Assembly: GCF_019884725.1 (NCBI RefSeq)
Contig: NZ_CP082322.1
Span: forward strand, 2,542,001 to 2,606,000
DNA: 64,000 nt
Origin: Leucobacter tenebrionis
GTDB lineage: Bacteria; Actinomycetota; Actinomycetes; Actinomycetales; Microbacteriaceae
Direction of reading: 5' to 3'
Shown: one piece after another, positions 1-64,000 of the stretch
How positions within the stretch are numbered: the stretch's first letter is position 1
Layout of the letters: every line of letters starts with the position of its first letter
Made by a program: the position numbers and the translations under genes
The notes under the pieces: model-generated
Seen by the model: the letters and a program-made list of their open reading frames with translations, nothing else
Told to the model about the DNA's origin: nothing
Databases searched by the model: none

Positions 1-1
1 T

Positions 2-1006
2 GCGAACGCCGGAGCGGGATCCGGCACCCTGCGCGTCTACTCCTGGTCGGGGTACGACGACCCCGCCAACGTGGAGGAGTTCGATTCGAAGGTGGCGATC
101 GACTCCTACTCCTCGAACGAGGAGATGATCGCCAAGCTGGTCGCCGCGCGCGGCACCAGCGGGTACGACATCGTGATCCCGACGGGCGTCTTCGTGCCGC
201 AGATGGCCGAGAACGACCTGCTCGAGAAGCTCGACCTCGGCCGCCTGAAGAACTTCGAGAACATCGACCAGGCGTTCCTGGGGCAGGAGTGGGATCCCGA
301 CAACAGCTACACGGTGCCGAAGTACTGGGGCACCACGGGCTTCGCCTACGACACGCAGGTCATCAGCCGCGAGCTCGTCTCCTGGGACGACTTCATCGAC
401 GCCGCGAAGAACGAGGCGAGCGGTCGCACCTCTCTCGCCGATGATCCCGGCGAGATCTGCGCGATCCTGTGCTTCGCGCGCGGCTGGAACCAGAGCACTC
501 AGGACGAGCAGCAGCTGGGCGAGATCCGCTCCTTCCTGGTGGATGAGCTGGCCGAGCACATCTCCGCCTTCGACTCGGCGCCCGGCAGCGGCGCGATCCC
601 GCAGGGATCCCAGGCGCTCGTGCACACCTGGAACGGGGAGGCGCGTCGAGGCATTCTCGCGAGCAAGGATCCCGATCGCTGGAAGTGGGTGCTCCCCACA
701 CCGGAGACGAACCTCTGGACCGACAACTGGGCGATCGTCAAGGGCGCCCAGAACATCGACGCCGCCTACGAGTTCATCGACTACTCGCTCGGCGTCGAGG
801 AGTCGGTGCGCAACATCGAGTACGTCGGCTACGGCACTGGCATCGGACAGGCGGAGACCGAGCTCGCTGCGGCTGATGCACCGCTCCTCCCCATGATCTT
901 CCCGAGCGAGGAGGAGAAGAAGCGCATGTACACCGGACAGATCAACGAGGCGCAGGAGACCCGCATGGAGATCGTCGCCGAGATGAAGGCCCGCGCCGGG
1001 GCGTGA
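2..1006 (+). CDS. Polyamine-type ABC transporter substrate-binding protein (5' end outside window)
   Basis: The frame is open from base 2, so the gene begins left of the window; a GTG at 71 is internal. The first visible residues (GSGTLRVYSWSGYDDP) match the mature start of PotD/PotF-type binding proteins, where a beta strand is followed by a W-x-x-Y ligand-site motif. The product would be an exported, probably lipid-anchored receptor delivering spermidine, putrescine or a related cation to the permeases encoded next. The last four bases (GTGA) overlap the following permease start, so translation is coupled. The signal peptide and the ATPase gene, if present, lie outside the window. Ligand identity is not certain because PotD-like proteins also bind other amines, opines and sugars. 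Confidence 0.85.
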   Translation, partial: ANAGAGSGTLRVYSWSGYDDPANVEEFDSKVAIDSYSSNEEMIAKLVAARGTSGYDIVIPTGVFVPQMAENDLLEKLDLGRLKNFENIDQAFLGQEWDPDNSYTVPKYWGTTGFAYDTQVISRELVSWDDFIDAAKNEASGRTSLADDPGEICAILCFARGWNQSTQDEQQLGEIRSFLVDELAEHISAFDSAPGSGAIPQGSQALVHTWNGEARRGILASKDPDRWKWVLPTPETNLWTDNWAIVKGAQNIDAAYEFIDYSLGVEESVRNIEYVGYGTGIGQAETELAAADAPLLPMIFPSEEEKKRMYTGQINEAQETRMEIVAEMKARAGA

Positions 1007-1962
1007 GCGTTATGGCGAGAAAACGGAATCCGGATCGCGGGCAGCGCGGGGCCGCTGCTCTGCTCGCGGTGCCGGGCGGGGCCTGGATGCTGCTCTTCTT
1101 CATCGTCCCCATCCTGGTGGTGGTGTGGTACAGCTTCGGGCAGAAGCCGGGGCTGTACGGCACGCACGACAACTCCGTGCTCTCGCTCGACCGCTACGCG
1201 GAGGCGCTGAGCGGCGCGTTTCTGCAGACCTTCGCGAACACGCTGCAGATCGCGATCATCGGCACTCTCGTCTGCCTGCTGATCGCCGTGCCGTTCTCGT
1301 ACTGGCTCGCGGTGAAGGTGAGTGCGCGGTGGCGGTACCTGGTGCTGGCGCTGGTGCTCGTGCCCTACTGGACGAACTTCCTGATCCGCACCATCGGATG
1401 GCAGATCCTGCTGGCTCCCGAGGGGCCGCTGACGCTTCTGCTGAGGGAGGCCGGCCTCGTCGATGCCGCGTTCTCGATGCTCTACACCAAAGGGGCGGTG
1501 CAGCTGGGTGTCGTCTACAACTACCTGCCGCTCATGATCCTGCCGGTGTTCGTCGCGATGGAGCGGCTGACCCCCGCACTGCGCGAGGCGAGCAAGGACC
1601 TCGGCGCCGGCCGGTGGGGGACCTTCCGCCAGGTCACGCTGCCGCTCGCGATGCCCGGCATCGTCTCCGGCGTGCTGCTCGTGTTCATACCGCTGATGGG
1701 CGACTACATCACGGCTCAGGTGCTCGGCGGCGCCAAGGGCAACATGGTGGGGCAGATGATCGCCGGGCAGTTCCAGCAGGGGCAGAACTGGGCCCTCGGA
1801 TCGGCGATGTCCATCACGCTCATACTGACCACGCTGATCACGATCCTGCTGGTCGGGGCGATCGGTCTGGTCTGCGCCGCGGTGCTGCGAGCCCGACGGC
1901 GGCTCCCCATCGAGAGGGGCGCCGGGCAGCCGACCCGTGCCGGAGCGGAGGCCGCGGCATGA
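1003..1962 (+). CDS. ABC transporter permease, PotB-like
   Basis: This 319-residue inner-membrane permease has an N-terminal anchor (AVPGGAWMLLFFIVPILVVV) and about six membrane segments. It carries the EAA loop that contacts the ATPase (EASKDLGAGRWGTFRQVTLPL, residues about 197-217), as in PotB/PotH proteins. It starts with GTG overlapping the stop of the binding protein (GTGA); an ATG three codons later is an alternative start. It overlaps the next permease by four bases (ATGA). It should form the heterodimeric channel with that second permease. The C-terminal tail is Arg/Ala-rich and probably cytoplasmic. The family is clear; the substrate is inferred from the binding protein. Confidence 0.88.
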   Translation: MSVMARKRNPDRGQRGAAALLAVPGGAWMLLFFIVPILVVVWYSFGQKPGLYGTHDNSVLSLDRYAEALSGAFLQTFANTLQIAIIGTLVCLLIAVPFSYWLAVKVSARWRYLVLALVLVPYWTNFLIRTIGWQILLAPEGPLTLLLREAGLVDAAFSMLYTKGAVQLGVVYNYLPLMILPVFVAMERLTPALREASKDLGAGRWGTFRQVTLPLAMPGIVSGVLLVFIPLMGDYITAQVLGGAKGNMVGQMIAGQFQQGQNWALGSAMSITLILTTLITILLVGAIGLVCAAVLRARRRLPIERGAGQPTRAGAEAAA

Positions 1963-2819
1963 GTTCGAACAAGGTACACGAGCGGGGCCGCGGCGCCGAC
2001 CTGTCGCTGCGGATCTTCGGCATCCTGGTGCTGCTCTTCCTGTTCGCACCGCTCATCGTGATCCTCTTCTACTCCTTCAACACCGGGAGCCTGCTCGGGG
2101 CGTGGGAGGGATTCGGCGTCACGGCCTACGAGACCGCCTTCAACACCCCCGAGATATTGAACGCCGTGGGCGTCTCTCTCCGTTCGAGCGTCGTCGCCAC
2201 CCTGTTCGCCACGCTGCTCGGTTCTACCCTGGGGATGGCGATCGGGCTGCGGACCGGCGCGTTCGTCTCGGCGATCGTCGGTCTGCTCGGCCTGGTGCTG
2301 GTCACCCCGGAGATCGTGCAGGCGGTGTCGCTGATGCCGTGGCTCACGTCGCTCAGCGTGGACTGGGGGCTCGCGCTGTTCAACGACGGGATCCTGCGAC
2401 TGGCGATCGGCCACTCCCTGTTCGCCACGGCCGTGGTCTCGTTCCTCGTGCGCGGGCGGGTACGGGCGCTCGATCCCGCGCTCACCGAGGCCGCGGAGGA
2501 TCTCTACGCCTCCCGCTGGAACAGCTTCCGCCAGATCCTGCTGCCTCAGCTGGCTCCCGCGATCGGCGCGGGCGCCCTCATGGCGTTCACGCTCAGTCTC
2601 GACAACACCATCATCTCGGCGTTCGTGCAGGCGACGGGCAGCACGCCCTGGCCGGTCTACGTGCTGAGTTCGCTGCGCTCCGGCCTGCGCCCGGAGCTCG
2701 CGGCCATGGCGGCGGTGATGCTGATCGCCACGCTCGCGCTGCTCGCGCTCGCCGCTGCGATCCTCGCCCGCGGCGGATCCGCGGCCAGCACCGCCCGCGC
2801 TCTCGTCGGATCGGAATGA
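1959..2819 (+). CDS. ABC transporter permease, PotC-like
   Basis: This 286-residue protein is the second permease of the importer. It has an N-terminal membrane helix (residues about 18-40), a periplasmic-side segment with the typical Y-E-x-x-F motif, and an EAA loop (EAAEDLYASRWNSFRQILLP). FSLDNTIISAF-like sequence near residue 230 is characteristic of PotC/PotI proteins. Its ATG overlaps the stop of the preceding permease (ATGA). The gene is followed after 47 bases by an amidohydrolase in the same direction, so the importer and a hydrolytic enzyme are probably co-transcribed. No ATPase gene follows; it must lie upstream of the window or elsewhere. Confidence 0.88.
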   Translation: MSSNKVHERGRGADLSLRIFGILVLLFLFAPLIVILFYSFNTGSLLGAWEGFGVTAYETAFNTPEILNAVGVSLRSSVVATLFATLLGSTLGMAIGLRTGAFVSAIVGLLGLVLVTPEIVQAVSLMPWLTSLSVDWGLALFNDGILRLAIGHSLFATAVVSFLVRGRVRALDPALTEAAEDLYASRWNSFRQILLPQLAPAIGAGALMAFTLSLDNTIISAFVQATGSTPWPVYVLSSLRSGLRPELAAMAAVMLIATLALLALAAAILARGGSAASTARALVGSE

Positions 2820-2866
2820 CCTCTCCCGACGCCTCTCTGAATCGAACCGCTCGGAAGGAGCCGCGC

Positions 2867-4492
2867 ATGACCTCTGCGCTCACCATCATCGACTGCACGC
2901 TGCCGCTCGTCGACGGGGGTCGCGACCGCTTCGCCGTGCGCATCGAGGGTGAGCGGATCGCCGGCGTCACGCCGATGTCCGAAACCGCGGCCTCCTCCGG
3001 CGAGACCTTCGACGCGCGGGGGCGCAGCGTGCTCCCCGCGTTCACCGACGCGCACGTGCATCTCGTCGAGTCAGGCATCGAGCTGGCGCGGTGCGATCTC
3101 TCCTCGAGCACCTCGCGGGCCGATGCGCTGCGGCTCATCGCCGAGTACTGCGATCGTGCGGCGGATCCCTGGATCGTGGGCCGCGGCTGGTCGCTGGACC
3201 ACTTCGCGGACACGCGCACGATGCTCGCCGAACTCGACTCGGTGACCGGCGAGCGGCCGGCCTACCTCTCGAACAAGGACGGGCACAGCGCCTGGGTGAA
3301 TTCGGCGGCGCTGCGCCTCGCCGGCATCTCGACGGGAACCCCGGACCCCGAGGGCGGGCGTATCGAGCGGGATGCCGCGGGTGCGCCGATCGGACTGCTG
3401 CACGAGGGCGCCATGCTGCTCGTGGCCGAGCTGATCCCGGCGCTCGATGACGAGACCCGCTTCCAGGGACTGCTCGCCGGGCAGCGCCACTTCTTCTCGC
3501 TCGGCATCACCGGGTGGCAGGAGGCCATCGTCGGCGACTTCGTGCCGACCACAGACGTGGAGCGCTGCTACCGTCGCGCGATCGATTCGGGCCGGCTGCT
3601 CGGGCAGGTGACGGGCAACCTGTGGTTGCCGCGCAGCGATCCCGCGGGAGCGGTCGAGCAGCTCGTCGAGCGCCGGGCGGCCTTCGCGGGCGAGGAGCGC
3701 TTCCGCACGAGCGGCGTGAAGATCATGTACGACGGGGTATGCGAGACGCTGACGGGAGCGGTGTCGATCCCGTACCTCGATGGGGCCGAGGGCACGGCGA
3801 CGCCGAACTGCGGGATCACCTTCTTCGATCCCGCGGAGCTCGCACCCGTGGTCGCCGAGCTCGATCGCGCAGGCTTCGACCTGCACGCGCACGTCATTGG
3901 GGATCGCGCCACGGATGAGATGCTGACCATGATCGAGGGGGCTCTCGCGGGTGCGCCGGCGCGCGACCGCCGTCACCAGCTCGCGCACCTGCAGGTGCTG
4001 AATCCCGAACTCATCGCCCGTATGGCGCGCGCGGGGGTCATCGCGAACGTGCAGCCGTACTGGGCGCAGGGCGACGCGCAGATGATGGAGATGACGCTCC
4101 CGTTCCTCGATCCCTCGCTGCACACGCATCAGTACGCGTTCCGCTCGCTCGAGCGCGCGGGGGTGCCCCTGGCTTTCGGATCGGACTGGCCGGTGACCAC
4201 CCCGGATCCCTTCGCCTGGATCCATGTCGCGGTGAACCGCAGCTATCCGGGCGATTCCACGGAGCCCTTCCTGGCGCACGAGGCCCTATCGCGCCGGAGC
4301 GCGCTCCTGGCGGCCACCAGCGGATCGGCGCACGCCGTGCGACAGGACGACTCCCGAGGTCGCATCGAGCCCGGAATGCTCGCGGACCTGGTGGTGCTCG
4401 ATGCTGATCTCACCGAGGTGCCGGACGAGGATCTGCACGGCGTGCGGGTCGACGCGACGTTCGCGCGCGGGGTGTCCGTCTTCGAGCGCTAG
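2867..4492 (+). CDS. Metal-dependent amidohydrolase, YtcJ-like (amidohydrolase_3 family)
   Basis: The 541-residue protein has the amidohydrolase TIM-barrel signature: an HxH metal pair (DAHVHL, His63 and His65), a later HAH motif (DLHAHVIGDRA) and the FGSDWPV motif carrying the catalytic Asp. The C-terminal GRIEPGMLADLVVLD strand returns to the beta-sandwich domain. YtcJ relatives hydrolyse N-acyl or N-formyl amides, but substrates vary widely. I chose ATG 2867 because AGGAG lies 6 bases upstream; ATG 2816, overlapping the permease stop, would add 17 residues lacking family character. Position at the end of a polyamine-type importer operon suggests it cleaves the imported compound (for example an N-acylated amine), which is inference. 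Confidence 0.8.
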   Translation: MTSALTIIDCTLPLVDGGRDRFAVRIEGERIAGVTPMSETAASSGETFDARGRSVLPAFTDAHVHLVESGIELARCDLSSSTSRADALRLIAEYCDRAADPWIVGRGWSLDHFADTRTMLAELDSVTGERPAYLSNKDGHSAWVNSAALRLAGISTGTPDPEGGRIERDAAGAPIGLLHEGAMLLVAELIPALDDETRFQGLLAGQRHFFSLGITGWQEAIVGDFVPTTDVERCYRRAIDSGRLLGQVTGNLWLPRSDPAGAVEQLVERRAAFAGEERFRTSGVKIMYDGVCETLTGAVSIPYLDGAEGTATPNCGITFFDPAELAPVVAELDRAGFDLHAHVIGDRATDEMLTMIEGALAGAPARDRRHQLAHLQVLNPELIARMARAGVIANVQPYWAQGDAQMMEMTLPFLDPSLHTHQYAFRSLERAGVPLAFGSDWPVTTPDPFAWIHVAVNRSYPGDSTEPFLAHEALSRRSALLAATSGSAHAVRQDDSRGRIEPGMLADLVVLDADLTEVPDEDLHGVRVDATFARGVSVFER

Positions 4493-4524
4493 CTAGGCGT
4501 CACCCTGACCGCGCGCGTTCCGTA

Positions 4525-4580
4525 GCGGAGTCCCGATCTGCTGGTGTGCACGGTGAGGTACCCGCAGAATGGCACTCCGC
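4525..4580. terminator. Imperfect hairpin, probable shared terminator
   Basis: GCGGAGT (4525-4531) pairs with ACTCCGC (4574-4580), and an inner ATCTGC/GCAGAAT arm adds a bulged extension. It sits between two convergent genes (amidohydrolase and GntR regulator), the expected place for a bidirectional terminator. The first 12 bases, GCGGAGTCCCGA, are identical to the start of the stronger hairpin at 25332. There is no U-tract, which is usual in actinobacteria. Confidence 0.5.
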
Positions 4581-4629
4581 GTTCAGGGGAGGTGGCGTCT
4601 GCCCGCGCCTGTTGGCGCGGCCTCCGTGC

Positions 4630-5355
4630 CTACGCCTCGGGAAGGATCGAGGGGCGGGGCAGATCCGACCAGGTGACGGAGACCTCCGCGGCGGTGCGTC
4701 GCATGATGCGGTCCATCGCGGCGTGGGCTTCCCCTGAATCACGAGCCCAGATCGCCTCGGCGACGCGCACGTGCAGCTCCAGCGCGTCCTCGTGCGGTTG
4801 ATGTGGCATGAGCCCCTGCTCCGTGCGGGCGGTGAGCACTTCAGCGACGATCCGCTCGAGCTGAGCGATCATCTCGTTGCCGCTCGCCGTGAGCACGAAT
4901 CGATGGAAGGCGATGTCGAGCTCGAGGAAGCGCTTGAGGTCGCCGGCCCTGCCCACCTCTCGCATCTCCAGAGCGAGCCCGAGGAGCTTCGCCGCATCGC
5001 GGTCGTCGCGGTACTGGGCCGCCAGCTCCGCCGCTTTGGGCTCGAACGCGGATCGGAGCTCGGTCATCGATCGGAGCTGCCCGCCCGACGACCCCACGGC
5101 GAGGCGCCAGCGGATGACGAGGGGATCGTAGAGGTTCCATGCTTCGGCGGGGCGCACTCGGATACCCACCCGCTTGGTGGCCGCCACGAGCCCCATCGCC
5201 TGGAGCACCCGGACCACCTCGCGCACCACCGGGCGCGAGACGCCCTCGTCCCTGGCGATCTGCTCGGCGTGGAGGACCGTTCCGGGCGCGAGCTCCCCTC
5301 CGACGATCCGGGTTCCCAAAGTCTGCAGGAGCTGTTCGTGCAGGGTCGGGGCCAT
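4630..5355 (-). CDS. GntR-family transcriptional regulator with FCD effector domain
   Basis: The 241-residue protein has an N-terminal winged helix (residues about 1-70, with GVSRPVVREVVRVLQAMGLV as the recognition region) and an all-helical FCD ligand domain in which D..H pairs (for example LDIAFHRFVL) would hold a metal or carboxylate effector. FCD proteins usually act as repressors of neighbouring catabolic genes and are released by an organic acid. The ATG at 5355 was chosen because the helix-turn-helix begins right after it; the open frame continues upstream into the neighbouring gene without family similarity. It converges with the amidohydrolase and is divergent from the gene at 5395, with only 39 bases between. 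The likely target is the polyamine-type importer operon. Confidence 0.85.
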   Translation of the reverse strand: MAPTLHEQLLQTLGTRIVGGELAPGTVLHAEQIARDEGVSRPVVREVVRVLQAMGLVAATKRVGIRVRPAEAWNLYDPLVIRWRLAVGSSGGQLRSMTELRSAFEPKAAELAAQYRDDRDAAKLLGLALEMREVGRAGDLKRFLELDIAFHRFVLTASGNEMIAQLERIVAEVLTARTEQGLMPHQPHEDALELHVRVAEAIWARDSGEAHAAMDRIMRRTAAEVSVTWSDLPRPSILPEA

Positions 5356-5394
5356 GGCCTCATCGTAGTCTGTTTCGCCGGTTAGGCTTGATCC

Positions 5395-5604
5395 ATGATC
5401 GAAGGCAATCCGCAGCCGGACGAGGGCGGCACCGCGAGTGCGCAGAGCGGTACGACGCCGCAGCGCCGCGCGAGCGAGGACGGTCTGCTCGGGCGCCTCG
5501 ACGTGATCGAGGCGCAGCCGCTGGCGCAGCGCGCCGCGGGCTTCGAGCAGCTGCACGACGAGCTGCTCGCGGAGCTGCAGCGGGGGGATCATGGCGGATC
5601 CTGA
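5395..5604 (+). CDS. Small conserved hypothetical protein upstream of tlyA
   Basis: A 69-residue acidic protein with a disordered N-terminal half and a helical C-terminal half (LGRLDVIEAQPLAQRAAGFE). It overlaps the start of tlyA by 14 bases, so translation is probably coupled. Small proteins of this kind commonly precede tlyA in actinobacteria, and their function is unknown to me. Its reality rests on position, start context and the coupled overlap rather than on a recognised domain. Confidence 0.65.
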   Translation: MIEGNPQPDEGGTASAQSGTTPQRRASEDGLLGRLDVIEAQPLAQRAAGFEQLHDELLAELQRGDHGGS

Positions 5605-6496
5605 GGGCGAAGCCGGTGCGGTCTGGCCAGGTGGAGCGGAGCGCCTCGACAGGGTTCTGCCCCTGCTCGGGCTCGCTCGGTCTCGCAGCCAGGCAGCCGA
5701 GCTCATCGCGGCGGGTGAAGTGCTGCTCGACGGGAAGCCGGCGGCGAAGGCCGGGGCTCGCGTGGCGCCGGGGAGCCGGATCGAGGTCACCGGAGGCGAC
5801 CACTACGTGAGCCGCGCGGCTCACAAGCTCATCGCGGGCCTCGACGAGTTCGGCATCGACCCTGAAGGGCGCCTGGCGCTCGACATCGGGGCGTCGACCG
5901 GCGGGTTCACCCAGGTGCTGCTCGAGCGCGGAGCGCGCCTGGTGCAGGCGATCGACGTGGGGCACGACCAGCTGGTGCCCGCCCTGCGCGACGACCGGAG
6001 AGTGCGCCTCGTCGAGGGGCGCAACGCCCGCGACCTCACACCCGAGAACCTCGCGGCCGACACGGGTGAGTCCGAGGCGCCGAGTCTCGTGGTCGCCGAC
6101 CTCTCGTTCATCTCCCTCGGCCTCGTGCTCCCCGCGATCGTGCGCTGCGCGGCGCCGAACGCCGACCTGGTGCTGCTCATCAAACCGCAGTTCGAGGTGG
6201 GGCGGGTGCGCGACGGCGTCGTGACCGATCCTGCGCTCCGAGCCGATGCGATCCGCATCGTGCTGCGCGCGGCGGCGGAGCAGGGACTCGCGGCCAGGGG
6301 GCTCGCGCCCTCTCCCATCGCGGGCGGAACGGGCAATCGCGAGTTCCTGGTGCATCTCGCAGCCGCCGAGGGCGCGCATCCGACAGAATGGGAGGGGCGG
6401 ATCGCGGAGCTCTGCGGCGAAGACGGCCGCGTGGCGCCGAGTGGCCGATCCGCATCCGCACACGAGCGAACGGAGAGCCATGAGCACTGCGCATGA
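5591..6496 (+). CDS. tlyA: TlyA-family 2'-O-methyltransferase (16S/23S rRNA)
   Basis: The 301-residue protein has an N-terminal S4 RNA-binding domain (RLDRVLPLLGLARSRSQAAE) and an FtsJ/RrmJ-type methyltransferase domain. The SAM-binding loop is LALDIGASTGGFTQ (about residues 95-108), followed by acidic DLSFISL and a late K in LLIKPQFE; the K-D-K-E tetrad is consistent with 2'-O-methylation. In mycobacteria TlyA methylates C1409 of 16S and C1920 of 23S rRNA and affects capreomycin sensitivity. It is followed by nadK (17-base overlap) and recN, the usual actinobacterial order. Confidence 0.93.
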   Translation: MADPEGEAGAVWPGGAERLDRVLPLLGLARSRSQAAELIAAGEVLLDGKPAAKAGARVAPGSRIEVTGGDHYVSRAAHKLIAGLDEFGIDPEGRLALDIGASTGGFTQVLLERGARLVQAIDVGHDQLVPALRDDRRVRLVEGRNARDLTPENLAADTGESEAPSLVVADLSFISLGLVLPAIVRCAAPNADLVLLIKPQFEVGRVRDGVVTDPALRADAIRIVLRAAAEQGLAARGLAPSPIAGGTGNREFLVHLAAAEGAHPTEWEGRIAELCGEDGRVAPSGRSASAHERTESHEHCA

Positions 6497-7412
6497 AGCG
6501 GGCGCGAGGCGTTTTCTCGTCGTCTCGCACACGCACCGCGACGAAGCCGTCGCGGCCACGGTCGAGGTCGTTTCGGCGCTGCGGGCATCGGGCGCCGAGC
6601 CGGTGCTCGACGCCCACGACCGGCAGGAGTTCGCGCCGCACCTGAACATCGAGAGCATCGCCGAGCTCGGCGACGATGTGCTGATCCACGAGCTCGAGGC
6701 CGCGATCGTGCTGGGCGGCGACGGCACGATCCTCCGCGCCGCTGAGCTGCTGCGCGGCTCCGAGTGCCCGATCGTCGGCGTCAACCTGGGCCACGTGGGC
6801 TTCCTCGCCGAGATGGAGAATTACGACCTCGCCGAGACGATCGACCGCGTGCTGCGCCGCGACTACACGGTCGAGGAGCGGATGACGGTCGACGTGCAGG
6901 CGGTCTGCGACGGCGAGATCATCGCCGAGACCTGGGCGCTCAACGAGGCCAGCGTCGAGAAGCGGCGGCGCATGCTCGAGGTCGAGATCGGCGTCGACGG
7001 GCGGCCGGTGTCGAACTTCGCCTGCGACGGCGTCGTGCTCGCGACCCCCACCGGCTCGACCGCGTACGCCTTCTCGGCCGGCGGTCCCGTGGTGTGGCCG
7101 ACGGTTCAGGCCATGCTGATGGTGCCGATCGCCGCGCACGCGCTCTTCGACCGTCCGCTGGTGACGGGGACGGACTCCGAGCTGAGCGTGCGCATCCTGC
7201 CCGAGAACATCGGCCCCGGCGTGATGTGGTGCGACGGCCGTCGCCGCACCGAGCTGCCGGCGGGTTCGACCGTGAGCATCCGCCGCTCGAAGCACTCCGT
7301 GCGCCTGGCGCGGCTCAACCAGGCGGTGTTCTCGGATCGCCTGGTGCGCAAGTTCCACCTTCCGGTTTCGGGGTGGCGAGGCGCACGCCGCGAGAACGGA
7401 GGCGCCGAGTGA
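6480..7412 (+). CDS. nadK: NAD kinase
   Basis: This 310-residue protein catalyses ATP- or polyphosphate-dependent phosphorylation of NAD to NADP. It shows the kinase GGDG motif (residues 79-82, in AIVLGGDGTILRAAELL) and the second conserved block GSTAYAFSAGGP with the C-terminal strands of the family. ATG 6480 begins just before the first beta strand (RRFLVVSHTHR) and overlaps the tlyA end. The stop overlaps the GTG of recN (GTGA), so nadK and recN are translationally coupled. Confidence 0.95.
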   Translation: MSTAHEAGARRFLVVSHTHRDEAVAATVEVVSALRASGAEPVLDAHDRQEFAPHLNIESIAELGDDVLIHELEAAIVLGGDGTILRAAELLRGSECPIVGVNLGHVGFLAEMENYDLAETIDRVLRRDYTVEERMTVDVQAVCDGEIIAETWALNEASVEKRRRMLEVEIGVDGRPVSNFACDGVVLATPTGSTAYAFSAGGPVVWPTVQAMLMVPIAAHALFDRPLVTGTDSELSVRILPENIGPGVMWCDGRRRTELPAGSTVSIRRSKHSVRLARLNQAVFSDRLVRKFHLPVSGWRGARRENGGAE

Positions 7413-9094
7413 TCGAGGAGCTGCGCATCCGCGACCTCGGGGTGATCGCCGACGCGACCCTGCCGCTCGGCCCGGGGTTCACCGCGATCACCGGCGAGAC
7501 GGGCGCGGGGAAGACCATGGTCGTGAGCGCGCTCGGCCTGCTGATGGGCGAGCGGAGCGACGCCGGGGCGGTGCGCAGCGGTGCGTCGCAGGCGCGGGTC
7601 GGCGGCATCGTGCGCACGACGGACGCGGAGGTCGCCGAGATCGTCGAGGAACTCGGTGGAGACATCGAAGACGACGAGCTGGTGCTCAGCCGCACGGTGA
7701 GCGCCGAGGGCCGCAGCCGGGCGAGCGTCGGGGGCTCGAGCGCCCCTGTCGGGAGCCTGGGCCGGCTGGCCGGGAGGCTGTTCGCCGTGCACGGCCAGTC
7801 CGAGCAGCTGCGATTGCGGTCGGCCGCGGCGCAGCGGGATACCCTCGACCGATTCGGCGGCGAGGAGATCGCGCAGACTCTTCGCGAGTACCGCGCTGCG
7901 CATCGCGAGAGGCAGGAGCTGAGCGCGCAGGTGGCCGAGCTCACGGAGGCTCGCGACGAGCGGGCCGCGGAGGCGGCGCGGTTGCGTGCCGAGCTGGAGG
8001 AGATCGCCGCGGTGGATCCGCAGCCGGGCGAGGAGCAGGATCTCGCGCAGCGCATCGAGCTGCTGAGCAACGTCGAGGAACTGCGCGCGGCGACCTCCTC
8101 GGCGCACGAGGCGCTCGCGACCGACTCCGACGACCCGATGAGCCGGGACGCCAGTTCGCTGGTCGACGAGGCCGTGCGCGAGGTGGAACGCGTCGCGGGG
8201 CACGACCAGCGGCTGGAGTCCGTGCTCGACACGCTGCGCAGCGCGAGCTTCCAGCTCGCCGACGCCGCGCGCGAGCTCGCGGCGTACGCCGCCGATCTCG
8301 ACCAGGAGGGGCCGGGCGAGCTGGCGCAGGCCAACGAGCGCCTTGCCGCTCTGAACGGACTGTTCCGGGTGTACGGCGCGGATTCGGCGGCGGTCGTCGA
8401 GTACGCCGGGGATGCGGCGAAACGCCTGACGGAGCTCGACGGCGACGACGAGCGGATCGACGAGCTCACTGCGCGCCTCGAGCAGCTCGGCGAGCAGGAG
8501 CGGACGCTCGCGTCGCGCCTCACGGAGCTGCGTACTGAGGCGGCCGATCGCCTGTCCGGGCTGGTGACGATCGAACTGCGGCAGCTCGCGCTGCCCGACG
8601 CGGAGTTCGTGGTGCGGGTCACGCCGCTCGACACGCTGGGCGGCTCGGGCGGCGACGAGGTGCAGCTGCTGCTCAGCCCGCACCCCGGTGCGCAACCCCG
8701 GCCGATCGCCAAGTCGGCCTCGGGCGGCGAGCTCTCGCGGGTGATGCTCGCGCTCGAGGTGGTGGTCGCGGCGGTCGACCCCGTGCCCACGTTCGTCTTC
8801 GACGAGGTCGACGCCGGGGTCGGCGGTGCCGCCGCGATCGAGATCGGCAGACGGCTCGCCCGACTCGCGCGCTCCTCGCAGGTGATCGTGGTCACGCACC
8901 TCGCCCAGGTCGCCGCCTTCGCGAACAACCATCTGCAGGTCGTGAAGGACTCATCGGGCGGTTTCACCGAGAGCAGCTGCAGGCGCCTCGAGGGCGAAGA
9001 GCGGCTCGCCGAGATGGCCCGGCTGCTCTCGGGGCTCAGCGATTCCGAGAGCGCTCTGGAGCACGCTGCGGAGCTGCTCGCGCTGCGGGATTAG
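7409..9094 (+). CDS. recN: DNA repair protein RecN
   Basis: The 561-residue SMC-like ATPase has Walker A GETGAGKT at residues 29-36, a long coiled-coil centre rich in Glu, Ala, Leu and Arg (residues about 150-370), and a C-terminal head with the SGGELSRVMLALE signature and a Walker B ending FDEVDAGVGG. RecN loads on double-strand breaks and helps RecA-dependent repair. GTG 7409 overlaps the nadK stop; the protein starts directly with the family's first strand (MIEELRIRDLGVI). A 66-base gap separates it from the next gene. Confidence 0.95.
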   Translation: MIEELRIRDLGVIADATLPLGPGFTAITGETGAGKTMVVSALGLLMGERSDAGAVRSGASQARVGGIVRTTDAEVAEIVEELGGDIEDDELVLSRTVSAEGRSRASVGGSSAPVGSLGRLAGRLFAVHGQSEQLRLRSAAAQRDTLDRFGGEEIAQTLREYRAAHRERQELSAQVAELTEARDERAAEAARLRAELEEIAAVDPQPGEEQDLAQRIELLSNVEELRAATSSAHEALATDSDDPMSRDASSLVDEAVREVERVAGHDQRLESVLDTLRSASFQLADAARELAAYAADLDQEGPGELAQANERLAALNGLFRVYGADSAAVVEYAGDAAKRLTELDGDDERIDELTARLEQLGEQERTLASRLTELRTEAADRLSGLVTIELRQLALPDAEFVVRVTPLDTLGGSGGDEVQLLLSPHPGAQPRPIAKSASGGELSRVMLALEVVVAAVDPVPTFVFDEVDAGVGGAAAIEIGRRLARLARSSQVIVVTHLAQVAAFANNHLQVVKDSSGGFTESSCRRLEGEERLAEMARLLSGLSDSESALEHAAELLALRD

Positions 9095-9160
9095 GGGGCT
9101 CGGGAAGCGGCGGAGCACCTCGGTGCGAGGAGCGTCGGCGGTAGGTGCTACGCTCCACAC

Positions 9161-12233
<3,073 letters not shown>

Positions 12234-12238
12234 AGGTC

Positions 12239-12925
12239 ATGGCCGGCGAGGACGCCGCGGTGCCGGGCGGCCCGCGAGACCACGAGGGCGGGGCGCCGCT
12301 GGTCGACCAGCTCGCCGAGGTGCCTGTGCTCGACAGCGAGCTGCTCGTGCGCGGGCGGGTCTGGGACGTGCGCCGCGATCGCTTCGAGTTCGGGGGCGAC
12401 GTGCTCACCCGCGAGTACCTCGACCACACGGGCGCCGTCGCGGTCGTCGCGCTCGACGCCGACGACCGGGTGCTGCTGATCCAGCAGTACCGGCACGCCA
12501 TCGCGCATCGCGACTGGGAGATCCCCGCGGGCCTCATGGACGCGCCGGGGGAGTCCGGGCTGCTCGCGGCGCAGCGCGAACTCGCCGAGGAGGCCGACCT
12601 GCAGGCCTCGCGCTGGGACCTGCTGCTCGACCTGTTCCTGTCGCCGGGCGGCACCAGCGAGGCGATGCGCATCTTCCTCGCCCGCGACCTGTCCCCGGCC
12701 GAGCACGACTACGTGCGCGGTGAAGAGGAAGCGGAGCTGGTGCCGCGCTGGGTGCCGCTCGACGAGGTCGTCGAGGCCGTGCTCGCGGGGCGGGTGCAGA
12801 ACGCGGTCACCGTGAGCGGTGTGCTCGCCGCGGCGGCCTCCCGGGGGCGCGGCTGGTCGACACTGCGCGATCCCGAACTGCCCTGGGTCGCCCGCGAGGC
12901 CGCGCGGGGCACCCGGTCGAAGTAG
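12239..12925 (+). CDS. NUDIX hydrolase, ADP-ribose pyrophosphatase type
   Basis: This 228-residue protein carries a NUDIX box (residues about 100-123: GLMDAPGE, then RELAEEADL) with one residue more than the consensus between the first Gly and Glu, as is usual in actinobacterial homologues. The preceding [17 protein letters not shown] is typical of ADP-ribose pyrophosphatases. It should hydrolyse ADP-ribose to AMP and ribose 5-phosphate. The gene lies between pyrG and xerD, with an AGAGG ribosome site just before ATG 12239. Confidence 0.88.
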
Positions 12926-12950
12926 GCGGGGCACGGGGAGGCATGCGCTG

Positions 12951-14072
12951 ATGGGGCTCACCGCGCAGCAGGGGGCCGAGCGCTACCTGCGGCACGTCAC
13001 GCTCGAGCGCGGGCTCTCGGCGAACAGCCTCGCGGCGTACCGGAGAGACCTCGACGCCTACGCCGCCTGGCTGGAGGCGCGCGGCATCTCCGACCTCGGG
13101 CACGTCACCCCCGACACGCTCTCGGAGTACGTAGCGGAGCTGAACGGGGGCGGCGCCGGTGCAGCGCCAGGTGCTTCATCGCCGGGTGCGGCGGCTGGGA
13201 CGGCGGGTGCGGCGGCTGGGACGGCGGGCGGCGCGGGATCGGGATCGGGGACGACGGGATCCGGATCCGCCCCCTCCTCCCCACCCCCGACCCGGCTCGC
13301 GCCCGCCTCGATCACCCGCCGGCTGTCGACCGTGCGCGGCATGCACCGCTTCCTGTTCGAGGAGGGGCTGCTCGAGACCCACGCTGGCAGCGGTGTGCGT
13401 ACGCCGAAGCCGGCGCTCCGCCTGCCCAAGGCGCTGCCCGTCGAGGAGGTCGAGGCGCTGCTCGCAGCAGCCGGTGGCGGTGAGGACGCGGCCGCCGATC
13501 AGCCCGTCGCGCTGCGGGATCGCGCGCTGCTCGAACTGCTCTACGCGAGCGGCGCCCGCGTGAGCGAGGTGACCGCGCTCGACCTCGACGACCTGCTCGC
13601 GGTGCCGGGCCGCGGCGACGCGTGGGAGGACCCGGAGTACGCGCTCGGCGAGGGCGGGTTCCTGCGGGTGACCGGCAAGGGATCGAAGCAGCGGATCGTG
13701 CCCTACGGCAGCTACGCGGGGCGCGCGCTCGCCGCCTACCTCGTGCGCGCCCGGCCCGCGATGGTGGCGCGTGGCAGCGGCACGCCCGCGCTCTTCGTCG
13801 GACCGCGCGGCGCACGGCTCTCGCGTCAGAGCGCCTGGCTCGTGATCCGCGCCGCGGCGGAACGCGCCGGGATCACTACCGAGGTGTCGCCGCACACCCT
13901 GCGCCACTCCTTCGCGACGCACCTGCTCGCGGGCGGCGCCGACGTGCGCACCGTGCAGGAGATGCTCGGGCACGCCTCGGTGACCACCACGCAGATCTAC
14001 ACCCAGGTGACCGCCGACACGCTGCGCGAGCACTACCTGATGTCGCACCCGCGTGCGCGGGTACAGGGCTGA
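12951..14072 (+). CDS. xerD: Site-specific tyrosine recombinase XerD, with unusual linker
   Basis: The 373-residue protein has an N-terminal SAM-like DNA-binding domain (residues 1-65) and a catalytic domain with ASGARVSE (catalytic Arg), GKGSKQR (Lys), [12 protein letters not shown] (His and Arg), GHASVTTT (His) and the tyrosine in QIYTQV. XerC/XerD resolve chromosome dimers at dif. Most homologues are about 300 residues; the extra length here is a Gly/Ala/Ser/Pro-rich linker at residues 66-113 between the two domains, encoded by a short tandem repeat near 13190-13230. ATG 12951 follows GGGAG at 12936-12940. A hairpin lies just after the stop. Confidence 0.93.
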
Positions 14073-14095
14073 TTCGGCGCCGTGTGCGCCGTTTT

Positions 14096-14138
14096 CGCGA
14101 TGCGGATCAACGCTGGCGCGTTGCTCTGTCGCATCGCG
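14096..14138 (+). terminator. Two-tier hairpin after xerD
   Basis: CGCGATGCG (14096-14104) pairs with CGCATCGCG (14130-14138), and CAACG (14108-14112) pairs with CGTTG (14119-14123) inside it. It begins 24 bases after the xerD stop and has no U-tract. It probably ends the pyrG-NUDIX-xerD transcript. Confidence 0.6.
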
Positions 14139-14204
14139 CACCCGCGTGCGAAATAGCGGCTCCCTGAGCCTGTCGAAGGGGGTGAAGGATCCGGACCCGA
14201 CCCT

Positions 14205-14264
14205 GCCGAGATACGGAGTTCGCACGTTCGGGCGCGATCAGAGCTGCAAAATCCGTATCTCGGC
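14205..14264. repeat. Perfect 13-bp inverted repeat, possible second terminator
   Basis: GCCGAGATACGGA (14205-14217) is perfectly repeated in inverse at 14252-14264 around a 34-base loop. It lies in the 265-base gap between convergent xerD and the DUF6320 gene. Bases 14161-14180 just upstream hold CCCTGAGCCTGTCGAAGGG, a short motif common in intergenic DNA of many high-GC genomes. The remainder of this gap shows no gene. Confidence 0.55.
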
Positions 14265-14337
14265 GCGGGTGAGGGAAAGGCTCGGATCGGGCGCAGGGTG
14301 GAGACGGGTCAGTCGCGCGGCAGGCGGAGCCCCGCGC

Positions 14338-15003
14338 CTACAGGTGCAGGCGCTTCGCCAGCTCGTGCCGCACCTCGGCGCTCCGGGCGTGCTGCAGGAG
14401 TCCCAGCACCACGAGGCTGAGGGCGCCGCAGATCGCCGACGGCAGCGGTGTCGTCACCCAGCCGAAGACCAGGAAACCGATGGGCGCAATACCCAGCAGC
14501 ACGGCCAGGCCGCTGTAGACGATGTGCTCGCCGACCTCGATGCGCATCACCCGCACCGTGATGAGCAGGGCGACGATCGAACACGCGCAGACGATCGGCA
14601 CCGCATACGTGAGCGACCACCCGCGCCAGCCGGTGAGGTAGTCCCAGTACACGCAGACCAGGCCGACCAGGACTACGAGATACACCGTCCCCTTGGCGAC
14701 GTTGCGCCGCTTGCGCACCGCCATCAGCACCACGAGCCACATCGCGATCACCCCCAGCCACACGGAGCGGAGCGCGCCGATGCCGTCGAGGTCCCTGCTG
14801 AACAGCAGTTGCACGACGAACGATGCGAGGATCACCGCGAGCGACGCGAGGAATAGCACCCGCAGCACCCTGCGCCGGGAGAACTCGAGCGGTACGGCCG
14901 GCAGCGGGCTCGGGGTCGCCTCGCCGGAGACGGGCCCCTCGCAGAGCGGGCAGCGGGTCCAGGCTCCCTCGATGTCGAGAGCGCACTCGAGGCAGCGTCT
15001 CAT
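14338..15003 (-). CDS. DUF6320-type membrane protein with zinc ribbon
   Basis: The 221-residue protein starts with a CxxC-x10-CxxC zinc ribbon (Cys4, Cys7, Cys18, Cys21), followed by six or so membrane helices from about residue 45 (for example LFLASLAVILASFVVQLLF). It resembles the DUF6320 family, which commonly neighbours condensation-fold acyltransferases. Its ATG overlaps the stop of the upstream acyltransferase (ATGA). Function is unknown; a membrane partner or substrate carrier for the two enzymes encoded with it is a reasonable guess from coupling alone. Confidence 0.75.
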   Translation of the reverse strand: MRRCLECALDIEGAWTRCPLCEGPVSGEATPSPLPAVPLEFSRRRVLRVLFLASLAVILASFVVQLLFSRDLDGIGALRSVWLGVIAMWLVVLMAVRKRRNVAKGTVYLVVLVGLVCVYWDYLTGWRGWSLTYAVPIVCACSIVALLITVRVMRIEVGEHIVYSGLAVLLGIAPIGFLVFGWVTTPLPSAICGALSLVVLGLLQHARSAEVRHELAKRLHL

Positions 15004-16472
15004 AGCTCCTCCTCCGCGAGTTCCGCCTCGGTCACCCGGGCTGCGGCGACGGTGACGTCGATCCCGCGCGAGGTGAGGAGTCGCGCGAACTCCCGGATGT
15101 GGTCGGTCTCCGTGAACGGCGAGGTGAAGGTGATCGTGAGCAGCCCCGCGTGAGAGATGGCGCAGAACTGCGGTCGCACCGCGGAGACGTGGAACAGCAT
15201 GCGGCCCACGCGCGATTCCGCGGGCTCCGGGAGGGTCACGCGGCCCAGATTCGAGACCGCGACGCTCAGCCCCCGGTTGTTGGCCCAGTTGATCAGGCCC
15301 AGGAGCACGTCCTTGAGGGGCCTCGGCACGATCCTCAACCCGATCATCCGCTCGAACCGGATGAACCTTCGCAGCTTCCGCCCCAGCGCCTCGGGGCTCG
15401 CCTTCGGGCGGAACTGCGCCTCCAACCGCCTGCAGATCGAGCCGAGATCGTCGGCGCCCTCGCCGTAGGTGTGCGCGACGCGCACGGTCGCGAAGAAGTT
15501 CCGCGCCGACGTCGACGGGTAGAACTGGCGCAGATTCACCGGCACCGACGCCGCGATGGTGCGCGCTCTGCCGAGTCCGCCCGAGGAGGAGCGCACGGCT
15601 TCGAAGAACAGTGCGGTCAGATACATGGTGAGGGCGACTCCCTCGGCGCGCGCGAGTGCGAGCACCTCCTGGGCCGGGGCGGTGAGTTCGACCGCTCGCG
15701 TGCGGTTGTCAGGGGTGCGCGTTCCCCTCACCCGGTGCACCTGTTCGCCCGGCCGGCGCCGCAGGCTGCGAATGCTCCAGCGCGCTTCGGGGGCGGGCGG
15801 CGCGCTCTCGGCCACGGTGAGCGCGGCCGGCGTCGCCGCGCGGCTGAACGCGGATCCGGCAGCGGGCGCCTCCGCGCCCCGCCGGCGGCGGAAGTAGTGG
15901 GCGAAGCTGTCGGCGGTCAGCTCGTGCACCGGGCCGGCCGCGTCGTCACCCGGCCGCGGGGCGGCGTCCGCTCGAGAGGGGTCGAGGCGTTCTTCGGAGC
16001 TGGGAGGATCGGCGTGCGCCTCACCGGCAGCATCTCCCTCGGGCGGGTGCTCGGGATCCCGCAGTCGGGTGTAGGCGGCCAGGAGGTCGGAGAGGAACCA
16101 CAGCGCCCCGGTGCCGTCGGACAGAGCGTGGAAGATCTCGAGGATGACGCGCCGACGGTGGTGCATCACGCGGAACAGCAGGTTCAACCGGTCGGCCTGG
16201 TAGATGGGCGCGCACGTGTGCTGCTCGTCCTCCGTGACGGTCGGGCGCAGATCGCTGTCCTGCAGGTAGTACCAGAAGACCCCGCGTCGCAGCACCGCGT
16301 GGTAGAGCGGGTACCGCTCGTACGTGGTGTCGAGGGCCTGCTGCAGCAGGGCCGGGTCCACGTCGTGGTCGACCTCGGCGCTCAGGCGGAACACCTTCGG
16401 ATCCGCATCGCTGCGGGCCGCGAGGAAGATGTTGGACGCGTTGTCGAGCCGCACCCAGGCTCGGCGGGTCAT
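15000..16472 (-). CDS. Condensation-fold acyltransferase (alcohol acetyltransferase-like)
   Basis: The 490-residue protein has the CoA-dependent acyltransferase/condensation fold, with catalytic-type HALSDGTG (His115, Asp119, Gly120) replacing HHxxxDG. A second conserved region (VPVNLRQFYPSTSARNFFATV, about residues 325-345) corresponds to the DFGWG-side strand of the fold. An acidic, disordered insert lies at about residues 140-240. Homologues are annotated as alcohol acetyltransferases or PapA-like enzymes. It is coupled at both ends (ATGA overlaps) to an esterase-like hydrolase upstream and a DUF6320 membrane protein downstream. The acyl acceptor is not predictable from the sequence. Confidence 0.78.
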   Translation of the reverse strand: MTRRAWVRLDNASNIFLAARSDADPKVFRLSAEVDHDVDPALLQQALDTTYERYPLYHAVLRRGVFWYYLQDSDLRPTVTEDEQHTCAPIYQADRLNLLFRVMHHRRRVILEIFHALSDGTGALWFLSDLLAAYTRLRDPEHPPEGDAAGEAHADPPSSEERLDPSRADAAPRPGDDAAGPVHELTADSFAHYFRRRRGAEAPAAGSAFSRAATPAALTVAESAPPAPEARWSIRSLRRRPGEQVHRVRGTRTPDNRTRAVELTAPAQEVLALARAEGVALTMYLTALFFEAVRSSSGGLGRARTIAASVPVNLRQFYPSTSARNFFATVRVAHTYGEGADDLGSICRRLEAQFRPKASPEALGRKLRRFIRFERMIGLRIVPRPLKDVLLGLINWANNRGLSVAVSNLGRVTLPEPAESRVGRMLFHVSAVRPQFCAISHAGLLTITFTSPFTETDHIREFARLLTSRGIDVTVAAARVTEAELAEEEL

Positions 16473-17428
16473 GGCATGCCCTGGTGAACGGAGCTCTCCT
16501 CGGCGTCGCCGTCGAGGAAGGCGTTGATCACCTCGTACGCCTCCCGGAGCGACCGGGAGAAGCGGGGCAGAGCGATGAATCCGTGCAGCGCTCCGTCGAC
16601 GCGGTGCAGCCGAACCGCGTTGCCCGCGGCCTCGAGCGCGCGGCCGTAGGCCTCGCCCTCGTCGCGCAGCAGGTCGAGCTCGGCCGTGATCACCAGCGTG
16701 CGCGGCTGCGCGGAGAGGTCCTCCGACATGAGCGGAGCCACGAGGCGGTCGCGGCGGCGCTCGGGATCGGGCACGTAGAGTTCGAAGTAGTCCTGCACCT
16801 CGGCGTTCGTGAGCCGGTAGTCCTCGCCGTGATTGCGCACCGAGGCGAAGGGGGAGGAGGCCGGGTCATGATCCCAGTGGGTCACCGGATAGAGCAGGAT
16901 CTGGCGACTCGCTCCGTGCCGGCCGCGATCCCGCAGCAGCAGCGAGACGACCGCGGCGAGATTGCCCCCGGCCGAGTCGCCCACCAGCACGATGCGGTCG
17001 GCGCTGTCGGCACCCGCCCGCTGCGGGTCCTCCAGCAGCAGCCGGGCGACGTCGTAGCAGTCCTCCAGGCCCGCCGGGAAGGGGTGCTCGGGCGCGAGCC
17101 GGTAGTCGACCGACAGCACGGTGCAGCCCGTGAGGTCCGCCATCGTTGCGCACGCCGGGGTGTAGCTCTCGATATCCCCCGTGACCCAGCCGCCGCCGTG
17201 GAAGAACACGAGCACGTCATCGCGCAGGCGCTCCTTCGGCTGGAAGGTGCGAACCGGCACCCGGTGGCTCGCGCCGTCCGGGCCGATCCGCCAGTCCGAT
17301 GCCTGGTACCGGGGGACCGGAAGCGCGGCGAGTCGGCGCTGGCGGCGGCGCACCTTCTCGTAGTCCTCCCGCATATTGAGGCGCGGGGCGGCGAACAGGC
17401 TCAGCGCCGCCCGGAACAGCCGGTTCAC
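16469..17428 (-). CDS. Alpha/beta hydrolase, hormone-sensitive-lipase-type esterase
   Basis: The 319-residue protein has the oxyanion motif HGGGW (residues 77-81), nucleophile elbow GDSAGG (Ser152), a late Asp (TAELDLLRDEG) and catalytic His (DGALHGF). That is the complete triad of the HSL/bacterial esterase family. I chose GTG 17428, which starts at NRLFRAALSLFAAPRL; the frame is open upstream but is unlike the family. It is the first gene of a coupled three-gene operon with the acyltransferase and DUF6320 gene. Together they could make and remove an acyl ester, possibly on a lipid or cell-wall alcohol (inference). Confidence 0.85.
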   Translation of the reverse strand: MNRLFRAALSLFAAPRLNMREDYEKVRRRQRRLAALPVPRYQASDWRIGPDGASHRVPVRTFQPKERLRDDVLVFFHGGGWVTGDIESYTPACATMADLTGCTVLSVDYRLAPEHPFPAGLEDCYDVARLLLEDPQRAGADSADRIVLVGDSAGGNLAAVVSLLLRDRGRHGASRQILLYPVTHWDHDPASSPFASVRNHGEDYRLTNAEVQDYFELYVPDPERRRDRLVAPLMSEDLSAQPRTLVITAELDLLRDEGEAYGRALEAAGNAVRLHRVDGALHGFIALPRFSRSLREAYEVINAFLDGDAEESSVHQGMP

Positions 17429-17582
17429 GGGATGCCGGCGGCGTCGGGAGATGAGCGGTGCATGCCCCCAGCATAGAGAGGCTTCCTGTCGCTGCACCCG
17501 GCCTGCCCGGCCGGCCGGCTGCCTGTGCGCCCGGCTGCCCGTGCGCCCGGCCCGCGGCCGTGCGCCTGCCCGTCCCCTTCGC

Positions 17583-17646
17583 GCACCGATCTGCCCCGGA
17601 ACACACCGAACTCGTGGTTTTGATGTGCATCTCGGCAGATCGGTGC
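17583..17646. repeat. Perfect 13-bp inverted repeat in the hydrolase/parA intergenic region
   Basis: GCACCGATCTGCC (17583-17595) is mirrored at 17634-17646 around a 38-base loop. The 306-base gap 17429-17734 separates divergent genes, so a terminator is not expected. The same gap has a GC-rich low-complexity stretch (17496-17575) and a putative parA -10 box TAGGAT at 17693-17698. The repeat resembles the hairpin at 14205 in size and may be a dispersed palindromic element or a shared operator. Confidence 0.5.
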
Positions 17647-17734
17647 TGCTGGAGCGGGATCCGCGGGATCCTCGACCACACATCGGGCGCGATAGGATGG
17701 GGCGTTAGCGAGCGACACGAGAGAGGGGCCGGGT

Positions 17735-18589
17735 ATGGCAGACACTCTGTTCGAGTTGGGCCCGACCGGCCGACCCGAGCGCATCATCCCGCCGCCGCCC
17801 AAGCTCGAACGGCACGGGCCTGCGCGCATCATCGCGATGTGCAACCAGAAGGGCGGGGTGGGCAAGACCACCAGCACCATCAACCTCGCGGCTGCGCTCG
17901 CGCGCTACGGCCGCCGGGTGCTCGCCGTCGACTTCGACCCGCAGGGCGCGCTCTCCGCGGGCCTCGGCGTGCCCGCGCACGACGTGCCCACCATCTACGA
18001 CCTCATGCTCGGCAAGGAGAAGGATCCGCAGGCGGCCATTCAGGTCACTGAGACCCCCGGCCTCGACGTGATCCCCGCCAACATCGACCTCTCGGCAGCC
18101 GAGGTGCACCTCGTGACGGAGGTGGCGCGCGAGCAGATCCTCGCCGGCGTGCTGCGCAAGGTCGCGGGCGACTACGACGTGATCCTCGTCGACTGCCAGC
18201 CCTCGCTGGGTCTGCTCACCGTCAACGCGCTCACCGCGAGTCATGGCGTGCTGATCCCGCTCGCCTGCGAGTACTTCGCGCTGCGCGGGGTCGCCCTGCT
18301 GGTCGAGACCATCGAGAAGGTGAAGGATCGCCTCAACCCGGCTCTCGAGCTCGACGGCATCCTCGCCACCATGTACGACGCGCGCACGCTGCACGCGCGG
18401 GAGGTGCTCGAGCGCGTGGTCGACACCTTCGGAGACAAGGTCTTCGACACCGTGATCGGGCGCACCGTCAAGCTGCCCGATGCGCAGATCGCGGCGAAGC
18501 CGATCCTCGACTACGCGCCCTCGAACGCCGCCTCCGAGGCCTACCTCAAACTCGCCCGCGAGCTCGTGCAGCGGGGCGCCGTCGCCTGA
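17735..18589 (+). CDS. parA: ParA-family ATPase
   Basis: This 284-residue protein has the deviant Walker A KGGVGKTT (residues 39-46), the A' motif AVDFDPQGALS and Walker B VILVDCQPSLG. It is a Soj/ParA-like ATPase of the version found next to scpA/scpB in actinobacteria, separate from the origin-proximal parAB pair. A role in chromosome organisation with condensin is inferred from that constant neighbourhood. ATG 17735 is preceded by GAGAGAGG. It begins the parA-scpA-scpB-rluB operon. Confidence 0.9.
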   Translation: MADTLFELGPTGRPERIIPPPPKLERHGPARIIAMCNQKGGVGKTTSTINLAAALARYGRRVLAVDFDPQGALSAGLGVPAHDVPTIYDLMLGKEKDPQAAIQVTETPGLDVIPANIDLSAAEVHLVTEVAREQILAGVLRKVAGDYDVILVDCQPSLGLLTVNALTASHGVLIPLACEYFALRGVALLVETIEKVKDRLNPALELDGILATMYDARTLHAREVLERVVDTFGDKVFDTVIGRTVKLPDAQIAAKPILDYAPSNAASEAYLKLARELVQRGAVA

Positions 18590-18597
18590 ACGCCGTC

Positions 18598-19656
18598 ATG
18601 ATCGCGCTTGCAGGCGAACCCGGAGAACGCGAGGCGTCCGACGATTCGGCTGAAACCGCAGCCGGTGCGGTCGCCGGTACCGCTGCCGATCCTGCCGGTC
18701 CTACCGGCGCAGCTGCCGGCCCTGCCGACGCCGCGGTCGCCGATCCTGCCGCCGGTCCTGCAGCCGCTGATGCCGGCGCCGCCGTGGCCTCAGCCGCCGC
18801 CGGCGCCGACGATGCCGCAGCCGCCGCAGCCGCCGATCCCGCAGACGACGACGGCGCCTTCCGCGTCACTCTCGAGGTGTTCGACGGCCCCTTCGATCTG
18901 CTGCTGAACCTGATCGGCAAGCACGAGCTCGACATCACTGAGGTCTCGCTCAGCCTCGTCACCGACGAGTTCATCGCGTACCTCGCATCGCTCGAGGGCC
19001 AGGGGCTGATCGAGCTGGATCGCGCCTCGGAGTTCCTGGTGGTGGCGGCGACGCTGCTCGACATGAAGATCGCGAGCCTGCTACCGCAGGGCGAGGCGGT
19101 GGACGCCGAGGACATCGCGCTGCTCGAAGCGCGCGACCTGCTCTTCGCCCGGCTGCTGCAGTATCGGGCGTTCAAGCAGGCGAGCGCCTGGTTCCAGGGG
19201 CGGTTCGACGCCGAGAGCGCCCGGCATCCGCGCCTCGTTCCGCTCGACGCCAAGTACCGAGAGCGCACGCCCGAATTCGCCTGGTCGCTGTCGGCGGCCG
19301 ACTTCGCGGCGATCGCGACGCTCGCGTTCGCACCGCGCGAGATCCCGACGGTCGGGCTCGACCATCTGCACGCGCCGCTCGTGTCGATCAGGGAGCAGGC
19401 CGCGCTGGTGGTGTCGATGCTGCGCCCGGCCGACGGGCGGGGCGGCTCGAGGTCGTTCCGGGAGCTCGTGGCGGGCGTCGACGCGGTGAACGAGCGCGGG
19501 GTGATCGTGGCTCGCTTCCTCGCGATCCTCGAGCTGTATCGGCGCGCCGCCGTGTCATTCGAGCAGGCCGAGCCGCTGGGGGAACTGCGCGTGCAGTGGA
19601 CCGGCGAGCACTGGTCGGACGAAGAACTCTCTACGCTGGGGAACGATTATGACTGA
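18598..19656 (+). CDS. scpA: Segregation and condensation protein A
   Basis: The 352-residue kleisin subunit has its conserved core from about residue 85 (FRVTLEVFDGPFDLLLNLIG, then ELDITEVSLSLVTDEF) to the C-terminal winged helix (QWTGEHWSDEEL). The first 80 residues are almost only Ala, Pro, Gly and Asp, a low-complexity extension encoded by GCC/GCX repeats. ATG 18598 lacks a strong ribosome site and follows the parA stop by 8 bases; a later start cannot be excluded. It overlaps scpB by 8 bases. Confidence 0.9.
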   Translation: MIALAGEPGEREASDDSAETAAGAVAGTAADPAGPTGAAAGPADAAVADPAAGPAAADAGAAVASAAAGADDAAAAAAADPADDDGAFRVTLEVFDGPFDLLLNLIGKHELDITEVSLSLVTDEFIAYLASLEGQGLIELDRASEFLVVAATLLDMKIASLLPQGEAVDAEDIALLEARDLLFARLLQYRAFKQASAWFQGRFDAESARHPRLVPLDAKYRERTPEFAWSLSAADFAAIATLAFAPREIPTVGLDHLHAPLVSIREQAALVVSMLRPADGRGGSRSFRELVAGVDAVNERGVIVARFLAILELYRRAAVSFEQAEPLGELRVQWTGEHWSDEELSTLGNDYD

Positions 19657-20473
19657 GCAGGATGTGATGGACGGCGCGGTTGCCCCGCAGCCGGATTCTG
19701 GCACGGCGGCCGAATCGGGGTCGCAAAGTGCGATTTCGGAGCCGCCGAAAGCATCCGAAGCGACCCCGATTTCGTCTGCGGTGGCTGAGGCGGCTGCGGT
19801 GGCTGAGACGGAGGCGGCTGCGGCGACTGATACGGAGCCCGAGGCGGGAGCGAAAGCGGAGACCGAGGCCGATTCCGCGCTCGCCCGCGCCCGCGAGCAG
19901 CACACGCTGGCGCAGCAGCTCGAGGCGCTGCTGATCGTCGCCGACGAGCCGTTGAGCGTGGTGACGCTCGCCACGGCGACGGATCGGCCGCTGCGCGAGG
20001 TGCGCGCCGCGCTCGCGGGCCTGGTCGCGGAGTACGACGGCACGGCAGAGGAAGGATCCGGATCCCGAATCCAATCCCAGCGCGGCTTCGAGCTGCGCGA
20101 GGTCGCGGGCGGCTACCGCTTCTACGTGCGCGAGAGCCTCGATCCCGTCGTCGCCGATTTCGTGCAGCAGCAGACCCCCGCGAAGCTCTCGCAGGCGGCG
20201 CTCGAGACACTCGCGGTGGTCGCCTACCGCCAGCCGATCTCGCGGGGTGCGATCGCCTCGATCCGCGCGGTCAACGTCGACTCGGTGGTGCGTACGCTGC
20301 TCGCGCGCGGGCTCATCACCGAGGTCGGGCAGGATCCCGAGACCACAGCCACCCTCTACGGCACGACCGAGGCGCTGCTCCGGCACCTCGGCATCGAAGA
20401 CATCTCAGAGCTGCCGCCCATCGCGCCGCTGCTCGACGACCCATCGGAAGGATTTGAGCATGAGTCGCTCTGA
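19649..20473 (+). CDS. scpB: Segregation and condensation protein B
   Basis: The 274-residue protein has tandem winged helices starting about residue 85 (LAQQLEALLIVADEPLSV) and the conserved block LSQAALETLAVVAYRQPISRGAI. ScpB binds the ScpA kleisin in the SMC complex. Its N-terminus is an acidic Ala/Glu-rich low-complexity region of about 80 residues, like that in scpA. The start overlaps scpA by 8 bases and the end overlaps rluB by 14. Confidence 0.92.
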   Translation: MTEQDVMDGAVAPQPDSGTAAESGSQSAISEPPKASEATPISSAVAEAAAVAETEAAAATDTEPEAGAKAETEADSALARAREQHTLAQQLEALLIVADEPLSVVTLATATDRPLREVRAALAGLVAEYDGTAEEGSGSRIQSQRGFELREVAGGYRFYVRESLDPVVADFVQQQTPAKLSQAALETLAVVAYRQPISRGAIASIRAVNVDSVVRTLLARGLITEVGQDPETTATLYGTTEALLRHLGIEDISELPPIAPLLDDPSEGFEHESL

Positions 20474-21623
20474 CAGCGAAGCCGGCGGCGCGGGCCCCGG
20501 GGGCAGCTTCGAGGTCGATGGTCAGGCCGTCGAGATCGACATGGCCGAGTGGGGGTGGGATCGGCCCACCTCGCAGCCGGGCGGCCGGGCGGGTGCAGCC
20601 GAGGACGACGGACGGGTGCGCCTGCAGAAGGCCCTCGCCCACGCGGGCGTCGCGTCGCGTCGCGCCTGCGAGACGCTCATCACGAGCGGGCGGGTGACGG
20701 TGAACGGCGAGGTGCAGCGCGAGCTGGGCAGCCGGATCGACCCCGAGCACGACGCCGTGCGCGTCGACGGCGTGGTCGTGCAGCTCGACGTGTCGAAGCG
20801 CTACTTCGTGCTCAACAAGCCGCGGGGCGTGGTCTCGACCATGCGCGACGAGAACGGACGCCCCGATCTGCGTGAGTTCGCGGATCGCGTCGACGACCGC
20901 CTCTACAACGTCGGCCGCCTCGACACCGACACGAGCGGGCTGCTCATCCTGACGAACGACGGGGACCTCGCGCACCGCCTCGCCCACCCGAGCTTCGGCG
21001 TGCAGAAGACCTACATCGCGAAGGTGCGCGGGCGCGTGACGGCCGCCGTGATCCAGCGCCTGCAAGACGGCGTGGATCTGGCAGACGGGCCGATCCGCGC
21101 CGATCGCGCGAGGCTGCTGCCCGACGGCTCGACCCGCTCGCACTCCCTCGTCGAGGTGACGCTGCACTCGGGCCGCAACCGCATCGTGCGCCGCATGCTG
21201 GCCGAGGTCGGACACCCGGTCGAGGAGCTGGTGAGGCGGCAGTTCGGCCCGCTGCACCTCGGTACGCTGCGCGTCGGGGAGATGCGCGAGCTGTCCGCCG
21301 CCGAGCGCGGGGCGCTGCTGTCGGCGGTCGAGGACGGGGGCTCTGGGGGCGGATCGGATTCCTCGCGGCGCTCGGGATCGCGCGGCAAGCCGGGTGCCAA
21401 GGGTGCCAAGGGCGGCAAAGGCGGTAAGGGCGGCCAGGGAGCGAAGGCTGCGAAGGACGGCTCGGGCGCCGCGGAGACGAACGGCGCGAAGGGTGCGGGC
21501 AAGCAGCGTCGCGGCGGTGCCATCAGTGCGGGCCGACCCGGCGACGGGAAGGGCGCCAGGGGCATGCGCGGGATTGCGGCTCGGGGCAACCCGCACGGCC
21601 GGCGCAAGCGGCCCTCGCGCTGA
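20460..21623 (+). CDS. rluB: Pseudouridine synthase, RluB family
   Basis: The 387-residue protein has an S4 domain (about residues 52-110, RLQKALAHAGVASRRACE) and a pseudouridine synthase domain with catalytic Asp in VGRLDTDTSGLLILTND. RluB enzymes modify 23S rRNA near position 2605. The last 95 or so residues are a Gly/Lys/Arg-rich tail (for example KGAKGGKGGKGGQGAK), probably disordered and RNA-binding; such tails occur in actinobacterial homologues. ATG 20460 lies within the scpB end (14-base overlap). In many actinobacteria the next genes are tyrA, cmk and der; here 13.6 kb of other DNA intervenes. Confidence 0.9.
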   Translation: MSRSDSEAGGAGPGGSFEVDGQAVEIDMAEWGWDRPTSQPGGRAGAAEDDGRVRLQKALAHAGVASRRACETLITSGRVTVNGEVQRELGSRIDPEHDAVRVDGVVVQLDVSKRYFVLNKPRGVVSTMRDENGRPDLREFADRVDDRLYNVGRLDTDTSGLLILTNDGDLAHRLAHPSFGVQKTYIAKVRGRVTAAVIQRLQDGVDLADGPIRADRARLLPDGSTRSHSLVEVTLHSGRNRIVRRMLAEVGHPVEELVRRQFGPLHLGTLRVGEMRELSAAERGALLSAVEDGGSGGGSDSSRRSGSRGKPGAKGAKGGKGGKGGQGAKAAKDGSGAAETNGAKGAGKQRRGGAISAGRPGDGKGARGMRGIAARGNPHGRRKRPSR

Positions 21624-21669
21624 CGCGCCGCGGTGCCGCCCCGTCCTGCCCCGCCCCGTCCTGCCCTGG

Positions 21670-22821
21670 CTACGCGCCGGGGCGGCTCGGCTCGAGGCTC
21701 GCGAGCGTGCCGAGGAGCGAGAGGGGCACGAGTGCGGGATCCGCGGCCCCGTCGCGCACGATCGCGGCGATGCGCGATCCGAGTTCGGACGTCGTCGCGC
21801 CCATGCCCGGCCCCGAGAGCTCCGGCAGCGAGGCCAGCACCTCGACTGTCGCGGCCTCGACCGCTCGCGCCGCGTCGGCCTCGCCGAGGTGGCCGAGCAT
21901 GAGCGCGAGAGACAGGATCGCGCCCGACGGGTTCGCCCAGCCCGTGCCGGCGATGTCGGGCGCGGAGCCGTGGATGGCCTCGAACATGCTGGGCGCGGAG
22001 CCGTCGAGGTTGAGGTTCGCGCTCGTCGCGACGCCGAGCCCTCCCTGGATGACGGCCCCGAGGTCGGTGATGATGTCGCCGAAGAGGTTGTCGGTGACGA
22101 CGACGTCGAAGCGTTCGGGCGCGAGCGGGAGGTGGAAGCACATAGCGTCCACGTGCACGTAGTCGGTCTCGACCTCGGGGTAGCGGGTGGCGACGTCGGC
22201 GACGACCTCCTGCCAGAGCTGCCCGGCCGCCACGAGGATGTTGGTCTTGTGGCAGAGCGTGAGGCGCTTGCGGCGAGCGGCCGCGAGGCGGAAGGCGAAG
22301 TCGACGACGCGCTCGATGCCGGGGCGGGTGTTCAGCGACTCCTGCATCGCGACCGCGTTCGGGGTGCCGGCGTGCACGGTCGAGCCGCGGCCGACGTAGG
22401 CGCCCTCGGTGTTCTCGCGCACGATCACGAGCTCGCAGCGCTCGGGCGTGAGACCGGCGATGGGGGTGGGCACCCCGGGGTAGAGGCGCACGGGGCGCAC
22501 GTTGGCGGCCTGCTGGAAGCGCTGGCGCATCTCGAGGATGAAGCCGCGCTCGAGGATGCCGGGGGTGACGCGCGGGTCGCCCATGGAGCCGAAGAGGATC
22601 GCGTCGGCTCCGCGCAGCTCATCCTCGAGCGCGGCGAAGAGCTCGCCGGTCTCGAGGTAGTGGTTCGCGCCGGCCGAATACTCGCGGCGCTCGGTGCGGA
22701 AGCCGTAGCGGGCCTCGGCCGCGTCGAGCACCTCGAGCGCGCAGCCGACGACCTCGGGACCGATGCCGTCGCCGGGTAGCACCGCGATCCGGTGCGCGGT
22801 GGTCTGGGGGGAGCGCGTCAT
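21670..22821 (-). CDS. Isocitrate/isopropylmalate dehydrogenase family protein (beta-decarboxylating)
   Basis: The 383-residue protein shows the family's PGDGIGPEV start, an RPVRLYPG loop, catalytic Tyr in RENTEGAYVG, Lys in CHKTNIL, and metal-binding Asp residues (DAMCFHL, DNLFGDIITDL). HGSAPDIAGTGWANP is the NAD site. LeuB normally has a leucine-rich substrate loop, whereas this protein has FQQAANVRPVRL, closer to LeuB-like or tartrate dehydrogenase paralogues. Being inside a catabolic island with its own operator argues against a leucine biosynthetic role. ATG 22821 has GGATCC upstream and is the last start before divergent promoter DNA. It converges with rluB. Confidence 0.82.
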   Translation of the reverse strand: MTRSPQTTAHRIAVLPGDGIGPEVVGCALEVLDAAEARYGFRTERREYSAGANHYLETGELFAALEDELRGADAILFGSMGDPRVTPGILERGFILEMRQRFQQAANVRPVRLYPGVPTPIAGLTPERCELVIVRENTEGAYVGRGSTVHAGTPNAVAMQESLNTRPGIERVVDFAFRLAAARRKRLTLCHKTNILVAAGQLWQEVVADVATRYPEVETDYVHVDAMCFHLPLAPERFDVVVTDNLFGDIITDLGAVIQGGLGVATSANLNLDGSAPSMFEAIHGSAPDIAGTGWANPSGAILSLALMLGHLGEADAARAVEAATVEVLASLPELSGPGMGATTSELGSRIAAIVRDGAADPALVPLSLLGTLASLEPSRPGA

Positions 22822-22902
22822 CGAGGATCCTTCCGTGGAGTGCGAGGGCGACGCGGCCGCGCGGCGGGCGTTGTTGCGTCGCAGATCTTGAACTATATTA
22901 AC

Positions 22903-22913
22903 TGGTAAGACCA
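22903..22913. promoter_or_regulatory. Putative GntR/FCD operator between the dehydrogenase and ALDH genes
   Basis: TGGTAAGACCA at 22903-22913 is a perfect TGGT-N3-ACCA palindrome, the core that FadR, PdhR and LldR-type GntR regulators recognise. The extended site TGGTAAGACCACT recurs with one change at 32220-32232 in front of the island's GntR gene. On the minus strand the sequence TTACCA, then TATAGT 16 bases on (near 22888), could be a promoter overlapped by the site. Confidence 0.7.
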
Positions 22914-23015
22914 CTCCTGGCGAGTGATCCGACCCGCTCTCCGTGCGCACGGCGGCCGCGACGCCGCGGCCGAGTCGCGCGGGATATCAGCAACCCGGCA
23001 GCAAGGATCCAGCCC

Positions 23016-24515
23016 ATGCACGCAACGCCCGCACGGCTCGCCCCCGCGGGAGCCCTCCCCATCGGCGCCGACTGGCGCGAGCTCCCCGACTCCGCCGACG
23101 TCGTTTTCCCCTACGACGGCAGCCTCGTGGGCCGGGCCCCCGTGAGCCGCGCCTCCGATTCCCACGACGCGCTGGACGCGGCCGAGGCCGCCCGGCCCGA
23201 GGTGGCGGCGCTCACCACGGCGCAGCGCAAGTCGATCCTCCTCGCGGTGCACGACCGGCTGCGGGCCGACGCGCAGCGCTTCGAGGACCTGCTCGTGCTC
23301 GAGACCGGCAAGCCCCGCGTCGACTGCCGCACCGAGGTGAGCCGCACGATCGTCACCCTGCAGGCCACGGCCGAGGAGGTGTCGCACGTGCACGGCGAGA
23401 CGGTTCCCCTCGACCTGCAGGAGCTCGGCCGCGGCATGATCGGCTACTACACCCGCAAGCCCGCGGGCGTCGTCGTCGGGATCGCCGGCTTCAACTACCC
23501 GGTGCTGCTCGCGACCCACAAGCTCGCCCCGGCGATCGCTGCCGGCTGCCCCGTCATCGTCAAGCCAGCCCCCAACACGCCGCTCGCCACGATCGAGCTC
23601 GTCGCGATCGTGCGCGAGGTGCTCGCCGAGCACGGCGTCACGGGCGCCGCGGTGCAGCTCGTGAACGGCGACCCCGAGGTGGGCGAGACGCTTGTGCGGG
23701 ATCCCCGCGCCCAGGTCGTCTCCTTCACGGGATCAGCGAAGATCGGACACCTCATCGCCGGTCAGGCGGCCCCCCGCAAGACGCTGCTCGAGCTCGGATC
23801 CAACACCGGCTTCATCGTCGCGGCCGACGCCGACGTCGAGGCCGCGGTTGACGCCGTGCTGCGCGGCGGCTTCTACGCGAACGGTCAGGCCTGCATCTCG
23901 GTGCAACGCGTGGTGCTCGAACGCCCCATCGCCGAGGCCTTCACCGCGCGGCTCGTCGCCCGAATGGCCGAGCTCGTCGTGGGCGACCCGCGCGACATCG
24001 AGACGAACGTGGCACCCGTCATCAACGCGGCGTCGGCGGAGCGGATCCGCGGTACCGTCGAGCGCGCGCTCGACGCGGGTGCGGAACTGCTCAGCCCGGC
24101 CGAACTCCCCGCTCCCGGTGCAGAGGCCTCGGGCGCATCCCTCGTGCCGCCGATCGTGCTCGGCGACGTGCCGCACGACGCGGAGGTCTGGCGCGAGGAG
24201 ATCTTCGGCCCGGTCGTCTGCCTCACCGTCGTCGACTCGGTCGACGCGGCGGTCGACCTGGTCAACGAGTCCCGCTACGGGCTGCAGGCCGCGATCTACA
24301 CGGCCTCGCTCGAGAGCGCCTTCGCCGCGGTCGAGCGCCTCGAGGTCGGCGGCGTCGTCGTGAACGAGATCCCGGGCTTCCGCTCCGACATCATGCCCTA
24401 CGGCGGCGTCAAGGACTCCGGCATCGGCCGCGAGGGCCCCCGTTACGCCATCGAGGAGTTCACCGTCACCCGCATGGCCATGATCCGCCCCGCACCCCGA
24501 AAGGTCACCGCATGA
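23016..24515 (+). CDS. NAD(P)-dependent aldehyde dehydrogenase
   Basis: The 499-residue protein is a full-length ALDH: Asn160 (GFNYP), cofactor Lys183 (IVKPAPNTPL), general base Glu259 (LELGSNTG) and nucleophile Cys293 (GQACISVQR). The loop SFTGSAKIGHLIA is typical of semialdehyde and benzaldehyde dehydrogenase groups. ATG 23016 has AAGGA upstream. The gene overlaps the following SDR by four bases (ATGA). With the SDR it should oxidise an alcohol or aldehyde to a carboxylate; the substrate is not known. Confidence 0.9.
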   Translation: MHATPARLAPAGALPIGADWRELPDSADVVFPYDGSLVGRAPVSRASDSHDALDAAEAARPEVAALTTAQRKSILLAVHDRLRADAQRFEDLLVLETGKPRVDCRTEVSRTIVTLQATAEEVSHVHGETVPLDLQELGRGMIGYYTRKPAGVVVGIAGFNYPVLLATHKLAPAIAAGCPVIVKPAPNTPLATIELVAIVREVLAEHGVTGAAVQLVNGDPEVGETLVRDPRAQVVSFTGSAKIGHLIAGQAAPRKTLLELGSNTGFIVAADADVEAAVDAVLRGGFYANGQACISVQRVVLERPIAEAFTARLVARMAELVVGDPRDIETNVAPVINAASAERIRGTVERALDAGAELLSPAELPAPGAEASGASLVPPIVLGDVPHDAEVWREEIFGPVVCLTVVDSVDAAVDLVNESRYGLQAAIYTASLESAFAAVERLEVGGVVVNEIPGFRSDIMPYGGVKDSGIGREGPRYAIEEFTVTRMAMIRPAPRKVTA

Positions 24516-25312
24516 ACGCCGTCCAGGCATCCCCCGACTACGCCCAGCTCTTCCGGCTCGACGGCCGCACCGCCGTCGTGGTGGGCGCCGGCGGTATCGG
24601 GCGCGAGGCCGCCCTGGCGCTCGCCGCCCACGGTGCGCGCCTGGTCATCGCCGACCTCTCACTCGACGCGGCGCAGGCCACCGTCGCCGCGATCGCGGAG
24701 CGCGGCGGCGAGGCGGAGGCGTACCGCCTCGACGTGCTGGACGATGCCGAGGTGGAGGCCGCGGCCGCGCGCTTCGGCGATGCTTCGGTGCTCGTGTTCA
24801 CGGCCGCGATGAACGTGCGCAAGCGTATGGAGGACTACACGATGGAGGAGTACGACCGCGTCGTGAACCTCAATCTGCGTTCGTCGTTCCAGCTGATCCG
24901 GCACTTCGGCAAGGCTTTCGCGGCGAACGGCGGCGGCTCCATCGTGGGCTTCGCGTCGATCCGCGCCCACGTCGTGGAGCCCGGACAGGGCGTCTACGCC
25001 GCCACCAAGGCCGGGCTGGTGCAGCTCGCGAAGACCGCCGCGGCCGAGTTCGGCGCGCGGGGGGTGCGGGTGAACGTCGTCGCCCCGGGGATCGTGGAGA
25101 CGCCGCTGACAGCGCAGATCAAGCAGGACGAGGCCTGGGACCGCGCCTACGCCACGAAGAGCGCACTCGGCCGCTGGTCGCGCCCCGACGAGCTGGCCGG
25201 AGCGGTCGTCTACCTCGCCTCGGACGCCTCCAGCTTCGTCACGGGCTCGACGCTGATGGTCGACGGCGGCTGGACCGCCATCGACGGTCGCTTCACCCCG
25301 CCGACTGCCTAG
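24512..25312 (+). CDS. Short-chain dehydrogenase/reductase
   Basis: The 266-residue SDR has a cofactor loop GAGGIG (residues 25-30, in place of the usual TGxxxGIG), Asp following beta-2 (VIADLS, NAD preference), a conserved Asn (AAMNVRKR) and the YAATK catalytic pair. The family C-terminus GSTLMVDGGWTA is present. It is translationally coupled to the ALDH and ends at a strong hairpin shared with the convergent amidase. It could supply the aldehyde for the ALDH by oxidising an alcohol. Confidence 0.9.
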   Translation: MNAVQASPDYAQLFRLDGRTAVVVGAGGIGREAALALAAHGARLVIADLSLDAAQATVAAIAERGGEAEAYRLDVLDDAEVEAAAARFGDASVLVFTAAMNVRKRMEDYTMEEYDRVVNLNLRSSFQLIRHFGKAFAANGGGSIVGFASIRAHVVEPGQGVYAATKAGLVQLAKTAAAEFGARGVRVNVVAPGIVETPLTAQIKQDEAWDRAYATKSALGRWSRPDELAGAVVYLASDASSFVTGSTLMVDGGWTAIDGRFTPPTA

Positions 25313-25332
25313 CGGCGCGGACCAGATAAAAG

Positions 25333-25386
25333 CGGAGTCCCGAAGTGCTGCTACTCGGGGAAGAGAAGCAGCACTTCGAGACTCCG
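25333..25386. terminator. Strong bidirectional terminator hairpin
   Basis: The left arm at 25333-25352 and right arm at 25367-25386 pair over 19 positions with a single C/A mismatch (CGGAGTC, then CGAAGTGCTGCT) around a 14-base loop. It separates the convergent SDR and amidase genes. Its first 12 bases match the hairpin at 4525. Confidence 0.85.
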
Positions 25387-25417
25387 TGTTGCTGCGAGCG
25401 GGTCGGTCGCGGCCGTC

Positions 25418-26818
25418 TTAGCGGATCTTCGACCAGTCGACCTCGGCGTCGGCGCCGCGCACCGTCTCGAACCAGTGCGCGACGCGCAGCAGTCGGTCGT
25501 CGGAGCCGATGGGACCGGCGATCTGCAGGCCGACGGTGCGGCCGTCGGCCTGGATGCCCGCGCCGACCGACACGGCCGGCTGCCCCGACATGTTGTAGGG
25601 CACAGTGAAGGAGATGTGCCCCATCGTCTGCAGCGGGTCGGTGATGGGCATCGGGTCCTCGGCGGCGAAGGCCGCGACGGGGGAGACCGGGGAGAGCACG
25701 AGGTCGTAGGGCGCTGTGGCGGCGCGGGTGAGGCGCGCCATCTCGTCTGCGCAGCCCCGGTTGCGCACCGTCTGCGCGGCGGAGAAGTCGGCGCCGGCCG
25801 AGCACCACTCCACGATGAAGGGCAGCACCAGCGCGCGGTCGGCCTTGCTCAGCGCCTCGAGGTCGGCGTAGGAGCGGCTGCGCCAGAAATCGACGAGCCC
25901 GTCGAGCACCTCGGCCGGCACGAACGGGGCGAGCGGCTCGACGATCGCGCCCGCGGCGGCGAAGCGCTCGGCCGCGGCCTCGATGAACGCGCGCGTCTCC
26001 GGCTCGACGGCCAGGCCCGAGCCCGCGTCGAGCTGCAGTGCGACCTGGAGGCCCGCCGGCTCGAGCGGCTCGAGCGACCACTCCATCGGCGGGTAGGGGC
26101 GGGTGAGGTAATCGCGCTCGTCGGGCCGAGCGACGATCGACATGAGGCGGATCGCGTCGGCGACGGTGCGGGTCATCGGGCCGGCCGCGCGCCCCGTGTA
26201 TGGCACGTCGAGCGGGATCAGGCCCTCGCTCGGCTTGAGCGCCGCGACGCCCTGCCAGGTGCCGGGCAGGCGGATCGAGCCGCCGATGTCGGTGCCGATG
26301 TGGAAGGGGCCGTAGCCGGCCGCCGCGGCGGTGCCCGCCCCCGCGCTCGAGCCGCCGGAGGTGAGCGACGGGTCGATGCCGTTGCGGGTGATCCCGTGCA
26401 GGCTCGAGACACCGGAGGAGAGCATGCCCCAGTCGGGCATCGTCGTCGAGCCGACGATGACGACGCCCGCCTCGAGCAGGCGGTCGGTGGTGGGCGCGTT
26501 GGCAGCGGCGACCGGCGGATTCGGCAGCGCCGTGCCCGAGGGCTTCGGCCGCCCCGCGCGCGCGATGTTCTCCTTGACCGTCGCGGGCACGCCGTCGAAC
26601 GGGCTGAGCGGCTCGCCCGCGGCCCAGCGCGCGGTCGACGCGGCGGCGTCGGCGCGCACCTCCTCGGGATCGTGCAGGTAGAGCGCGTTCAGCTCGGGCT
26701 CCCGCTCCGCGATGCGGGCGAGCACGCTCTCGGCGACCTCGCTCGGGGTGAGGCTGCCGTCGGCGTAGCGCTCAGCGAGGGTGGCGGCGTCGAGGGCGGA
26801 GAGGTCATTATGAGGCAT
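25418..26818 (-). CDS. Amidase signature family hydrolase
   Basis: The 466-residue protein has the Lys-cisSer-Ser triad of the family at Lys82 (PATVKENIA), Ser157 (TSGGSSAG) and Ser181 (GTDIGGSIRLPG), with the spacing seen in GatA (75 and 24 residues). A C-terminal block PAVSVGAGIQADG ends the domain. It is not GatA itself, as there are no gatC/gatB neighbours. It overlaps the upstream ABC ATPase gene by 11 bases, so it is the last gene of the importer operon and probably hydrolyses an amide brought in by that transporter. Confidence 0.9.
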   Translation of the reverse strand: MPHNDLSALDAATLAERYADGSLTPSEVAESVLARIAEREPELNALYLHDPEEVRADAAASTARWAAGEPLSPFDGVPATVKENIARAGRPKPSGTALPNPPVAAANAPTTDRLLEAGVVIVGSTTMPDWGMLSSGVSSLHGITRNGIDPSLTSGGSSAGAGTAAAAGYGPFHIGTDIGGSIRLPGTWQGVAALKPSEGLIPLDVPYTGRAAGPMTRTVADAIRLMSIVARPDERDYLTRPYPPMEWSLEPLEPAGLQVALQLDAGSGLAVEPETRAFIEAAAERFAAAGAIVEPLAPFVPAEVLDGLVDFWRSRSYADLEALSKADRALVLPFIVEWCSAGADFSAAQTVRNRGCADEMARLTRAATAPYDLVLSPVSPVAAFAAEDPMPITDPLQTMGHISFTVPYNMSGQPAVSVGAGIQADGRTVGLQIAGPIGSDDRLLRVAHWFETVRGADAEVDWSKIR

Positions 26819-28580
26819 GTGCGAGCTCCTGACGCAGGGTGAGGGACGATTCGATGAGCCGTCGGGTGTACGGGTGCTGCGGGTCGCGGTAGACGGTCTC
26901 CGTGTCGCCCGCCTCGACGATCTCGCCCGACTGCATCACGATCACGGAGTCGCAGAGGTGGCGCACGACGTTCAGGTCGTGGGAGACGAAGACGAGGGTG
27001 AGCCCGTACTCGTCGACGAGGTCGGCGAGCAGGTTGAGCACCTGCGCGCGCACCGACACGTCGAGGGCGCTGACGGGCTCGTCGGCCACGACCACCTCGG
27101 GGCGGCAGATCAGGGCCCGGGCGATCGAGATGCGCTGGCGCTGACCGCCCGAGAACTGGTGCGGGTACCGCTCCGCCGAAGAAGCTGGGAGGCCGACTGC
27201 CTCGAGCATCTCGGCGACCATGCGTGAGCGCTCGGCGGCGGTCTCGCGGCGGCCGGGTACGAGCAGCGGCTCGGCGATGATCTGCTCGACGGTCATGCGG
27301 GGATCGAGGGACCCCATCGGATCCTGGAACACGATCTGGAGCTGCTGCCGCAACTGGCGCAGCTGAGGCTCCCGCGCGCCCGCGACCTCGTTGCCGGCCA
27401 CGACGGCGCTGCCGGAAGTCGGCTGGTCGAGGCCCGCGAGGATGCGCAGCAGCGTCGACTTGCCCGAACCGGACTCGCCGACGACGCCGAGGCGGCCGCC
27501 GCGCGGCACCTCGAAGGAGATACCCTTGAGCGCCTGCACCTGTGGCGCCGGCTCGAACAGGCGCGTGCGGCCGCGCGTGTAGGTGCGCACGAGGTCGGTG
27601 ACGCGCATGACGGGTTCGGCGGCGGGGCTCGCGGGTGCCGGGCTGGTCGGCGGCACCGCGGATCCGGCCCCTTCTGACGCCTCCGCCGATCCCGCGCCCT
27701 CGCCGACCGCGGGCTCCTCCCCATCGACCGTCGGCGGCACGTAGTCCTGCGCGCTCGCGACAGTGAAGAGCCGCCCGTCGGCGTCCGTCGCCTCGAGGTC
27801 GGAGGCCGCGAGCAGGCCGCGCGTGTAGGGGTGCTGCGGATGCGTAAAGATCTCCTCGGTCGGACCCTCCTCGACCACCGTGCCCTGGTTCATCACGAGC
27901 ACGCGCGTGCACATGTTCGCGACGACCGCGAGGTCGTGGGTGATGAAGAGCAGGCCCGTGCCGCGCTCGCGCACGAGCTCGAGGATGAGGTCGAGCACCT
28001 GTCGCTGCACGGTAACGTCGAGCGCCGTGGTCGGCTCGTCGCAGAGCAGCAGCGCCGGATCGTTGGCGAGCGCCATGGCGAGCATGACGCGCTGCCGCTG
28101 GCCGCCCGACAGCTGGTGCGGGTAGGCCCGAGCCGCCTGCGCGGGATCGGGCAGCTTGACCGCATCGAGCATCTCGACGGCGCGGCGCCGCGCCTCCGTC
28201 TTCGAAGGCGCGAGCCGGTGCTGCAGCATGATCTCCGCGACCTGGTCACCTGCGCGCATGAGCGGGTTGAGCGCCGTCAGCGGCTCCTGGAACACCATCG
28301 CCATGTCGCGGCCGCGGATCCGCATGAGCTCCGACTCGGGGGCTTCGAGCAGGTTGCCGGCGTGGCCGTCGAGGCGCACCGTGCCGTCAGCGGTGACTCC
28401 GTTCGGCAGTAGGCCGAGCAGGGCGGTCGTGGTCATCGACTTGCCGGATCCCGACTCGCCGATGAGGCCGATCCGCTCGCCGTGCGCCATGTGCAGCGAG
28501 AAGTCGTGCACGAGCGTGCGGTGGGGCGTGCGGACGTTCAGGCTCTCGACCGAGAGCAGCGTCTTCGTTGCGGTGGTCAT
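26808..28580 (-). CDS. Dipeptide/oligopeptide ABC transporter, fused double ATPase (DppD-DppF type)
   Basis: The 590-residue protein has two complete nucleotide-binding domains. Domain 1 has Walker A GESGSGKS at residues 41-48 and signature LSGGQRQRV; domain 2 has a second GESGSGKSTLL at about residue 380 and FSGGQRQRI. Each is followed by the oligopeptide-binding C-terminal segment (HPQHPYTRGLL and DPQHPYTRRLI). A Pro/Ala/Glu-rich linker joins them. The fusion replaces separate DppD and DppF. ATG 28580 overlaps the upstream permease end by one base. Confidence 0.93.
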   Translation of the reverse strand: MTTATKTLLSVESLNVRTPHRTLVHDFSLHMAHGERIGLIGESGSGKSMTTTALLGLLPNGVTADGTVRLDGHAGNLLEAPESELMRIRGRDMAMVFQEPLTALNPLMRAGDQVAEIMLQHRLAPSKTEARRRAVEMLDAVKLPDPAQAARAYPHQLSGGQRQRVMLAMALANDPALLLCDEPTTALDVTVQRQVLDLILELVRERGTGLLFITHDLAVVANMCTRVLVMNQGTVVEEGPTEEIFTHPQHPYTRGLLAASDLEATDADGRLFTVASAQDYVPPTVDGEEPAVGEGAGSAEASEGAGSAVPPTSPAPASPAAEPVMRVTDLVRTYTRGRTRLFEPAPQVQALKGISFEVPRGGRLGVVGESGSGKSTLLRILAGLDQPTSGSAVVAGNEVAGAREPQLRQLRQQLQIVFQDPMGSLDPRMTVEQIIAEPLLVPGRRETAAERSRMVAEMLEAVGLPASSAERYPHQFSGGQRQRISIARALICRPEVVVADEPVSALDVSVRAQVLNLLADLVDEYGLTLVFVSHDLNVVRHLCDSVIVMQSGEIVEAGDTETVYRDPQHPYTRRLIESSLTLRQELAHAS

Positions 28581-29491
28581 CAGCTGCGGCTCCCGTTCAG
28601 CTTCGGGTCGAATCGATCGCGCAGGCCGTCGCCGAGCAGGTTGAATCCCATCACGGCGATCGCGATGGCGACGCCGGGCACGATCGCGAGCAGGGGGTGG
28701 GTGCCGAGGAACTGCTGCGACTCCTGCAGCATCCGGCCCCAGGAGGGGGTGGGCGGTGGCGTGCCGAGGCCCAGGAAGCTCAGGCCGGCCTCCGCGAGCA
28801 CGGCGAGCGCGAAGGAGACCGAGCACTGCACGACGACGATGCCGATGATGTTCGGCAGCACGTGCCGCAGTGCGATCCGGAACCGCGACTGGCTGGCGGC
28901 CCGCGCCGCGAGCACGTACTCGGTGTTCATCACCTGGAGGGTGCCGGACCGCGCGACCCGCGCGAATGCCGGGATCGTCGAGATGCCGATCGCGACCATC
29001 GCCGTGAGCGTCGAGGCGCCGAACACGGCAGCGAACATGATCGCGAGCAGCAGGGCCGGGAAGGCGAGCGCGATGTCGGAGGCGCGCATCACGACCTCCT
29101 CGATCCAGCCGCCGCGGATGCCGGCCAGGATGCCGAGCGGCGTGCCGACGAGCAGCGCGATCCCGACCGAGATGACGCCCACGAAGAGCGTGATGCGGGC
29201 GCCGACGAGCATGCCGGAGAAGAGGTCGCGGCCGTACTTGTCGGTGCCGAGGAAGTGCTCCGCGCTCGGACCCTGGAGACGGTCGGGAGCGTTCACCTGC
29301 ACGGGGTCGTAGGGGGTCCAGACGAACGACACGAGAGCGGCGACGACCACGAGGCCGACGAGGATGAGGCCGGCGATGAGCGTGGGGGAGAGGCGCCCGC
29401 GGGCGCGTCGGGAGCGGGGCGGGGTCGGGGCCGCGAGCGCGGTCGTGCGCGGGGCCTGCGACGGGGGCGTCGGAATGTGCTTCGTATCCAT
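28580..29491 (-). CDS. Peptide-type ABC transporter permease, DppC-like
   Basis: The 303-residue protein has a proline-rich cytoplasmic N-terminus, the DppC motif HFLGTDKYGRDLFSGM (about residues 87-102) and an EAA-like loop (AARAASQSRFRIALRHVLPN). About six membrane helices are visible. It pairs with the permease encoded 2 bases upstream. Confidence 0.92.
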   Translation of the reverse strand: MDTKHIPTPPSQAPRTTALAAPTPPRSRRARGRLSPTLIAGLILVGLVVVAALVSFVWTPYDPVQVNAPDRLQGPSAEHFLGTDKYGRDLFSGMLVGARITLFVGVISVGIALLVGTPLGILAGIRGGWIEEVVMRASDIALAFPALLLAIMFAAVFGASTLTAMVAIGISTIPAFARVARSGTLQVMNTEYVLAARAASQSRFRIALRHVLPNIIGIVVVQCSVSFALAVLAEAGLSFLGLGTPPPTPSWGRMLQESQQFLGTHPLLAIVPGVAIAIAVMGFNLLGDGLRDRFDPKLNGSRS

Positions 29492-29493
29492 GG

Positions 29494-30441
29494 TCAGGCG
29501 CTCTTTCGCATCCGCGGGTCGACGATCGTGTAGACGATGTCGATGACGAGGTTCAGGATGAGGGTGATGGCGACGAGCACCATCACGACGGACTGGACCG
29601 TCAGGAGATCCCGATTGCCGACGGCGTCGAGCAGCATCGAGCCGAGGCCGGGGATCACGAAGACGCGCTCGATCACGACCGCGCCGATGATGAGCGCGGC
29701 GATCTGCACGCCCGTCACCGTGATGACGGGGATCGCGGCGTTGCGCATGCCGTGCTTGAGCAGCGCCTTCGTGGGGCTCAGGCCCTTCGAGCGGGCGGTG
29801 CGGAGGTAGTCCTCGCTCATGATCTCGAGCACGGCCGAGCGCACATAGCGGGTGAGGATCGCGCCCTGCACCGAGGCGAGGGCGAGCACCGGCAGGATCA
29901 GGCGTCGCACGAAGTCGCCGGGATCCTCGGCCGGAGGCGTCCAGCCGCCGGAGGGCAGCCAGCCGAGCCCGACCGCGAAGACGAGCACGAGCAGGATGCC
30001 GGCGAGGAAGCCGGGGACGGCGACGCCGAGCTGGGAGGCCGCGCCGATGAGGATGCCGGAGGCGTTGCGGTGCCGCACCGCGGCGATGGTGCCGAGGGGG
30101 ATGGCGGCGAGCAGCGCCACGGCCATCGCGGTGAGCACCAGGATGAGGCTCACCTGCAGGCGGTCGATCACGAGCGGGCTGATGTCCTGGCGGGTGACGT
30201 ACGAGATGCCGAAGTCGCCGGTGAGGAGGCCCCCGACCCAGTCGAAGTACTGCACGATGAGGGGGCGGTCGGTGCCGAACTCGCGCCGGGTCTGCTCGAG
30301 CAGCTCGGGGCTCGCGTTCACGCCCAGGGCCACCTGCGCCGGGTCGCCGGGGACGAGGCGCATGAACAGGAAGACGACGACGGTCGCGACGAGGAACGTC
30401 ACCGCGAACCGCGCGAGGTTGATGAGTATCCGGATGGCCAT
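29494..30441 (-). CDS. Peptide-type ABC transporter permease, DppB-like
   Basis: The 315-residue protein has the DppB start (helix, then FLFMRLVPGDPAQ), a GLLTGDFGISYVTRQ loop, and an EAA loop (YLRTARSKGLSPTKALLKHG). ATG 30441 is preceded by AGAGGA; the open frame continues 26 codons upstream without membrane character. A 90-base GC-rich gap separates it from the binding-protein gene, where stem-loops could lower downstream expression relative to the receptor, as is common in ABC operons. Confidence 0.92.
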   Translation of the reverse strand: MAIRILINLARFAVTFLVATVVVFLFMRLVPGDPAQVALGVNASPELLEQTRREFGTDRPLIVQYFDWVGGLLTGDFGISYVTRQDISPLVIDRLQVSLILVLTAMAVALLAAIPLGTIAAVRHRNASGILIGAASQLGVAVPGFLAGILLVLVFAVGLGWLPSGGWTPPAEDPGDFVRRLILPVLALASVQGAILTRYVRSAVLEIMSEDYLRTARSKGLSPTKALLKHGMRNAAIPVITVTGVQIAALIIGAVVIERVFVIPGLGSMLLDAVGNRDLLTVQSVVMVLVAITLILNLVIDIVYTIVDPRMRKSA

Positions 30442-30531
30442 GCTGGTCCTCTGAATGAGCGGTGCCGCGGCCGGGCGCGGCGGGATCGGGGACGACGGGG
30501 CGGCCGCTCGCGCGACCACCCCGTCAGCGGG

Positions 30532-32058
30532 TCACTTCCAGGAGAGGCCGGTGAGGTCCAGCGACTCCACGATGGAGTTCTCCGGCATACCCTCGAGGTC
30601 CGCCTGGGTGATGACGATGTTCGGGAAGAGGAACAGCACGCCCGACGCAGCGTCGGCGACGATCTGCTTCTGCACGTCCTGCATGCCCGAGATGTAGCCC
30701 TGCTCGTCGGCCTCGTCGGCCGCCGCGGCGATGGGCGCGATCTTCAAGTTGTCGTAGCCGATGTAGTAGTCGGGGTTGTTGAAGACCGTCAGCAGGTCGC
30801 GCGCCTCGACCGCGAGCACGGTCGTCATCTGGTAGTTGTGGTTCGTGAACACCTCGTCGAGCCAGACGGCCGGGAACTCGGACGACTGGATCGTGACGTC
30901 GATGCCGACCTCCTTGAGCTGCGACACGACGATCTCGGAGACGGCTTGCGCGTAGGGGCGGGTCGGCACCGTGTAGGTGATCGAGAGGTTCTCGGCGCCG
31001 GCCTCCTTGAGCAGCTCCTTCGCCTTCTCGGGATCGTAGGGGTACTCGTCGTTGAGGTCGACGTAGTAGGGGTCGGTCGGGGTCGCGTAGGTCGCGACGA
31101 GCGAGCCGTAGCCGTTCCAGGCGGTGTCGATGATCGCCTGGCGGTCGAGTGCGTAGAGCACGGCCTGGCGCACGCGCACATCGTCGAACGGTGCGACGCG
31201 GTTGTTGAACGAGAGCGAGACCTCGCCGCTCGAGGTGCCCGCGGTCACGGTGTACTGGTCGTCGCCCTCGAAGGTCTCGACGAGCTCGGGCGCCTGCAGG
31301 TTGACGATCGCGTCGACGTCGCCGGTGCGCAGCGCGTTCGTGGTCGCGGTGGCGTCGGCGAAGTACTGCAGGGTGACCTGCTCGACCTTCGGGGTCTCGC
31401 CCCAATAGTCGTCGCGGGTCTGCAGCACGATGTTCTCGTTCTGCTTCCATGACTCGACGGTGAAGGGGCCGGTGCCGACGGGCGCGTTCGCAAGGTCGGC
31501 CACGCCGTCGGGAGAGAAGATCGCGCCGACCGGCGTCGCCATGTCGAAGAGCCAGGCGTTCGAGGGGCGGCTCAGGTGCACTGCGACCTCGGTCGGGCTC
31601 GTCACCTCGACGCTCTCGACGACGTCCATCTTCGCCTTGAGGGTGGTGGTCCAGTCGGTCTTGACCCGCTCGAGGCTGAACTTCACGTCCTCTGCGTCGA
31701 ACTCGTCGCCGTTCGAGAAGGTGACGCCCTCTTGCAGCGTGAAGGTGTAGGTCTTGCGGTCCTCGCTGACCTCCCAGTCTTCGGCGAGGAGCGGCACGAC
31801 CTCACCGCTCTGGTCGACGCGCACGAGGCCCTCGTAGACGTTCGTCATGAGCGCCTGGGGGATCGCCGCGCCGGCCGTCTTGGTGAAATCGAGGTTCACG
31901 GGCGCGCCCGTGAGCGCGACGGTGACGTCGGTCTTGTCGCTGCCGGATCCGGATCCGGAGCCGGCGGAGCCTGCCGAGCCGGCCGAGCACGCCGTGAGCG
32001 CGAGGGCGCCGGCCGCGGCGAGTGCCGCGGCGAAGATCAGTGGGTTCTTGCGTCGCAT
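30532..32058 (-). CDS. Peptide-type ABC transporter substrate-binding lipoprotein
   Basis: The 508-residue family 5 extracellular binding protein has a lipoprotein signal (residues 1-24, lipobox LTAC with Cys24), a Gly/Ser linker and the conserved receptor core (YEGLVRVDQSGEVVPLLAEDWEVSEDRKTYTF). Family members bind peptides, nickel, glutathione or varied amides. It is the first gene of the minus-strand operon. ATG 32058 starts exactly at the signal peptide. Its leader of about 160 bases contains the GntR-type operator at 32220. Confidence 0.93.
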   Translation of the reverse strand: MRRKNPLIFAAALAAAGALALTACSAGSAGSAGSGSGSGSDKTDVTVALTGAPVNLDFTKTAGAAIPQALMTNVYEGLVRVDQSGEVVPLLAEDWEVSEDRKTYTFTLQEGVTFSNGDEFDAEDVKFSLERVKTDWTTTLKAKMDVVESVEVTSPTEVAVHLSRPSNAWLFDMATPVGAIFSPDGVADLANAPVGTGPFTVESWKQNENIVLQTRDDYWGETPKVEQVTLQYFADATATTNALRTGDVDAIVNLQAPELVETFEGDDQYTVTAGTSSGEVSLSFNNRVAPFDDVRVRQAVLYALDRQAIIDTAWNGYGSLVATYATPTDPYYVDLNDEYPYDPEKAKELLKEAGAENLSITYTVPTRPYAQAVSEIVVSQLKEVGIDVTIQSSEFPAVWLDEVFTNHNYQMTTVLAVEARDLLTVFNNPDYYIGYDNLKIAPIAAAADEADEQGYISGMQDVQKQIVADAASGVLFLFPNIVITQADLEGMPENSIVESLDLTGLSWK

Positions 32059-32190
32059 CGTTGCTTCCTCTTGCGGGTGGTGGCCGACGGGCATCGGCCG
32101 CTCTGGGCGCCGGCGGCGCGGGTGGACCGCCGGGTGGTTCGAACGGTGCTGGTGGCACCCCTCCGCGACCATCTTCCTCGATGAGCGCGC

Positions 32191-32208
32191 TCGAACCGCG
32201 AGGTTCGA
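32191..32208. promoter_or_regulatory. Palindrome TCGAACC-N4-GGTTCGA in the binding-protein/GntR promoter region
   Basis: A perfect 7-bp inverted repeat with a 4-base spacer at 32191-32208, lying 11 bases from the GntR-type operator. It could be a second regulator site or a small hairpin in the leader of the importer operon. No counterpart was seen at the other island promoter. Confidence 0.4.
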
Positions 32209-32219
32209 ACCAGGATACA

Positions 32220-32230
32220 TGGTAAGGCCA
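32220..32230. promoter_or_regulatory. Second copy of the GntR/FCD operator
   Basis: TGGTAAGGCCA (32220-32230, continuing CT) differs by one base from the site at 22903. It lies between the divergent importer operon and the GntR gene. On the minus strand TTACCA then TATCCT gives a promoter-like pair overlapping it; on the plus strand TAAGAT at about 32244-32249 could serve gntR. Position predicts autoregulation plus control of the importer. Confidence 0.7.
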
Positions 32231-32342
32231 CTTGTTGCACCGCTAAGATGGGGGCACCTCGGCCCGTCGTCGAGCGCTCCGCACCGCCGCGGCGACGCTC
32301 CTCGGGTCGGATCACAACCGAGTCGCTAGGAGGCGCCCGCCG

Positions 32343-33098
32343 TTGTCCACCCCCCACAGCTTCGCTCCCGCCGTCCCGGTGCACACCTACCAGCGCATCG
32401 TGGAGCAGATCGAGCACGCCATCGTCACGGGCGAGATTCCCGTCGGTTCCCAGCTCGCGAGCGAGCGGGAACTGATGGTGCAGTTCGACGTGAGTCGGCC
32501 GACGGTGCGCGAGGCGCTGCGGGTGCTGCAGAGCATGGGCCTCATCGAATCGCGCCCCGGCACCCGGGGCGGCCCGCAGGTGCTCGCGCCCTCGCCCGAG
32601 ACCCTGCGACGGTCGTTGCGTGCGATGCTCGGCACGGCCGCGCTCGACCTCGCGGAACTCGTGCAGTACCGCGTCGTGCTCGAGGGGACGGCGAGCGCCC
32701 TCGCCGCGCTGCAGCACTCGGAAGCCCAGCGCGATGAGATGCGCGTCGCGGTTGAGCGGATGCAGCGGGCCGCGGAGGCGAACTCCGACGACTTCGCCGA
32801 TCTCGACCTCGCCTTCCACAAGCTCATCTGGTCGGCGAGCGGCAACCGCATCTTCGCGCTCAGCGGCGAGGCCGTGTCGGGGGTGCTGCGCTCCGTGATG
32901 CACCGCGATGCCGAGGGAGCGCACCACGACAACCGCGTGAAGCTCGAGTCGGCCGCCATCGACCGCGGGCTGTTCGACGCCATCGAGCGACGCGACGCGA
33001 CCGAGGCGGGCAGCATCGCCCGCAAGGCCGTCGCGAACCGCTTCGGCCCGCTGCTCGAGCCGGAGCAGCAGGCCGCGCTCGCGCTGCTGGTGGGATAG
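32343..33098 (+). CDS. GntR-family regulator with FCD domain, predicted regulator of the island
   Basis: The 251-residue protein starts with a short tail, then a winged helix (residues about 17-85, with DVSRPTVREALRVLQSMGLIESRPGTRGG as recognition helix and wing) and an FCD domain (LDLAFHKLIWSASGN, later His residues). A TTG start at 32343 is supported by AGGAGG at 32328-32333, nine bases upstream. It is divergent from the peptide-type importer and converges with an MFS gene. The TGGT-N3-ACCA sites in front of it and at 22903 are the class its family binds. Confidence 0.88.
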   Translation: MSTPHSFAPAVPVHTYQRIVEQIEHAIVTGEIPVGSQLASERELMVQFDVSRPTVREALRVLQSMGLIESRPGTRGGPQVLAPSPETLRRSLRAMLGTAALDLAELVQYRVVLEGTASALAALQHSEAQRDEMRVAVERMQRAAEANSDDFADLDLAFHKLIWSASGNRIFALSGEAVSGVLRSVMHRDAEGAHHDNRVKLESAAIDRGLFDAIERRDATEAGSIARKAVANRFGPLLEPEQQAALALLVG

Positions 33099-33157
33099 GG
33101 GCGGGATCCCGAGCCGCCCTGCGCAGCTCCGCGCCTGCCGCGGTCCGTCGGCGACGG

Positions 33158-33180
33158 GGCGCGCGAGTCACGCTCGCGCC
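33158..33180. terminator. Probable hairpin terminator
   Basis: GGCGCGCGAG (33158-33167) pairs with CTCGCGCC (33173-33180), with a 2-base bulge. It lies between the convergent GntR and MFS genes. GC-rich and without a U-tract, so support is moderate. Confidence 0.45.
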
Positions 33181-33185
33181 GCGAG

Positions 33186-34475
33186 TCACGCGCGTGGTGA
33201 GCGTACGGGTCGCCCCCGGCGTCGCGCTGGTAGCGCGGCGCACAGGGCGGCCGCGGCGAGGAGCACGGCGAAGCCGAGCACCGCGAGCGGCAGCCCGACC
33301 GCGCCCGCTGCGAACCCCAGCGCGAGCACCGGCAGCGCGCTGCCGAGGTAGGTGATCGTGTAGACCGCGCTGACCGTGGCTCCGTTGCGCGAGACCGGCA
33401 CGGCCGCGACCGCCCGGCCGAACGCCGACTGGAACGCGAACCCCTGGCCGACGCCCGCGACGATCCCGCCCGCCACGACGAGCTCGGCCCGGCCCGTCAG
33501 CGGCGCGAGCCCCAGCATCAGCACCCCGGCCGCGAGCAGCGGAAGCCCGAGCGGCTCGCGCCAGCCGCCGCGCAGGGGCAGCAGCTGCACGCACGCTGAG
33601 GCGAGCAGGGTGAGCGCCGCGAGCAGACCGACCGCGGCGCGCGACCCGACCGGCAGCAGCGCGGCGAACGCCGAGGGGGCGAGTGAGAGGCAGAAGCCGA
33701 AGAGGGCGAAGCTCAGGAAGCCGATACCGGCGGCGCGGCGCACGGCGCCGCGGGACGCGGCGGTCGGGGCCTCTGCGGCGATCGGAGCTTCTGCAGCGGG
33801 CGGAGCGGCCGGGGTGGCGGACACCGGGCGGTGCGGGTCGGCGGAGAGGGGCTCGGCGTCCTCCGGGCGGCAGGCGCCGTGCGGCACGATCGCGAGGATC
33901 ACGGGCGCGAGCGCGGCGAGCACGAGCGCGAGCGCCAGGAAGGGCGTCCGCAGCGGTGCGCCGAGACCCGAGAGCGCGCCGCCGAGCACGGGGCCGAGCG
34001 CCACGCCGCCGGAGCTCGCGAGCAGGGTGAGTCGGCCCGCGGTTCCGGGACGCCCGACCAGCAGCACCCGGAAGGCGCTCGATGCCGTACCCGTCGCGGC
34101 GGCGATCGCGAGGCCCTGCACCGCGCGGGCGGTGCAGAACCAGCCGAGCGTCGGGGCGAGCGCGAGCCCCAGGGTCGCACCCGACCCGACCGCGAGGGCC
34201 GCGACCAGCACCGTGCGCCGGTTGAGGCGGTCGGCGCACCTGCGGAACACGATCAGGCCGACCAGCATGCTGATCACGTAGCTCGAGAACGCGAGCGAGA
34301 CGCCGAGGGCGCCGATCCCGAGCCTCACCTCGAGCAGTGGATAGAGCGGGGTCGAGAGGTTCGCCGCCACGAGCAGCGAAGCGAGCGTCAGGGCGGTCAG
34401 TGCGACCCGGATCCGGGGGCGGAAGGCCGTGGCTGTGGCGAGCGGCGGGGTGATGAGAGCAGGGGTGGCGCTCAC
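33186..34475 (-). CDS. MFS transporter (drug/metabolite exporter type)
   Basis: The 429-residue protein has about 12 membrane helices and an MFS motif A-like loop ([15 protein letters not shown], about residues 65-80). The middle loop is Ala/Glu/Pro-rich. GTG 34475 follows GGAGAA by six bases and starts [11 protein letters not shown]. It is divergent from an Lrp/AsnC gene with an AsnC-type palindrome between, a layout typical of amino-acid exporters controlled by their own Lrp regulator. The substrate is not identifiable. Confidence 0.85.
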
Positions 34476-34635
34476 GGGGTTCTCCGTTTCGGGCGTGCCC
34501 TTGTGGGGCGGTGTCCGGGATCCGCGCCGCGCGGGGTGGTGCACGTTCGGATCTCAGTGGTGGGCGGGTGCACTGACCGTGCCCCGCTCACATTCAAGGT
34601 CTGTTCTTCGAATCGCGCAAGCGAAGTTCTTTCGG

Positions 34636-34652
34636 TTGAGCGATATGCTCAA
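34636..34652. promoter_or_regulatory. Putative Lrp/AsnC operator
   Basis: TTGAGC (34636-34641) and GCTCAA (34647-34652) form a perfect palindrome around GATAT in the 212-base divergent MFS/Lrp region, 36 bases before the Lrp start. AT-rich palindromes of this size are usual Lrp-family sites. The rest of this gap shows no gene. Confidence 0.6.
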
Positions 34653-34687
34653 TTGATAGACCTGCACATGGGCAGAAGGTGAGCAGA

Positions 34688-35149
34688 ATGAGCGTTCTCG
34701 ATCAGACGGATCGCCGCATCCTCCGCGAGCTCGACACCGACGCGCGCATGCCGGTCGCGATGATCGCGCAGCGGCTCGGCCTCGCCCGCGGCACTGTGCA
34801 GGCGCGCCTCGACAAGCTCGACGCCGCGGGCGTGCTCCGCCTGCCGAGCACCCGCATCACCCCGCAGGCGCTCGGCCGGCCGGTCGCCGCGAGCGTGCAG
34901 GTGCAGCTCGACCAGCATCAGATCGCCGAGGCGATCGCGGCGCTCGCCGATATCCCCGAGGTGCTCGAGTGCTTCGCCCCCGCCGGCGACACCGACCTGC
35001 TGCTCCGCGTCGTCGCGCGCGATCCCGAGGACCTCTACCGGGTGAGCGAGGAGATCCGGCTCTGCCCGGGCATCACCCGCACGTCGACCAGCCTCTTCCT
35101 CCGCACCGTCATCCCCTACCGGGTCACTGGTCTGCTCGCGGGAGAGTGA
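34688..35149 (+). CDS. Lrp/AsnC-family transcriptional regulator
   Basis: The 153-residue protein has an N-terminal helix-turn-helix (DQTDRRILRELDTDARMP, then RLGLARGTVQARLDKLDAAG) and a C-terminal RAM ligand domain (VRPVAASVQVQLD-like strand, later GDTDLLLRVVARD). I chose ATG 34688 with AAGGTGAG upstream; GTG 34679 is an alternative adding three residues. It likely controls the divergent MFS gene in response to an amino acid. Confidence 0.88.
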   Translation: MSVLDQTDRRILRELDTDARMPVAMIAQRLGLARGTVQARLDKLDAAGVLRLPSTRITPQALGRPVAASVQVQLDQHQIAEAIAALADIPEVLECFAPAGDTDLLLRVVARDPEDLYRVSEEIRLCPGITRTSTSLFLRTVIPYRVTGLLAGE

Positions 35150-35224
35150 TCCGCGCGGCTGCGAGGGCGCCCGTCGACCTGGGAGAATGGGCGGAGCGGA
35201 TCCTGACGAGCGCGAAGGCGGAAG

Positions 35225-36325
35225 ATGAACGAACAGCCGAACGGACTGGCGAGCCGAGTCAAGGGCACGGTGCACGTGATCGGGGCCGGCCTGCTCGGCG
35301 CGAGCGTCGGCCTCGGCCTGCGCGAGCACGGCGTCGATGTGACGCTCGAAGACCTGTCGCCGACGACGGTCGCGCTCGCCGCAGACTACGGAGCCGGCCG
35401 CGTGCGCACTGCCGATGACGCGCCGCCGGCGCTCGTGGTGGTCGCGACGCCGCCCGATGTCACGGCCGACGTGGTCGAGCGGGCGCTCTCCGAGTACCCC
35501 GACGCGGTCGTCACCGACGTCGCGAGCGTGAAGCTGGCGCCGTTCCTCGAGCTCACCCGACGCGGGATCGACCTCACCAATTACGTCGGCTCGCATCCGA
35601 TGGCGGGGCGCGAGCGCGGCGGCGCGATCATGGCGCGAGCCGACCTCTTCACCGCCCGCCCGTGGGTCGTGTGCCGCGATCACGAGACGCCGGCCGAGGC
35701 CCTGGCGCTGGTCGAGGCGGTGGCGCTCGACCTGGGCGCGGTGCTCATCGAGATGACACCCGAAGAGCACGACCGCTCCGTCGGCCTGGTCTCGCACCTG
35801 CCGCAGGTGGTGTCGAGCCTGCTCGCGGCCAGGCTCGTGCCCGCCACCGATCAGGCCATCGGGCTCGCGGGCGGGGGCCTGCGCGACACGACCCGCATCG
35901 CGTCGAGCGATCCCGAGCTGTGGGTGCAGATCCTCGGCGCGAACCGGGAGCCCGTCGTCGAGCTGCTCGACGCGCTCGCCGGCGATATCGCAGCCTTCAC
36001 CGATGCGCTGCGCGATCCCGAGCGAGGGGGCGCCAAGCGGCGCATCGCCGACCTGCTGGCGGCGGGCAATCGCGGCGTCGCGCGCATTCCGGGTAAGCAC
36101 GGATCGTCGGAGCGCTTCACGACGCTCACGGTGCTCGTCGACGATCGGCCGGGCCAGATCGCGAGGTTGCTCACCGAACTCGGAGAACTGGGCATTAACA
36201 TGGAAGACTTGCGCCTTGAGCACTCGCCGGGCGCGCAGATCGGGTTCGCGGAGATCGCAGTGCTGCCGGAGGTGGCCGAGCGCGCGATCGAGGGGCTCGC
36301 CGAACGCGGATGGAGGACGCTGTGA
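35225..36325 (+). CDS. tyrA: Prephenate dehydrogenase
   Basis: The 366-residue protein has an N-terminal Rossmann fold (VIGAGLLGASVGLGLREHG), the substrate motif GSHPMAGRERGG with catalytic His, the helical dimerisation domain (HDRSVGLVSHLPQVVSS) and a C-terminal ACT domain (TLTVLVDDRPGQIARLLTEL, from about residue 300) for tyrosine feedback. It makes 4-hydroxyphenylpyruvate. GAAGATG context gives ATG 35225. It overlaps cmk by four bases (GTGA). Confidence 0.92.
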   Translation: MNEQPNGLASRVKGTVHVIGAGLLGASVGLGLREHGVDVTLEDLSPTTVALAADYGAGRVRTADDAPPALVVVATPPDVTADVVERALSEYPDAVVTDVASVKLAPFLELTRRGIDLTNYVGSHPMAGRERGGAIMARADLFTARPWVVCRDHETPAEALALVEAVALDLGAVLIEMTPEEHDRSVGLVSHLPQVVSSLLAARLVPATDQAIGLAGGGLRDTTRIASSDPELWVQILGANREPVVELLDALAGDIAAFTDALRDPERGGAKRRIADLLAAGNRGVARIPGKHGSSERFTTLTVLVDDRPGQIARLLTELGELGINMEDLRLEHSPGAQIGFAEIAVLPEVAERAIEGLAERGWRTL

Positions 36326-37101
36326 GTGATGCTGTGCACGACGCACCCGAGACGATCGGTGCGGACGCGGCGGTGACCCCTGACGCGGCGTTCCCGATTC
36401 TGGTCGCGATCGACGGCCCCGCGGGCAGCGGCAAGTCGAGCGTGTCGCGGGCCGCAGCCGATCGTCTCGAGTTCGGCATTCTCGATACGGGAGCCGCCTA
36501 CCGCTCCCTGGCGTGGGCCGCCCTGCAGGCCGGCATCGATCTCGACGACGAGGCCTCGGTGCTCGAGCTGCTCGAATCGTGGGGCTTCACGATCACCATG
36601 CGCGGTGACCAGTGGGTCACCGTGACGCTGCCCGCCCCGGAGGGCGCCGTGCCCAGCGATCCCGTCGACGTGACCGCCGTGATCAGGGATCCGGCGGTGA
36701 GCGGCCAGGTCAGCCGCGTTTCGAAGCACGCGGAGGTGCGCGAGCGTTTGAACGCGATGTTCCGCCGCATCGTCGCAGAGTCGGGTCTGCCCGGCGTGGT
36801 CATCGAGGGCCGCGACATCACCACCGTGGTCGCCCCCGATGCGCCCGTGCGCATCCTCATGACGGCATCGCCGGAGGTGCGAGCTCAGCGACGCGCGGGC
36901 GAACTGGCGGGCATGTCGCCCGAGCAGGTGCTCGCCGACATCGTCGCGCGCGACGCGAAGGACGCGCAGGTGGTCGACTTCTTCAACCCCGCACCCGGGG
37001 TGACGCTCGTCGATACGAGCGATCTGGACTTCGAGCAGTCGGTTCAGGCTGTGATCGATATCGTACGAGCGGTGCAGGGCGCCGCAGAAGAGAGCAAGTG
37101 A
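36322..37101 (+). CDS. cmk: Cytidylate kinase
   Basis: The 259-residue CMP kinase has P-loop [10 protein letters not shown] (from residue 31), the family's [12 protein letters not shown] block and a C-terminal [20 protein letters not shown] region. I chose GTG 36322, which overlaps the tyrA stop and has GGAGG (36312-36316) five bases upstream; ATG 36310 would add four residues and overlap the Shine-Dalgarno. The stop shares one base with the der start, so the two are coupled. Confidence 0.93.
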
Positions 37102-38654
37102 TGAACGAGCAGACCCCCGGTGGGCCGACCGAGCAGGGCGAGGCGGAGGCCTTCGATGCTTCGGCGATCGCCGAAGACGAAGTGATCGTGAGCGAGGAGT
37201 TCGACGGCGAGGTCACCGACGAGGAGCGCCTGCGCGCCATGCGCTCCAACCTCGACGGCTTCGACCTCGAGGAGGAAGACCTCGCGATCATCGGCGAGGA
37301 CGGCGAGTTCCTTGGCTTCTCGGAGCCGCTCGCCGAGGCCCTCCCCGTGGTCGCGATCGTCGGCCGCCCGAACGTGGGCAAGTCGGCGCTCGTCAACCGC
37401 ATTCTCGGCCGCCGCGAGGCCGTGGTCGAAGACGTGCCCGGCGTGACCCGAGACCGGGTCAGCTACCCCGCCGAGTGGGGCGACACCCGCTTCACGCTCG
37501 TCGACACCGGCGGGTGGGAGCCCGACGCGAAGGGCATCGACGCCTCGGTCGCGCTGCAGGCCGAGGTCGCGATCGAGCTGTGCGACGTCGTGATGTTCGT
37601 GGTCGACTCGCGCGTCGGCCCCACCGCCACCGACGAGCGGGTGGTGCAGCTGCTGCGCCGCACGAAGAAGCCCGTCTTCCTCGTCGCGAACAAGGTCGAC
37701 GACGCGGTGCTGGAGCCCGAGGTGGCGCAGCTGTGGTCGCTGGGCCTCGGCGAGCCGCACCCGGTCTCCGCGCTGCACGGCCGCGGCGTCGCCGATCTGC
37801 TCGATCAGATCGTTGCCGCGCTGCCCGAGGAGTCGGCGGTCGCGCAGCCCAAGCTCGCCGGCCCTCGTCGCGTCGCGCTGCTCGGGCGGCCCAACGTGGG
37901 CAAGTCGAGCCTGCTCAACAAGGCGGCGGGCGAGGAGCGCGTGGTCGTCAACGAGCTCTCGGGCACCACCCGAGACCCCGTCGACGAGCAGGTCGAGATC
38001 GCCGGACGCGTGTGGACCTTCGTCGACACGGCGGGCATCCGCCGCCGCGTGCACCTGCAGAAGGGTGCCGACTTCTACGCCTCGCTGCGTACCGCCGCCG
38101 CGCTCGAGAAGGCCGAGGTCGCGGTCGTGCTGATCGACGTGACCCAGGAGATCAGCGACCAGGATCTGCGCATCATCGACCTCGTGCTCGAGTCGGGCCG
38201 CGCGCTCGTGCTCGCGTTCAACAAGTGGGACCTGCTCGACGACGATCGCCGTCGTTACCTCGAGCGCGAGATCGAGCAGGATCTCGCCCACGTCGACTGG
38301 GCGCCCCGCGTCAACATCTCGGCCCGCACCGGTCGGCACCTCGAGAAGCTGGTGCCCGCGCTCGAGACCGCGCTCGAGTCGTGGGATACCCGCATCCCCA
38401 CGGCGAAGTTCAACGCGTTCGTCGCCGAGCTCGTGCAGGAGCACCCGCACCCGCTGCGCGGCGGCAAGCAGCCGCGCATCCTGTTCGGCACGCAGGTGCA
38501 GAACCGTCCGCCGACGTTCGTGCTCTTCACCTCGGGCTTCCTCGACCCCGGTTACCGCCGCTTCATCCAGCGCCGTCTGCGTGAGCGCTACGGTTTCGAG
38601 GGCACCCCCATCGTGCTCAATATGCGCATCCGTGAGCGGCGACAGCGACGATAG
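37101..38654 (+). CDS. der: Ribosome biogenesis GTPase Der
   Basis: The 517-residue protein has two tandem GTPase domains. G1 is [13 protein letters not shown] (residues 88-100) then VDTGGWE and NKVD; the second is [22 protein letters not shown] and NKWD, followed by a KH-like domain. Der is needed for 50S assembly. The N-terminus (about 80 residues) is acidic and specific to actinobacterial versions. A perfect 11-bp hairpin follows 18 bases after the stop. Confidence 0.95.
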
Positions 38655-38672
38655 GAGCTGGGGTCGCCGCTC

Positions 38673-38698
38673 CGAAACAGCGATTTCTCGCTGTTTCG
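38673..38698 (+). terminator. Terminator of the tyrA-cmk-der operon
   Basis: CGAAACAGCGA (38673-38683) and TCGCTGTTTCG (38688-38698) form a perfect 11-bp stem with a TTTC loop. It begins 18 bases after the der stop. GAGGATGCGCCGC follows immediately, as it nearly does after the next hairpin at 38802. Confidence 0.75.
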
Positions 38699-38801
38699 AG
38701 GATGCGCCGCAGTCGTCTCGGCTGCGGTGAGTATCGCGTCAGCGATTCCTCAGACGCGCGTGAAAGGCGTGCCCGGCGCTAGCCAGGCACCGCTTTTCCT
38801 T

Positions 38802-38821
38802 GAAGGCCATTTCTGGCCTTC
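38802..38821. repeat. Second TTTC-loop hairpin, part of a repeated element
   Basis: GAAGGCCA (38802-38809), loop TTTC, TGGCCTTC (38814-38821). It is followed by GAGAGGATGCGCCGC, nearly the same 13 bases that follow the hairpin at 38673. The stems differ in sequence but loop and downstream flank agree, suggesting two copies of a small palindromic element. Confidence 0.5.
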
Positions 38822-38863
38822 GAGAGGATGCGCCGCGCGGTTCCGCCCGCGCCCTTCCGCCGG

Positions 38864-38915
38864 TGTAGACCTCTCGCACGGTTGTAGACCTCCCGCACCG
38901 CGCGAGAGGTCTACA
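38864..38915. repeat. 14-bp inverted repeat with four TAGACCT copies
   Basis: TGTAGACCTCTCGC (38864-38877) is mirrored by GCGAGAGGTCTACA (38902-38915). A further copy of TGTAGACCTC lies at 38883-38892 and another inverted AGGTCTAC at about 38926-38933. The set is in the 371-base gap between der and the MmcQ gene, where no gene was recognised. Confidence 0.6.
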
Positions 38916-38936
38916 ACGGTGCCGAAGGTCTACGAT

Positions 38937-39019
38937 GGCGAGAACGCCCACCTCAGTGAGGCGGCCAGCATTGGCGAGAAGGCCCACCTCGGTGAGGCTG
39001 CCAGCATTGGCGAGAACGC
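38937..39019. repeat. 36-bp tandem repeat, 2.3 copies
   Basis: Units start at 38937, 38973 and 39009 with a strict 36-base period (GGCGAGAACGCCCACCT and so on, with a few substitutions). The period is divisible by three, so both strands stay open; the minus frame would give LANAGSLTEVGL repeats. I regard it as non-coding, next to the end of the MmcQ gene. Confidence 0.65.
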
Positions 39020-39025
39020 CGGCCC

Positions 39026-39442
39026 TCACCCCTCCGCCATGCCGTGCTCGGCGAGCCAGGCGCGAGCGGTGCGGCGGCGCGCCTTCAGCAGCCATGAGTC
39101 GATGACGAACTCGCGCAGCAGCTCCCGGTCGATGATCGGCAGGCGCAGCAGCACGGCGGGATAACCGTCGAAGTGCGGGATCGTGAACGCGACGTCGGGG
39201 AACGCGGTGATCAGCTCCCGCTTCGCCTCCTCGCCGGCGACTCGGATCCCGAGCACCGGCTCGCCGGGATCCTCGCCCCGCTCGCGCATCCAGGCGAGAT
39301 CCTTACCGGTGACCGGTCTGGACCACGCGAACATCGCGCCGCCCACCACGCGCCAGCTCGGTCCCATGTGCCAGCCGCCCTCGCGCTCCTCGGTCTCGGG
39401 CAGCGCGAGAGCGATCGCGCGCACATCGTCGAACGTGGCCAT
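39026..39442 (-). CDS. MmcQ/YjbR family DNA-binding protein
   Basis: The 138-residue protein has the YjbR fold signature: an N-terminal helix (FDDVRAIALALPETEERE), the GWHMGPSWRVVGGAMFAW strands and the C-terminal LRLPIIDRELLREFVIDSWLLKA helix. The family (DUF419) has a CyaY-like fold and unclear function. ATG 39442 has GAGGGA upstream. It is transcribed away from the DUF817 gene. Confidence 0.85.
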   Translation of the reverse strand: MATFDDVRAIALALPETEEREGGWHMGPSWRVVGGAMFAWSRPVTGKDLAWMRERGEDPGEPVLGIRVAGEEAKRELITAFPDVAFTIPHFDGYPAVLLRLPIIDRELLREFVIDSWLLKARRRTARAWLAEHGMAEG

Positions 39443-39495
39443 GAGTCCCTCCTCGGCTTCAGCTTACGTCGGATCCCGCCCGATAGCCTCGGATC

Positions 39496-40377
39496 ATGAC
39501 CGGAGATCCCCGCGAGCTCACGCGCCTCGAGCGCAGCATCGATCGCGCGGCTCACCGGTTGCTCGCCGGCCGCCCCGAGCGCGGGGCTTGTGCGGTGCTC
39601 ATCGAGTGCGCGGTGTTCCTGCTGAAGCAGGCGTGGGCGTGCGTGTTCGGGGCGCTGCTGCTGGTGGCGATCCTGGCGTCGCGGTTCTGGTATCCCGACG
39701 ATGCCGCGCTGGCCCGCAATGACGCGCTCACCGTCGTGGCGATCCTGATCCAGATCGGCATGCTCGTCTTCAAGCTCGAAAGCGGTCGCGAGCTCTGGGT
39801 GATCGTGCTGTTCCACATCACGGGCACCGCGATGGAACTGTTCAAGACCGATGTCGGTTCGTGGGCCTACGAGGCGGAGGGGGTGCTGCGCATCGGCGCG
39901 GTGCCGCTCTTCAGCGGCTTCATGTACGCGGCGGTGGGATCGTACATGGTGCGCGTCTACCGCCTGCACGATCTCAGGTTCGCTCGCTATCCGCGGGTCT
40001 GGGCGACCACCGTGGTCGCGGCGGGCATCTACGTCAACTTCTTCAGCCACCACTTCATCTGGGACCTGCGCTGGGTGCTGCTCGCGCTCGTGGTGCTGCT
40101 GTGGTGGCGCACGGTCATGTACTTCCGGGTGTGGCGCGCGACGCTGAGGGTGTCGCTGCTGCCGGTGTTCGCGGGGGTCGCGGGGTTCATCTGGATCGCC
40201 GAGAACATCGGCACCTGGGCCGGGGCCTGGCTCTACCCGAATCAGGAGGGCGGCTGGGAGCTCGTGTCGCCGCAGAAACTCATCGCCTGGTTCCTGCTGA
40301 TGATCATCTCGGTGGTGATGGTGGCCTGGGTGTATCCGCCGAGACGTCCGGAGTCACTGCCCTCGCCGCGAGCATGA
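39496..40377 (+). CDS. DUF817 family membrane protein
   Basis: The 293-residue protein has about seven to eight membrane helices and the family's hallmark LFHITGTAMELFKTDVGSWAYEAEG (about residues 97-121), then FFSHHFIWDLRWVLLAL. DUF817 (YoaT-like) proteins are widespread and of unknown function; the conserved His, Glu and Asp in membrane-flanking loops suggest a catalytic or transport role, which is inference. It ends at a strong terminator. Confidence 0.85.
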   Translation: MTGDPRELTRLERSIDRAAHRLLAGRPERGACAVLIECAVFLLKQAWACVFGALLLVAILASRFWYPDDAALARNDALTVVAILIQIGMLVFKLESGRELWVIVLFHITGTAMELFKTDVGSWAYEAEGVLRIGAVPLFSGFMYAAVGSYMVRVYRLHDLRFARYPRVWATTVVAAGIYVNFFSHHFIWDLRWVLLALVVLLWWRTVMYFRVWRATLRVSLLPVFAGVAGFIWIAENIGTWAGAWLYPNQEGGWELVSPQKLIAWFLLMIISVVMVAWVYPPRRPESLPSPRA

Positions 40378-40423
40378 GACGCGTGTGCCGCACTCCTGGG
40401 AGAGGAGCGCGGCACACGCGTCT
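40377..40423. terminator. Strong bidirectional terminator
   Basis: AGACGCGTGTGCCGC (40377-40391) is perfectly complementary to GCGGCACACGCGTCT (40409-40423) with a 17-base loop. It starts within the DUF817 stop codon and lies between convergent genes. Confidence 0.85.
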
Positions 40424-40461
40424 TCGGAGTTGCGGGGTGCGGATCCGGATCCTGCCCCCGA

Positions 40462-40875
40462 TCAGACCGCGAAGAACGGCAGCGCGATGAGGCCGGCCCC
40501 GAGCATCAGCACGAACGCCACGATCGCGAGCGCGGCGAGTGCCAGCATGATCCCGTTGAGCCACACGCCCCAGAGCGCGAGGGTGCGCTCGCTCGTGTTC
40601 CGGCGCAGCGCGATGATGCCGAGGATCAGACCCGCGATCGGCGCGATGAAAGTCCAGCCGCTCACCACCGAGGCGATGCCGAGCACGAAGCTCGTGATCG
40701 CGAAGGCCCGGGCGTTGTCGCCGGGGTTCGCCTGGGGTTCGGCGGCGGGGCGGTCGCCCGGCGCCTCGTACGCGGACGGGGCGCCCTGGGAGTTCTGGGC
40801 GGGGACGCGGACGGTGTCGTCGGCCGGTGCCGAGAACTCGGCGGTGGTGTCCGGGAGGACGGCGGTGGTGTTCAT
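40462..40875 (-). CDS. DUF4190-type small membrane protein
   Basis: The 137-residue protein has a disordered Pro/Ala-rich cytoplasmic half and two membrane helices in the second half (FAITSFVLGIASVVSGWTF and MLALAALAIVAFVLMLG), with the family motif PIAGLILGIIALRR between. ATG 40875 follows GAAAGGACC. DUF4190 proteins are common in actinobacteria and their function is unknown. The upstream gap to the MFS gene (40876-41075) holds one hairpin. Confidence 0.8.
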   Translation of the reverse strand: MNTTAVLPDTTAEFSAPADDTVRVPAQNSQGAPSAYEAPGDRPAAEPQANPGDNARAFAITSFVLGIASVVSGWTFIAPIAGLILGIIALRRNTSERTLALWGVWLNGIMLALAALAIVAFVLMLGAGLIALPFFAV

Positions 40876-40990
40876 GATCGGTCCTTTCGGGGCGTCTGCT
40901 CGATGATGCTTCCACGCTACGTCTGACCCCCGGGCCACCGCGTCCTGCCGCGGTATCGACGGCCTCATACCCCGGTACCATCCTCAGGAT

Positions 40991-41056
40991 TCCGGTGATC
41001 CGCAGGAGGGCGGCTGTTTGAGGCCGATCTCTGCCGGTCTCCCGCGGATCGCCGGA
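40991..41056. terminator. 13-bp inverted repeat downstream of the MFS gene
   Basis: TCCGGTGATCCGC (40991-41003) pairs with GCGGATCGCCGGA (41044-41056) with one G-T pair around a 40-base loop. It lies 19 bases past the MFS stop on the minus strand, a fitting place to terminate the tetR-MFS transcript. Confidence 0.5.
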
Positions 41057-41075
41057 GTTTTGAGGCGAGGCCGGC

Positions 41076-42623
41076 TCAGTGCGAGGCGCCCGACACGTCG
41101 CTCCCCTTCGGCGCCATGAAGAACACGACCGCGGCGACGGCGAGCATGATGATGCCGCCCGCGATCCCGGTCGCCTGCAGCGAGTGGGTGAACGCGACGC
41201 CCGCTTCGTGCGCAAGCTGCGGGATCCCCGTCTCTCCGGCGATCGAGACCGCGGCGCCGAGCGACGCCTCGGCCTGCTCCGTGAGCTTCGCGTCGAGCCC
41301 CGCGAGCACGCCGCTCGCGACGAGCTCGGCGCGGTACATGAGCGCCGAGATGCTGCCGAGAATCGCGACGCCGAGCACTGCGCCGAGTTCGTACGAGGTC
41401 TCCTCGAGGGCGCCCGCGCTGCCGGCCTTCTCCTCGGGGGAGCCGTGCATGATCATGGCCGATCCGATCGCGAGCGATCCCGTGCCCGCGCCCACGAGAG
41501 TGAGGGCGATCAGCACGGTGAGGGTCGACAGGGTGCCGGGTTGCAGCGCGATGATGAGCATGCCGATACCGGCGAGGCCCACTCCGCCCGCGAGCACCGC
41601 GCGGGCGCTGAACACGCGCGCGAGCGGGGGAGCGGCGAGTGATGCGATCGCCCCCGCGATCGCGACCGGGAACAGCCGCACGCCCGCCTCGACCGGCGAG
41701 GCGCCGTCGACGAGCTGCATCCACTGCGCAATGAGTAGCAGCGCCGCGGCCATGGCGAACGTCGAGCCGAGGGCCGCGATGATGCCCGCCGAGAACTCGC
41801 GGTTGCGGAAGAGCCGCAGTTCGAGCAGCGGAGACGCGCTGCGCACGCAGCGCACGATGAACCACGCCAGCAGCGCGCCGCCGACGGCGAAGGCCGCGAG
41901 GGCCTCGGGCACGAGGAAGCTGGCCTCCTTGCCGAAGGTCTTGATCGCCCAGACCAGCAGCGTCATGCCGGCGAGCGACAGGGCCGCCGCGAGGGCGTCC
42001 CAGCGCCCGGTGCGCGGAACGCGCGACTCCGGCAGGATCAGGATGCCGGCGATGATGCCCGCGAGCATGAGCGGCACGTTGATGAGGAACGCGGCGTGCC
42101 ACGAGAAGTGCTCGAGCAGCAGACCGCCGACGAGCGGCCCGACAGCCGCGCCGAGACCCGACACCGCGGCCCAGATGCTGAGCGCGGTCGCGCGCTCCTT
42201 GGGGTCGGTGAAGATGACGCGGATCAGTGACAGCGTGATCGGCATGATCATCGCCCCGCCCACGCCGAGCAGCGCGCGGATCGCGATGACCGTCTCGGCG
42301 CTGTTCGCGAAGAGCACGATCAGCGAGGCGCCCCCGAAGATCGCGTATCCCATGAGCAGCATGCGCTTGCGGCCCCAGCGGTCGGCGATCGCGGCGAACG
42401 AGACGAGCAGGCCGGCGAGCACGAGGGAGTACACGTCGACGATCCACAGCTGCTGGTCCGAGGTGGGGTGCAGCTCGGCGGCCATCTCGGGGAGCGCGAT
42501 GTTGAGGATCGTCATATCCATCGTGATGACGAGCAGGCTCGCCGTCAGCACGGACACGGCAGCCCAGCGGCGGGCGCGGCTCAGCGACGGTGCTGCGGAT
42601 GTGACGTTGGCGGGGGTGGACAT
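41076..42623 (-). CDS. DHA2-family MFS multidrug exporter (EmrB/QacA type)
   Basis: The 515-residue protein has 14 predicted helices and the DHA2 signatures: LDMTILNIALPEMA-like start (VITMDMTILNIALP), motif A IADRWGRKRMLLMG and motif C around SGLGAAVGPLVGGLL. It should export hydrophobic cations or drugs by proton antiport. An upstream TetR gene in the same direction, 87 bases away, with a strong operator in front predicts ligand-induced expression. The C-terminus includes a long periplasmic loop (residues about 425-480). Confidence 0.9.
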   Translation of the reverse strand: MSTPANVTSAAPSLSRARRWAAVSVLTASLLVITMDMTILNIALPEMAAELHPTSDQQLWIVDVYSLVLAGLLVSFAAIADRWGRKRMLLMGYAIFGGASLIVLFANSAETVIAIRALLGVGGAMIMPITLSLIRVIFTDPKERATALSIWAAVSGLGAAVGPLVGGLLLEHFSWHAAFLINVPLMLAGIIAGILILPESRVPRTGRWDALAAALSLAGMTLLVWAIKTFGKEASFLVPEALAAFAVGGALLAWFIVRCVRSASPLLELRLFRNREFSAGIIAALGSTFAMAAALLLIAQWMQLVDGASPVEAGVRLFPVAIAGAIASLAAPPLARVFSARAVLAGGVGLAGIGMLIIALQPGTLSTLTVLIALTLVGAGTGSLAIGSAMIMHGSPEEKAGSAGALEETSYELGAVLGVAILGSISALMYRAELVASGVLAGLDAKLTEQAEASLGAAVSIAGETGIPQLAHEAGVAFTHSLQATGIAGGIIMLAVAAVVFFMAPKGSDVSGASH

Positions 42624-42710
42624 GGGGTCGCTTTCGGGTTCGGATCGGGTGATGGGGTTGAAGTTCGTGCGCGGTGTTGCCGACCTCTCAGGGTGCGGCT
42701 CGAGCGGCCT

Positions 42711-43286
42711 CTAGGGATCCGGCGTCGCCATCAGTGCGACGACGACCCGCTCGAGGTGATCGCGGTCGAGCGGCGCATCGTGGAGCGCCGCGTGGATCGT
42801 GGCGCCGTCGAGGTACACCGCGATGGCGGTGGCGCGCTCGCGGCCGACGTGCGCGGAGAGCATGTCGATCAGGCGATCCGTCCAGCGCTGCGCGAGGGCG
42901 CGCATGCCGGGATCGGTGGTGCCGGTGCTCATGAGTGCGACGTCGGCGTGCACGGCACGGGTGTCGCAGAGGAAGTCGTGGATCTCGGCGATGGCGCGCT
43001 CGGGGTGCTCGGCGAAGTCCGTCAGGTTCGATTCGAGCTGGGTGAGCGAGTCGTCGATCTCGTCGGCCAGCTGCTGCAGGGTGGTGTCGCGCAGCTCGTC
43101 GATGGAGCTGAAGTACTGCGTGGTCGAGCCGAGGGAGACCCCCGCCCGCGCGGCGATGGCGCGGTGGGTGAGGGCGGCCGGGCCGTGCTCGATGACGATC
43201 TCGGCGGCCGCGGTGAGGATCGCGCGGCGGCGCCCCTCGGGGTCGCGCCGGCGCGGCTCGGGCGAGTTCGATGCGGGTTCTGACAC
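42711..43286 (-). CDS. TetR-family transcriptional regulator
   Basis: The 191-residue protein has an N-terminal helix-turn-helix ([42 protein letters not shown], given here by its ends: RRAIL at about 25, YFSS at about 65) and a helical ligand domain (TetR_C-like [11 protein letters not shown]). I chose GTG 43286 because AGGAGG lies four bases upstream; a start at 43322 would run through the operator. It probably represses itself and the DHA2 exporter downstream. Confidence 0.87.
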
Positions 43287-43318
43287 GGGCCCTCCTCTCG
43301 AGCAGCCTTCAGTGTTGG

Positions 43319-43344
43319 ACATCTGTACATGTACATTTGTACAT
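43319..43344. promoter_or_regulatory. TetR operator
   Basis: TGTACATGTACA (43324-43335) is a perfect 12-bp palindrome, flanked by a further GTACAT at 43339-43344 and ACAT at 43319-43322. Overlapping TGTACA half-sites of this kind bind two TetR dimers. It lies 33 bases upstream of the TetR start. CCGACTTTGTCGG at 43389-43401 is a separate small palindrome before rraA. Confidence 0.75.
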
Positions 43345-43467
43345 CTTGCGATTGTGTTGCGCAAGTTTGCAGTTCGGCCGTCGGCCTGCCGACTTTGTCG
43401 GAGGTGCCGGGTAGCGTTGAAGATACGAAGCGGCCGAGGGGCCGCGCCTCGAACGGAAGGAGCCGGT

Positions 43468-43938
43468 ATGGCTCAGATCAGCACCGCAGACCTATACGAC
43501 GAACGCGGTGATGAACTGCAGTCGGTGTCGCTGCAGTTTCTGAACCTCGGTGGTGTGACCGGTTTCACCGGTCCCGTGCGCACGGTGCGCTGCTTTCAAG
43601 ACAATGCGCGCCTCAAAGAACTGCTCTCGTCGCCGGGCGACGGCGCCGTGCTCGTGATCGACGGCGGCGGATCGCTCGAGACGGCGCTCGTGGGCGATGT
43701 CATCGCGGCGCTCGCGGTCGACAACGGCTGGGCCGGCATCATCGTGAACGGCGCCGTGCGAGACCGCGTGGCGCTCGGCACCCTGCCGTTCGGCGTGAAG
43801 GCGCTCGGGTCGAACCCGGCGAAGTCGACGAAGACGGGCGCGGGCGAGACCGACGTGCCGGTCGAGATCGGCGGTGTCGTGTTCGAGCCGGGCATGACGG
43901 TCTGGTGCGATGAGGACGGGATCCTGGTCGGCGTCTAA
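43468..43938 (+). CDS. rraA: RraA-family protein (ribonuclease activity regulator/aldolase fold)
   Basis: The 156-residue protein has the RraA core: [19 protein letters not shown], then [17 protein letters not shown] with the Arg-Asp pair, and [14 protein letters not shown]. RraA inhibits RNase E in E. coli; relatives with the same fold are HMG/CHA aldolases, and many actinobacterial members are probably aldolases. The Arg-Asp pair is present in both groups. ATG 43468 has AAGGAG upstream. It stands alone, divergent from tetR. Confidence 0.87.
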
Positions 43939-43965
43939 GGGCTTTCGGCGAGCGAGGGGGCGCTG

Positions 43966-44736
43966 ATGGGGTCGAGGATCCGGGTACTCCTGCCCTTCCT
44001 GCCGTATGCGGCGATCTCGGTCGTGCACGTGGCGGCGCTCTTCGCCGGGCATACCGATGCCGGGAACGCGGTCGCCGGGCCCAGCAAGCTCGCGCTGATG
44101 CCCGCGCTGGCGCTCGCCGTCGTGTGGGCGGCCGGAGCGCGAGAGCCTGAGGCGCCGCCCGGATCCCGAACCGTGCTTCGCGGCGCCGGTGGGCCTATCG
44201 CGCTGCTCGTCGCGGCGATCCTCTGCTCGTGGCTCGGCGACGGGGCGGCGACGTTCTTCCCGATGTTCGACGACGAGCTGCCGATGATGCTGCTCTGCTT
44301 CGGGCTCGCCCACATCGCGTATCTGGTGCTCCTGTGGCGCACCCGCGGCCTCGCCGTGCATCGGGCGCCGATGTGGGCGGCCGTGTACGCACTCGCGTAC
44401 GCGGTGCTGATCGTGCTGCTGATTCCGCGGGCCGGCGCGCTCACCGTGCCCGTGATGGCCTACGGGCTACTGCTCGCGGGCACCGCGGCGATGGCGTCGC
44501 GCTGCACGGCGGCGATCGCGTGGGGCGGGGCATGGTTCTTCGCGTCTGACGCGATCCTCTCGCTCCGCATCTTCATGCCCGAGGTGATGCCGGCGTGGAC
44601 GAGCGGTGTGGTCATGCTCACCTACACGCTCGGGCAGGGGCTCATCTCGTATGGCGTGGTCGCGTCGCTGTGGCGTCGCGAGGCGGGGCCGCGGCTCCTC
44701 AGCCCTCAGCCGGAGGGGCCTCGGGAAGCAGTCTGA
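43966..44736 (+). CDS. YhhN/TMEM86-family membrane protein (lysoplasmalogenase type)
   Basis: The 256-residue protein has about eight membrane helices with the family's intramembrane acidic residues (ILCSWLGDGAAT and FFASDAILSLRIF). Mammalian TMEM86B hydrolyses lysoplasmalogens; bacterial enzymes of the family hydrolyse alkenyl ether lipids. Plasmalogens are not typical of aerobic actinobacteria, so the real substrate is open. The last 38 bases overlap the convergent NUDIX-NYN gene. Confidence 0.82.
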   Translation: MGSRIRVLLPFLPYAAISVVHVAALFAGHTDAGNAVAGPSKLALMPALALAVVWAAGAREPEAPPGSRTVLRGAGGPIALLVAAILCSWLGDGAATFFPMFDDELPMMLLCFGLAHIAYLVLLWRTRGLAVHRAPMWAAVYALAYAVLIVLLIPRAGALTVPVMAYGLLLAGTAAMASRCTAAIAWGGAWFFASDAILSLRIFMPEVMPAWTSGVVMLTYTLGQGLISYGVVASLWRREAGPRLLSPQPEGPREAV

Positions 44737-45607
44737 GCAGCTTCTTCGCGCCGCGCGTGACCGCTCCCGCGGCGTGCGCGCGCACCCGCAGTTCGGCATC
44801 GCCGGTGACGACGGTGACGGCGTGCTCGGATGCTGCGAAGACGGCGGCCTCGGCCACGATGGTGTCGTCTCCGAGGCCGGGTGAGGAGACCACGCGCACG
44901 TGCTCGCTGCTCGCGATGCCGTTCGCGACGCCCTCCACCACCATGGTCCACTCCGGATAGGCGCGGTCGAGGCCGGGCACGCGGGTCTCGGGCAGGTCGA
45001 GGAAGCCGGCGCGGATCCCGTCGCCGTGCACCGCCAGCGCCTCGAGCTGGTCGCGCAGCCGCTCGGCGGCGCCGCGGCGATCCTTCCACCATCCGTTCGG
45101 CACCGAGCCGATCACGTTGGCGGCATCGATCACCACGGCGGGTCTCGCCGCGAGCAGGGGGCGCAGCAGCTGCCAGCTCGCCGCGAACGCGGGGTGCAGA
45201 GGGAGCCGCTCGACGTCGTCGAGCTTGATCCAGGCGAGCGCGTGGCTCTCGGGATCGGTGATGCGGGGTTCGAAGGGGGTGACGACGTCGGCGATCAGGG
45301 TGGTGTAGGCCCAGCCGCCGCGGTCGAGCACGTGGGTGTAGCGGGGTGCGACCGCGTTGTCGGGAACCCCGGCCTCCTCCTGCGACTCGCGGATCGCCCC
45401 GTCGATCGCGGCCTCGCCCTCGTGGCGGGCGCCGCCGGGGATGCCCCAGGTGTCGCCGTGGTCGCTCCAGGTGACGCGGTGCTGCAGCAGGATGGCGCCG
45501 AGAGAGCGATCGTGGGCGAGCAGGCCGGCTGCGCCGAAGCGCCCCCAGTAGCGCCCGCCGTCGGCCGCCGTGACCCACGCGTCGCCCGGGTTTCGCAGAT
45601 CGCTCAT
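44699..45607 (-). CDS. NUDIX domain fused to a NYN/PIN-like nuclease domain
   Basis: The 302-residue protein has an N-terminal NUDIX domain (residues 1-150) with a canonical box (G58-A-R-H-E-G-E, then RESQEEAG). The second half (about residues 158-300) has PAVVIDAANVIGSVPNGWW, GDDTIVAEAA and TVVTGDAELRVRA, the acidic pattern of NYN/YacP-type nucleases. Such fusions occur in actinobacteria; the substrate is unknown. The last 38 bases overlap the convergent YhhN gene end. Confidence 0.82.
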   Translation of the reverse strand: MSDLRNPGDAWVTAADGGRYWGRFGAAGLLAHDRSLGAILLQHRVTWSDHGDTWGIPGGARHEGEAAIDGAIRESQEEAGVPDNAVAPRYTHVLDRGGWAYTTLIADVVTPFEPRITDPESHALAWIKLDDVERLPLHPAFAASWQLLRPLLAARPAVVIDAANVIGSVPNGWWKDRRGAAERLRDQLEALAVHGDGIRAGFLDLPETRVPGLDRAYPEWTMVVEGVANGIASSEHVRVVSSPGLGDDTIVAEAAVFAASEHAVTVVTGDAELRVRAHAAGAVTRGAKKLLRLLPEAPPAEG

Positions 45608-45744
45608 GGTTTCAGCGTAGCGGTGCGGGGTGGGGGAGCGCCCGGAAGATTGCGTCGGGTGCAGGTGACTAGGCGATCGATGGGTGTTTCCGTGGGTGCC
45701 GGGTCAGCGCTTTCGCAGAGCACGTCTGCGGGTGAGAATGGAGT

Positions 45745-46182
45745 ATGAGTGAGAACCAGGATGCCGTGTCGGTGCTGACGGAGGATGAGTGCTGGGAGCG
45801 ACTGGGGTCGCAGCGCGTGGGGCGGATCGTCACCCGCGTGGGCGACGTGGTCGACGTCGTGCCGCTCAACTTCGTGCTCGACGGGCGATCGGCGGTCTTC
45901 CGCACCGCGCCCGGTAACAAACTCGTCGAGCTGACCATCAACGATTCCGTGCTGCTCGAGGTCGATGAGATCGGCGAGGAATCCGGCTGGAGTGTGGTGC
46001 TGCGCGGACACGCCCGGGTGCTCGAATCGGAGGCCGATATCGCGGCCGTGGAGGCGCTGCCGCTCAGGCCCTTCGTGCCGACCCTCAAGCCGACCTTCGT
46101 GCGGATCGAGGCGGAGTCGATCGGCGGCCGCGAGTACCGGTTCGGCCCCGAGCCGCGCCGCGAGGACCAGCAGGAGGGGTAG
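45745..46182 (+). CDS. Pyridoxamine 5'-phosphate oxidase-fold protein
   Basis: The 145-residue protein has the split-barrel core of the family (LGSQRVGRIVTRVGDVVDVVPLNF, then GNKLVELTINDSVLLEVDE). Members bind FMN, F420 or heme. DUF385-like and Rv-type PPOX proteins of this length are usual in actinobacteria. It is divergent from the NUDIX-NYN gene over a 137-base gap with no other feature seen. Confidence 0.8.
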   Translation: MSENQDAVSVLTEDECWERLGSQRVGRIVTRVGDVVDVVPLNFVLDGRSAVFRTAPGNKLVELTINDSVLLEVDEIGEESGWSVVLRGHARVLESEADIAAVEALPLRPFVPTLKPTFVRIEAESIGGREYRFGPEPRREDQQEG

Positions 46183-46338
46183 GGGTTGCTGCTCTGCTCT
46201 TCGCTGGATGGGTGATGTGCGGCCGGGATCGCCTGCTGCTGCGGCCATTCGCGACCGTGGACAGTCAGTGCCGTGGTCATTCGCGCCCCAAAAGTATGGG
46301 TAAGATAGAGGGGTTGCTTCGCGAAGGCGCAGTGGCAA

Positions 46339-46409
<71 letters not shown>

Positions 46410-46429
46410 ACAACTGAAAACTGAAGCGA

Positions 46430-46503
46430 CGGGATGTGGCGCAGCTTGGTAGCGCACCTGACTGGGGGTCAGGGGGTCGCAGGTTCAAATCCTGTCATCC
46501 CGA
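46430..46503 (+). tRNA. tRNA-Pro (anticodon GGG)
   Basis: A complete 74-base cloverleaf: acceptor CGGGATG/CATCCCG with discriminator A, D-arm GCGC/GCGC, anticodon stem CCTGA/TCAGG around CTGGGGG, and T-arm GCAGG-TTCAAAT-CCTGT. The CCA is not encoded. It is the probable integration site of the mobile element whose integrase lies 209 bases downstream; its 3' part should be repeated at the far end, outside the window. Confidence 0.95.
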
Positions 46504-46508
46504 CGGAA

Positions 46509-46542
46509 AAGCCCTGATGAGAAGCCATTTTCATCAGGGCTT
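46509..46542. terminator. Terminator between tRNA-Pro and the integrase
   Basis: AAGCCCTGATGA (46509-46520) and TCATCAGGGCTT (46531-46542) are perfectly complementary with a 10-base loop. It follows the tRNA by six bases and can stop transcription from both sides. Confidence 0.8.
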
Positions 46543-46568
46543 CGTCATGTCTGGTGACGGGTTTTCGT

Positions 46569-46682
46569 TGGTCCCCCTCTGGTCCCCTCGCCGAGGTGCT
46601 GATGCTCGCTCCGAGGGGCCGGAGGGCGGATCTGGCTCTCTGGAGTTCGTCGCCTGTGGATAAGGGGACCAAAAGGGGACCA
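46569..46682. repeat. Four TGGTCCCC octamers, putative integrase arm-type sites
   Basis: TGGTCCCC occurs at 46569-46576 and 46580-46587, and in inverse (GGGGACCA) at 46664-46671 and 46675-46682. Each pair has an 11-base period, and the pairs face each other between the tRNA 3' end and the integrase stop. Phage and ICE integrases bind such helically phased arm sites. Confidence 0.6.
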
Positions 46683-46712
46683 GAGCGCCTGATCCGGGCT
46701 CCGGGCTCCCGG

Positions 46713-47939
46713 TCACAGGGACCTCGACGCGTCGCGCCGGGTCGGCCTGCTGGCCTTGGCGGATCGGGCGAGGAAGGCGTTGGCCTGCTCCGCGGCGGAG
46801 GCCAGGTGGCGGTCGTCGGGGTGGAGGTATCCGCGGGTTGTCTCGACGGAAGCGTGGCCGAGGATGTCCTGGAGGACGTGCAGCGGGATGCCAGCGTCGG
46901 CCATCCAGGTGGCTCCGGTGTGCCGGAGCCCGTGTCGGGTGAGATCGGGCAGCCCGAGATCCTTGACGATCTGGTCCCAGTTCGTGGCGTCCCTGACGGT
47001 GGCGGTGGTGAGCGCGCCGCCTTTCGGGCCGACGAGCAGACGCTCTTCCGGCTGCTTGCCTTCGGTGAGCCGTTCGAGGATCGGCCGCAGCGGGTCGAGG
47101 ATCGGGACGCGTCGCTCCTTGCGGCCCTTGGTCTGTTTGGTGACGAGGCCGCCCTTGCCGGGGTAGGTCTGCCGGGCGATGACGACGATGTTCTTGTCGA
47201 AGCGGACGTCGCCGGCCTGCAGGCCTGACACTTCGGAGGAACGCGCGGCGAGGAGCGCGGCGAGCATCACGAAGTCCGAGTAGGACTGGTGGATCTTTCC
47301 GCAGGCGTCCGCGAGCTTTGTCAGGGTGCCCATGTCGGGGATGGCGTGCGCGCGGGGCGAGGCTTGCTCGGCGGGCTGGGTTCGGAAGGCGTTGCGGTTC
47401 AGGCTGCGCTTGGCGCGGTTCTTCGCGGGGTTGATCGGGATGAGCCCGTCGCGGACTGCCTCGTCGAGGACGCGCACGAGCGGGGCGATGGAGTTCTTGA
47501 TCGTTGACGCCCCGTGGCGTTTCTCCCAGGCGTCGATCGTGCGGTCGATGATCCCGGCGGTGATCTGCGTGACCGGCAGGTGCCCGAGGGCGGGCAGCAC
47601 GCGGAGCTTGAGCCCGTACCCGTAGGTCTCCCCGGTGGAGGTCGGGTCCAGCCCCCGCGCCCACCGGTCGCCGATCGCGGTGACGAACTCGGTGAGCGTC
47701 ATGGACACGTCCATGCCCTTGGCAGAGGACTGCCGCAGCGAGTCGAAGAACTCGTGTGCTGCAGCCTCGTCGGCGACGATCTCCGAACGGGTGATGCGGC
47801 GCTTGCTGATGGGATCGGTCCAGCGGGCGCGGGCTCGGATGCCGTAGGAGCGGCGTTCGAGGTCGGTGGAGATCTTCACTCCGACCGGCGGGACGGGCTT
47901 GGGCTGCGCCTGCGGGAGCGGGTCAGCCTTCCGCGGCAT
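46713..47939 (-). CDS. Tyrosine-type integrase of the ICE
   Basis: The 408-residue protein has an N-terminal AP2-like arm-binding domain (residues 20-70), a SAM-like core-binding domain (80-180, LTEFVTAIGDRWARGLDP) and a catalytic domain with Arg233 (AARSSEVSG), His336/Arg339/His340 (RHGLRHTGATWMA), GHASVETTRG and nucleophile Tyr371 (GYLHPDD). It should catalyse tRNA-site integration and excision. It is the last gene of a minus-strand operon and overlaps the excisionase gene by 17 bases. Confidence 0.93.
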   Translation of the reverse strand: MPRKADPLPQAQPKPVPPVGVKISTDLERRSYGIRARARWTDPISKRRITRSEIVADEAAAHEFFDSLRQSSAKGMDVSMTLTEFVTAIGDRWARGLDPTSTGETYGYGLKLRVLPALGHLPVTQITAGIIDRTIDAWEKRHGASTIKNSIAPLVRVLDEAVRDGLIPINPAKNRAKRSLNRNAFRTQPAEQASPRAHAIPDMGTLTKLADACGKIHQSYSDFVMLAALLAARSSEVSGLQAGDVRFDKNIVVIARQTYPGKGGLVTKQTKGRKERRVPILDPLRPILERLTEGKQPEERLLVGPKGGALTTATVRDATNWDQIVKDLGLPDLTRHGLRHTGATWMADAGIPLHVLQDILGHASVETTRGYLHPDDRHLASAAEQANAFLARSAKASRPTRRDASRSL

Positions 47940-48138
47940 CGTCGTGTTCCAGACCGGCCAGCCACGCGTCGACTGCCTCGAGCCGGTATCGTGCGATACC
48001 GCCCAATCGCAGGAACGGCGGCCCCTGGCCGGCTGACCGCCATCGGGACAGCGTCGACTCCGACACTTTGAGGTAGGCGGCGATCTCGCGGCTGTCCATC
48101 AGCGGTGACACCGTGACCGTCAATTCCGGTTCGTTCAT
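47923..48138 (-). CDS. Excisionase/helix-turn-helix protein (MerR-like)
   Basis: The 71-residue protein has a single helix-turn-helix (LMDSREIAAYLKVSESTLSRWRSAG) and a wing (GPPFLRLGGIARYRLEAVDAWLA), the standard recombination directionality factor layout. It sits directly upstream of the integrase gene, overlapping it by 17 bases, and its ATG overlaps the stop of the DUF4913 gene (ATGA). Confidence 0.88.
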   Translation of the reverse strand: MNEPELTVTVSPLMDSREIAAYLKVSESTLSRWRSAGQGPPFLRLGGIARYRLEAVDAWLAGLEHDDAAEG

Positions 48139-48725
48139 GGCAGCTCCCCGGTGGCGGGGTCGAGGCTGGCGTAGAAGTCGTCCTCGGCTTTGCGGCGGGC
48201 GATGACGTCGTCGAGGACGAACTGGATGAAGTTCTCGTCCCGGTCGGGAATGACAGTGTCCTCGACGGGGTCGGCTGGTTCTTCTCCAGGCCAGGCGGTC
48301 TGCCGGGTGGGACGGTCTCGGTCGAGCCGGGTGCCGCTGGTGGCGACCCAGTCACGGAGTCGCTGTCGGGCGTCGGCGAAGTCGCGGTGCCAGCCCAGCG
48401 GCGCGGAGGCGTTCTGCTCGGGGTCGTAGGCGGCCAGCCAGTGCAGGTGCAGGGCCGAGAGCTCCCAGACGAGTTCGGGGTGACGGTGCCAGAACGGCGG
48501 GATCACCGAGGCCGGCAGCCCGTAGGTTCGCCGTAGCCAGTCAACCCAGCGGTTCAGCTCCAGCCACTCGGCCTCGGCTTCGTCCGCGGTCAGAAGATTC
48601 CAGTTGATCGGATGCGGGGGCTCTGGGATCAACGGGCCGTCGAACTCGTCGGGCTCCTCGTTCAGACCGGGCTCGTCTGGCAGGTCCGGCTCATCGGGGC
48701 CGGGGGTGATGTCGTTCTGGTTCAT
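48135..48725 (-). CDS. DUF4913 family protein
   Basis: The 196-residue protein is acidic at the N-terminus and has the DUF4913 core: RTYGLPASVIPPFWHRHPELVWELSALHLHWLAAYD (given here by its ends, residues about 68 and 104). The WHxHPEL motif is typical. DUF4913 proteins are frequent on actinobacterial ICEs and plasmids and their function is unknown. I chose ATG 48725; a GTG three codons upstream is possible. Confidence 0.75.
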   Translation of the reverse strand: MNQNDITPGPDEPDLPDEPGLNEEPDEFDGPLIPEPPHPINWNLLTADEAEAEWLELNRWVDWLRRTYGLPASVIPPFWHRHPELVWELSALHLHWLAAYDPEQNASAPLGWHRDFADARQRLRDWVATSGTRLDRDRPTRQTAWPGEEPADPVEDTVIPDRDENFIQFVLDDVIARRKAEDDFYASLDPATGELP

Positions 48726-48740
48726 CACGGCCACTGCCCG

Positions 48741-49196
48741 TCAGAGACCGAGCGCCGGGACGGCACTCGCAGCTTCACGGCGGGTATTCGTGCTGACGCT
48801 CTGCGCTGCGGCCTCTTGCGTCACGGCCGGCTGGCGGCGGGTGCGGTCGACGTCGTAGCGGGTGCGGGCGAGGTCGTGGCCGATTCTCTTCGCCACGAAC
48901 TCCTCGGCCTTGACTACCTCGCCCTCCGGCGTGGTCCGGTCGTACTCACGGACGTAGCCCTCGGCGACGAACTTGTCACCCTTGGCGAGGCGAGCGTGAG
49001 CGCGTTCAGCGGTCTTGCTGAACGCGACGAGGTCGTGGAAGGTCGTCTCGGTCTGCGTGAACGACCCGTCGTCCTCGCGCCGGTAGTGCTCCTGGCCGAT
49101 CTTGACGTACAGGCGGGCGTCGCCGCGTTCGGTGTAGGTGAGTTGTGGGTCGGAGGCGATGAACCCGGAGAGGGATTCCTGCGTGTGGAGAGCCAT
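48741..49196 (-). CDS. ssb: Single-stranded DNA-binding protein
   Basis: The 151-residue protein has an OB fold (GFIASDPQLTYTERGDARLYVKIGQ) with the RLAKGDKFVAEGYVREYDR strands of SSB, and a basic disordered C-terminus. It lacks the usual acidic tail (DDEIPF-like), as is common for element-borne SSBs. It probably protects transferred DNA on entry into the recipient. Confidence 0.85.
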   Translation of the reverse strand: MALHTQESLSGFIASDPQLTYTERGDARLYVKIGQEHYRREDDGSFTQTETTFHDLVAFSKTAERAHARLAKGDKFVAEGYVREYDRTTPEGEVVKAEEFVAKRIGHDLARTRYDVDRTRRQPAVTQEAAAQSVSTNTRREAASAVPALGL

Positions 49197-49253
49197 CGGA
49201 CTGTCCTCTTTCTGACATCGATGGGCGGCCCCACGGCCGGGGCCGCCCTTGTG

Positions 49254-51050
49254 TCAGGCAGGTGCGCCCGGCTCCTCCAGCGACCGGCGTTGCAGCAGCG
49301 CCTCGATGCCAGCCCTGTCGGCCCGCAGTTCCTTCGCATCCGGGCGGTCGGTCCAGGTCCACATTCGCGTGACGATGGGCGGTGCGGAGCGGAGCATGAC
49401 GAGCGCGGTCCCGAACGGGAGGGTGCGGATCGTGTCGGGCGGCATGATCGGGACGCGGCGGATGGAGCGTTGGGCGGAGCGGGAGCCGTGGTCTCCGACC
49501 GTGGTGGAGTCGGTCACCTCGTCACGTTCGCCGATGAGCGTGGTCAGGTCGTGCAGGTCTTTGGAGTTCGATGCCCCGCCGAGGATGATCTTGACGATAG
49601 AGGCGTCCCAGATCGCGCCGGCGGCGTTCTCCGACCACTTCTCCCGCGCCTGCGCGAGCGACTGCAACACCGGCATCGTCGTGATCCCCGTACCGCCGCC
49701 TTCGGCCATGAGCGTGGGTAGCGACGGCAAGGGGGCGAGGTTGCCGACCTCATCGAGGGCCAGCAGCAGTGGCGGGTCGAGGCGGGCCCCGGGGCTGCGG
49801 GCGGCGATGCGGCGGGCGGCTTCCACGACGTCTTCCACGAACGCCGCCACCAGCGCCGCGCTGTTGTTGGCGCCGGCGCCGGTCGCCAGAAGGTAGAGCG
49901 ACCCGCGGGCTTGGAGGAACGCTTCGGGGTCGAAGTCCTCGCCTTCGCGTGGCGACACGGCATCGAGCACGCGCGGGTCCGCGAGGGCGGCCAGGGCGAG
50001 GGAGACGCCTTGCCAGATGGAGTCGCGGGTTCTCGGGTCGGAGTCGATCATCGCCTGCAACGACTCCGCCCACCCCGCCGCAGCGTGCGGATGAGAGGTC
50101 AGGATCGCCACCGCGTCAGCGGCAGCGGAGGGATCGAGGGTCCACCGGAACAACTCACTCGGCGGGCGACGGTCGAGAGCGGCGGCGTGGAGCAGTGCTT
50201 GGAGGGCGGTACGGGTCTTCCCCTCCCAGAACCCGCCACCTTCGACGCCGCCAGCGGACAGACCGGTGCCGGCGGCGAGGCCGGTGGCACGGATCATCGC
50301 GGTCAGCGGGTCCTCGCACCCACGGATGGGCGACCACCTGAGGCCCGCGGGGACGCCATCGGCCAGATGCTGCGGGTCGAACACCGCGACCGGCCCGACC
50401 CTCTCACGTGCGCGGAGCGTCGCGGTGAGGTTGTCCGGCCGCGTGCTCGTCGTCACGACCGCACCGGGCGCGTCGAGGATGGCGTTGATGACGATGTGGG
50501 CGCCTTTGCCGGAGCGGGGCGGGCCGATCAGCAGGATGGAGTCCTCGACGGATGCCCACACGGTCCTGCCGCGGGAGGTGCCGATCCGGTAGCCGACATC
50601 CTCCGGTGCTGGCTTGTCGAGGGAGGGTCGCAGGTGTCCGGCCCGGCGCAGCAGTGCGGGCTCGGAGGCGGCCTTGGTGACGTCGGTTTGGGTGGCGATG
50701 CCGGGGATGCGGTAGGGGTCGTTCTTGGCCTGTCGGCCGTGCTCGCGGAAGAACCGCCACGCCCAGCACCCTGCGCCAGCGGCGGCGAGGATGAGGACGC
50801 CAGCGGTGACCCAGTACGCCACCACGCTCAGGCCGGGTGCGCCGAGTGCTTCCGCCGGGTCGCAGGGGTTGAGCAGCACGCCCAACCCGGCCTCGACTCC
50901 GCCGGCGGGCTGACCGGTCCCGGTGATCCACGCGGCGACCGAGCCGGCGCCGCGGAGGATGGCGGCGAGGATCGCGGCGCCGATGAGGAGGCCGATGCCG
51001 AGGTTGCTCAGCTCGTCCCCGAGTGAACCCGCAGGCCGCGGGGTGCTCAT
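49254..51050 (-). CDS. VirD4/TraG-type coupling protein
   Basis: The 598-residue ATPase has two N-terminal membrane helices (residues about 18-34 and 75-96), Walker A GPPRSGKG (176-183) and Walker B LLLALDEVGNLA (about 415-426). QSLAQAREKWSENAA is the family's motif around the Walker B helix. It brings the relaxosome to the transfer channel. Its ATG overlaps the stop of the upstream hypothetical gene. A membrane-anchored coupling protein implies conjugation as single-stranded DNA, not a TraB/FtsK-type double-stranded route. Confidence 0.92.
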   Translation of the reverse strand: MSTPRPAGSLGDELSNLGIGLLIGAAILAAILRGAGSVAAWITGTGQPAGGVEAGLGVLLNPCDPAEALGAPGLSVVAYWVTAGVLILAAAGAGCWAWRFFREHGRQAKNDPYRIPGIATQTDVTKAASEPALLRRAGHLRPSLDKPAPEDVGYRIGTSRGRTVWASVEDSILLIGPPRSGKGAHIVINAILDAPGAVVTTSTRPDNLTATLRARERVGPVAVFDPQHLADGVPAGLRWSPIRGCEDPLTAMIRATGLAAGTGLSAGGVEGGGFWEGKTRTALQALLHAAALDRRPPSELFRWTLDPSAAADAVAILTSHPHAAAGWAESLQAMIDSDPRTRDSIWQGVSLALAALADPRVLDAVSPREGEDFDPEAFLQARGSLYLLATGAGANNSAALVAAFVEDVVEAARRIAARSPGARLDPPLLLALDEVGNLAPLPSLPTLMAEGGGTGITTMPVLQSLAQAREKWSENAAGAIWDASIVKIILGGASNSKDLHDLTTLIGERDEVTDSTTVGDHGSRSAQRSIRRVPIMPPDTIRTLPFGTALVMLRSAPPIVTRMWTWTDRPDAKELRADRAGIEALLQRRSLEEPGAPA

Positions 51051-51598
51051 TCGGGGTGCCCGATCGTGAGCGTCCCGGAGACGCGGCCGAGCAGGATCAC
51101 CTCTCGGGTCGGGCTCACGGCGAGCTGGTCGGCGGTGAGCAGGCCGCGCATGGTCCCGTCAGGTGCGGCATCGCTGTGGGCGATGACGACGGCGATCGCC
51201 ACGTCCTCGCCCGGAACGAACCCCTCGCCGTGGAGCGCCACGAGTTCGGGCGGAGCACTCGCGACCGGTGGCTCAGGTGCGGGGGCGGGTTTTGGTTCGG
51301 TGCGGTGGCGTCTGGTCGGGGTGATGATGTCGGTGAACGTGCTTCCGTCCGCTTCGCGGACCTCGACCCGCACCGGCGACCGGCGTTGTTCGGTGAGCTG
51401 GTCGAGGACACGGGCGAAGTCTTCTCGCTGCCACGGAGGCGCGAACGGCTCCGGCTCGAACGGCACCCCGTCGACGGTGACCGTCATGCGGCCGTCGTCG
51501 GTGATCGTGATGACCACCTGCGGGAGAACAATCGGCACCGCCTGGCTCTCGTCACGAGAAGCAGACACTGTGGTGCGCTTATGGCGTGGCCGGGGCAT
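51047..51598 (-). CDS. Hypothetical ICE protein
   Basis: The 183-residue protein has no domain I recognise. Two beta-rich parts (VITITDDGRMTVTVDGVPF and VRVEVREADGSTFTDI) are joined by an acidic/proline-rich linker. ATG 51598 follows GGGAGGA; a GTG at 51643 gives 15 more residues. It is translationally coupled to the coupling protein downstream and follows the VirB4-type gene by 25 bases. It is probably a small conjugation accessory; no more can be said. Confidence 0.55.
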   Translation of the reverse strand: MPRPRHKRTTVSASRDESQAVPIVLPQVVITITDDGRMTVTVDGVPFEPEPFAPPWQREDFARVLDQLTEQRRSPVRVEVREADGSTFTDIITPTRRHRTEPKPAPAPEPPVASAPPELVALHGEGFVPGEDVAIAVVIAHSDAAPDGTMRGLLTADQLAVSPTREVILLGRVSGTLTIGHPE

Positions 51599-51623
51599 CA
51601 GGCGTCCTCCCGTGCGTTCGGGA

Positions 51624-53147
51624 TCACTGAGTTCTCGCGTCACGATTCGTGAACGTGCGGGTTTCCGTGGTCATGCGGCTGGTGGTGTCGAAGGCGGCGA
51701 GCTCGGCGGGGTGGAGTTGGTGCTGCACGACGAAGGAGCGGTCCTTGATGCGCCACAGCCCCTGCCCGGTGCCCAGGCCCGGAAGCAGCTTCTGCTCGGT
51801 ACCGGTGAGGCCGAGCGCTGTTGCGGTGGTGCCGAGTTGGTCGGCTTCCTGCCGGTAGACGATCCTGGTCTCCGCGTTCGCCAGCAGCGAGGAGGCGAGG
51901 GCACGCATCGCGGAACCGGAGTCGCCGACGTTGTCGAGGTCGGAGAGCTTGTGGAAGATCAGCATGTTCGCGATCCCGAAGTGCCGGGCGAGCCGCCACT
52001 GGGCATCCATCCGCCGCAGCAGCGACGGGTAGGCCATGAGCCGCCACGCTTCGTCGTAGATCACCCATCGCTGCCCGCCGTTCGGGTCGGACAGGGCCGA
52101 CTCCATCCACGCCGACGAGCACGTCATCAGCACCGAGATCAAGGTGCTGTTCTCCGCGACCCGGGACAGGTCGAGGGACACCATCGGCAGGGACGGATCG
52201 AACCGGACCGTGGACGGGCCGTCGAACAGTCCTTGGAGGTCGCCCGCGACGAGCCGGCGCAGGGCGTGGCCGACGAGGCGGCCGTCTTCCGCGAGTCGCC
52301 CGTCTTCGTCGTCGCCGGGGTTGGGCGTGAGGATGCGGTCGACGACCATCGGCAGGATCGGAACCTCCGCACTTCGGACCGCGTCCCTCAGGGCGAGGTC
52401 GATCGCGGTGTGCTCCAGCGGGGACAACGCCCGGTCCAGCACGGTCTCGGCGAGGGCGCCGATAAGGTCGCGGCGGCGGGAGGCGACCTGCATCGCCCAC
52501 TCGCTGTCGGACACCGCGGATGGCCTGTGACCTTCATCGAGGGGGTTGAGACGGTTGGGCAGGCCGTGGCCGAGGATGATCGCTCTCCCGCCGACTGCTT
52601 CGGCGACGGCGGTGTGCTCGCCCTTCGGGTCACCGGGAACGTAGACGCGCCGCCCGAACGGGAGCGATCGCGTGTAGAGCGACTTTGCCAGGCTCGACTT
52701 GCCGGAGCCGACGATTCCGGCCAGGACGACGTTGGGGGCGGTGATGATCCCGCGCCGGTAGAGCACCCACGGGTCGTAGACGAACGACCCGCCGGAGTAC
52801 AGGTCCTGACCGACGAAGATCCCCTCCGATCCGAGGCCGCCTTCGGCGAGGAACGGGTACTGCCCGGCCAACGTCGCACTCGTGTCCTGGTGCTTGGGTA
52901 ACCGGAACCTGCCCGGTGTGCGCAACGCCGCAGGCCCCGGCTCGCCAGCGGCGGGCAGGTAGGTCGTCGCGCGTCGTTCGGCCTGCTCCGCCTCCCACCG
53001 GGCCTTCGCCTCGGCCTTCCGTGTCGCGCGGGCGGTGGTCTCGACGCGGGTCGCGGCCCGCCGGCGGGCCTTGCGGGCCCGGCGTCGTTCGCCTTCGGGG
53101 CCGACGAGCACGGCCGTGTGCAGACGGCCCTCGTCCTGCCCGGTCAC
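51624..53147 (-). CDS. VirB4/TraC-type conjugation ATPase
   Basis: The 507-residue protein has a basic N-terminal region rich in Lys/Arg/Ala (1-70), then an ATPase core: Walker A AGIVGSGKSSLAK (from residue 143), Walker B RWVIYDEAWRL, and motif RLARHFGIANMLIFHKLSDLDN. It powers pilus assembly and channel function. GTG 53147 overlaps the stop of the upstream gene (GTGA). It lacks the long N-terminal domain of classical VirB4 (about 800 residues); that half may be supplied by the SCO6880-like protein. Confidence 0.88.
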   Translation of the reverse strand: MTGQDEGRLHTAVLVGPEGERRRARKARRRAATRVETTARATRKAEAKARWEAEQAERRATTYLPAAGEPGPAALRTPGRFRLPKHQDTSATLAGQYPFLAEGGLGSEGIFVGQDLYSGGSFVYDPWVLYRRGIITAPNVVLAGIVGSGKSSLAKSLYTRSLPFGRRVYVPGDPKGEHTAVAEAVGGRAIILGHGLPNRLNPLDEGHRPSAVSDSEWAMQVASRRRDLIGALAETVLDRALSPLEHTAIDLALRDAVRSAEVPILPMVVDRILTPNPGDDEDGRLAEDGRLVGHALRRLVAGDLQGLFDGPSTVRFDPSLPMVSLDLSRVAENSTLISVLMTCSSAWMESALSDPNGGQRWVIYDEAWRLMAYPSLLRRMDAQWRLARHFGIANMLIFHKLSDLDNVGDSGSAMRALASSLLANAETRIVYRQEADQLGTTATALGLTGTEQKLLPGLGTGQGLWRIKDRSFVVQHQLHPAELAAFDTTSRMTTETRTFTNRDARTQ

Positions 53148-53968
53148 AGCGCGAGCCCCCGGCCCTGCGCCGTCGCGGCACCGGGGCGGCGGGTGAACCA
53201 GTCGCCGCTTCGCTCCCGGCTCGCTGCCTGGGTGCCCGCGGGTGCAGGCTGGTGTGCGACGCGCACCGACGTCGCGGTCGACGCGGGCACGGGGGTCGGG
53301 GTGTCGATGCCGAGGAGTGCCGGGTCGGGCAGGGCGCCGTGCTCGCGCAGCAGCGAGACGTGCCCGAGGAACGGGTTGTAGGTGAGGGTGTAGACGTCTC
53401 GGGTCGCCACCTTGTCGAGCGCCCCGGCCGGGGGCTCGTCGTAGACGTACCCGTTCTCGAGCGCGGCCTGCACGGTCTCCTCGCCGTCGAACCCAGCCAG
53501 GTGCTCGATCGCCGCATCCGTGCCCTCCCGGCCGATCAGGTCCAGCGCCTCGTCGGCCTCGGAACCTTGGAGGAACACGACACTGATCCACCGCGCCCCG
53601 GGCGCCACCGAGATGGCGGGCGCGGGATGCCAGGCGATGCGGCCGGAGTGCTGGGAGGCGGCATCCAGCCGCGCTTCCACACTGTCGAGGAGCGTACCGG
53701 CCTGGTGCAGCTCGTCCGCGGCCGCGAGGGCCGACGTCGCACCCGCTGCCTGGCTCCCGGCATCGTCGTTCGCGCGGGCGCGGGAGGCGATGTGGGCGGC
53801 GGCGACCTGGTCGAGCACCTGCCGCAGCGACCGAACACCGGACAGCAGGTCACCGATCACCGCACACGTGTCGGCCGGGTCGGCGAACTGGCGGGTCGCA
53901 TGGGCCAGGCCCCGCAACGCGGCAGACGCCTCGGTCGCGTCCGCGACAGGGTCATCGAAGGTAGGCAT
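53144..53968 (-). CDS. Hypothetical ICE protein, T4SS accessory
   Basis: The 274-residue protein is helical in its first 90 residues (DDPVADATEASAALRGLAHA, then a heptad-like LRQVLDQVAAAHIAS), followed by a mixed beta region (ISVVFLQGSEADEALDLIGRE) and a charged, proline-rich tail. No family recognised. ATG 53968 has GGAGGAG upstream. It lies between the SCO6880-like and VirB4-type genes and is coupled to the latter by a four-base overlap. Confidence 0.6.
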   Translation of the reverse strand: MPTFDDPVADATEASAALRGLAHATRQFADPADTCAVIGDLLSGVRSLRQVLDQVAAAHIASRARANDDAGSQAAGATSALAAADELHQAGTLLDSVEARLDAASQHSGRIAWHPAPAISVAPGARWISVVFLQGSEADEALDLIGREGTDAAIEHLAGFDGEETVQAALENGYVYDEPPAGALDKVATRDVYTLTYNPFLGHVSLLREHGALPDPALLGIDTPTPVPASTATSVRVAHQPAPAGTQAASRERSGDWFTRRPGAATAQGRGLAL

Positions 53969-54020
53969 GAGCGATACTCCTCGGGAGAAGGTGTGACGGT
54001 TGGTGGGCAGGTGCGCCAGC

Positions 54021-55487
54021 TCAGACCGGCCGGCACAGCGGCAGCGCGGCGGCGGTGAAGGCCTGGGCTTGCTGACCGACGAGGCGGCGGGTCTCGCAGG
54101 AGGCTTGGATCGCGGCCTGCTCGACCGCGGCGACCGCAGCTTCGAGCTCATCGACGGTCGGCGCAGAGACGGACACGAGGCCGGAGACGCGCAGGACGCC
54201 GTGCCCGGCGGTCAGGTCCGCCTCCTGTTGCAGCACGTCATCCAGCTCCGCGCTGGTGGCGGCGTCCTCGATCTGCCCGATCTTGCGCCGCTGCGCCTGG
54301 TCGCTGATGAGCTCGGTCTTCTTCTTCCGCAGGTCCCGCGCGGCCTGATCGGCGCGCACCGGCGTGTAGTGCAGGGCGAGGGTGCGGAGGATCCCGTTGG
54401 AGAGCACGAGCGGGGCGAGGAACCCTGGGTAGACCTGCGAGCGGGGCCATTCGGTGATCCACAGCACTGCGTGGTGCGCGGAGTCCGACCGCAGCCTCTC
54501 CCAGGTCTCGGTGACCGCGACCGGCCCGGCGGTCGCCAGGTCCCGCCCGAGGTCGCCGTGCCGTTCCAGCGCGGGCGCGGCGGCCGGGTCATACGCGCCG
54601 CGCAGGATGACGGCGACCTCGCCGGGCGTGAGCCACCCGGTCGAGGCGAGCTCTGCCGCGCGCAGCGCCGTGGTGAGCGTGGTCATCTCCTGCCGCAGTA
54701 CCGCGGCGGCGCCGCGCATCCCGCCGCCGGACGTTCTGATCTGCCGGCTTGCGGCCTTCATGTCGAGCGCCAGGCTGATGGTGGTCGCGTGGCGTTCCCC
54801 GGCGGGGCCGGCGCGCTCGATCAGTTCGGCGTAGGTGGTCGCGGCCCAGGAGCCGTCGTCGGTGCCGTGCGTGCGCCACCATTCCGCCAGCCCTGTTCCC
54901 GAGTCCGGCAAGGTGCGCTCGGAGACCTGGATGCGGGCGATGCGCCCGGATCGGCAGGCTGCGGCGAGCACGCGGCCCCACCCGGAGACCCTGCGCTGCT
55001 GCTCGCCGGGATCGAGGAGCACGAAGGCCGGATGTGAGACGCCGAGGATGGCGGTGAGGGTCTGGGCGTGCGGGTCGTGGATCATCGCCGCGCCGGTCTC
55101 GGGGTCCTCCCATTCCCGCAGCGGCGCCGCATCCCCTGGGAGGGCGAGCGTGCCGGCGGGGCGGGGCTTGATGACGCGGCGCCGGTAGGTGAGCTGCCCC
55201 AGATACGTCCTGGCTGCCCAGCGGGCGAGGATCGGCACCCACTCGATCACCTTCCGCCCGCCCGCCGGGACCACCGCCAACAGCGCGCAGGAGCCCCAGA
55301 TAGGGGCGGTCCAAACGAAGGCCATCCCTCCGCCCAGATAGAGGGAGAACACGACCGTCAGCACAGCGACGCCGAGCACGACTAGCTGCGGCAGGGACAG
55401 ACCGAGCATGATCCCGCGCTTGGTCAGACGGGAGAACTGCACCGCCGCCAACGGATACTCACTGTGCGTATGCGAGTTCGCAGACAT
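54021..55487 (-). CDS. SCO6880-like conjugation protein (PrgI/VirB3-VirB4 N-terminal type)
   Basis: The 488-residue protein has two N-terminal membrane helices (SLPQLVVLGVAVLTVVFSLY and MAFVWTAPIWGSCALLAVVP) of the PrgI/VirB3 kind, then a long soluble domain (from about residue 100) like that of SCO6880 family proteins in actinobacterial ICEs. Late segment CETRRLVGQQAQAFTAAALPLC is typical of the family's end. It probably links membrane channel and ATPase. ATG 55487 was chosen because the family start lies there; the open frame continues upstream without similarity. Confidence 0.82.
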   Translation of the reverse strand: MSANSHTHSEYPLAAVQFSRLTKRGIMLGLSLPQLVVLGVAVLTVVFSLYLGGGMAFVWTAPIWGSCALLAVVPAGGRKVIEWVPILARWAARTYLGQLTYRRRVIKPRPAGTLALPGDAAPLREWEDPETGAAMIHDPHAQTLTAILGVSHPAFVLLDPGEQQRRVSGWGRVLAAACRSGRIARIQVSERTLPDSGTGLAEWWRTHGTDDGSWAATTYAELIERAGPAGERHATTISLALDMKAASRQIRTSGGGMRGAAAVLRQEMTTLTTALRAAELASTGWLTPGEVAVILRGAYDPAAAPALERHGDLGRDLATAGPVAVTETWERLRSDSAHHAVLWITEWPRSQVYPGFLAPLVLSNGILRTLALHYTPVRADQAARDLRKKKTELISDQAQRRKIGQIEDAATSAELDDVLQQEADLTAGHGVLRVSGLVSVSAPTVDELEAAVAAVEQAAIQASCETRRLVGQQAQAFTAAALPLCRPV

Positions 55488-55494
55488 GCGCAGG

Positions 55495-56991
55495 TCACTC
55501 CTTCCCGGTCGGTTTGGACGATGGCGGAAGAGGCGGGTCCGACCGGCGTCGCGGCGCAGGCGAAGACTCCACCGAGCCCCCGGGCAAGCCAGACGGCGGG
55601 GCCGCTGGTGCGACCGGGGGTGGCGCCGACGGTGCGGGACGCTGTGACGGGGTGCCCTGCGAGAGCGGGACAGGCGGCGTGGATGCCTGCTCCGCGGCGG
55701 CACCTGCATGGGTGTCTGCGGCCCCGCCAACCGCGGCTCCAGCCTTCGGCCCGGCGGTCGCCGCACCCTTCACCACAGCGCCGCCGACGACCACCGCCGC
55801 CCCCACAGGCCCGGCGGCAGCACCTGCACCCGCTGCACCTGCGGTCCCGGCTCCGGCTCCCGCACTCGCCCCGGTTCCGGCCCCCGCTCCGGTCGAGGAT
55901 GCGGCAGCCCCGGTCCCTGCGGCCCCGGCTCCTGCGCTGGCGGGTGCCGCAGACGAGGTGGGGGGCGGCGCTGAGCCGCCTCCGCTCGGGGGCGTGCTAC
56001 CGGGATCGGAGCCGCCGTCGAGCACCGTCTTGGCAGAGTCAGCCTTCGGCGCGGACGGCACCGGCACGGGCCGGTTCAGCGCCGACTTCGCCTCCTGCTC
56101 CGAACTCATCGCGTGGTACATGTCGAACCCGACAAACGACAGGAACTTGTACGTGATGTACGGGGCGAACGCGGCGATGAACATCAACACCACCCCCGCG
56201 ATCGGATCGCTGATCGAGGCGAGGTCGGCCTCGATCGGGGCAGACACCTGCCCGATCGCGACGAGGAAGATCACGACGAGGACGAGCTTGGAGAAGATCA
56301 GGGCGATGACGAACGTCGCCCATTTGGCGAACCAGCCCTTGGTCGCATCCCACGTCGCCCCCGCGAGGGCGACCGGCCCGAACACGATCGCGACCAGCAG
56401 CAGGGCCTTGCGGATCAGGAGGGAGAACCACACGATCGCCGCCGCCGAGATGGCAAGCCCGGCGAGGAAGATCGTGATGATCGCGCCGACTCCGGGAGCG
56501 GTGATGTTGATGGTGGCCAGCCCGGCGGCGAGGAGCCCGATCTGGGTCCCCATGTCTTCCATCGTGTTGCCCGTGGCCTGCACGATTCCAACAGCGAGCT
56601 GATCGGTGACCTCCAGCAGCAGGGCCGTGAGCGTGATGACCAGAAACGACCCGAGCACGCTCTTGGCGAGACCGAGGGCGGCACGGGACAGGGCGGTGGG
56701 GTCGCGGTGGATGAGCCCGGTGATCAACTGCAGGCAGAAGAACACCAGCATGATGAACACGGCGGCACCGAACAGGACGTTGTAGACGCCCACGTACTCG
56801 GCGCTGGTGACGTCCACGAGAGTCGTGGTGTCGAACACGGCCCAGACGGCCTCGAACAGCCACGCGGCAGCTCCCGCCATCGCCTGGCCGAGCCAGTCGA
56901 ACGGCGCCGCGATCAGGGAGGCGGTGCCCTCGCCGACGGCATCGCACACGTTGGAGATGACCGGGACATCGCAGACGCTCACCGCAGCCAC
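55495..56991 (-). CDS. TrbL/VirB6-like conjugal transfer membrane protein
   Basis: The 498-residue protein has six or seven membrane helices in residues 30-270 (for example YNVLFGAAVFIMLVFFCLQLITG) and a long Gly/Ala/Pro/Ser-rich C-terminal tail (about residues 300-498). This two-part layout is usual in TrbL/VirB6-type pore proteins. GTG 56991 is the start shown; a second GTG 9 bases later is possible. It follows the small DUF6112 protein by 31 bases and precedes the SCO6880-like gene by 7. Confidence 0.85.
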   Translation of the reverse strand: MAAVSVCDVPVISNVCDAVGEGTASLIAAPFDWLGQAMAGAAAWLFEAVWAVFDTTTLVDVTSAEYVGVYNVLFGAAVFIMLVFFCLQLITGLIHRDPTALSRAALGLAKSVLGSFLVITLTALLLEVTDQLAVGIVQATGNTMEDMGTQIGLLAAGLATINITAPGVGAIITIFLAGLAISAAAIVWFSLLIRKALLLVAIVFGPVALAGATWDATKGWFAKWATFVIALIFSKLVLVVIFLVAIGQVSAPIEADLASISDPIAGVVLMFIAAFAPYITYKFLSFVGFDMYHAMSSEQEAKSALNRPVPVPSAPKADSAKTVLDGGSDPGSTPPSGGGSAPPPTSSAAPASAGAGAAGTGAAASSTGAGAGTGASAGAGAGTAGAAGAGAAAGPVGAAVVVGGAVVKGAATAGPKAGAAVGGAADTHAGAAAEQASTPPVPLSQGTPSQRPAPSAPPPVAPAAPPSGLPGGSVESSPAPRRRSDPPLPPSSKPTGKE

Positions 56992-57022
56992 CCCCGAGGT
57001 CGGGAGTCATGTCGGGTGGTCA

Positions 57023-57292
57023 TCACACGGCCTGCCCGACGCCCCAGAAGAAGTTGATCAGCGTCACCGCGGCACCGCAGATGATCGCCGCCCCGCACGA
57101 GACGAGGACGCCGACCTTCCCGCGTGAGGCGAGGTGCGGGTTGGAAGAGTTGGCGCCGAAGCCCCACACGATCGCGGAGATGATCAAGGCGAGGACGGAC
57201 AAGATCAAGCCGACGGTCATGACGGCGCCGACGATGATGCGCAGCTGCTCGATGCCCGGAAGGCCCGAGCTGTTGGGGTCGATGTCGATCAC
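57023..57292 (-). CDS. DUF6112 family small membrane protein (first copy; VirB2-like candidate)
   Basis: The 89-residue protein has two membrane helices (LRIIVGAVMTVGLILSVLAL and VGVLVSCGAAIICGAAVTLI) with a short charged loop (NPHLASRGK), the size and layout of a VirB2-type pilin. A second, related protein lies at 62629. It is the first gene of the conjugation operon and its leader contains a hairpin. Confidence 0.78.
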   Translation of the reverse strand: MIDIDPNSSGLPGIEQLRIIVGAVMTVGLILSVLALIISAIVWGFGANSSNPHLASRGKVGVLVSCGAAIICGAAVTLINFFWGVGQAV

Positions 57293-57301
57293 GGAGTGCT
57301 C

Positions 57302-57338
57302 CTGACTGGTGACGAGAAGGGGTTCTCGACGGTCAGGT
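57302..57338. promoter_or_regulatory. Hairpin in the leader of the conjugation operon
   Basis: CCTGAC (57302-57307) and GTCAGG (57333-57338) enclose CGAGAA-GGGG-TTCTCG (57314-57329), giving a two-part stem. It lies 10 bases before the DUF6112 start on the minus strand, so it may mask the ribosome site or act as an attenuator. The other 60 bases of this divergent gap show nothing further. Confidence 0.5.
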
Positions 57339-57400
57339 GCACCCCGCGACCCCCGCAGGCTTCGGCCTCAAGCCCGCGCGCTGCTCGTAGGCTGAACGGT

Positions 57401-57694
57401 GTGACCGGTGAGCTGGTGTTTCAGAAGGCGCTGATGCAGGCGGACCGTGGTGACGCCTCCGGCGCAGAGGCGACCCTGAGGAGCCTGCTCAGCACGACTC
57501 CGGCCGGCGCGCTGCGGGTACGGGCGATGATCGTTCTGGGAGACCTTCTGCATACGCACGACGTGCACGAAGCGCGCCGCGTCCTTACCGACGCACTCGC
57601 GACCATCGAGCAGCTAGGAGACGCTGACGATCTCCTGGATGCCGAGGCCGCACGTGCCAGAGAACTTCTCGCCTCCCAAGGGCGACGCCGCTAG
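57401..57694 (+). CDS. Small helical TPR-like protein
   Basis: The 97-residue protein is all-helical with TPR-like alternation (ALMQADRGDASGAEATLRSLL, then RVRAMIVLGDLLHTHDVHEARRVL). GTG 57401 is the only early start. Its stop codon TAG lies within the CTAG next to the inserted IS element, so the gene end was kept on insertion. It is divergent from the conjugation operon; function unknown. Confidence 0.65.
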   Translation: MTGELVFQKALMQADRGDASGAEATLRSLLSTTPAGALRVRAMIVLGDLLHTHDVHEARRVLTDALATIEQLGDADDLLDAEAARARELLASQGRRR

Positions 57695-58239
57695 GTCGTG
57701 TCTCCCAATAGTCGGACCCAGGTGAGGATGGCGCAGAGGGTGACGCCGGCGCGGTACGTGATGGCGAGTTTGTCGAAGCGGGTCGCGATGCCGCGCCACT
57801 GCTTCGCGAGTGCGAAGAATCGCTCGATCACGTTGCGACCGCGGTAGGCGGTGGCGTCGAACCCGGGCGGGCGACCGCCGCGACTCCCACGCCGTTTTCG
57901 TGCGATGATCTGGTCGCGCTTGTCGGGAATGACGGCCTTGACCTTGCGGCGGCGCAGCTCGCTGCGGATGACTCCGGTCGCGTAGGCACGGTCGGCGATC
58001 ACGGCGTCGGGTCGGGTTCGTGGGCGACCCGGGCCAAGCCGGGGAACCTGGATCTCGCCGAGCACGTGGATGAGCATCGCTCCGTCGTTGCGCTGCCCGC
58101 CGGTCACGATCATCGCGAGCGGGCGGCCGTGCCCATCGACGGCCTGGTGGATCTTCGTGGTCAGACCGCCGCGGGAGCGGCCGATACCGTGACCGGGCGG
58201 TTCAATCTCGTGCCAGGGCAGATTCTTTGTGATTCGATC
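57691..58239 (-). CDS. IS5-family transposase, second frame (orfB)
   Basis: About 180 residues with the DDE core: GHGIGRSRGGLTTKIH, DAVIADRAYAT (second Asp) and YRGRNVIERFFALAKQWRGIATRFDKLA, which holds the Glu-containing YREK-type motif. The open frame extends to 58383 but coding similarity starts near 58240. Its stop TAG overlaps the flanking CTAG. Confidence 0.78.
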   Translation of the reverse strand, partial: DRITKNLPWHEIEPPGHGIGRSRGGLTTKIHQAVDGHGRPLAMIVTGGQRNDGAMLIHVLGEIQVPRLGPGRPRTRPDAVIADRAYATGVIRSELRRRKVKAVIPDKRDQIIARKRRGSRGGRPPGFDATAYRGRNVIERFFALAKQWRGIATRFDKLAITYRAGVTLCAILTWVRLLGDTT

Positions 58240-58668
58240 CTGCCCCCTGTGTCCTGCTCGGGGCGGGTGGTGTTCGTCGCATGCTGATGCGCACGCGCGA
58301 TCGTCGCATCGATCGACACCGCCCAGTCGATCTTCCCGGCCGCGTCGGCCTCGGCGAGGATCTGCGCCAGCACCCGATCCCACGTCCCGTCACCGGCGTA
58401 ACGGCGATGCCGCTTCCACACCGTCTGCCACGGTCCGAACTGCTCGCGGGGCAAGTCACGCCACGGGATCCCGGTGCGGAACCGGTACGCGATGCCCTCC
58501 ACAACCCGCCGGTCGTCACCGAACGGGTGACCACGCCGCCCGGCATTGGACGGCAACAGCGGAGCGATCCGCTTCCACTGCGCATCCGTGAACACCCGAT
58601 ATCGAGAACCCGTCGACCTCACCCCACCAGACTGCCGCGAACCTCACGATGCATATGGGAGACACGCC
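57695..58668 (-). mobile_element. IS5-family insertion sequence (element 1)
   Basis: A 974-base element with terminal inverted repeats (G-T/G-CGTGTCTCCCA at both ends, 12 of 13 matching) and CTAG on each side (57691-57694 and 58669-58672). It has a two-frame transposase on the minus strand of the IS427-like arrangement. It inserted at the stop codon of the TPR-like gene and beside a broken IS copy, so it may have removed that copy's left end. Confidence 0.85.
58161..58622 (-). CDS. IS5-family transposase, first frame (orfA)
   Basis: 153 residues with the DUF4096 DNA-binding start (YRVFTDAQWKRIAPLLPSNAG) and first catalytic Asp (WAVSIDATIARAHQHA). The frame ends in unrelated residues after TGGRIE. 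The second frame (57691 to about 58240) continues the protein; a -1 shift near 58230 at CACAAAG would join them. Confidence 0.8.
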   Translation of the reverse strand: MRSTGSRYRVFTDAQWKRIAPLLPSNAGRRGHPFGDDRRVVEGIAYRFRTGIPWRDLPREQFGPWQTVWKRHRRYAGDGTWDRVLAQILAEADAAGKIDWAVSIDATIARAHQHATNTTRPEQDTGGRIESQRICPGTRLNRPVTVSAAPAAV

Positions 58669-58672
58669 CTAG

Positions 58673-59047
58673 CCGCCCGCCTGTGGATCGACACACCGTC
58701 GTCGAAGCGACCGCGATGGTCCGAGCAGGGCGTGTGTGCGCAGGCGCCGGAGGAGACGCAAGTCCTCGCGCAGCAGTCCGGAGACCTGGATTGGGCCATC
58801 TCGATCGGCTCCACGATCGTGCGCGTGCATCAGCACGGTGCGACGCTGCCGCGCATCGCCGGGGTGTCTGTCGAACTGCAAGAAGTTCGTGACGAGCCGC
58901 CTGATCACGCGATCGGCCGCTCCCGTGGCGGGCTGACGACGAAGAATCACCTGGTCTGCGATCAGACAAGACCGCCCGCAACTGCCACGCCGGCCTCTGT
59001 CTCGCCGCGACACTACACTGGTTCATCAGCAGCGTTAGCAACACGGC
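58673..59047 (+). pseudogene. Degenerate IS5-family transposase copy (element 2 relic)
   Basis: Fragments of a transposase related to that of the next element: PPVDRHTVVEATAMVRAG near 58681, then SIGSTIVRVHQHGATLPR (about 58800-58853), DHAIGRSRGGLTTKNH (about 58900-58948) and a C-terminal AGLCLAATLHW. Internal deletions and frame breaks leave no intact gene. Its left end is missing at the element 1 junction; its right end TTAGCAACACGGC abuts CTAG and the next IS. Confidence 0.75.
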
Positions 59048-59099
59048 CTAGGCCGTGTTGCTAAATGTGGGTGTGGAGCCTTCGGGTGATTCTTGAGTC

Positions 59100-59489
59100 G
59101 TGTCGCGAGATGTCATCACGGACGAGGTCTGGGAGCTGATCCGGGACGTGTTCCCGCCGGCGAGGACACGGGGCCGTCCTCCGGTGGATCGGCGCACAGT
59201 GGTCGAGGCGACCGCGTGGCGGTTCCGCACGGGATCGGCGTGGCGAGACCTCCCCGATCGGTTCGGGAGCTGGAACACGATCTACAAGAACTTCCGCCGG
59301 TGGGCGAGCGACGGCGTCTGGGAGGACCTGCTCACCCACGTGCAGAAGCGGGCGTCGCTCGCTGGCGAGATCGACTGGGTCGTGTCGGTGGATTCCTCGA
59401 TCGCGCGTGTCCATCAGCATGGCGCGACCTTGCCCCGGGGCACAGGGGGATCCGTCGAACTACAAGAAGTCCGGGCCAGAGCCTTCTGA
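59100..59489 (+). CDS. IS5-family transposase, first frame (orfA)
   Basis: 129 residues: N-terminal domain TDEVWELIRDVFPPARTRGR, GSWNTIYKNFRRWASDGVWE and first Asp in WVVSVDSSIARVHQHGATL. It begins with GTG 59100. The end (VELQEVRARAF) is out of frame relative to the core; the second frame overlaps from 59407. A one-base shift near 59465 joins them. The broken copy at 58673 lacks this extra base. Confidence 0.8.
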   Translation: MSRDVITDEVWELIRDVFPPARTRGRPPVDRRTVVEATAWRFRTGSAWRDLPDRFGSWNTIYKNFRRWASDGVWEDLLTHVQKRASLAGEIDWVVSVDSSIARVHQHGATLPRGTGGSVELQEVRARAF

Positions 59490-59964
59490 CCACGCGATCG
59501 GCCGGTCACGGGGTGGTTTGACGACGAAGATCCATCTCGTCTGCGACGGGAAGGCCTGGGCGCTGGCGTTCGTCCTCACTGGCGGGCAGGTCGCAGACAC
59601 GAGCATGTTCACCTGCGTGCTGGACGAGATCCACATCCCCGGCCGAGGGCCCGCGCGCACGAGACCGGACCGGGTGCTCGCGGACAAGGGCTACCCGTCG
59701 AAGAAGAACCGGGCCTGGCTGCGCGAGCGCGGCGTCAAGGCCACGATCCCCGAACGCGACGACCAGATCGCGCACCGTCGCAAGCGGCCGGGCCGTCCGA
59801 TCGACTTCGGCGATGACCAACGGGAGCGCTACAAGGGCCGCAACGTCGTCGAGCGGTGCTTCAGCTTCGTGAAGCAGTGGCGCGGACTCGCTTCCCGCTA
59901 CGACAAGACCGCCCGGTCATACGCGGCAGGGATCTGCCTCTCCGCCGCTCTGCAATGGATTTAG
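59407..59964 (+). CDS. IS5-family transposase, second frame (orfB)
   Basis: About 165 coding residues after the shift: SDHAIGRSRGGLTTKIHLVCDG, DRVLADKGYPSKKNR (second Asp) and YKGRNVVERCFSFVKQWRGLA (Glu motif). The nominal start at 59407 lies in the overlap, so the product is likely made only as a fusion with orfA, unless the shift is a disabling mutation. Confidence 0.78.
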   Translation: MSISMARPCPGAQGDPSNYKKSGPEPSDHAIGRSRGGLTTKIHLVCDGKAWALAFVLTGGQVADTSMFTCVLDEIHIPGRGPARTRPDRVLADKGYPSKKNRAWLRERGVKATIPERDDQIAHRRKRPGRPIDFGDDQRERYKGRNVVERCFSFVKQWRGLASRYDKTARSYAAGICLSAALQWI

Positions 59965-60035
59965 CAACACGGCCTAGGACAGATTGGGCACCCTTCGCGT
60001 CGTCATGCCGCCGTGACACCTGGGAAACTGGAGAC

Positions 60036-60930
60036 ATGCCCGAGCACCCGGAACCCCGACTGGCGGACTTCCTTCGCGCAGCACGGGGTCGTCTGACACC
60101 CGAGCGTGCTGGGATCTCCGATGCTGCCGGGCGTCGCCGGGTGGAGGGGCTGCGGCGGGAGGAGCTCGCGATGCTGGCCGGCGTGAGCGTCGACTATTAC
60201 ACCCGCCTGGAACAGGGGCGCAGCAAGAGCGCATCACCAGAGGGTCCTTGACGCGATCGCCGGAGCGCTTCAGCTCGACGACGCCGAGCGCATGCATATG
60301 CACGCCATCGCCAGGCAGCGGCCAGCCCGTCCGCGCTCGGACAAACCGCAGCGGCTGCATCCGGAGACACGGGCGCTCCTGGACGTGTTCGAGGCCTCGT
60401 TGCGACCGGCCTTCGTCCTCGGCCGACGCCTGGACGTTCTGGCGCACAACCGCCTCGCCGGCCTGCTCATCGCGGACTTCGAGGGCATGCCCGTGTCCGA
60501 GCGCAACCAGGCCAGGTTCGTCTTCCTTGACCCGCATGCACGAGACCTGTACGCCGACGGGGGACAGGTCGCGGCCGATACCGCCGCGATGCTGCGCATG
60601 GACGCCGGGGACCACCCCGATGATCCGGCGCTCGGCCGCCTGGTCGGCGAGCTGGCGATCCACAGCCCCGACTTCTGACGCCTCTGGGCGCGCAACCGCG
60701 TCCACCGACGCAGCGCCGGCACCAAGAGTTACCGCCATCCGCTCGTCGGCGAGCTCACCATCACCTATCAGGCGCTCACGCCCGGCGACGACCCCGAACA
60801 GACGGTGTTCGTCTACCGCGCTGAGACGGTAAGCCCGTCGGAGCACGCGCTGCGGCTTCTCGCGTCGGCGCCGACCGCGAGCGCGCCGGCCGGCGCCGAC
60901 CGGCGGATCAGCCCTTCGAGTGCACCGTGA
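60036..60930 (+). pseudogene. XRE/MmyB-type regulator, inactivated
   Basis: An N-terminal helix-turn-helix (FLRAARGRLTPERAGI, then GLRREELAMLAGVSVDYYTRLEQGRS) is followed by a frameshift near 60237 (one extra G in CCAGAGGGT), then the MmyB-like ligand domain in another frame (LDVFEASLRPAFVLGRRLDVLAHNRLA, given here by its ends), then a TGA at 60676-60678 inside HSPDF-x-RLWARNRVHRRSAG. The remaining sequence to 60930 is family-like. Two lesions make it a pseudogene. An IS element ends 63 bases upstream. Confidence 0.82.
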
Positions 60931-61282
60931 CGATGTAGCCGTCGGGGTCTCGGAAGGAGAACTGCGTGCCGAACGGTCCTTCGAGTGGCTCCTGCACGAT
61001 CACCACGCCCTGGGTGCTCAGGCGCTCGTGGAGGCCAGCCGCGTCCTCGTTGCGAAACCAGACGCCGATGCCGGCGCCCGGTTGAGGGATGGCGTCGAGG
61101 TCGACACCAGGCAATGGGACGCGCACTGCGAAGGTCGCGTCCCCTGCCGAGAACACCGCGGCGTCCGGGTTCGGCGCAGGCAGCCGCACCATGCCCACGG
61201 TGTGCTCGTAGAACGCTGCGGAGGCCTCGAGATCGCGCACCTGAAACGAGACGAAGTCCGGGCCGCTGGTCGTGCTGTTCAT
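60908..61282 (-). CDS. VOC superfamily protein (glyoxalase/bleomycin-resistance fold)
   Basis: The 124-residue protein has the VOC beta-alpha-beta repeats (VSFQVRDLEASAAFYEHTVGM and FGTQFSFRDPDGYIVTV). The metal-type residues His/Gln are not clearly both present, so it may bind ligand only or act on a small thiol or aldehyde. ATG 61282 follows GGAG by seven bases. It is divergent from MarR with two palindromic sites between, and its 3' end overlaps the pseudogene end by 23 bases. Confidence 0.85.
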   Translation of the reverse strand: MNSTTSGPDFVSFQVRDLEASAAFYEHTVGMVRLPAPNPDAAVFSAGDATFAVRVPLPGVDLDAIPQPGAGIGVWFRNEDAAGLHERLSTQGVVIVQEPLEGPFGTQFSFRDPDGYIVTVHSKG

Positions 61283-61303
61283 GAGTTTCTCCAATCATCG
61301 GGG

Positions 61304-61349
61304 TGTCAACATGCTGACACTGACTGGAGTGTGTGTCAAACTGTTGACA
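61304..61349. promoter_or_regulatory. Two MarR-type operators in the VOC/MarR promoter
   Basis: TGTCAACATGCTGACA (61304-61319) and TGTCAAACTGTTGACA (61334-61349) are 16-bp palindromes (TGTCA/TGACA arms) with centres 30 bases apart. The second overlaps the marR start codon by one base. Together they could bind two MarR dimers and silence both genes. Confidence 0.75.
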
Positions 61350-61798
61350 TGAAGTCGGGAGGATACGTGTCTCCGGATCAGCTGGGCGTGCTGATCAAGG
61401 AGACCCAGGCTGTCTTGAACCAGCGGATGGATGAGGTGCTGCGTCCACTCGGGCTCAGCGTCTCTCAGTACGCCTGCCTGCGGAACCTGCACGAAGAGCC
61501 CGGCATCACCGGATCAGAGCTGGCTCGGCGCACCTTCGTGTCGCGCCAGTCGATGAACGTGCTCGTTCAAGGGTTGGAGAGGCACGGCCTCGTTGAGCGG
61601 GCCCCCGAGCCCGGCCCGCGTCGTGAACGCGGAGCCATGCTCACTCACGCGGCAACCGAAATCCTGGCACGCGCCGACAACGCGGTGTCGGACGTCGTCG
61701 GCGCCATGACCGAGCACCTCGGGCAGGAGCAGCGCAACGAGCTCCACGCACTGCTCAGCGCATGTCGGGATGCACTTGCCAGAGAGTCATCGCGGTGA
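61349..61798 (+). CDS. MarR-family transcriptional regulator
   Basis: The 149-residue protein has the winged helix (LSVSQYACLRNLHEEPGITGSELARRTFVSRQSMNVLVQGLERHGLVERAPEPGPRR, given by its ends at about 38 and 92) and dimerising end helices. ATG 61349 overlaps the last base of the second operator. It probably represses the VOC gene and itself, with release by a phenolic or oxidant-type ligand. Confidence 0.9.
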   Translation: MKSGGYVSPDQLGVLIKETQAVLNQRMDEVLRPLGLSVSQYACLRNLHEEPGITGSELARRTFVSRQSMNVLVQGLERHGLVERAPEPGPRRERGAMLTHAATEILARADNAVSDVVGAMTEHLGQEQRNELHALLSACRDALARESSR

Positions 61799-61820
61799 CC
61801 TTCTCGGCGTCGATGGCGGG

Positions 61821-62610
61821 CTACTTGCCGGCTCTGTCTGCCGGCCTGTCCTGTGTTGTTTGGAGTCGCCCATTCCCGGGCCCACAAGCATCCGGCGGAT
61901 GCAGTCGCGTCAGATCGGGGCGAGCGTTCTCCAACTGTTCCCCCAGCGTGAGTATGAGCTCGTCGTCACCGATGGCGGCGCCGAGGTGGATTCCCACAGG
62001 CAGACCACGCTGATCGAGGCCCCACGGGACGGAGAGAGCGGCACCCCCGGTGACGTTGAAGATGCCAGCGAACGGAGAGACCGAGAAGAGCTCTGCGAAG
62101 TGCACCGCTGCGGGGCGGTCCGTGCTCATCGTCCCGATGAGCGGCGGAGGCTGAGCTGTCGTGGGGGACAGGACGACGTCGACGCCCGAGAAGTGATCGG
62201 CGAAGGCGTAGCTGAGAGCGTGCAGTTCCGTCAGGACACGCAGGAGTTCGACGGCTGTCATGCTCCGCCCCGCCCGCACGACCTCTGCAGTCACCGGTTC
62301 GAGCACGTCCGGATCGAGGTCTTCTCCATCGCTCAGGAGCCTGGCCAGATGTGCCCCGGCGATCGCGCCGAAGACGGAGCCGACCCTCCTGACCTCTTCG
62401 GTGGGCCGCACACGCACGACACGATGCCCTATTGCAGACAGCACCTCAGCGGCATCCGACGTGGCCTGCACGTAATCGTCATCGACCGCCGTGCCTCCCG
62501 GAGCTTCCAGGAGCAGCCCGATCGTGAGAGGCACGCTGAACGCGCGCGGTCCGGGTGACGGATTCCACTCTCCGGGGGAGAAACCGGGTCTGTCCGATGA
62601 ACGGTGTTTC
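61821..62610 (-). pseudogene. Amidase signature family, 5'-truncated
   Basis: Only the C-terminal 260 or so residues remain (LTIGLLLEAPGGTAVDDDYV, then VVLSPTTAQPPPLIGTMSTD and NVTGGAALSVPWGL). The Lys-Ser-Ser catalytic part is absent; similarity stops near 62610, about 20 bases from the DUF6112 gene. It differs from the amidase at 25418. It marks the right edge of the foreign insert in the ICE. Confidence 0.8.
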
Positions 62611-62628
62611 TGGGCCGGCGGTCATTAC

Positions 62629-62895
62629 CTAGAGCTGGGTGCCGACGTCCAGCAGGAAGTTGAGCCACGCGACCCCGGCGCCGGCGAGGGCCGCGGCACC
62701 GACCGAGACGAGCAGGCCGGCGCGGGCCTTGGTCGCTGCCTGGTAGTTGCCGTTGGAGGAGGCGATCGCCCAGGTGATGGCGCAGACGATGAGCATGAGC
62801 ACGGCGGTGACGAGAACGAACATGAGCAGCGCGCCGACGATCTCGCGGAGGCTGGCTGTGCCGCCGACGCTGCCGAAGTCGGGGAACACGTCCAT
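62629..62895 (-). CDS. DUF6112 family small membrane protein (second copy)
   Basis: The 88-residue protein starts MDVFPDFGSVGG and has two membrane helices (REIVGALLMFVLVTAVLMLIV and SVGAAALAGAGVAWLNFLLDV) joined by SSNGNYQAATKARAG. It is more typical of DUF6112 than the copy at 57023. Its ATG overlaps the stop of the upstream wall hydrolase (ATGA). It is a candidate pilin-like subunit of the same T4SS. Confidence 0.82.
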   Translation of the reverse strand: MDVFPDFGSVGGTASLREIVGALLMFVLVTAVLMLIVCAITWAIASSNGNYQAATKARAGLLVSVGAAALAGAGVAWLNFLLDVGTQL

Positions 62896-64000
62896 CACGC
62901 ACCCCCTCCTGCCGTGCAGAGAGCGGGTGTGGTGTCGCCGCCGGTGATGCCTTCGGCGCCGTGGTCGGTGAGCCAGGCGTCGGAGTCCACCGCGCCGGCG
63001 TTTGCGCCGCCGGGGTGGATTTGCAGGTGGAGGTGAGGGCCGGTGGAGTGGCCGGAGGAGCCGACGTCTCCGATGTGCTGGCCCGCGGTCACGGTGTCGC
63101 CTTCTGCGACGTGGATGCCGTGAGACCACATGTGGATGTACATGGATGCGACCCGCTGCCCGCCGACGGTGTGCTCGATGACGATGACTCCGCCGCCTGC
63201 GTCGGTGTAATTCGCTCGCACCACGACGCCATCTGCGACGGCGTAGATCGGAGTGCCGTCCGCGGCGGCGAAGTCGGAGCCTGCGTGGAAGCGGCGTTCG
63301 CCGGTGATCGGGTCGTTTCGCCACCCGAACGGGCTCGTCCGAACCCAGGTGCCTTCCGGGAGCGGAAACACGATGCGCGTCGTCTCGGGCACGACGGGCG
63401 TCTCGTCCCCGCCACCGTCGCCGGAAGGAGCGGGCCGAGTGAGGGCAGCGAGGATCGCCTCGGCGACCGGCTGGTAGTTCTGATACCGGTCGGGGTAGGC
63501 GCTGACCTCGACGGCTTGGGCGGCCTCGCCGGGATCCATCTGCTGCCAGCCGGAGATGTCGAGCAGGCCCCGCGGCGACGGGTAGTTCGGGCCGGACTCC
63601 CCGCCGTAGAACGCTCGCGCCTGGTAGGTGGGGTCCATGAGCTCTGCGACGGTGCCCCATCCGCTGACCGGGCGCATCTGGAACAGCCCGAGCGAGTCGT
63701 GATCCGAACCGTCGCCGTCGTTGGGGTACTCCGCCGACTCGGGATAGGCGCTGGTGTTGGCGAGCATTCGCAGGGTCGACTCGGTCAGCGCAGCCATGAG
63801 CGCGACCCGCACCCCATCGCGGCCGACGCCGGCTGTCTGCCCTCCGACGGTGATGATCGTCGCGGCGTGGGTGAGCTGTTGCCGGTTCAGCGTGACCGTC
63901 TCCCCGTTACGGGTTGTCGCGGTCAGTGAGTCCGGGATCGGGCCGACCGCGAGTGAGCCGGGCGCGCAGACGGCGGCGGTCGCAGAGGTGCCGCCGAGCG
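62895..64000 (-). CDS. Bifunctional wall hydrolase: lytic transglycosylase-like plus M23 peptidase (5' end outside window)
   Basis: The frame is open to the window edge, so the start lies to the right; GTG 63812 is internal. Visible order: a linker (LTATTRNGETVTLNRQQL), a transglycosylase-like domain (MAALTESTLRMLANT, SLGLFQMRP, with Glu of ALTES as likely catalytic residue), a Pro/Gly linker, and an M23 domain with HAGSDFA and HLHLQIHP zinc ligands. It opens the wall for the T4SS channel. It is coupled to the DUF6112 gene by a four-base overlap. Confidence 0.87.
   Translation of the reverse strand, partial: LGGTSATAAVCAPGSLAVGPIPDSLTATTRNGETVTLNRQQLTHAATIITVGGQTAGVGRDGVRVALMAALTESTLRMLANTSAYPESAEYPNDGDGSDHDSLGLFQMRPVSGWGTVAELMDPTYQARAFYGGESGPNYPSPRGLLDISGWQQMDPGEAAQAVEVSAYPDRYQNYQPVAEAILAALTRPAPSGDGGGDETPVVPETTRIVFPLPEGTWVRTSPFGWRNDPITGERRFHAGSDFAAADGTPIYAVADGVVVRANYTDAGGGVIVIEHTVGGQRVASMYIHMWSHGIHVAEGDTVTAGQHIGDVGSSGHSTGPHLHLQIHPGGANAGAVDSDAWLTDHGAEGITGGDTTPALCTAGGGA

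Follow-up and report, generated by a model that had tools for sequence, protein, structure and literature searches.

Degradation of pantothenate (vitamin B5) by bacteria was reportedly described in the 1960s, by Nurmikko in 1966. The enzymes of the pathway are pantothenase (EC 3.5.1.22), pantoate 4-dehydrogenase (EC 1.1.1.106), 4-dehydropantoate dehydrogenase (EC 1.2.1.33) and dimethylmalate dehydrogenase (EC 1.1.1.84). According to a passage of PMC6027186, pantothenate catabolism in pseudomonads yields isobutyryl-CoA, and a passage of PMC10393543 (2023) calls the pantothenase protein unknown. Excerpts of PMC5138195, on a Spiroplasma regulator of pantothenate/CoA metabolism, speak once of 'catabolism of pantothenate' and leave the degradation enzymes unnamed. 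Among the titles and abstracts listed in a survey of the open PMC literature, with subscription papers outside its scope, none assigns genes to pantothenate degradation.

Here we describe a nine-gene island with two divergent promoter regions in the 3.38-Mb, single-contig genome of Leucobacter tenebrionis; the window analysed is the 64,000-nucleotide stretch of DNA that contains it (Table 1). The genes run in the order 3-isopropylmalate dehydrogenase-like (IPMDH-like, −), aldehyde dehydrogenase (ALDH, +), SDR oxidoreductase (+), amidase (−), fused ATPase (−), two permeases (−), substrate-binding protein (SBP, −) and GntR/FCD regulator (+). By family and motif, all four enzyme classes are together in the island: an amide hydrolase, an alcohol dehydrogenase, an aldehyde dehydrogenase and a malate-type decarboxylating dehydrogenase. 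Catalytic motifs are kept in each of the four proteins, and the amidase scores 600.9 bits on NF005450 (cut-off 458). The Dpp/Opp peptide importer set is complete by Pfam, with a family 5 SBP, two permeases and two ATPase domains. As read from the open reading frames, a pseudouridine synthase flanks the island on the left, and MFS, Lrp and prephenate dehydrogenase genes on the right.

Table 1 Features of the island (positions in the window)
Feature	Position	Strand	Basis
LeuB/isocitrate-dehydrogenase family beta-decarboxylating dehydrogenase; predicted 3,3-dimethylmalate dehydrogenase; ATG start chosen	21670..22821	-	Pfam Iso_dh; NCBIfam NF002898
Inferred ALDH promoter: TTGTTG (22871-22876), 17 bases, TATATT (22894-22899)	22871..22899	+	sequence and alignment
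Operator 1, TGGTAAGACCACT, between divergent IPMDH-like and ALDH genes; begins 3 bases after TATATT	22903..22915	+	sequence
Aldehyde dehydrogenase (ALDH); predicted 4-dehydropantoate dehydrogenase	23016..24515	+	Pfam Aldedh; ELGSN, GQAC motifs
SDR oxidoreductase; predicted pantoate 4-dehydrogenase; 4-base overlap with ALDH	24512..25312	+	Pfam adh_short_C2; S, Y, K residues
Amidase-signature hydrolase; predicted pantothenase	25418..26818	-	Pfam Amidase; NF005450; Lys, GGSS, GGSIR motifs
Dpp/Opp-type ATPase, two ABC domains fused in one gene	26808..28580	-	two ABC_tran stretches
DppC-type permease	28580..29491	-	Pfam BPD_transp_1
DppB-type permease; internal ATG start chosen, ORF list gives 30519	29494..30441	-	Pfam BPD_transp_1 and BPD_transp_1_N on 29494-30519
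Family 5 substrate-binding protein (SBP), lipoprotein-like N-terminus	30532..32058	-	Pfam SBP_bac_5; N-terminus read
Operator 2, TGGTAAGGCCACT, between divergent SBP and GntR genes	32220..32232	+	sequence
GntR/FCD regulator, TTG start; predicted repressor of both divergent promoters and its own gene	32343..33098	+	Pfam GntR and FCD

On the LeuB model NF002898 (cut-off 393), the island dehydrogenase scores 440.8 bits and a paralogue at 3271262-3272314 scores 547.5, so that both pass. With a better LeuB match elsewhere in the genome, leucine biosynthesis was rejected as the role of the island gene. Tartrate use through a tartrate dehydrogenase (TTC) was rejected as well, the score on TIGR02089 (341.3 bits) lying below the cut-off of 470.4; a tartrate-dehydrogenase-like paralogue is also present in the genome. 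panB and panC are located elsewhere, at 1.525 Mb. Given these copies and the better LeuB, the island seems unneeded for leucine or vitamin synthesis, and it looks catabolic.

Enzymes of the LeuB/IDH family need a malate core. If the ALDH and SDR act before such an enzyme, the starting acid would be a 2,4-dihydroxy acid, and the amidase would point to an amide of that acid. Pantothenate became the candidate because it fits all four enzyme steps, and we regard it as the most likely substrate; the island is probably a regulon for the use of this vitamin as a nutrient. In the proposed pathway, the Dpp/Opp-type ABC importer would take up pantothenate, an amide resembling a small peptide, and the amidase would split it into pantoate and beta-alanine. 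The SDR would then oxidise the 4-hydroxyl of pantoate and the ALDH the resulting aldehyde, giving 3,3-dimethylmalate. Oxidation and decarboxylation of this acid by the LeuB-like enzyme would yield 2-oxoisovalerate, which could enter valine/leucine or isobutyryl-CoA metabolism; such a product would fit the isobutyryl-CoA of pseudomonads. The FadR-type protein would bind TGGTAAGRCCACT at both divergent promoters, where the site is conserved, and repress them until released by an effector, probably a pathway intermediate.

To survey for related modules, we searched genome contigs with nine aligned SDR proteins and kept the best 80 of 469 loci. These span Leucobacter, Streptomyces, Kribbella, Nonomuraea, Amycolatopsis, Arthrobacter, Cryobacterium, Chloroflexi, Deinococcales and Acidobacteria. 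By tblastn (E 1e-10, any coverage), the best 80 of 469 loci contained ATPase in 61, ALDH in 59, permease C and permease B in 51 each, SBP in 49, FCD regulator in 40, amidase in 39, S58 hydrolase in 25, IPMDH and M20 in 20 each, class III aminotransferase in eight and panC in one; IPMDH is thus linked in only a quarter. When at least 40% identity and coverage above 0.4 were required in the same best 80 of 469, the counts were ATPase 52, ALDH 57, SBP 44, amidase 38, S58 24, IPMDH 19, M20 17 and aminotransferase 6. At coverage above 0.5 (again best 80 of 469), amidase was found in 38 loci, M20 in 19 and S58 in 21, and 18 loci, some on short contigs, had no amide hydrolase. At that coverage, amidase and M20 never occurred together in the best 80 of 469 loci (naive P = 3.9e-7, relatedness ignored), and M20 and S58 occurred together 13 times (naive P = 8e-6, relatedness ignored). 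We read amidase and M20 as alternative predicted pantothenases at one step, with S58 possibly acting earlier, on pantetheine. Neighbour clusters c9, c15 and c17 look like misframed reading frames and were disregarded.

An Ensifer canadensis plasmid carries GntR, ALDH, SDR, SBP, two permeases, two ATPases, amidase and a LeuB-like dehydrogenase in one run, and the same run is present on two further Ensifer/Sinorhizobium plasmids. Identity to the island is 49-54% for the amidase, permease C and ATPases, 40% for permease B and 39% for the SBP, and only 30-34% for the ALDH, SDR and dehydrogenase; other subfamilies would thus appear to fill the same reaction classes. The preliminary description of the locus had listed a decarboxylating dehydrogenase, ALDH, SDR, amidase, importer and GntR/FCD gene, a list that is right by Pfam and NCBIfam with the two ATPase domains in one fused gene. 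The logic it proposed, of amide import, hydrolysis, oxidation and decarboxylation, gains support from the sibling modules elsewhere and from the Ensifer operon. That description named no substrate; the present evidence points to pantothenate.

The module ALDH is rare in a 396-genome sample of the phylum: with three candidates scored per genome, it was found at E 1e-100 in only five, namely the genome under study, two with module-like loci (G025 and G208) and two at 43% (G074 and G357), in which no SDR or amidase was seen with the ALDH. Members of the amidase family also occur where the dehydrogenases are missing, a purine cluster being one example. Amidase relatives in Pseudosulfitobacter, Aureimonas and Burkholderia, with none of the dehydrogenases in view, were set aside. 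Clusters of tartrate dehydrogenase and ALDH in Rhizobium and Azospirillum, which are without amidase or adjoining SDR, were left uncounted; a Caballeronia cluster of tartrate dehydrogenase, ALDH and DUF2520 is a lead.

Some modules have neighbours that may point to pantothenate or pantetheine metabolism; the pantothenate idea was set down before these panC and S58 links emerged. On the Arthrobacter dokdonellae plasmid pDCT5, IPMDH, ALDH, SDR, FadR and panC lie in a row (panC score 275, cut-off 213), with neither amidase nor importer in view, and among the best 80 of 469 loci panC is near the SDR in one (L165). Class III aminotransferases, seen in eight of the best 80 of 469 loci and also in modules of Thermus and of G025, fit beta-alanine. 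The island window itself has none of the panC- or S58-type links to pantothenate or pantetheine metabolism.

For the S58 hydrolases of 25 of the best 80 of 469 loci, comparison of two with the PDB put ThnT nearest (295 bits against 134 for the next, and 342 against 152). A passage of PMC13062082 names ThnT a pantetheine hydrolase, and a passage of PMC6097109 states that it degrades the pantetheinyl group only if this is attached to the carbapenem core. In a tree, 19 of 23 module S58 proteins fall in a clade apart from ThnT, together with three entries of the phylum sample (one of them, L220, module-like), and for seven S58s of one genus the identity to ThnT (64-68%) exceeds that of the module S58s (46-59%). 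At E 1e-60, 32 of the 396 phylum genomes have S58 genes of module type; inspection covered 20 of these 32 places, 18 of which are without a module. This rough, S58-anchored control of 20 loci had no M20, SDR or main-type ALDH, and SBP or amidase only in the module-like L220 and L234; in three of its loci, which belong to a single family, panC adjoins the S58 gene. The S58 evidence would thus suggest a pantothenate/pantetheine link at family level only.

Two alternatives to pantothenate as the substrate have to be weighed. One, which we consider unlikely, is another pantoyl amide, either pantetheine from CoA turnover or panthenol, degraded through the same downstream steps. It draws on the sibling S58s, ThnT-like where compared and joined by M20 in the 13 loci above, but no S58 was found in the window, in 16 genus-mate loci or, at E 1e-60, in this genome, and S58 is also missing from 35 of the 38 amidase loci among the best 80 of 469. 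The other, to which we give a similarly low probability, is that the island degrades some other amide, likewise of a 2,4-dihydroxy or malate-type acid, and that the panC and S58 neighbours are coincidental. The enzyme families are indeed broad, their specificity is predicted and the panC links are few; against this, the S58 and panC links arise in separate lineages, and no further common natural amide known to us would suit the four enzymes together. Pantothenate therefore remains our preferred substrate.

We then asked how firmly the two halves of the island are tied together. The preliminary description had placed 13-mers at 22903 and 32220 in the divergent promoter regions, and both positions are borne out: TGGTAAGACCACT and TGGTAAGGCCACT are the only two exact matches of the operator pattern in the whole 3.38-Mb genome, in which a reversed control pattern has one. 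It had also assigned both the TGGT-N3-ACCA core, the consensus operator of FadR/PdhR-type regulators; site 1 has this core in full, but site 2 reads TGGT-AAG-GCCA, with one mismatch. From the window alone the operator case is weak, 12 of 100 shuffles also giving at least two matches when up to two mismatches were allowed. Genome-wide the case is strong, with just the two exact matches in 3.38 Mb; at up to two mismatches the pattern fits 23 places and the reversed control 140. Two sites in this genome have one mismatch; asking whether a site falls within a long open reading frame failed to distinguish them from the true ones.

Comparison of the promoters of orthologous islands, as had been suggested, covered 25 genomes of the genus (SDR presence at E 1e-60 or better). 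Exact sites occur in 18, the same 18 that have the island SDR, and in none of the seven SDR-less genomes. All 34 exact sites are at island promoters: 18 precede the ALDH gene, and the other 16 lie in the SBP-GntR interval. The reversed control gave 10 matches across the same 25 genomes; a chance exact match is possible but rare. Both sites are present in 16 genomes, and the ALDH-side site alone in G021 and G022. In 16 of 18 genomes the latter site is flanked by IPMDH and ALDH genes running divergently, the IPMDH being nearly 2 kb or more away in G017 and G020. As read from an alignment of 17 genomes, it starts 3 bases past TATATT (TATGTT in one genome), and in 15 of the 17 a TTG-type hexamer stands at a spacing of 17 bases, a layout in which a bound protein would cover the transcription start. 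A generic promoter and terminator scan gave nothing above shuffles, the ALDH promoter included. Across genus-mate loci, identity of permease B is 83-94% in 15 and 61% in L043.

The candidate regulator has an N-terminal wHTH domain (PF00392) and a C-terminal FCD domain (PF07729), both above cut-off. Of the 24 other genus members, 16 have an orthologue of 65-89% identity, and 17 of the 18 SDR-bearing genomes have the gene; it was not found in G022 (fragmented, 190 contigs), although the ALDH-side site is kept there. The core motif recurs in other genera, with 74 occurrences of TGGT-N3-ACCA in the best 80 of 469 loci and six others; 56 of these are upstream of module genes, versus 1.6 expected from the remaining sequence, and the commonest related site is ACTGGTCNGACCAGT. 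Among the best 80 of 469 loci, 45 have such a site; 40 loci have an FCD gene, and 36 of them have the site, against nine of the 40 in which no FCD gene is present. In 12 sibling genomes searched whole for CTGGTCNGACCAGT, sites were found in all 12, several distant from the reference genes, and the reversed control matched too; the distant sites may belong to other regulons.

Because the sites are exactly conserved in the genus, absent without the island SDR and retained where the halves are separated, the reading of both halves as one predicted FadR-type regulon is strongly supported, as the preliminary description had proposed. Two independent functions under one regulator, peptide uptake with an amidase and a separate branch of alcohol/acid oxidation, are very improbable. 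In favour of such a split, the two sites are 18-34 kb apart in G012, G013, G018 and G023 and on different contigs in G001, and G021 has a diverged set in place of the transport half, next to a different FCD-type gene. Against it, the separated halves each keep the site, and the two are found together across many genera and within one Ensifer operon.

With pantothenate as the predicted substrate, there are now four candidate enzyme genes, together with an importer and a regulon of two sites, on which the question of the genes for pantothenate degradation can be tested directly. Our opinion is evenly balanced on a broader proposal: that the island is the version in Leucobacter of a widespread module that consumes vitamin B5 and pantetheine derived from CoA, is under FadR-type control in Actinomycetota and is partial in Alphaproteobacteria, Thermus, Chloroflexi and Acidobacteria, and which would supply the first genes for orphan enzymes, with unrelated amidase and M20 pantothenases swapping for each other and a ThnT-like pantetheine hydrolase upstream. 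If the pantothenate assignment is right, environmental bacteria would have a route for the removal of vitamin B5 and the recycling of CoA, and many genomes would need corrected annotations where genes are now labelled 'leuB', 'amidase' or 'peptide transporter'.

Four known systems come closest. The dehydrogenase shares its family and catalytic residues with actinobacterial-type LeuB (3-isopropylmalate dehydrogenase) and passes the LeuB cut-off, but differs in pocket-region motifs (ERGFILEMR versus ERGLLLKLR, and DAMCFH versus DAATIF). The regulator has the GntR and FCD domains and the TGGT-N3-ACCA-type operators of FadR/PdhR-type regulators; in contrast to these, the Leucobacter sites are asymmetric, and the protein was far below cut-off on the NCBIfam FadR, PdhR, NanR and LldR models. 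ThnT, from thienamycin biosynthesis, is the nearest solved relative of the two sibling-module S58s compared, whereas the Leucobacter island is without S58. Pantothenate degradation in Pseudomonas fluorescens is known as biochemistry, in a different organism, and the importer and regulator differ or have no known counterpart; the order of its reaction types matches the island, with one gene for each.

The flank of operator 2, TTCGAACCAGGATACA, is nearly invariant in an alignment across 16 genomes; it is possibly part of the SBP promoter. The locus L043 in genome G021 carries a diverged transport half (amidase 60%, SBP 59%), near which lies a second FCD-type gene with 36% identity. A different operator-like site, TGGTTCGACCA, is found upstream of its SBP gene, and TGGTAAGACCACT is retained at the ALDH half. 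This arrangement is possibly a natural swap of regulator and operator. Elsewhere in the genus, the IPMDH-like gene of G023 (L214) is apparently split across two frames, and the G019 GntR orthologue is interrupted by one in-frame TAG, reflecting either decay or sequencing error.

Loci and sites compared with the island
Feature	Position	Source	Content
Operator 2 flank, TTCGAACCAGGATACA	32204-32219	window	directly left of operator 2
L043	G021:C13:454000-473000	G021	diverged transport half
GntR orthologue	G019:C1:3034891-3035664	G019	in-frame TAG
L092	10007-13394	Caballeronia sp. NK8	tartrate-dehydrogenase-like gene, ALDH, DUF2520/Rossmann protein, consecutive
L088		Thermus thermophilus plasmid	class III aminotransferase, SDR, M20 hydrolase, peptide-type importer genes, consecutive

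Beyond the genus, S58 hydrolase genes adjoin panC at three loci (L229, L230 and L232), all in one actinobacterial family, with gaps between match ends of ~90, ~60 and ~940 bases, respectively; no SDR module was in view at these loci. DUF2520 proteins are not confined to Caballeronia (L092): Arthrobacter (L078), Rhodococcus (L111) and Prauserella (L114) also have them close to modules, and these proteins may therefore act on pantoate or ketopantoate. The SDR of the Thermus plasmid locus matches the island SDR at 58%, and an alpha-ketoacid dehydrogenase lies near the gene row. This locus is a possible thermophile version of the module.
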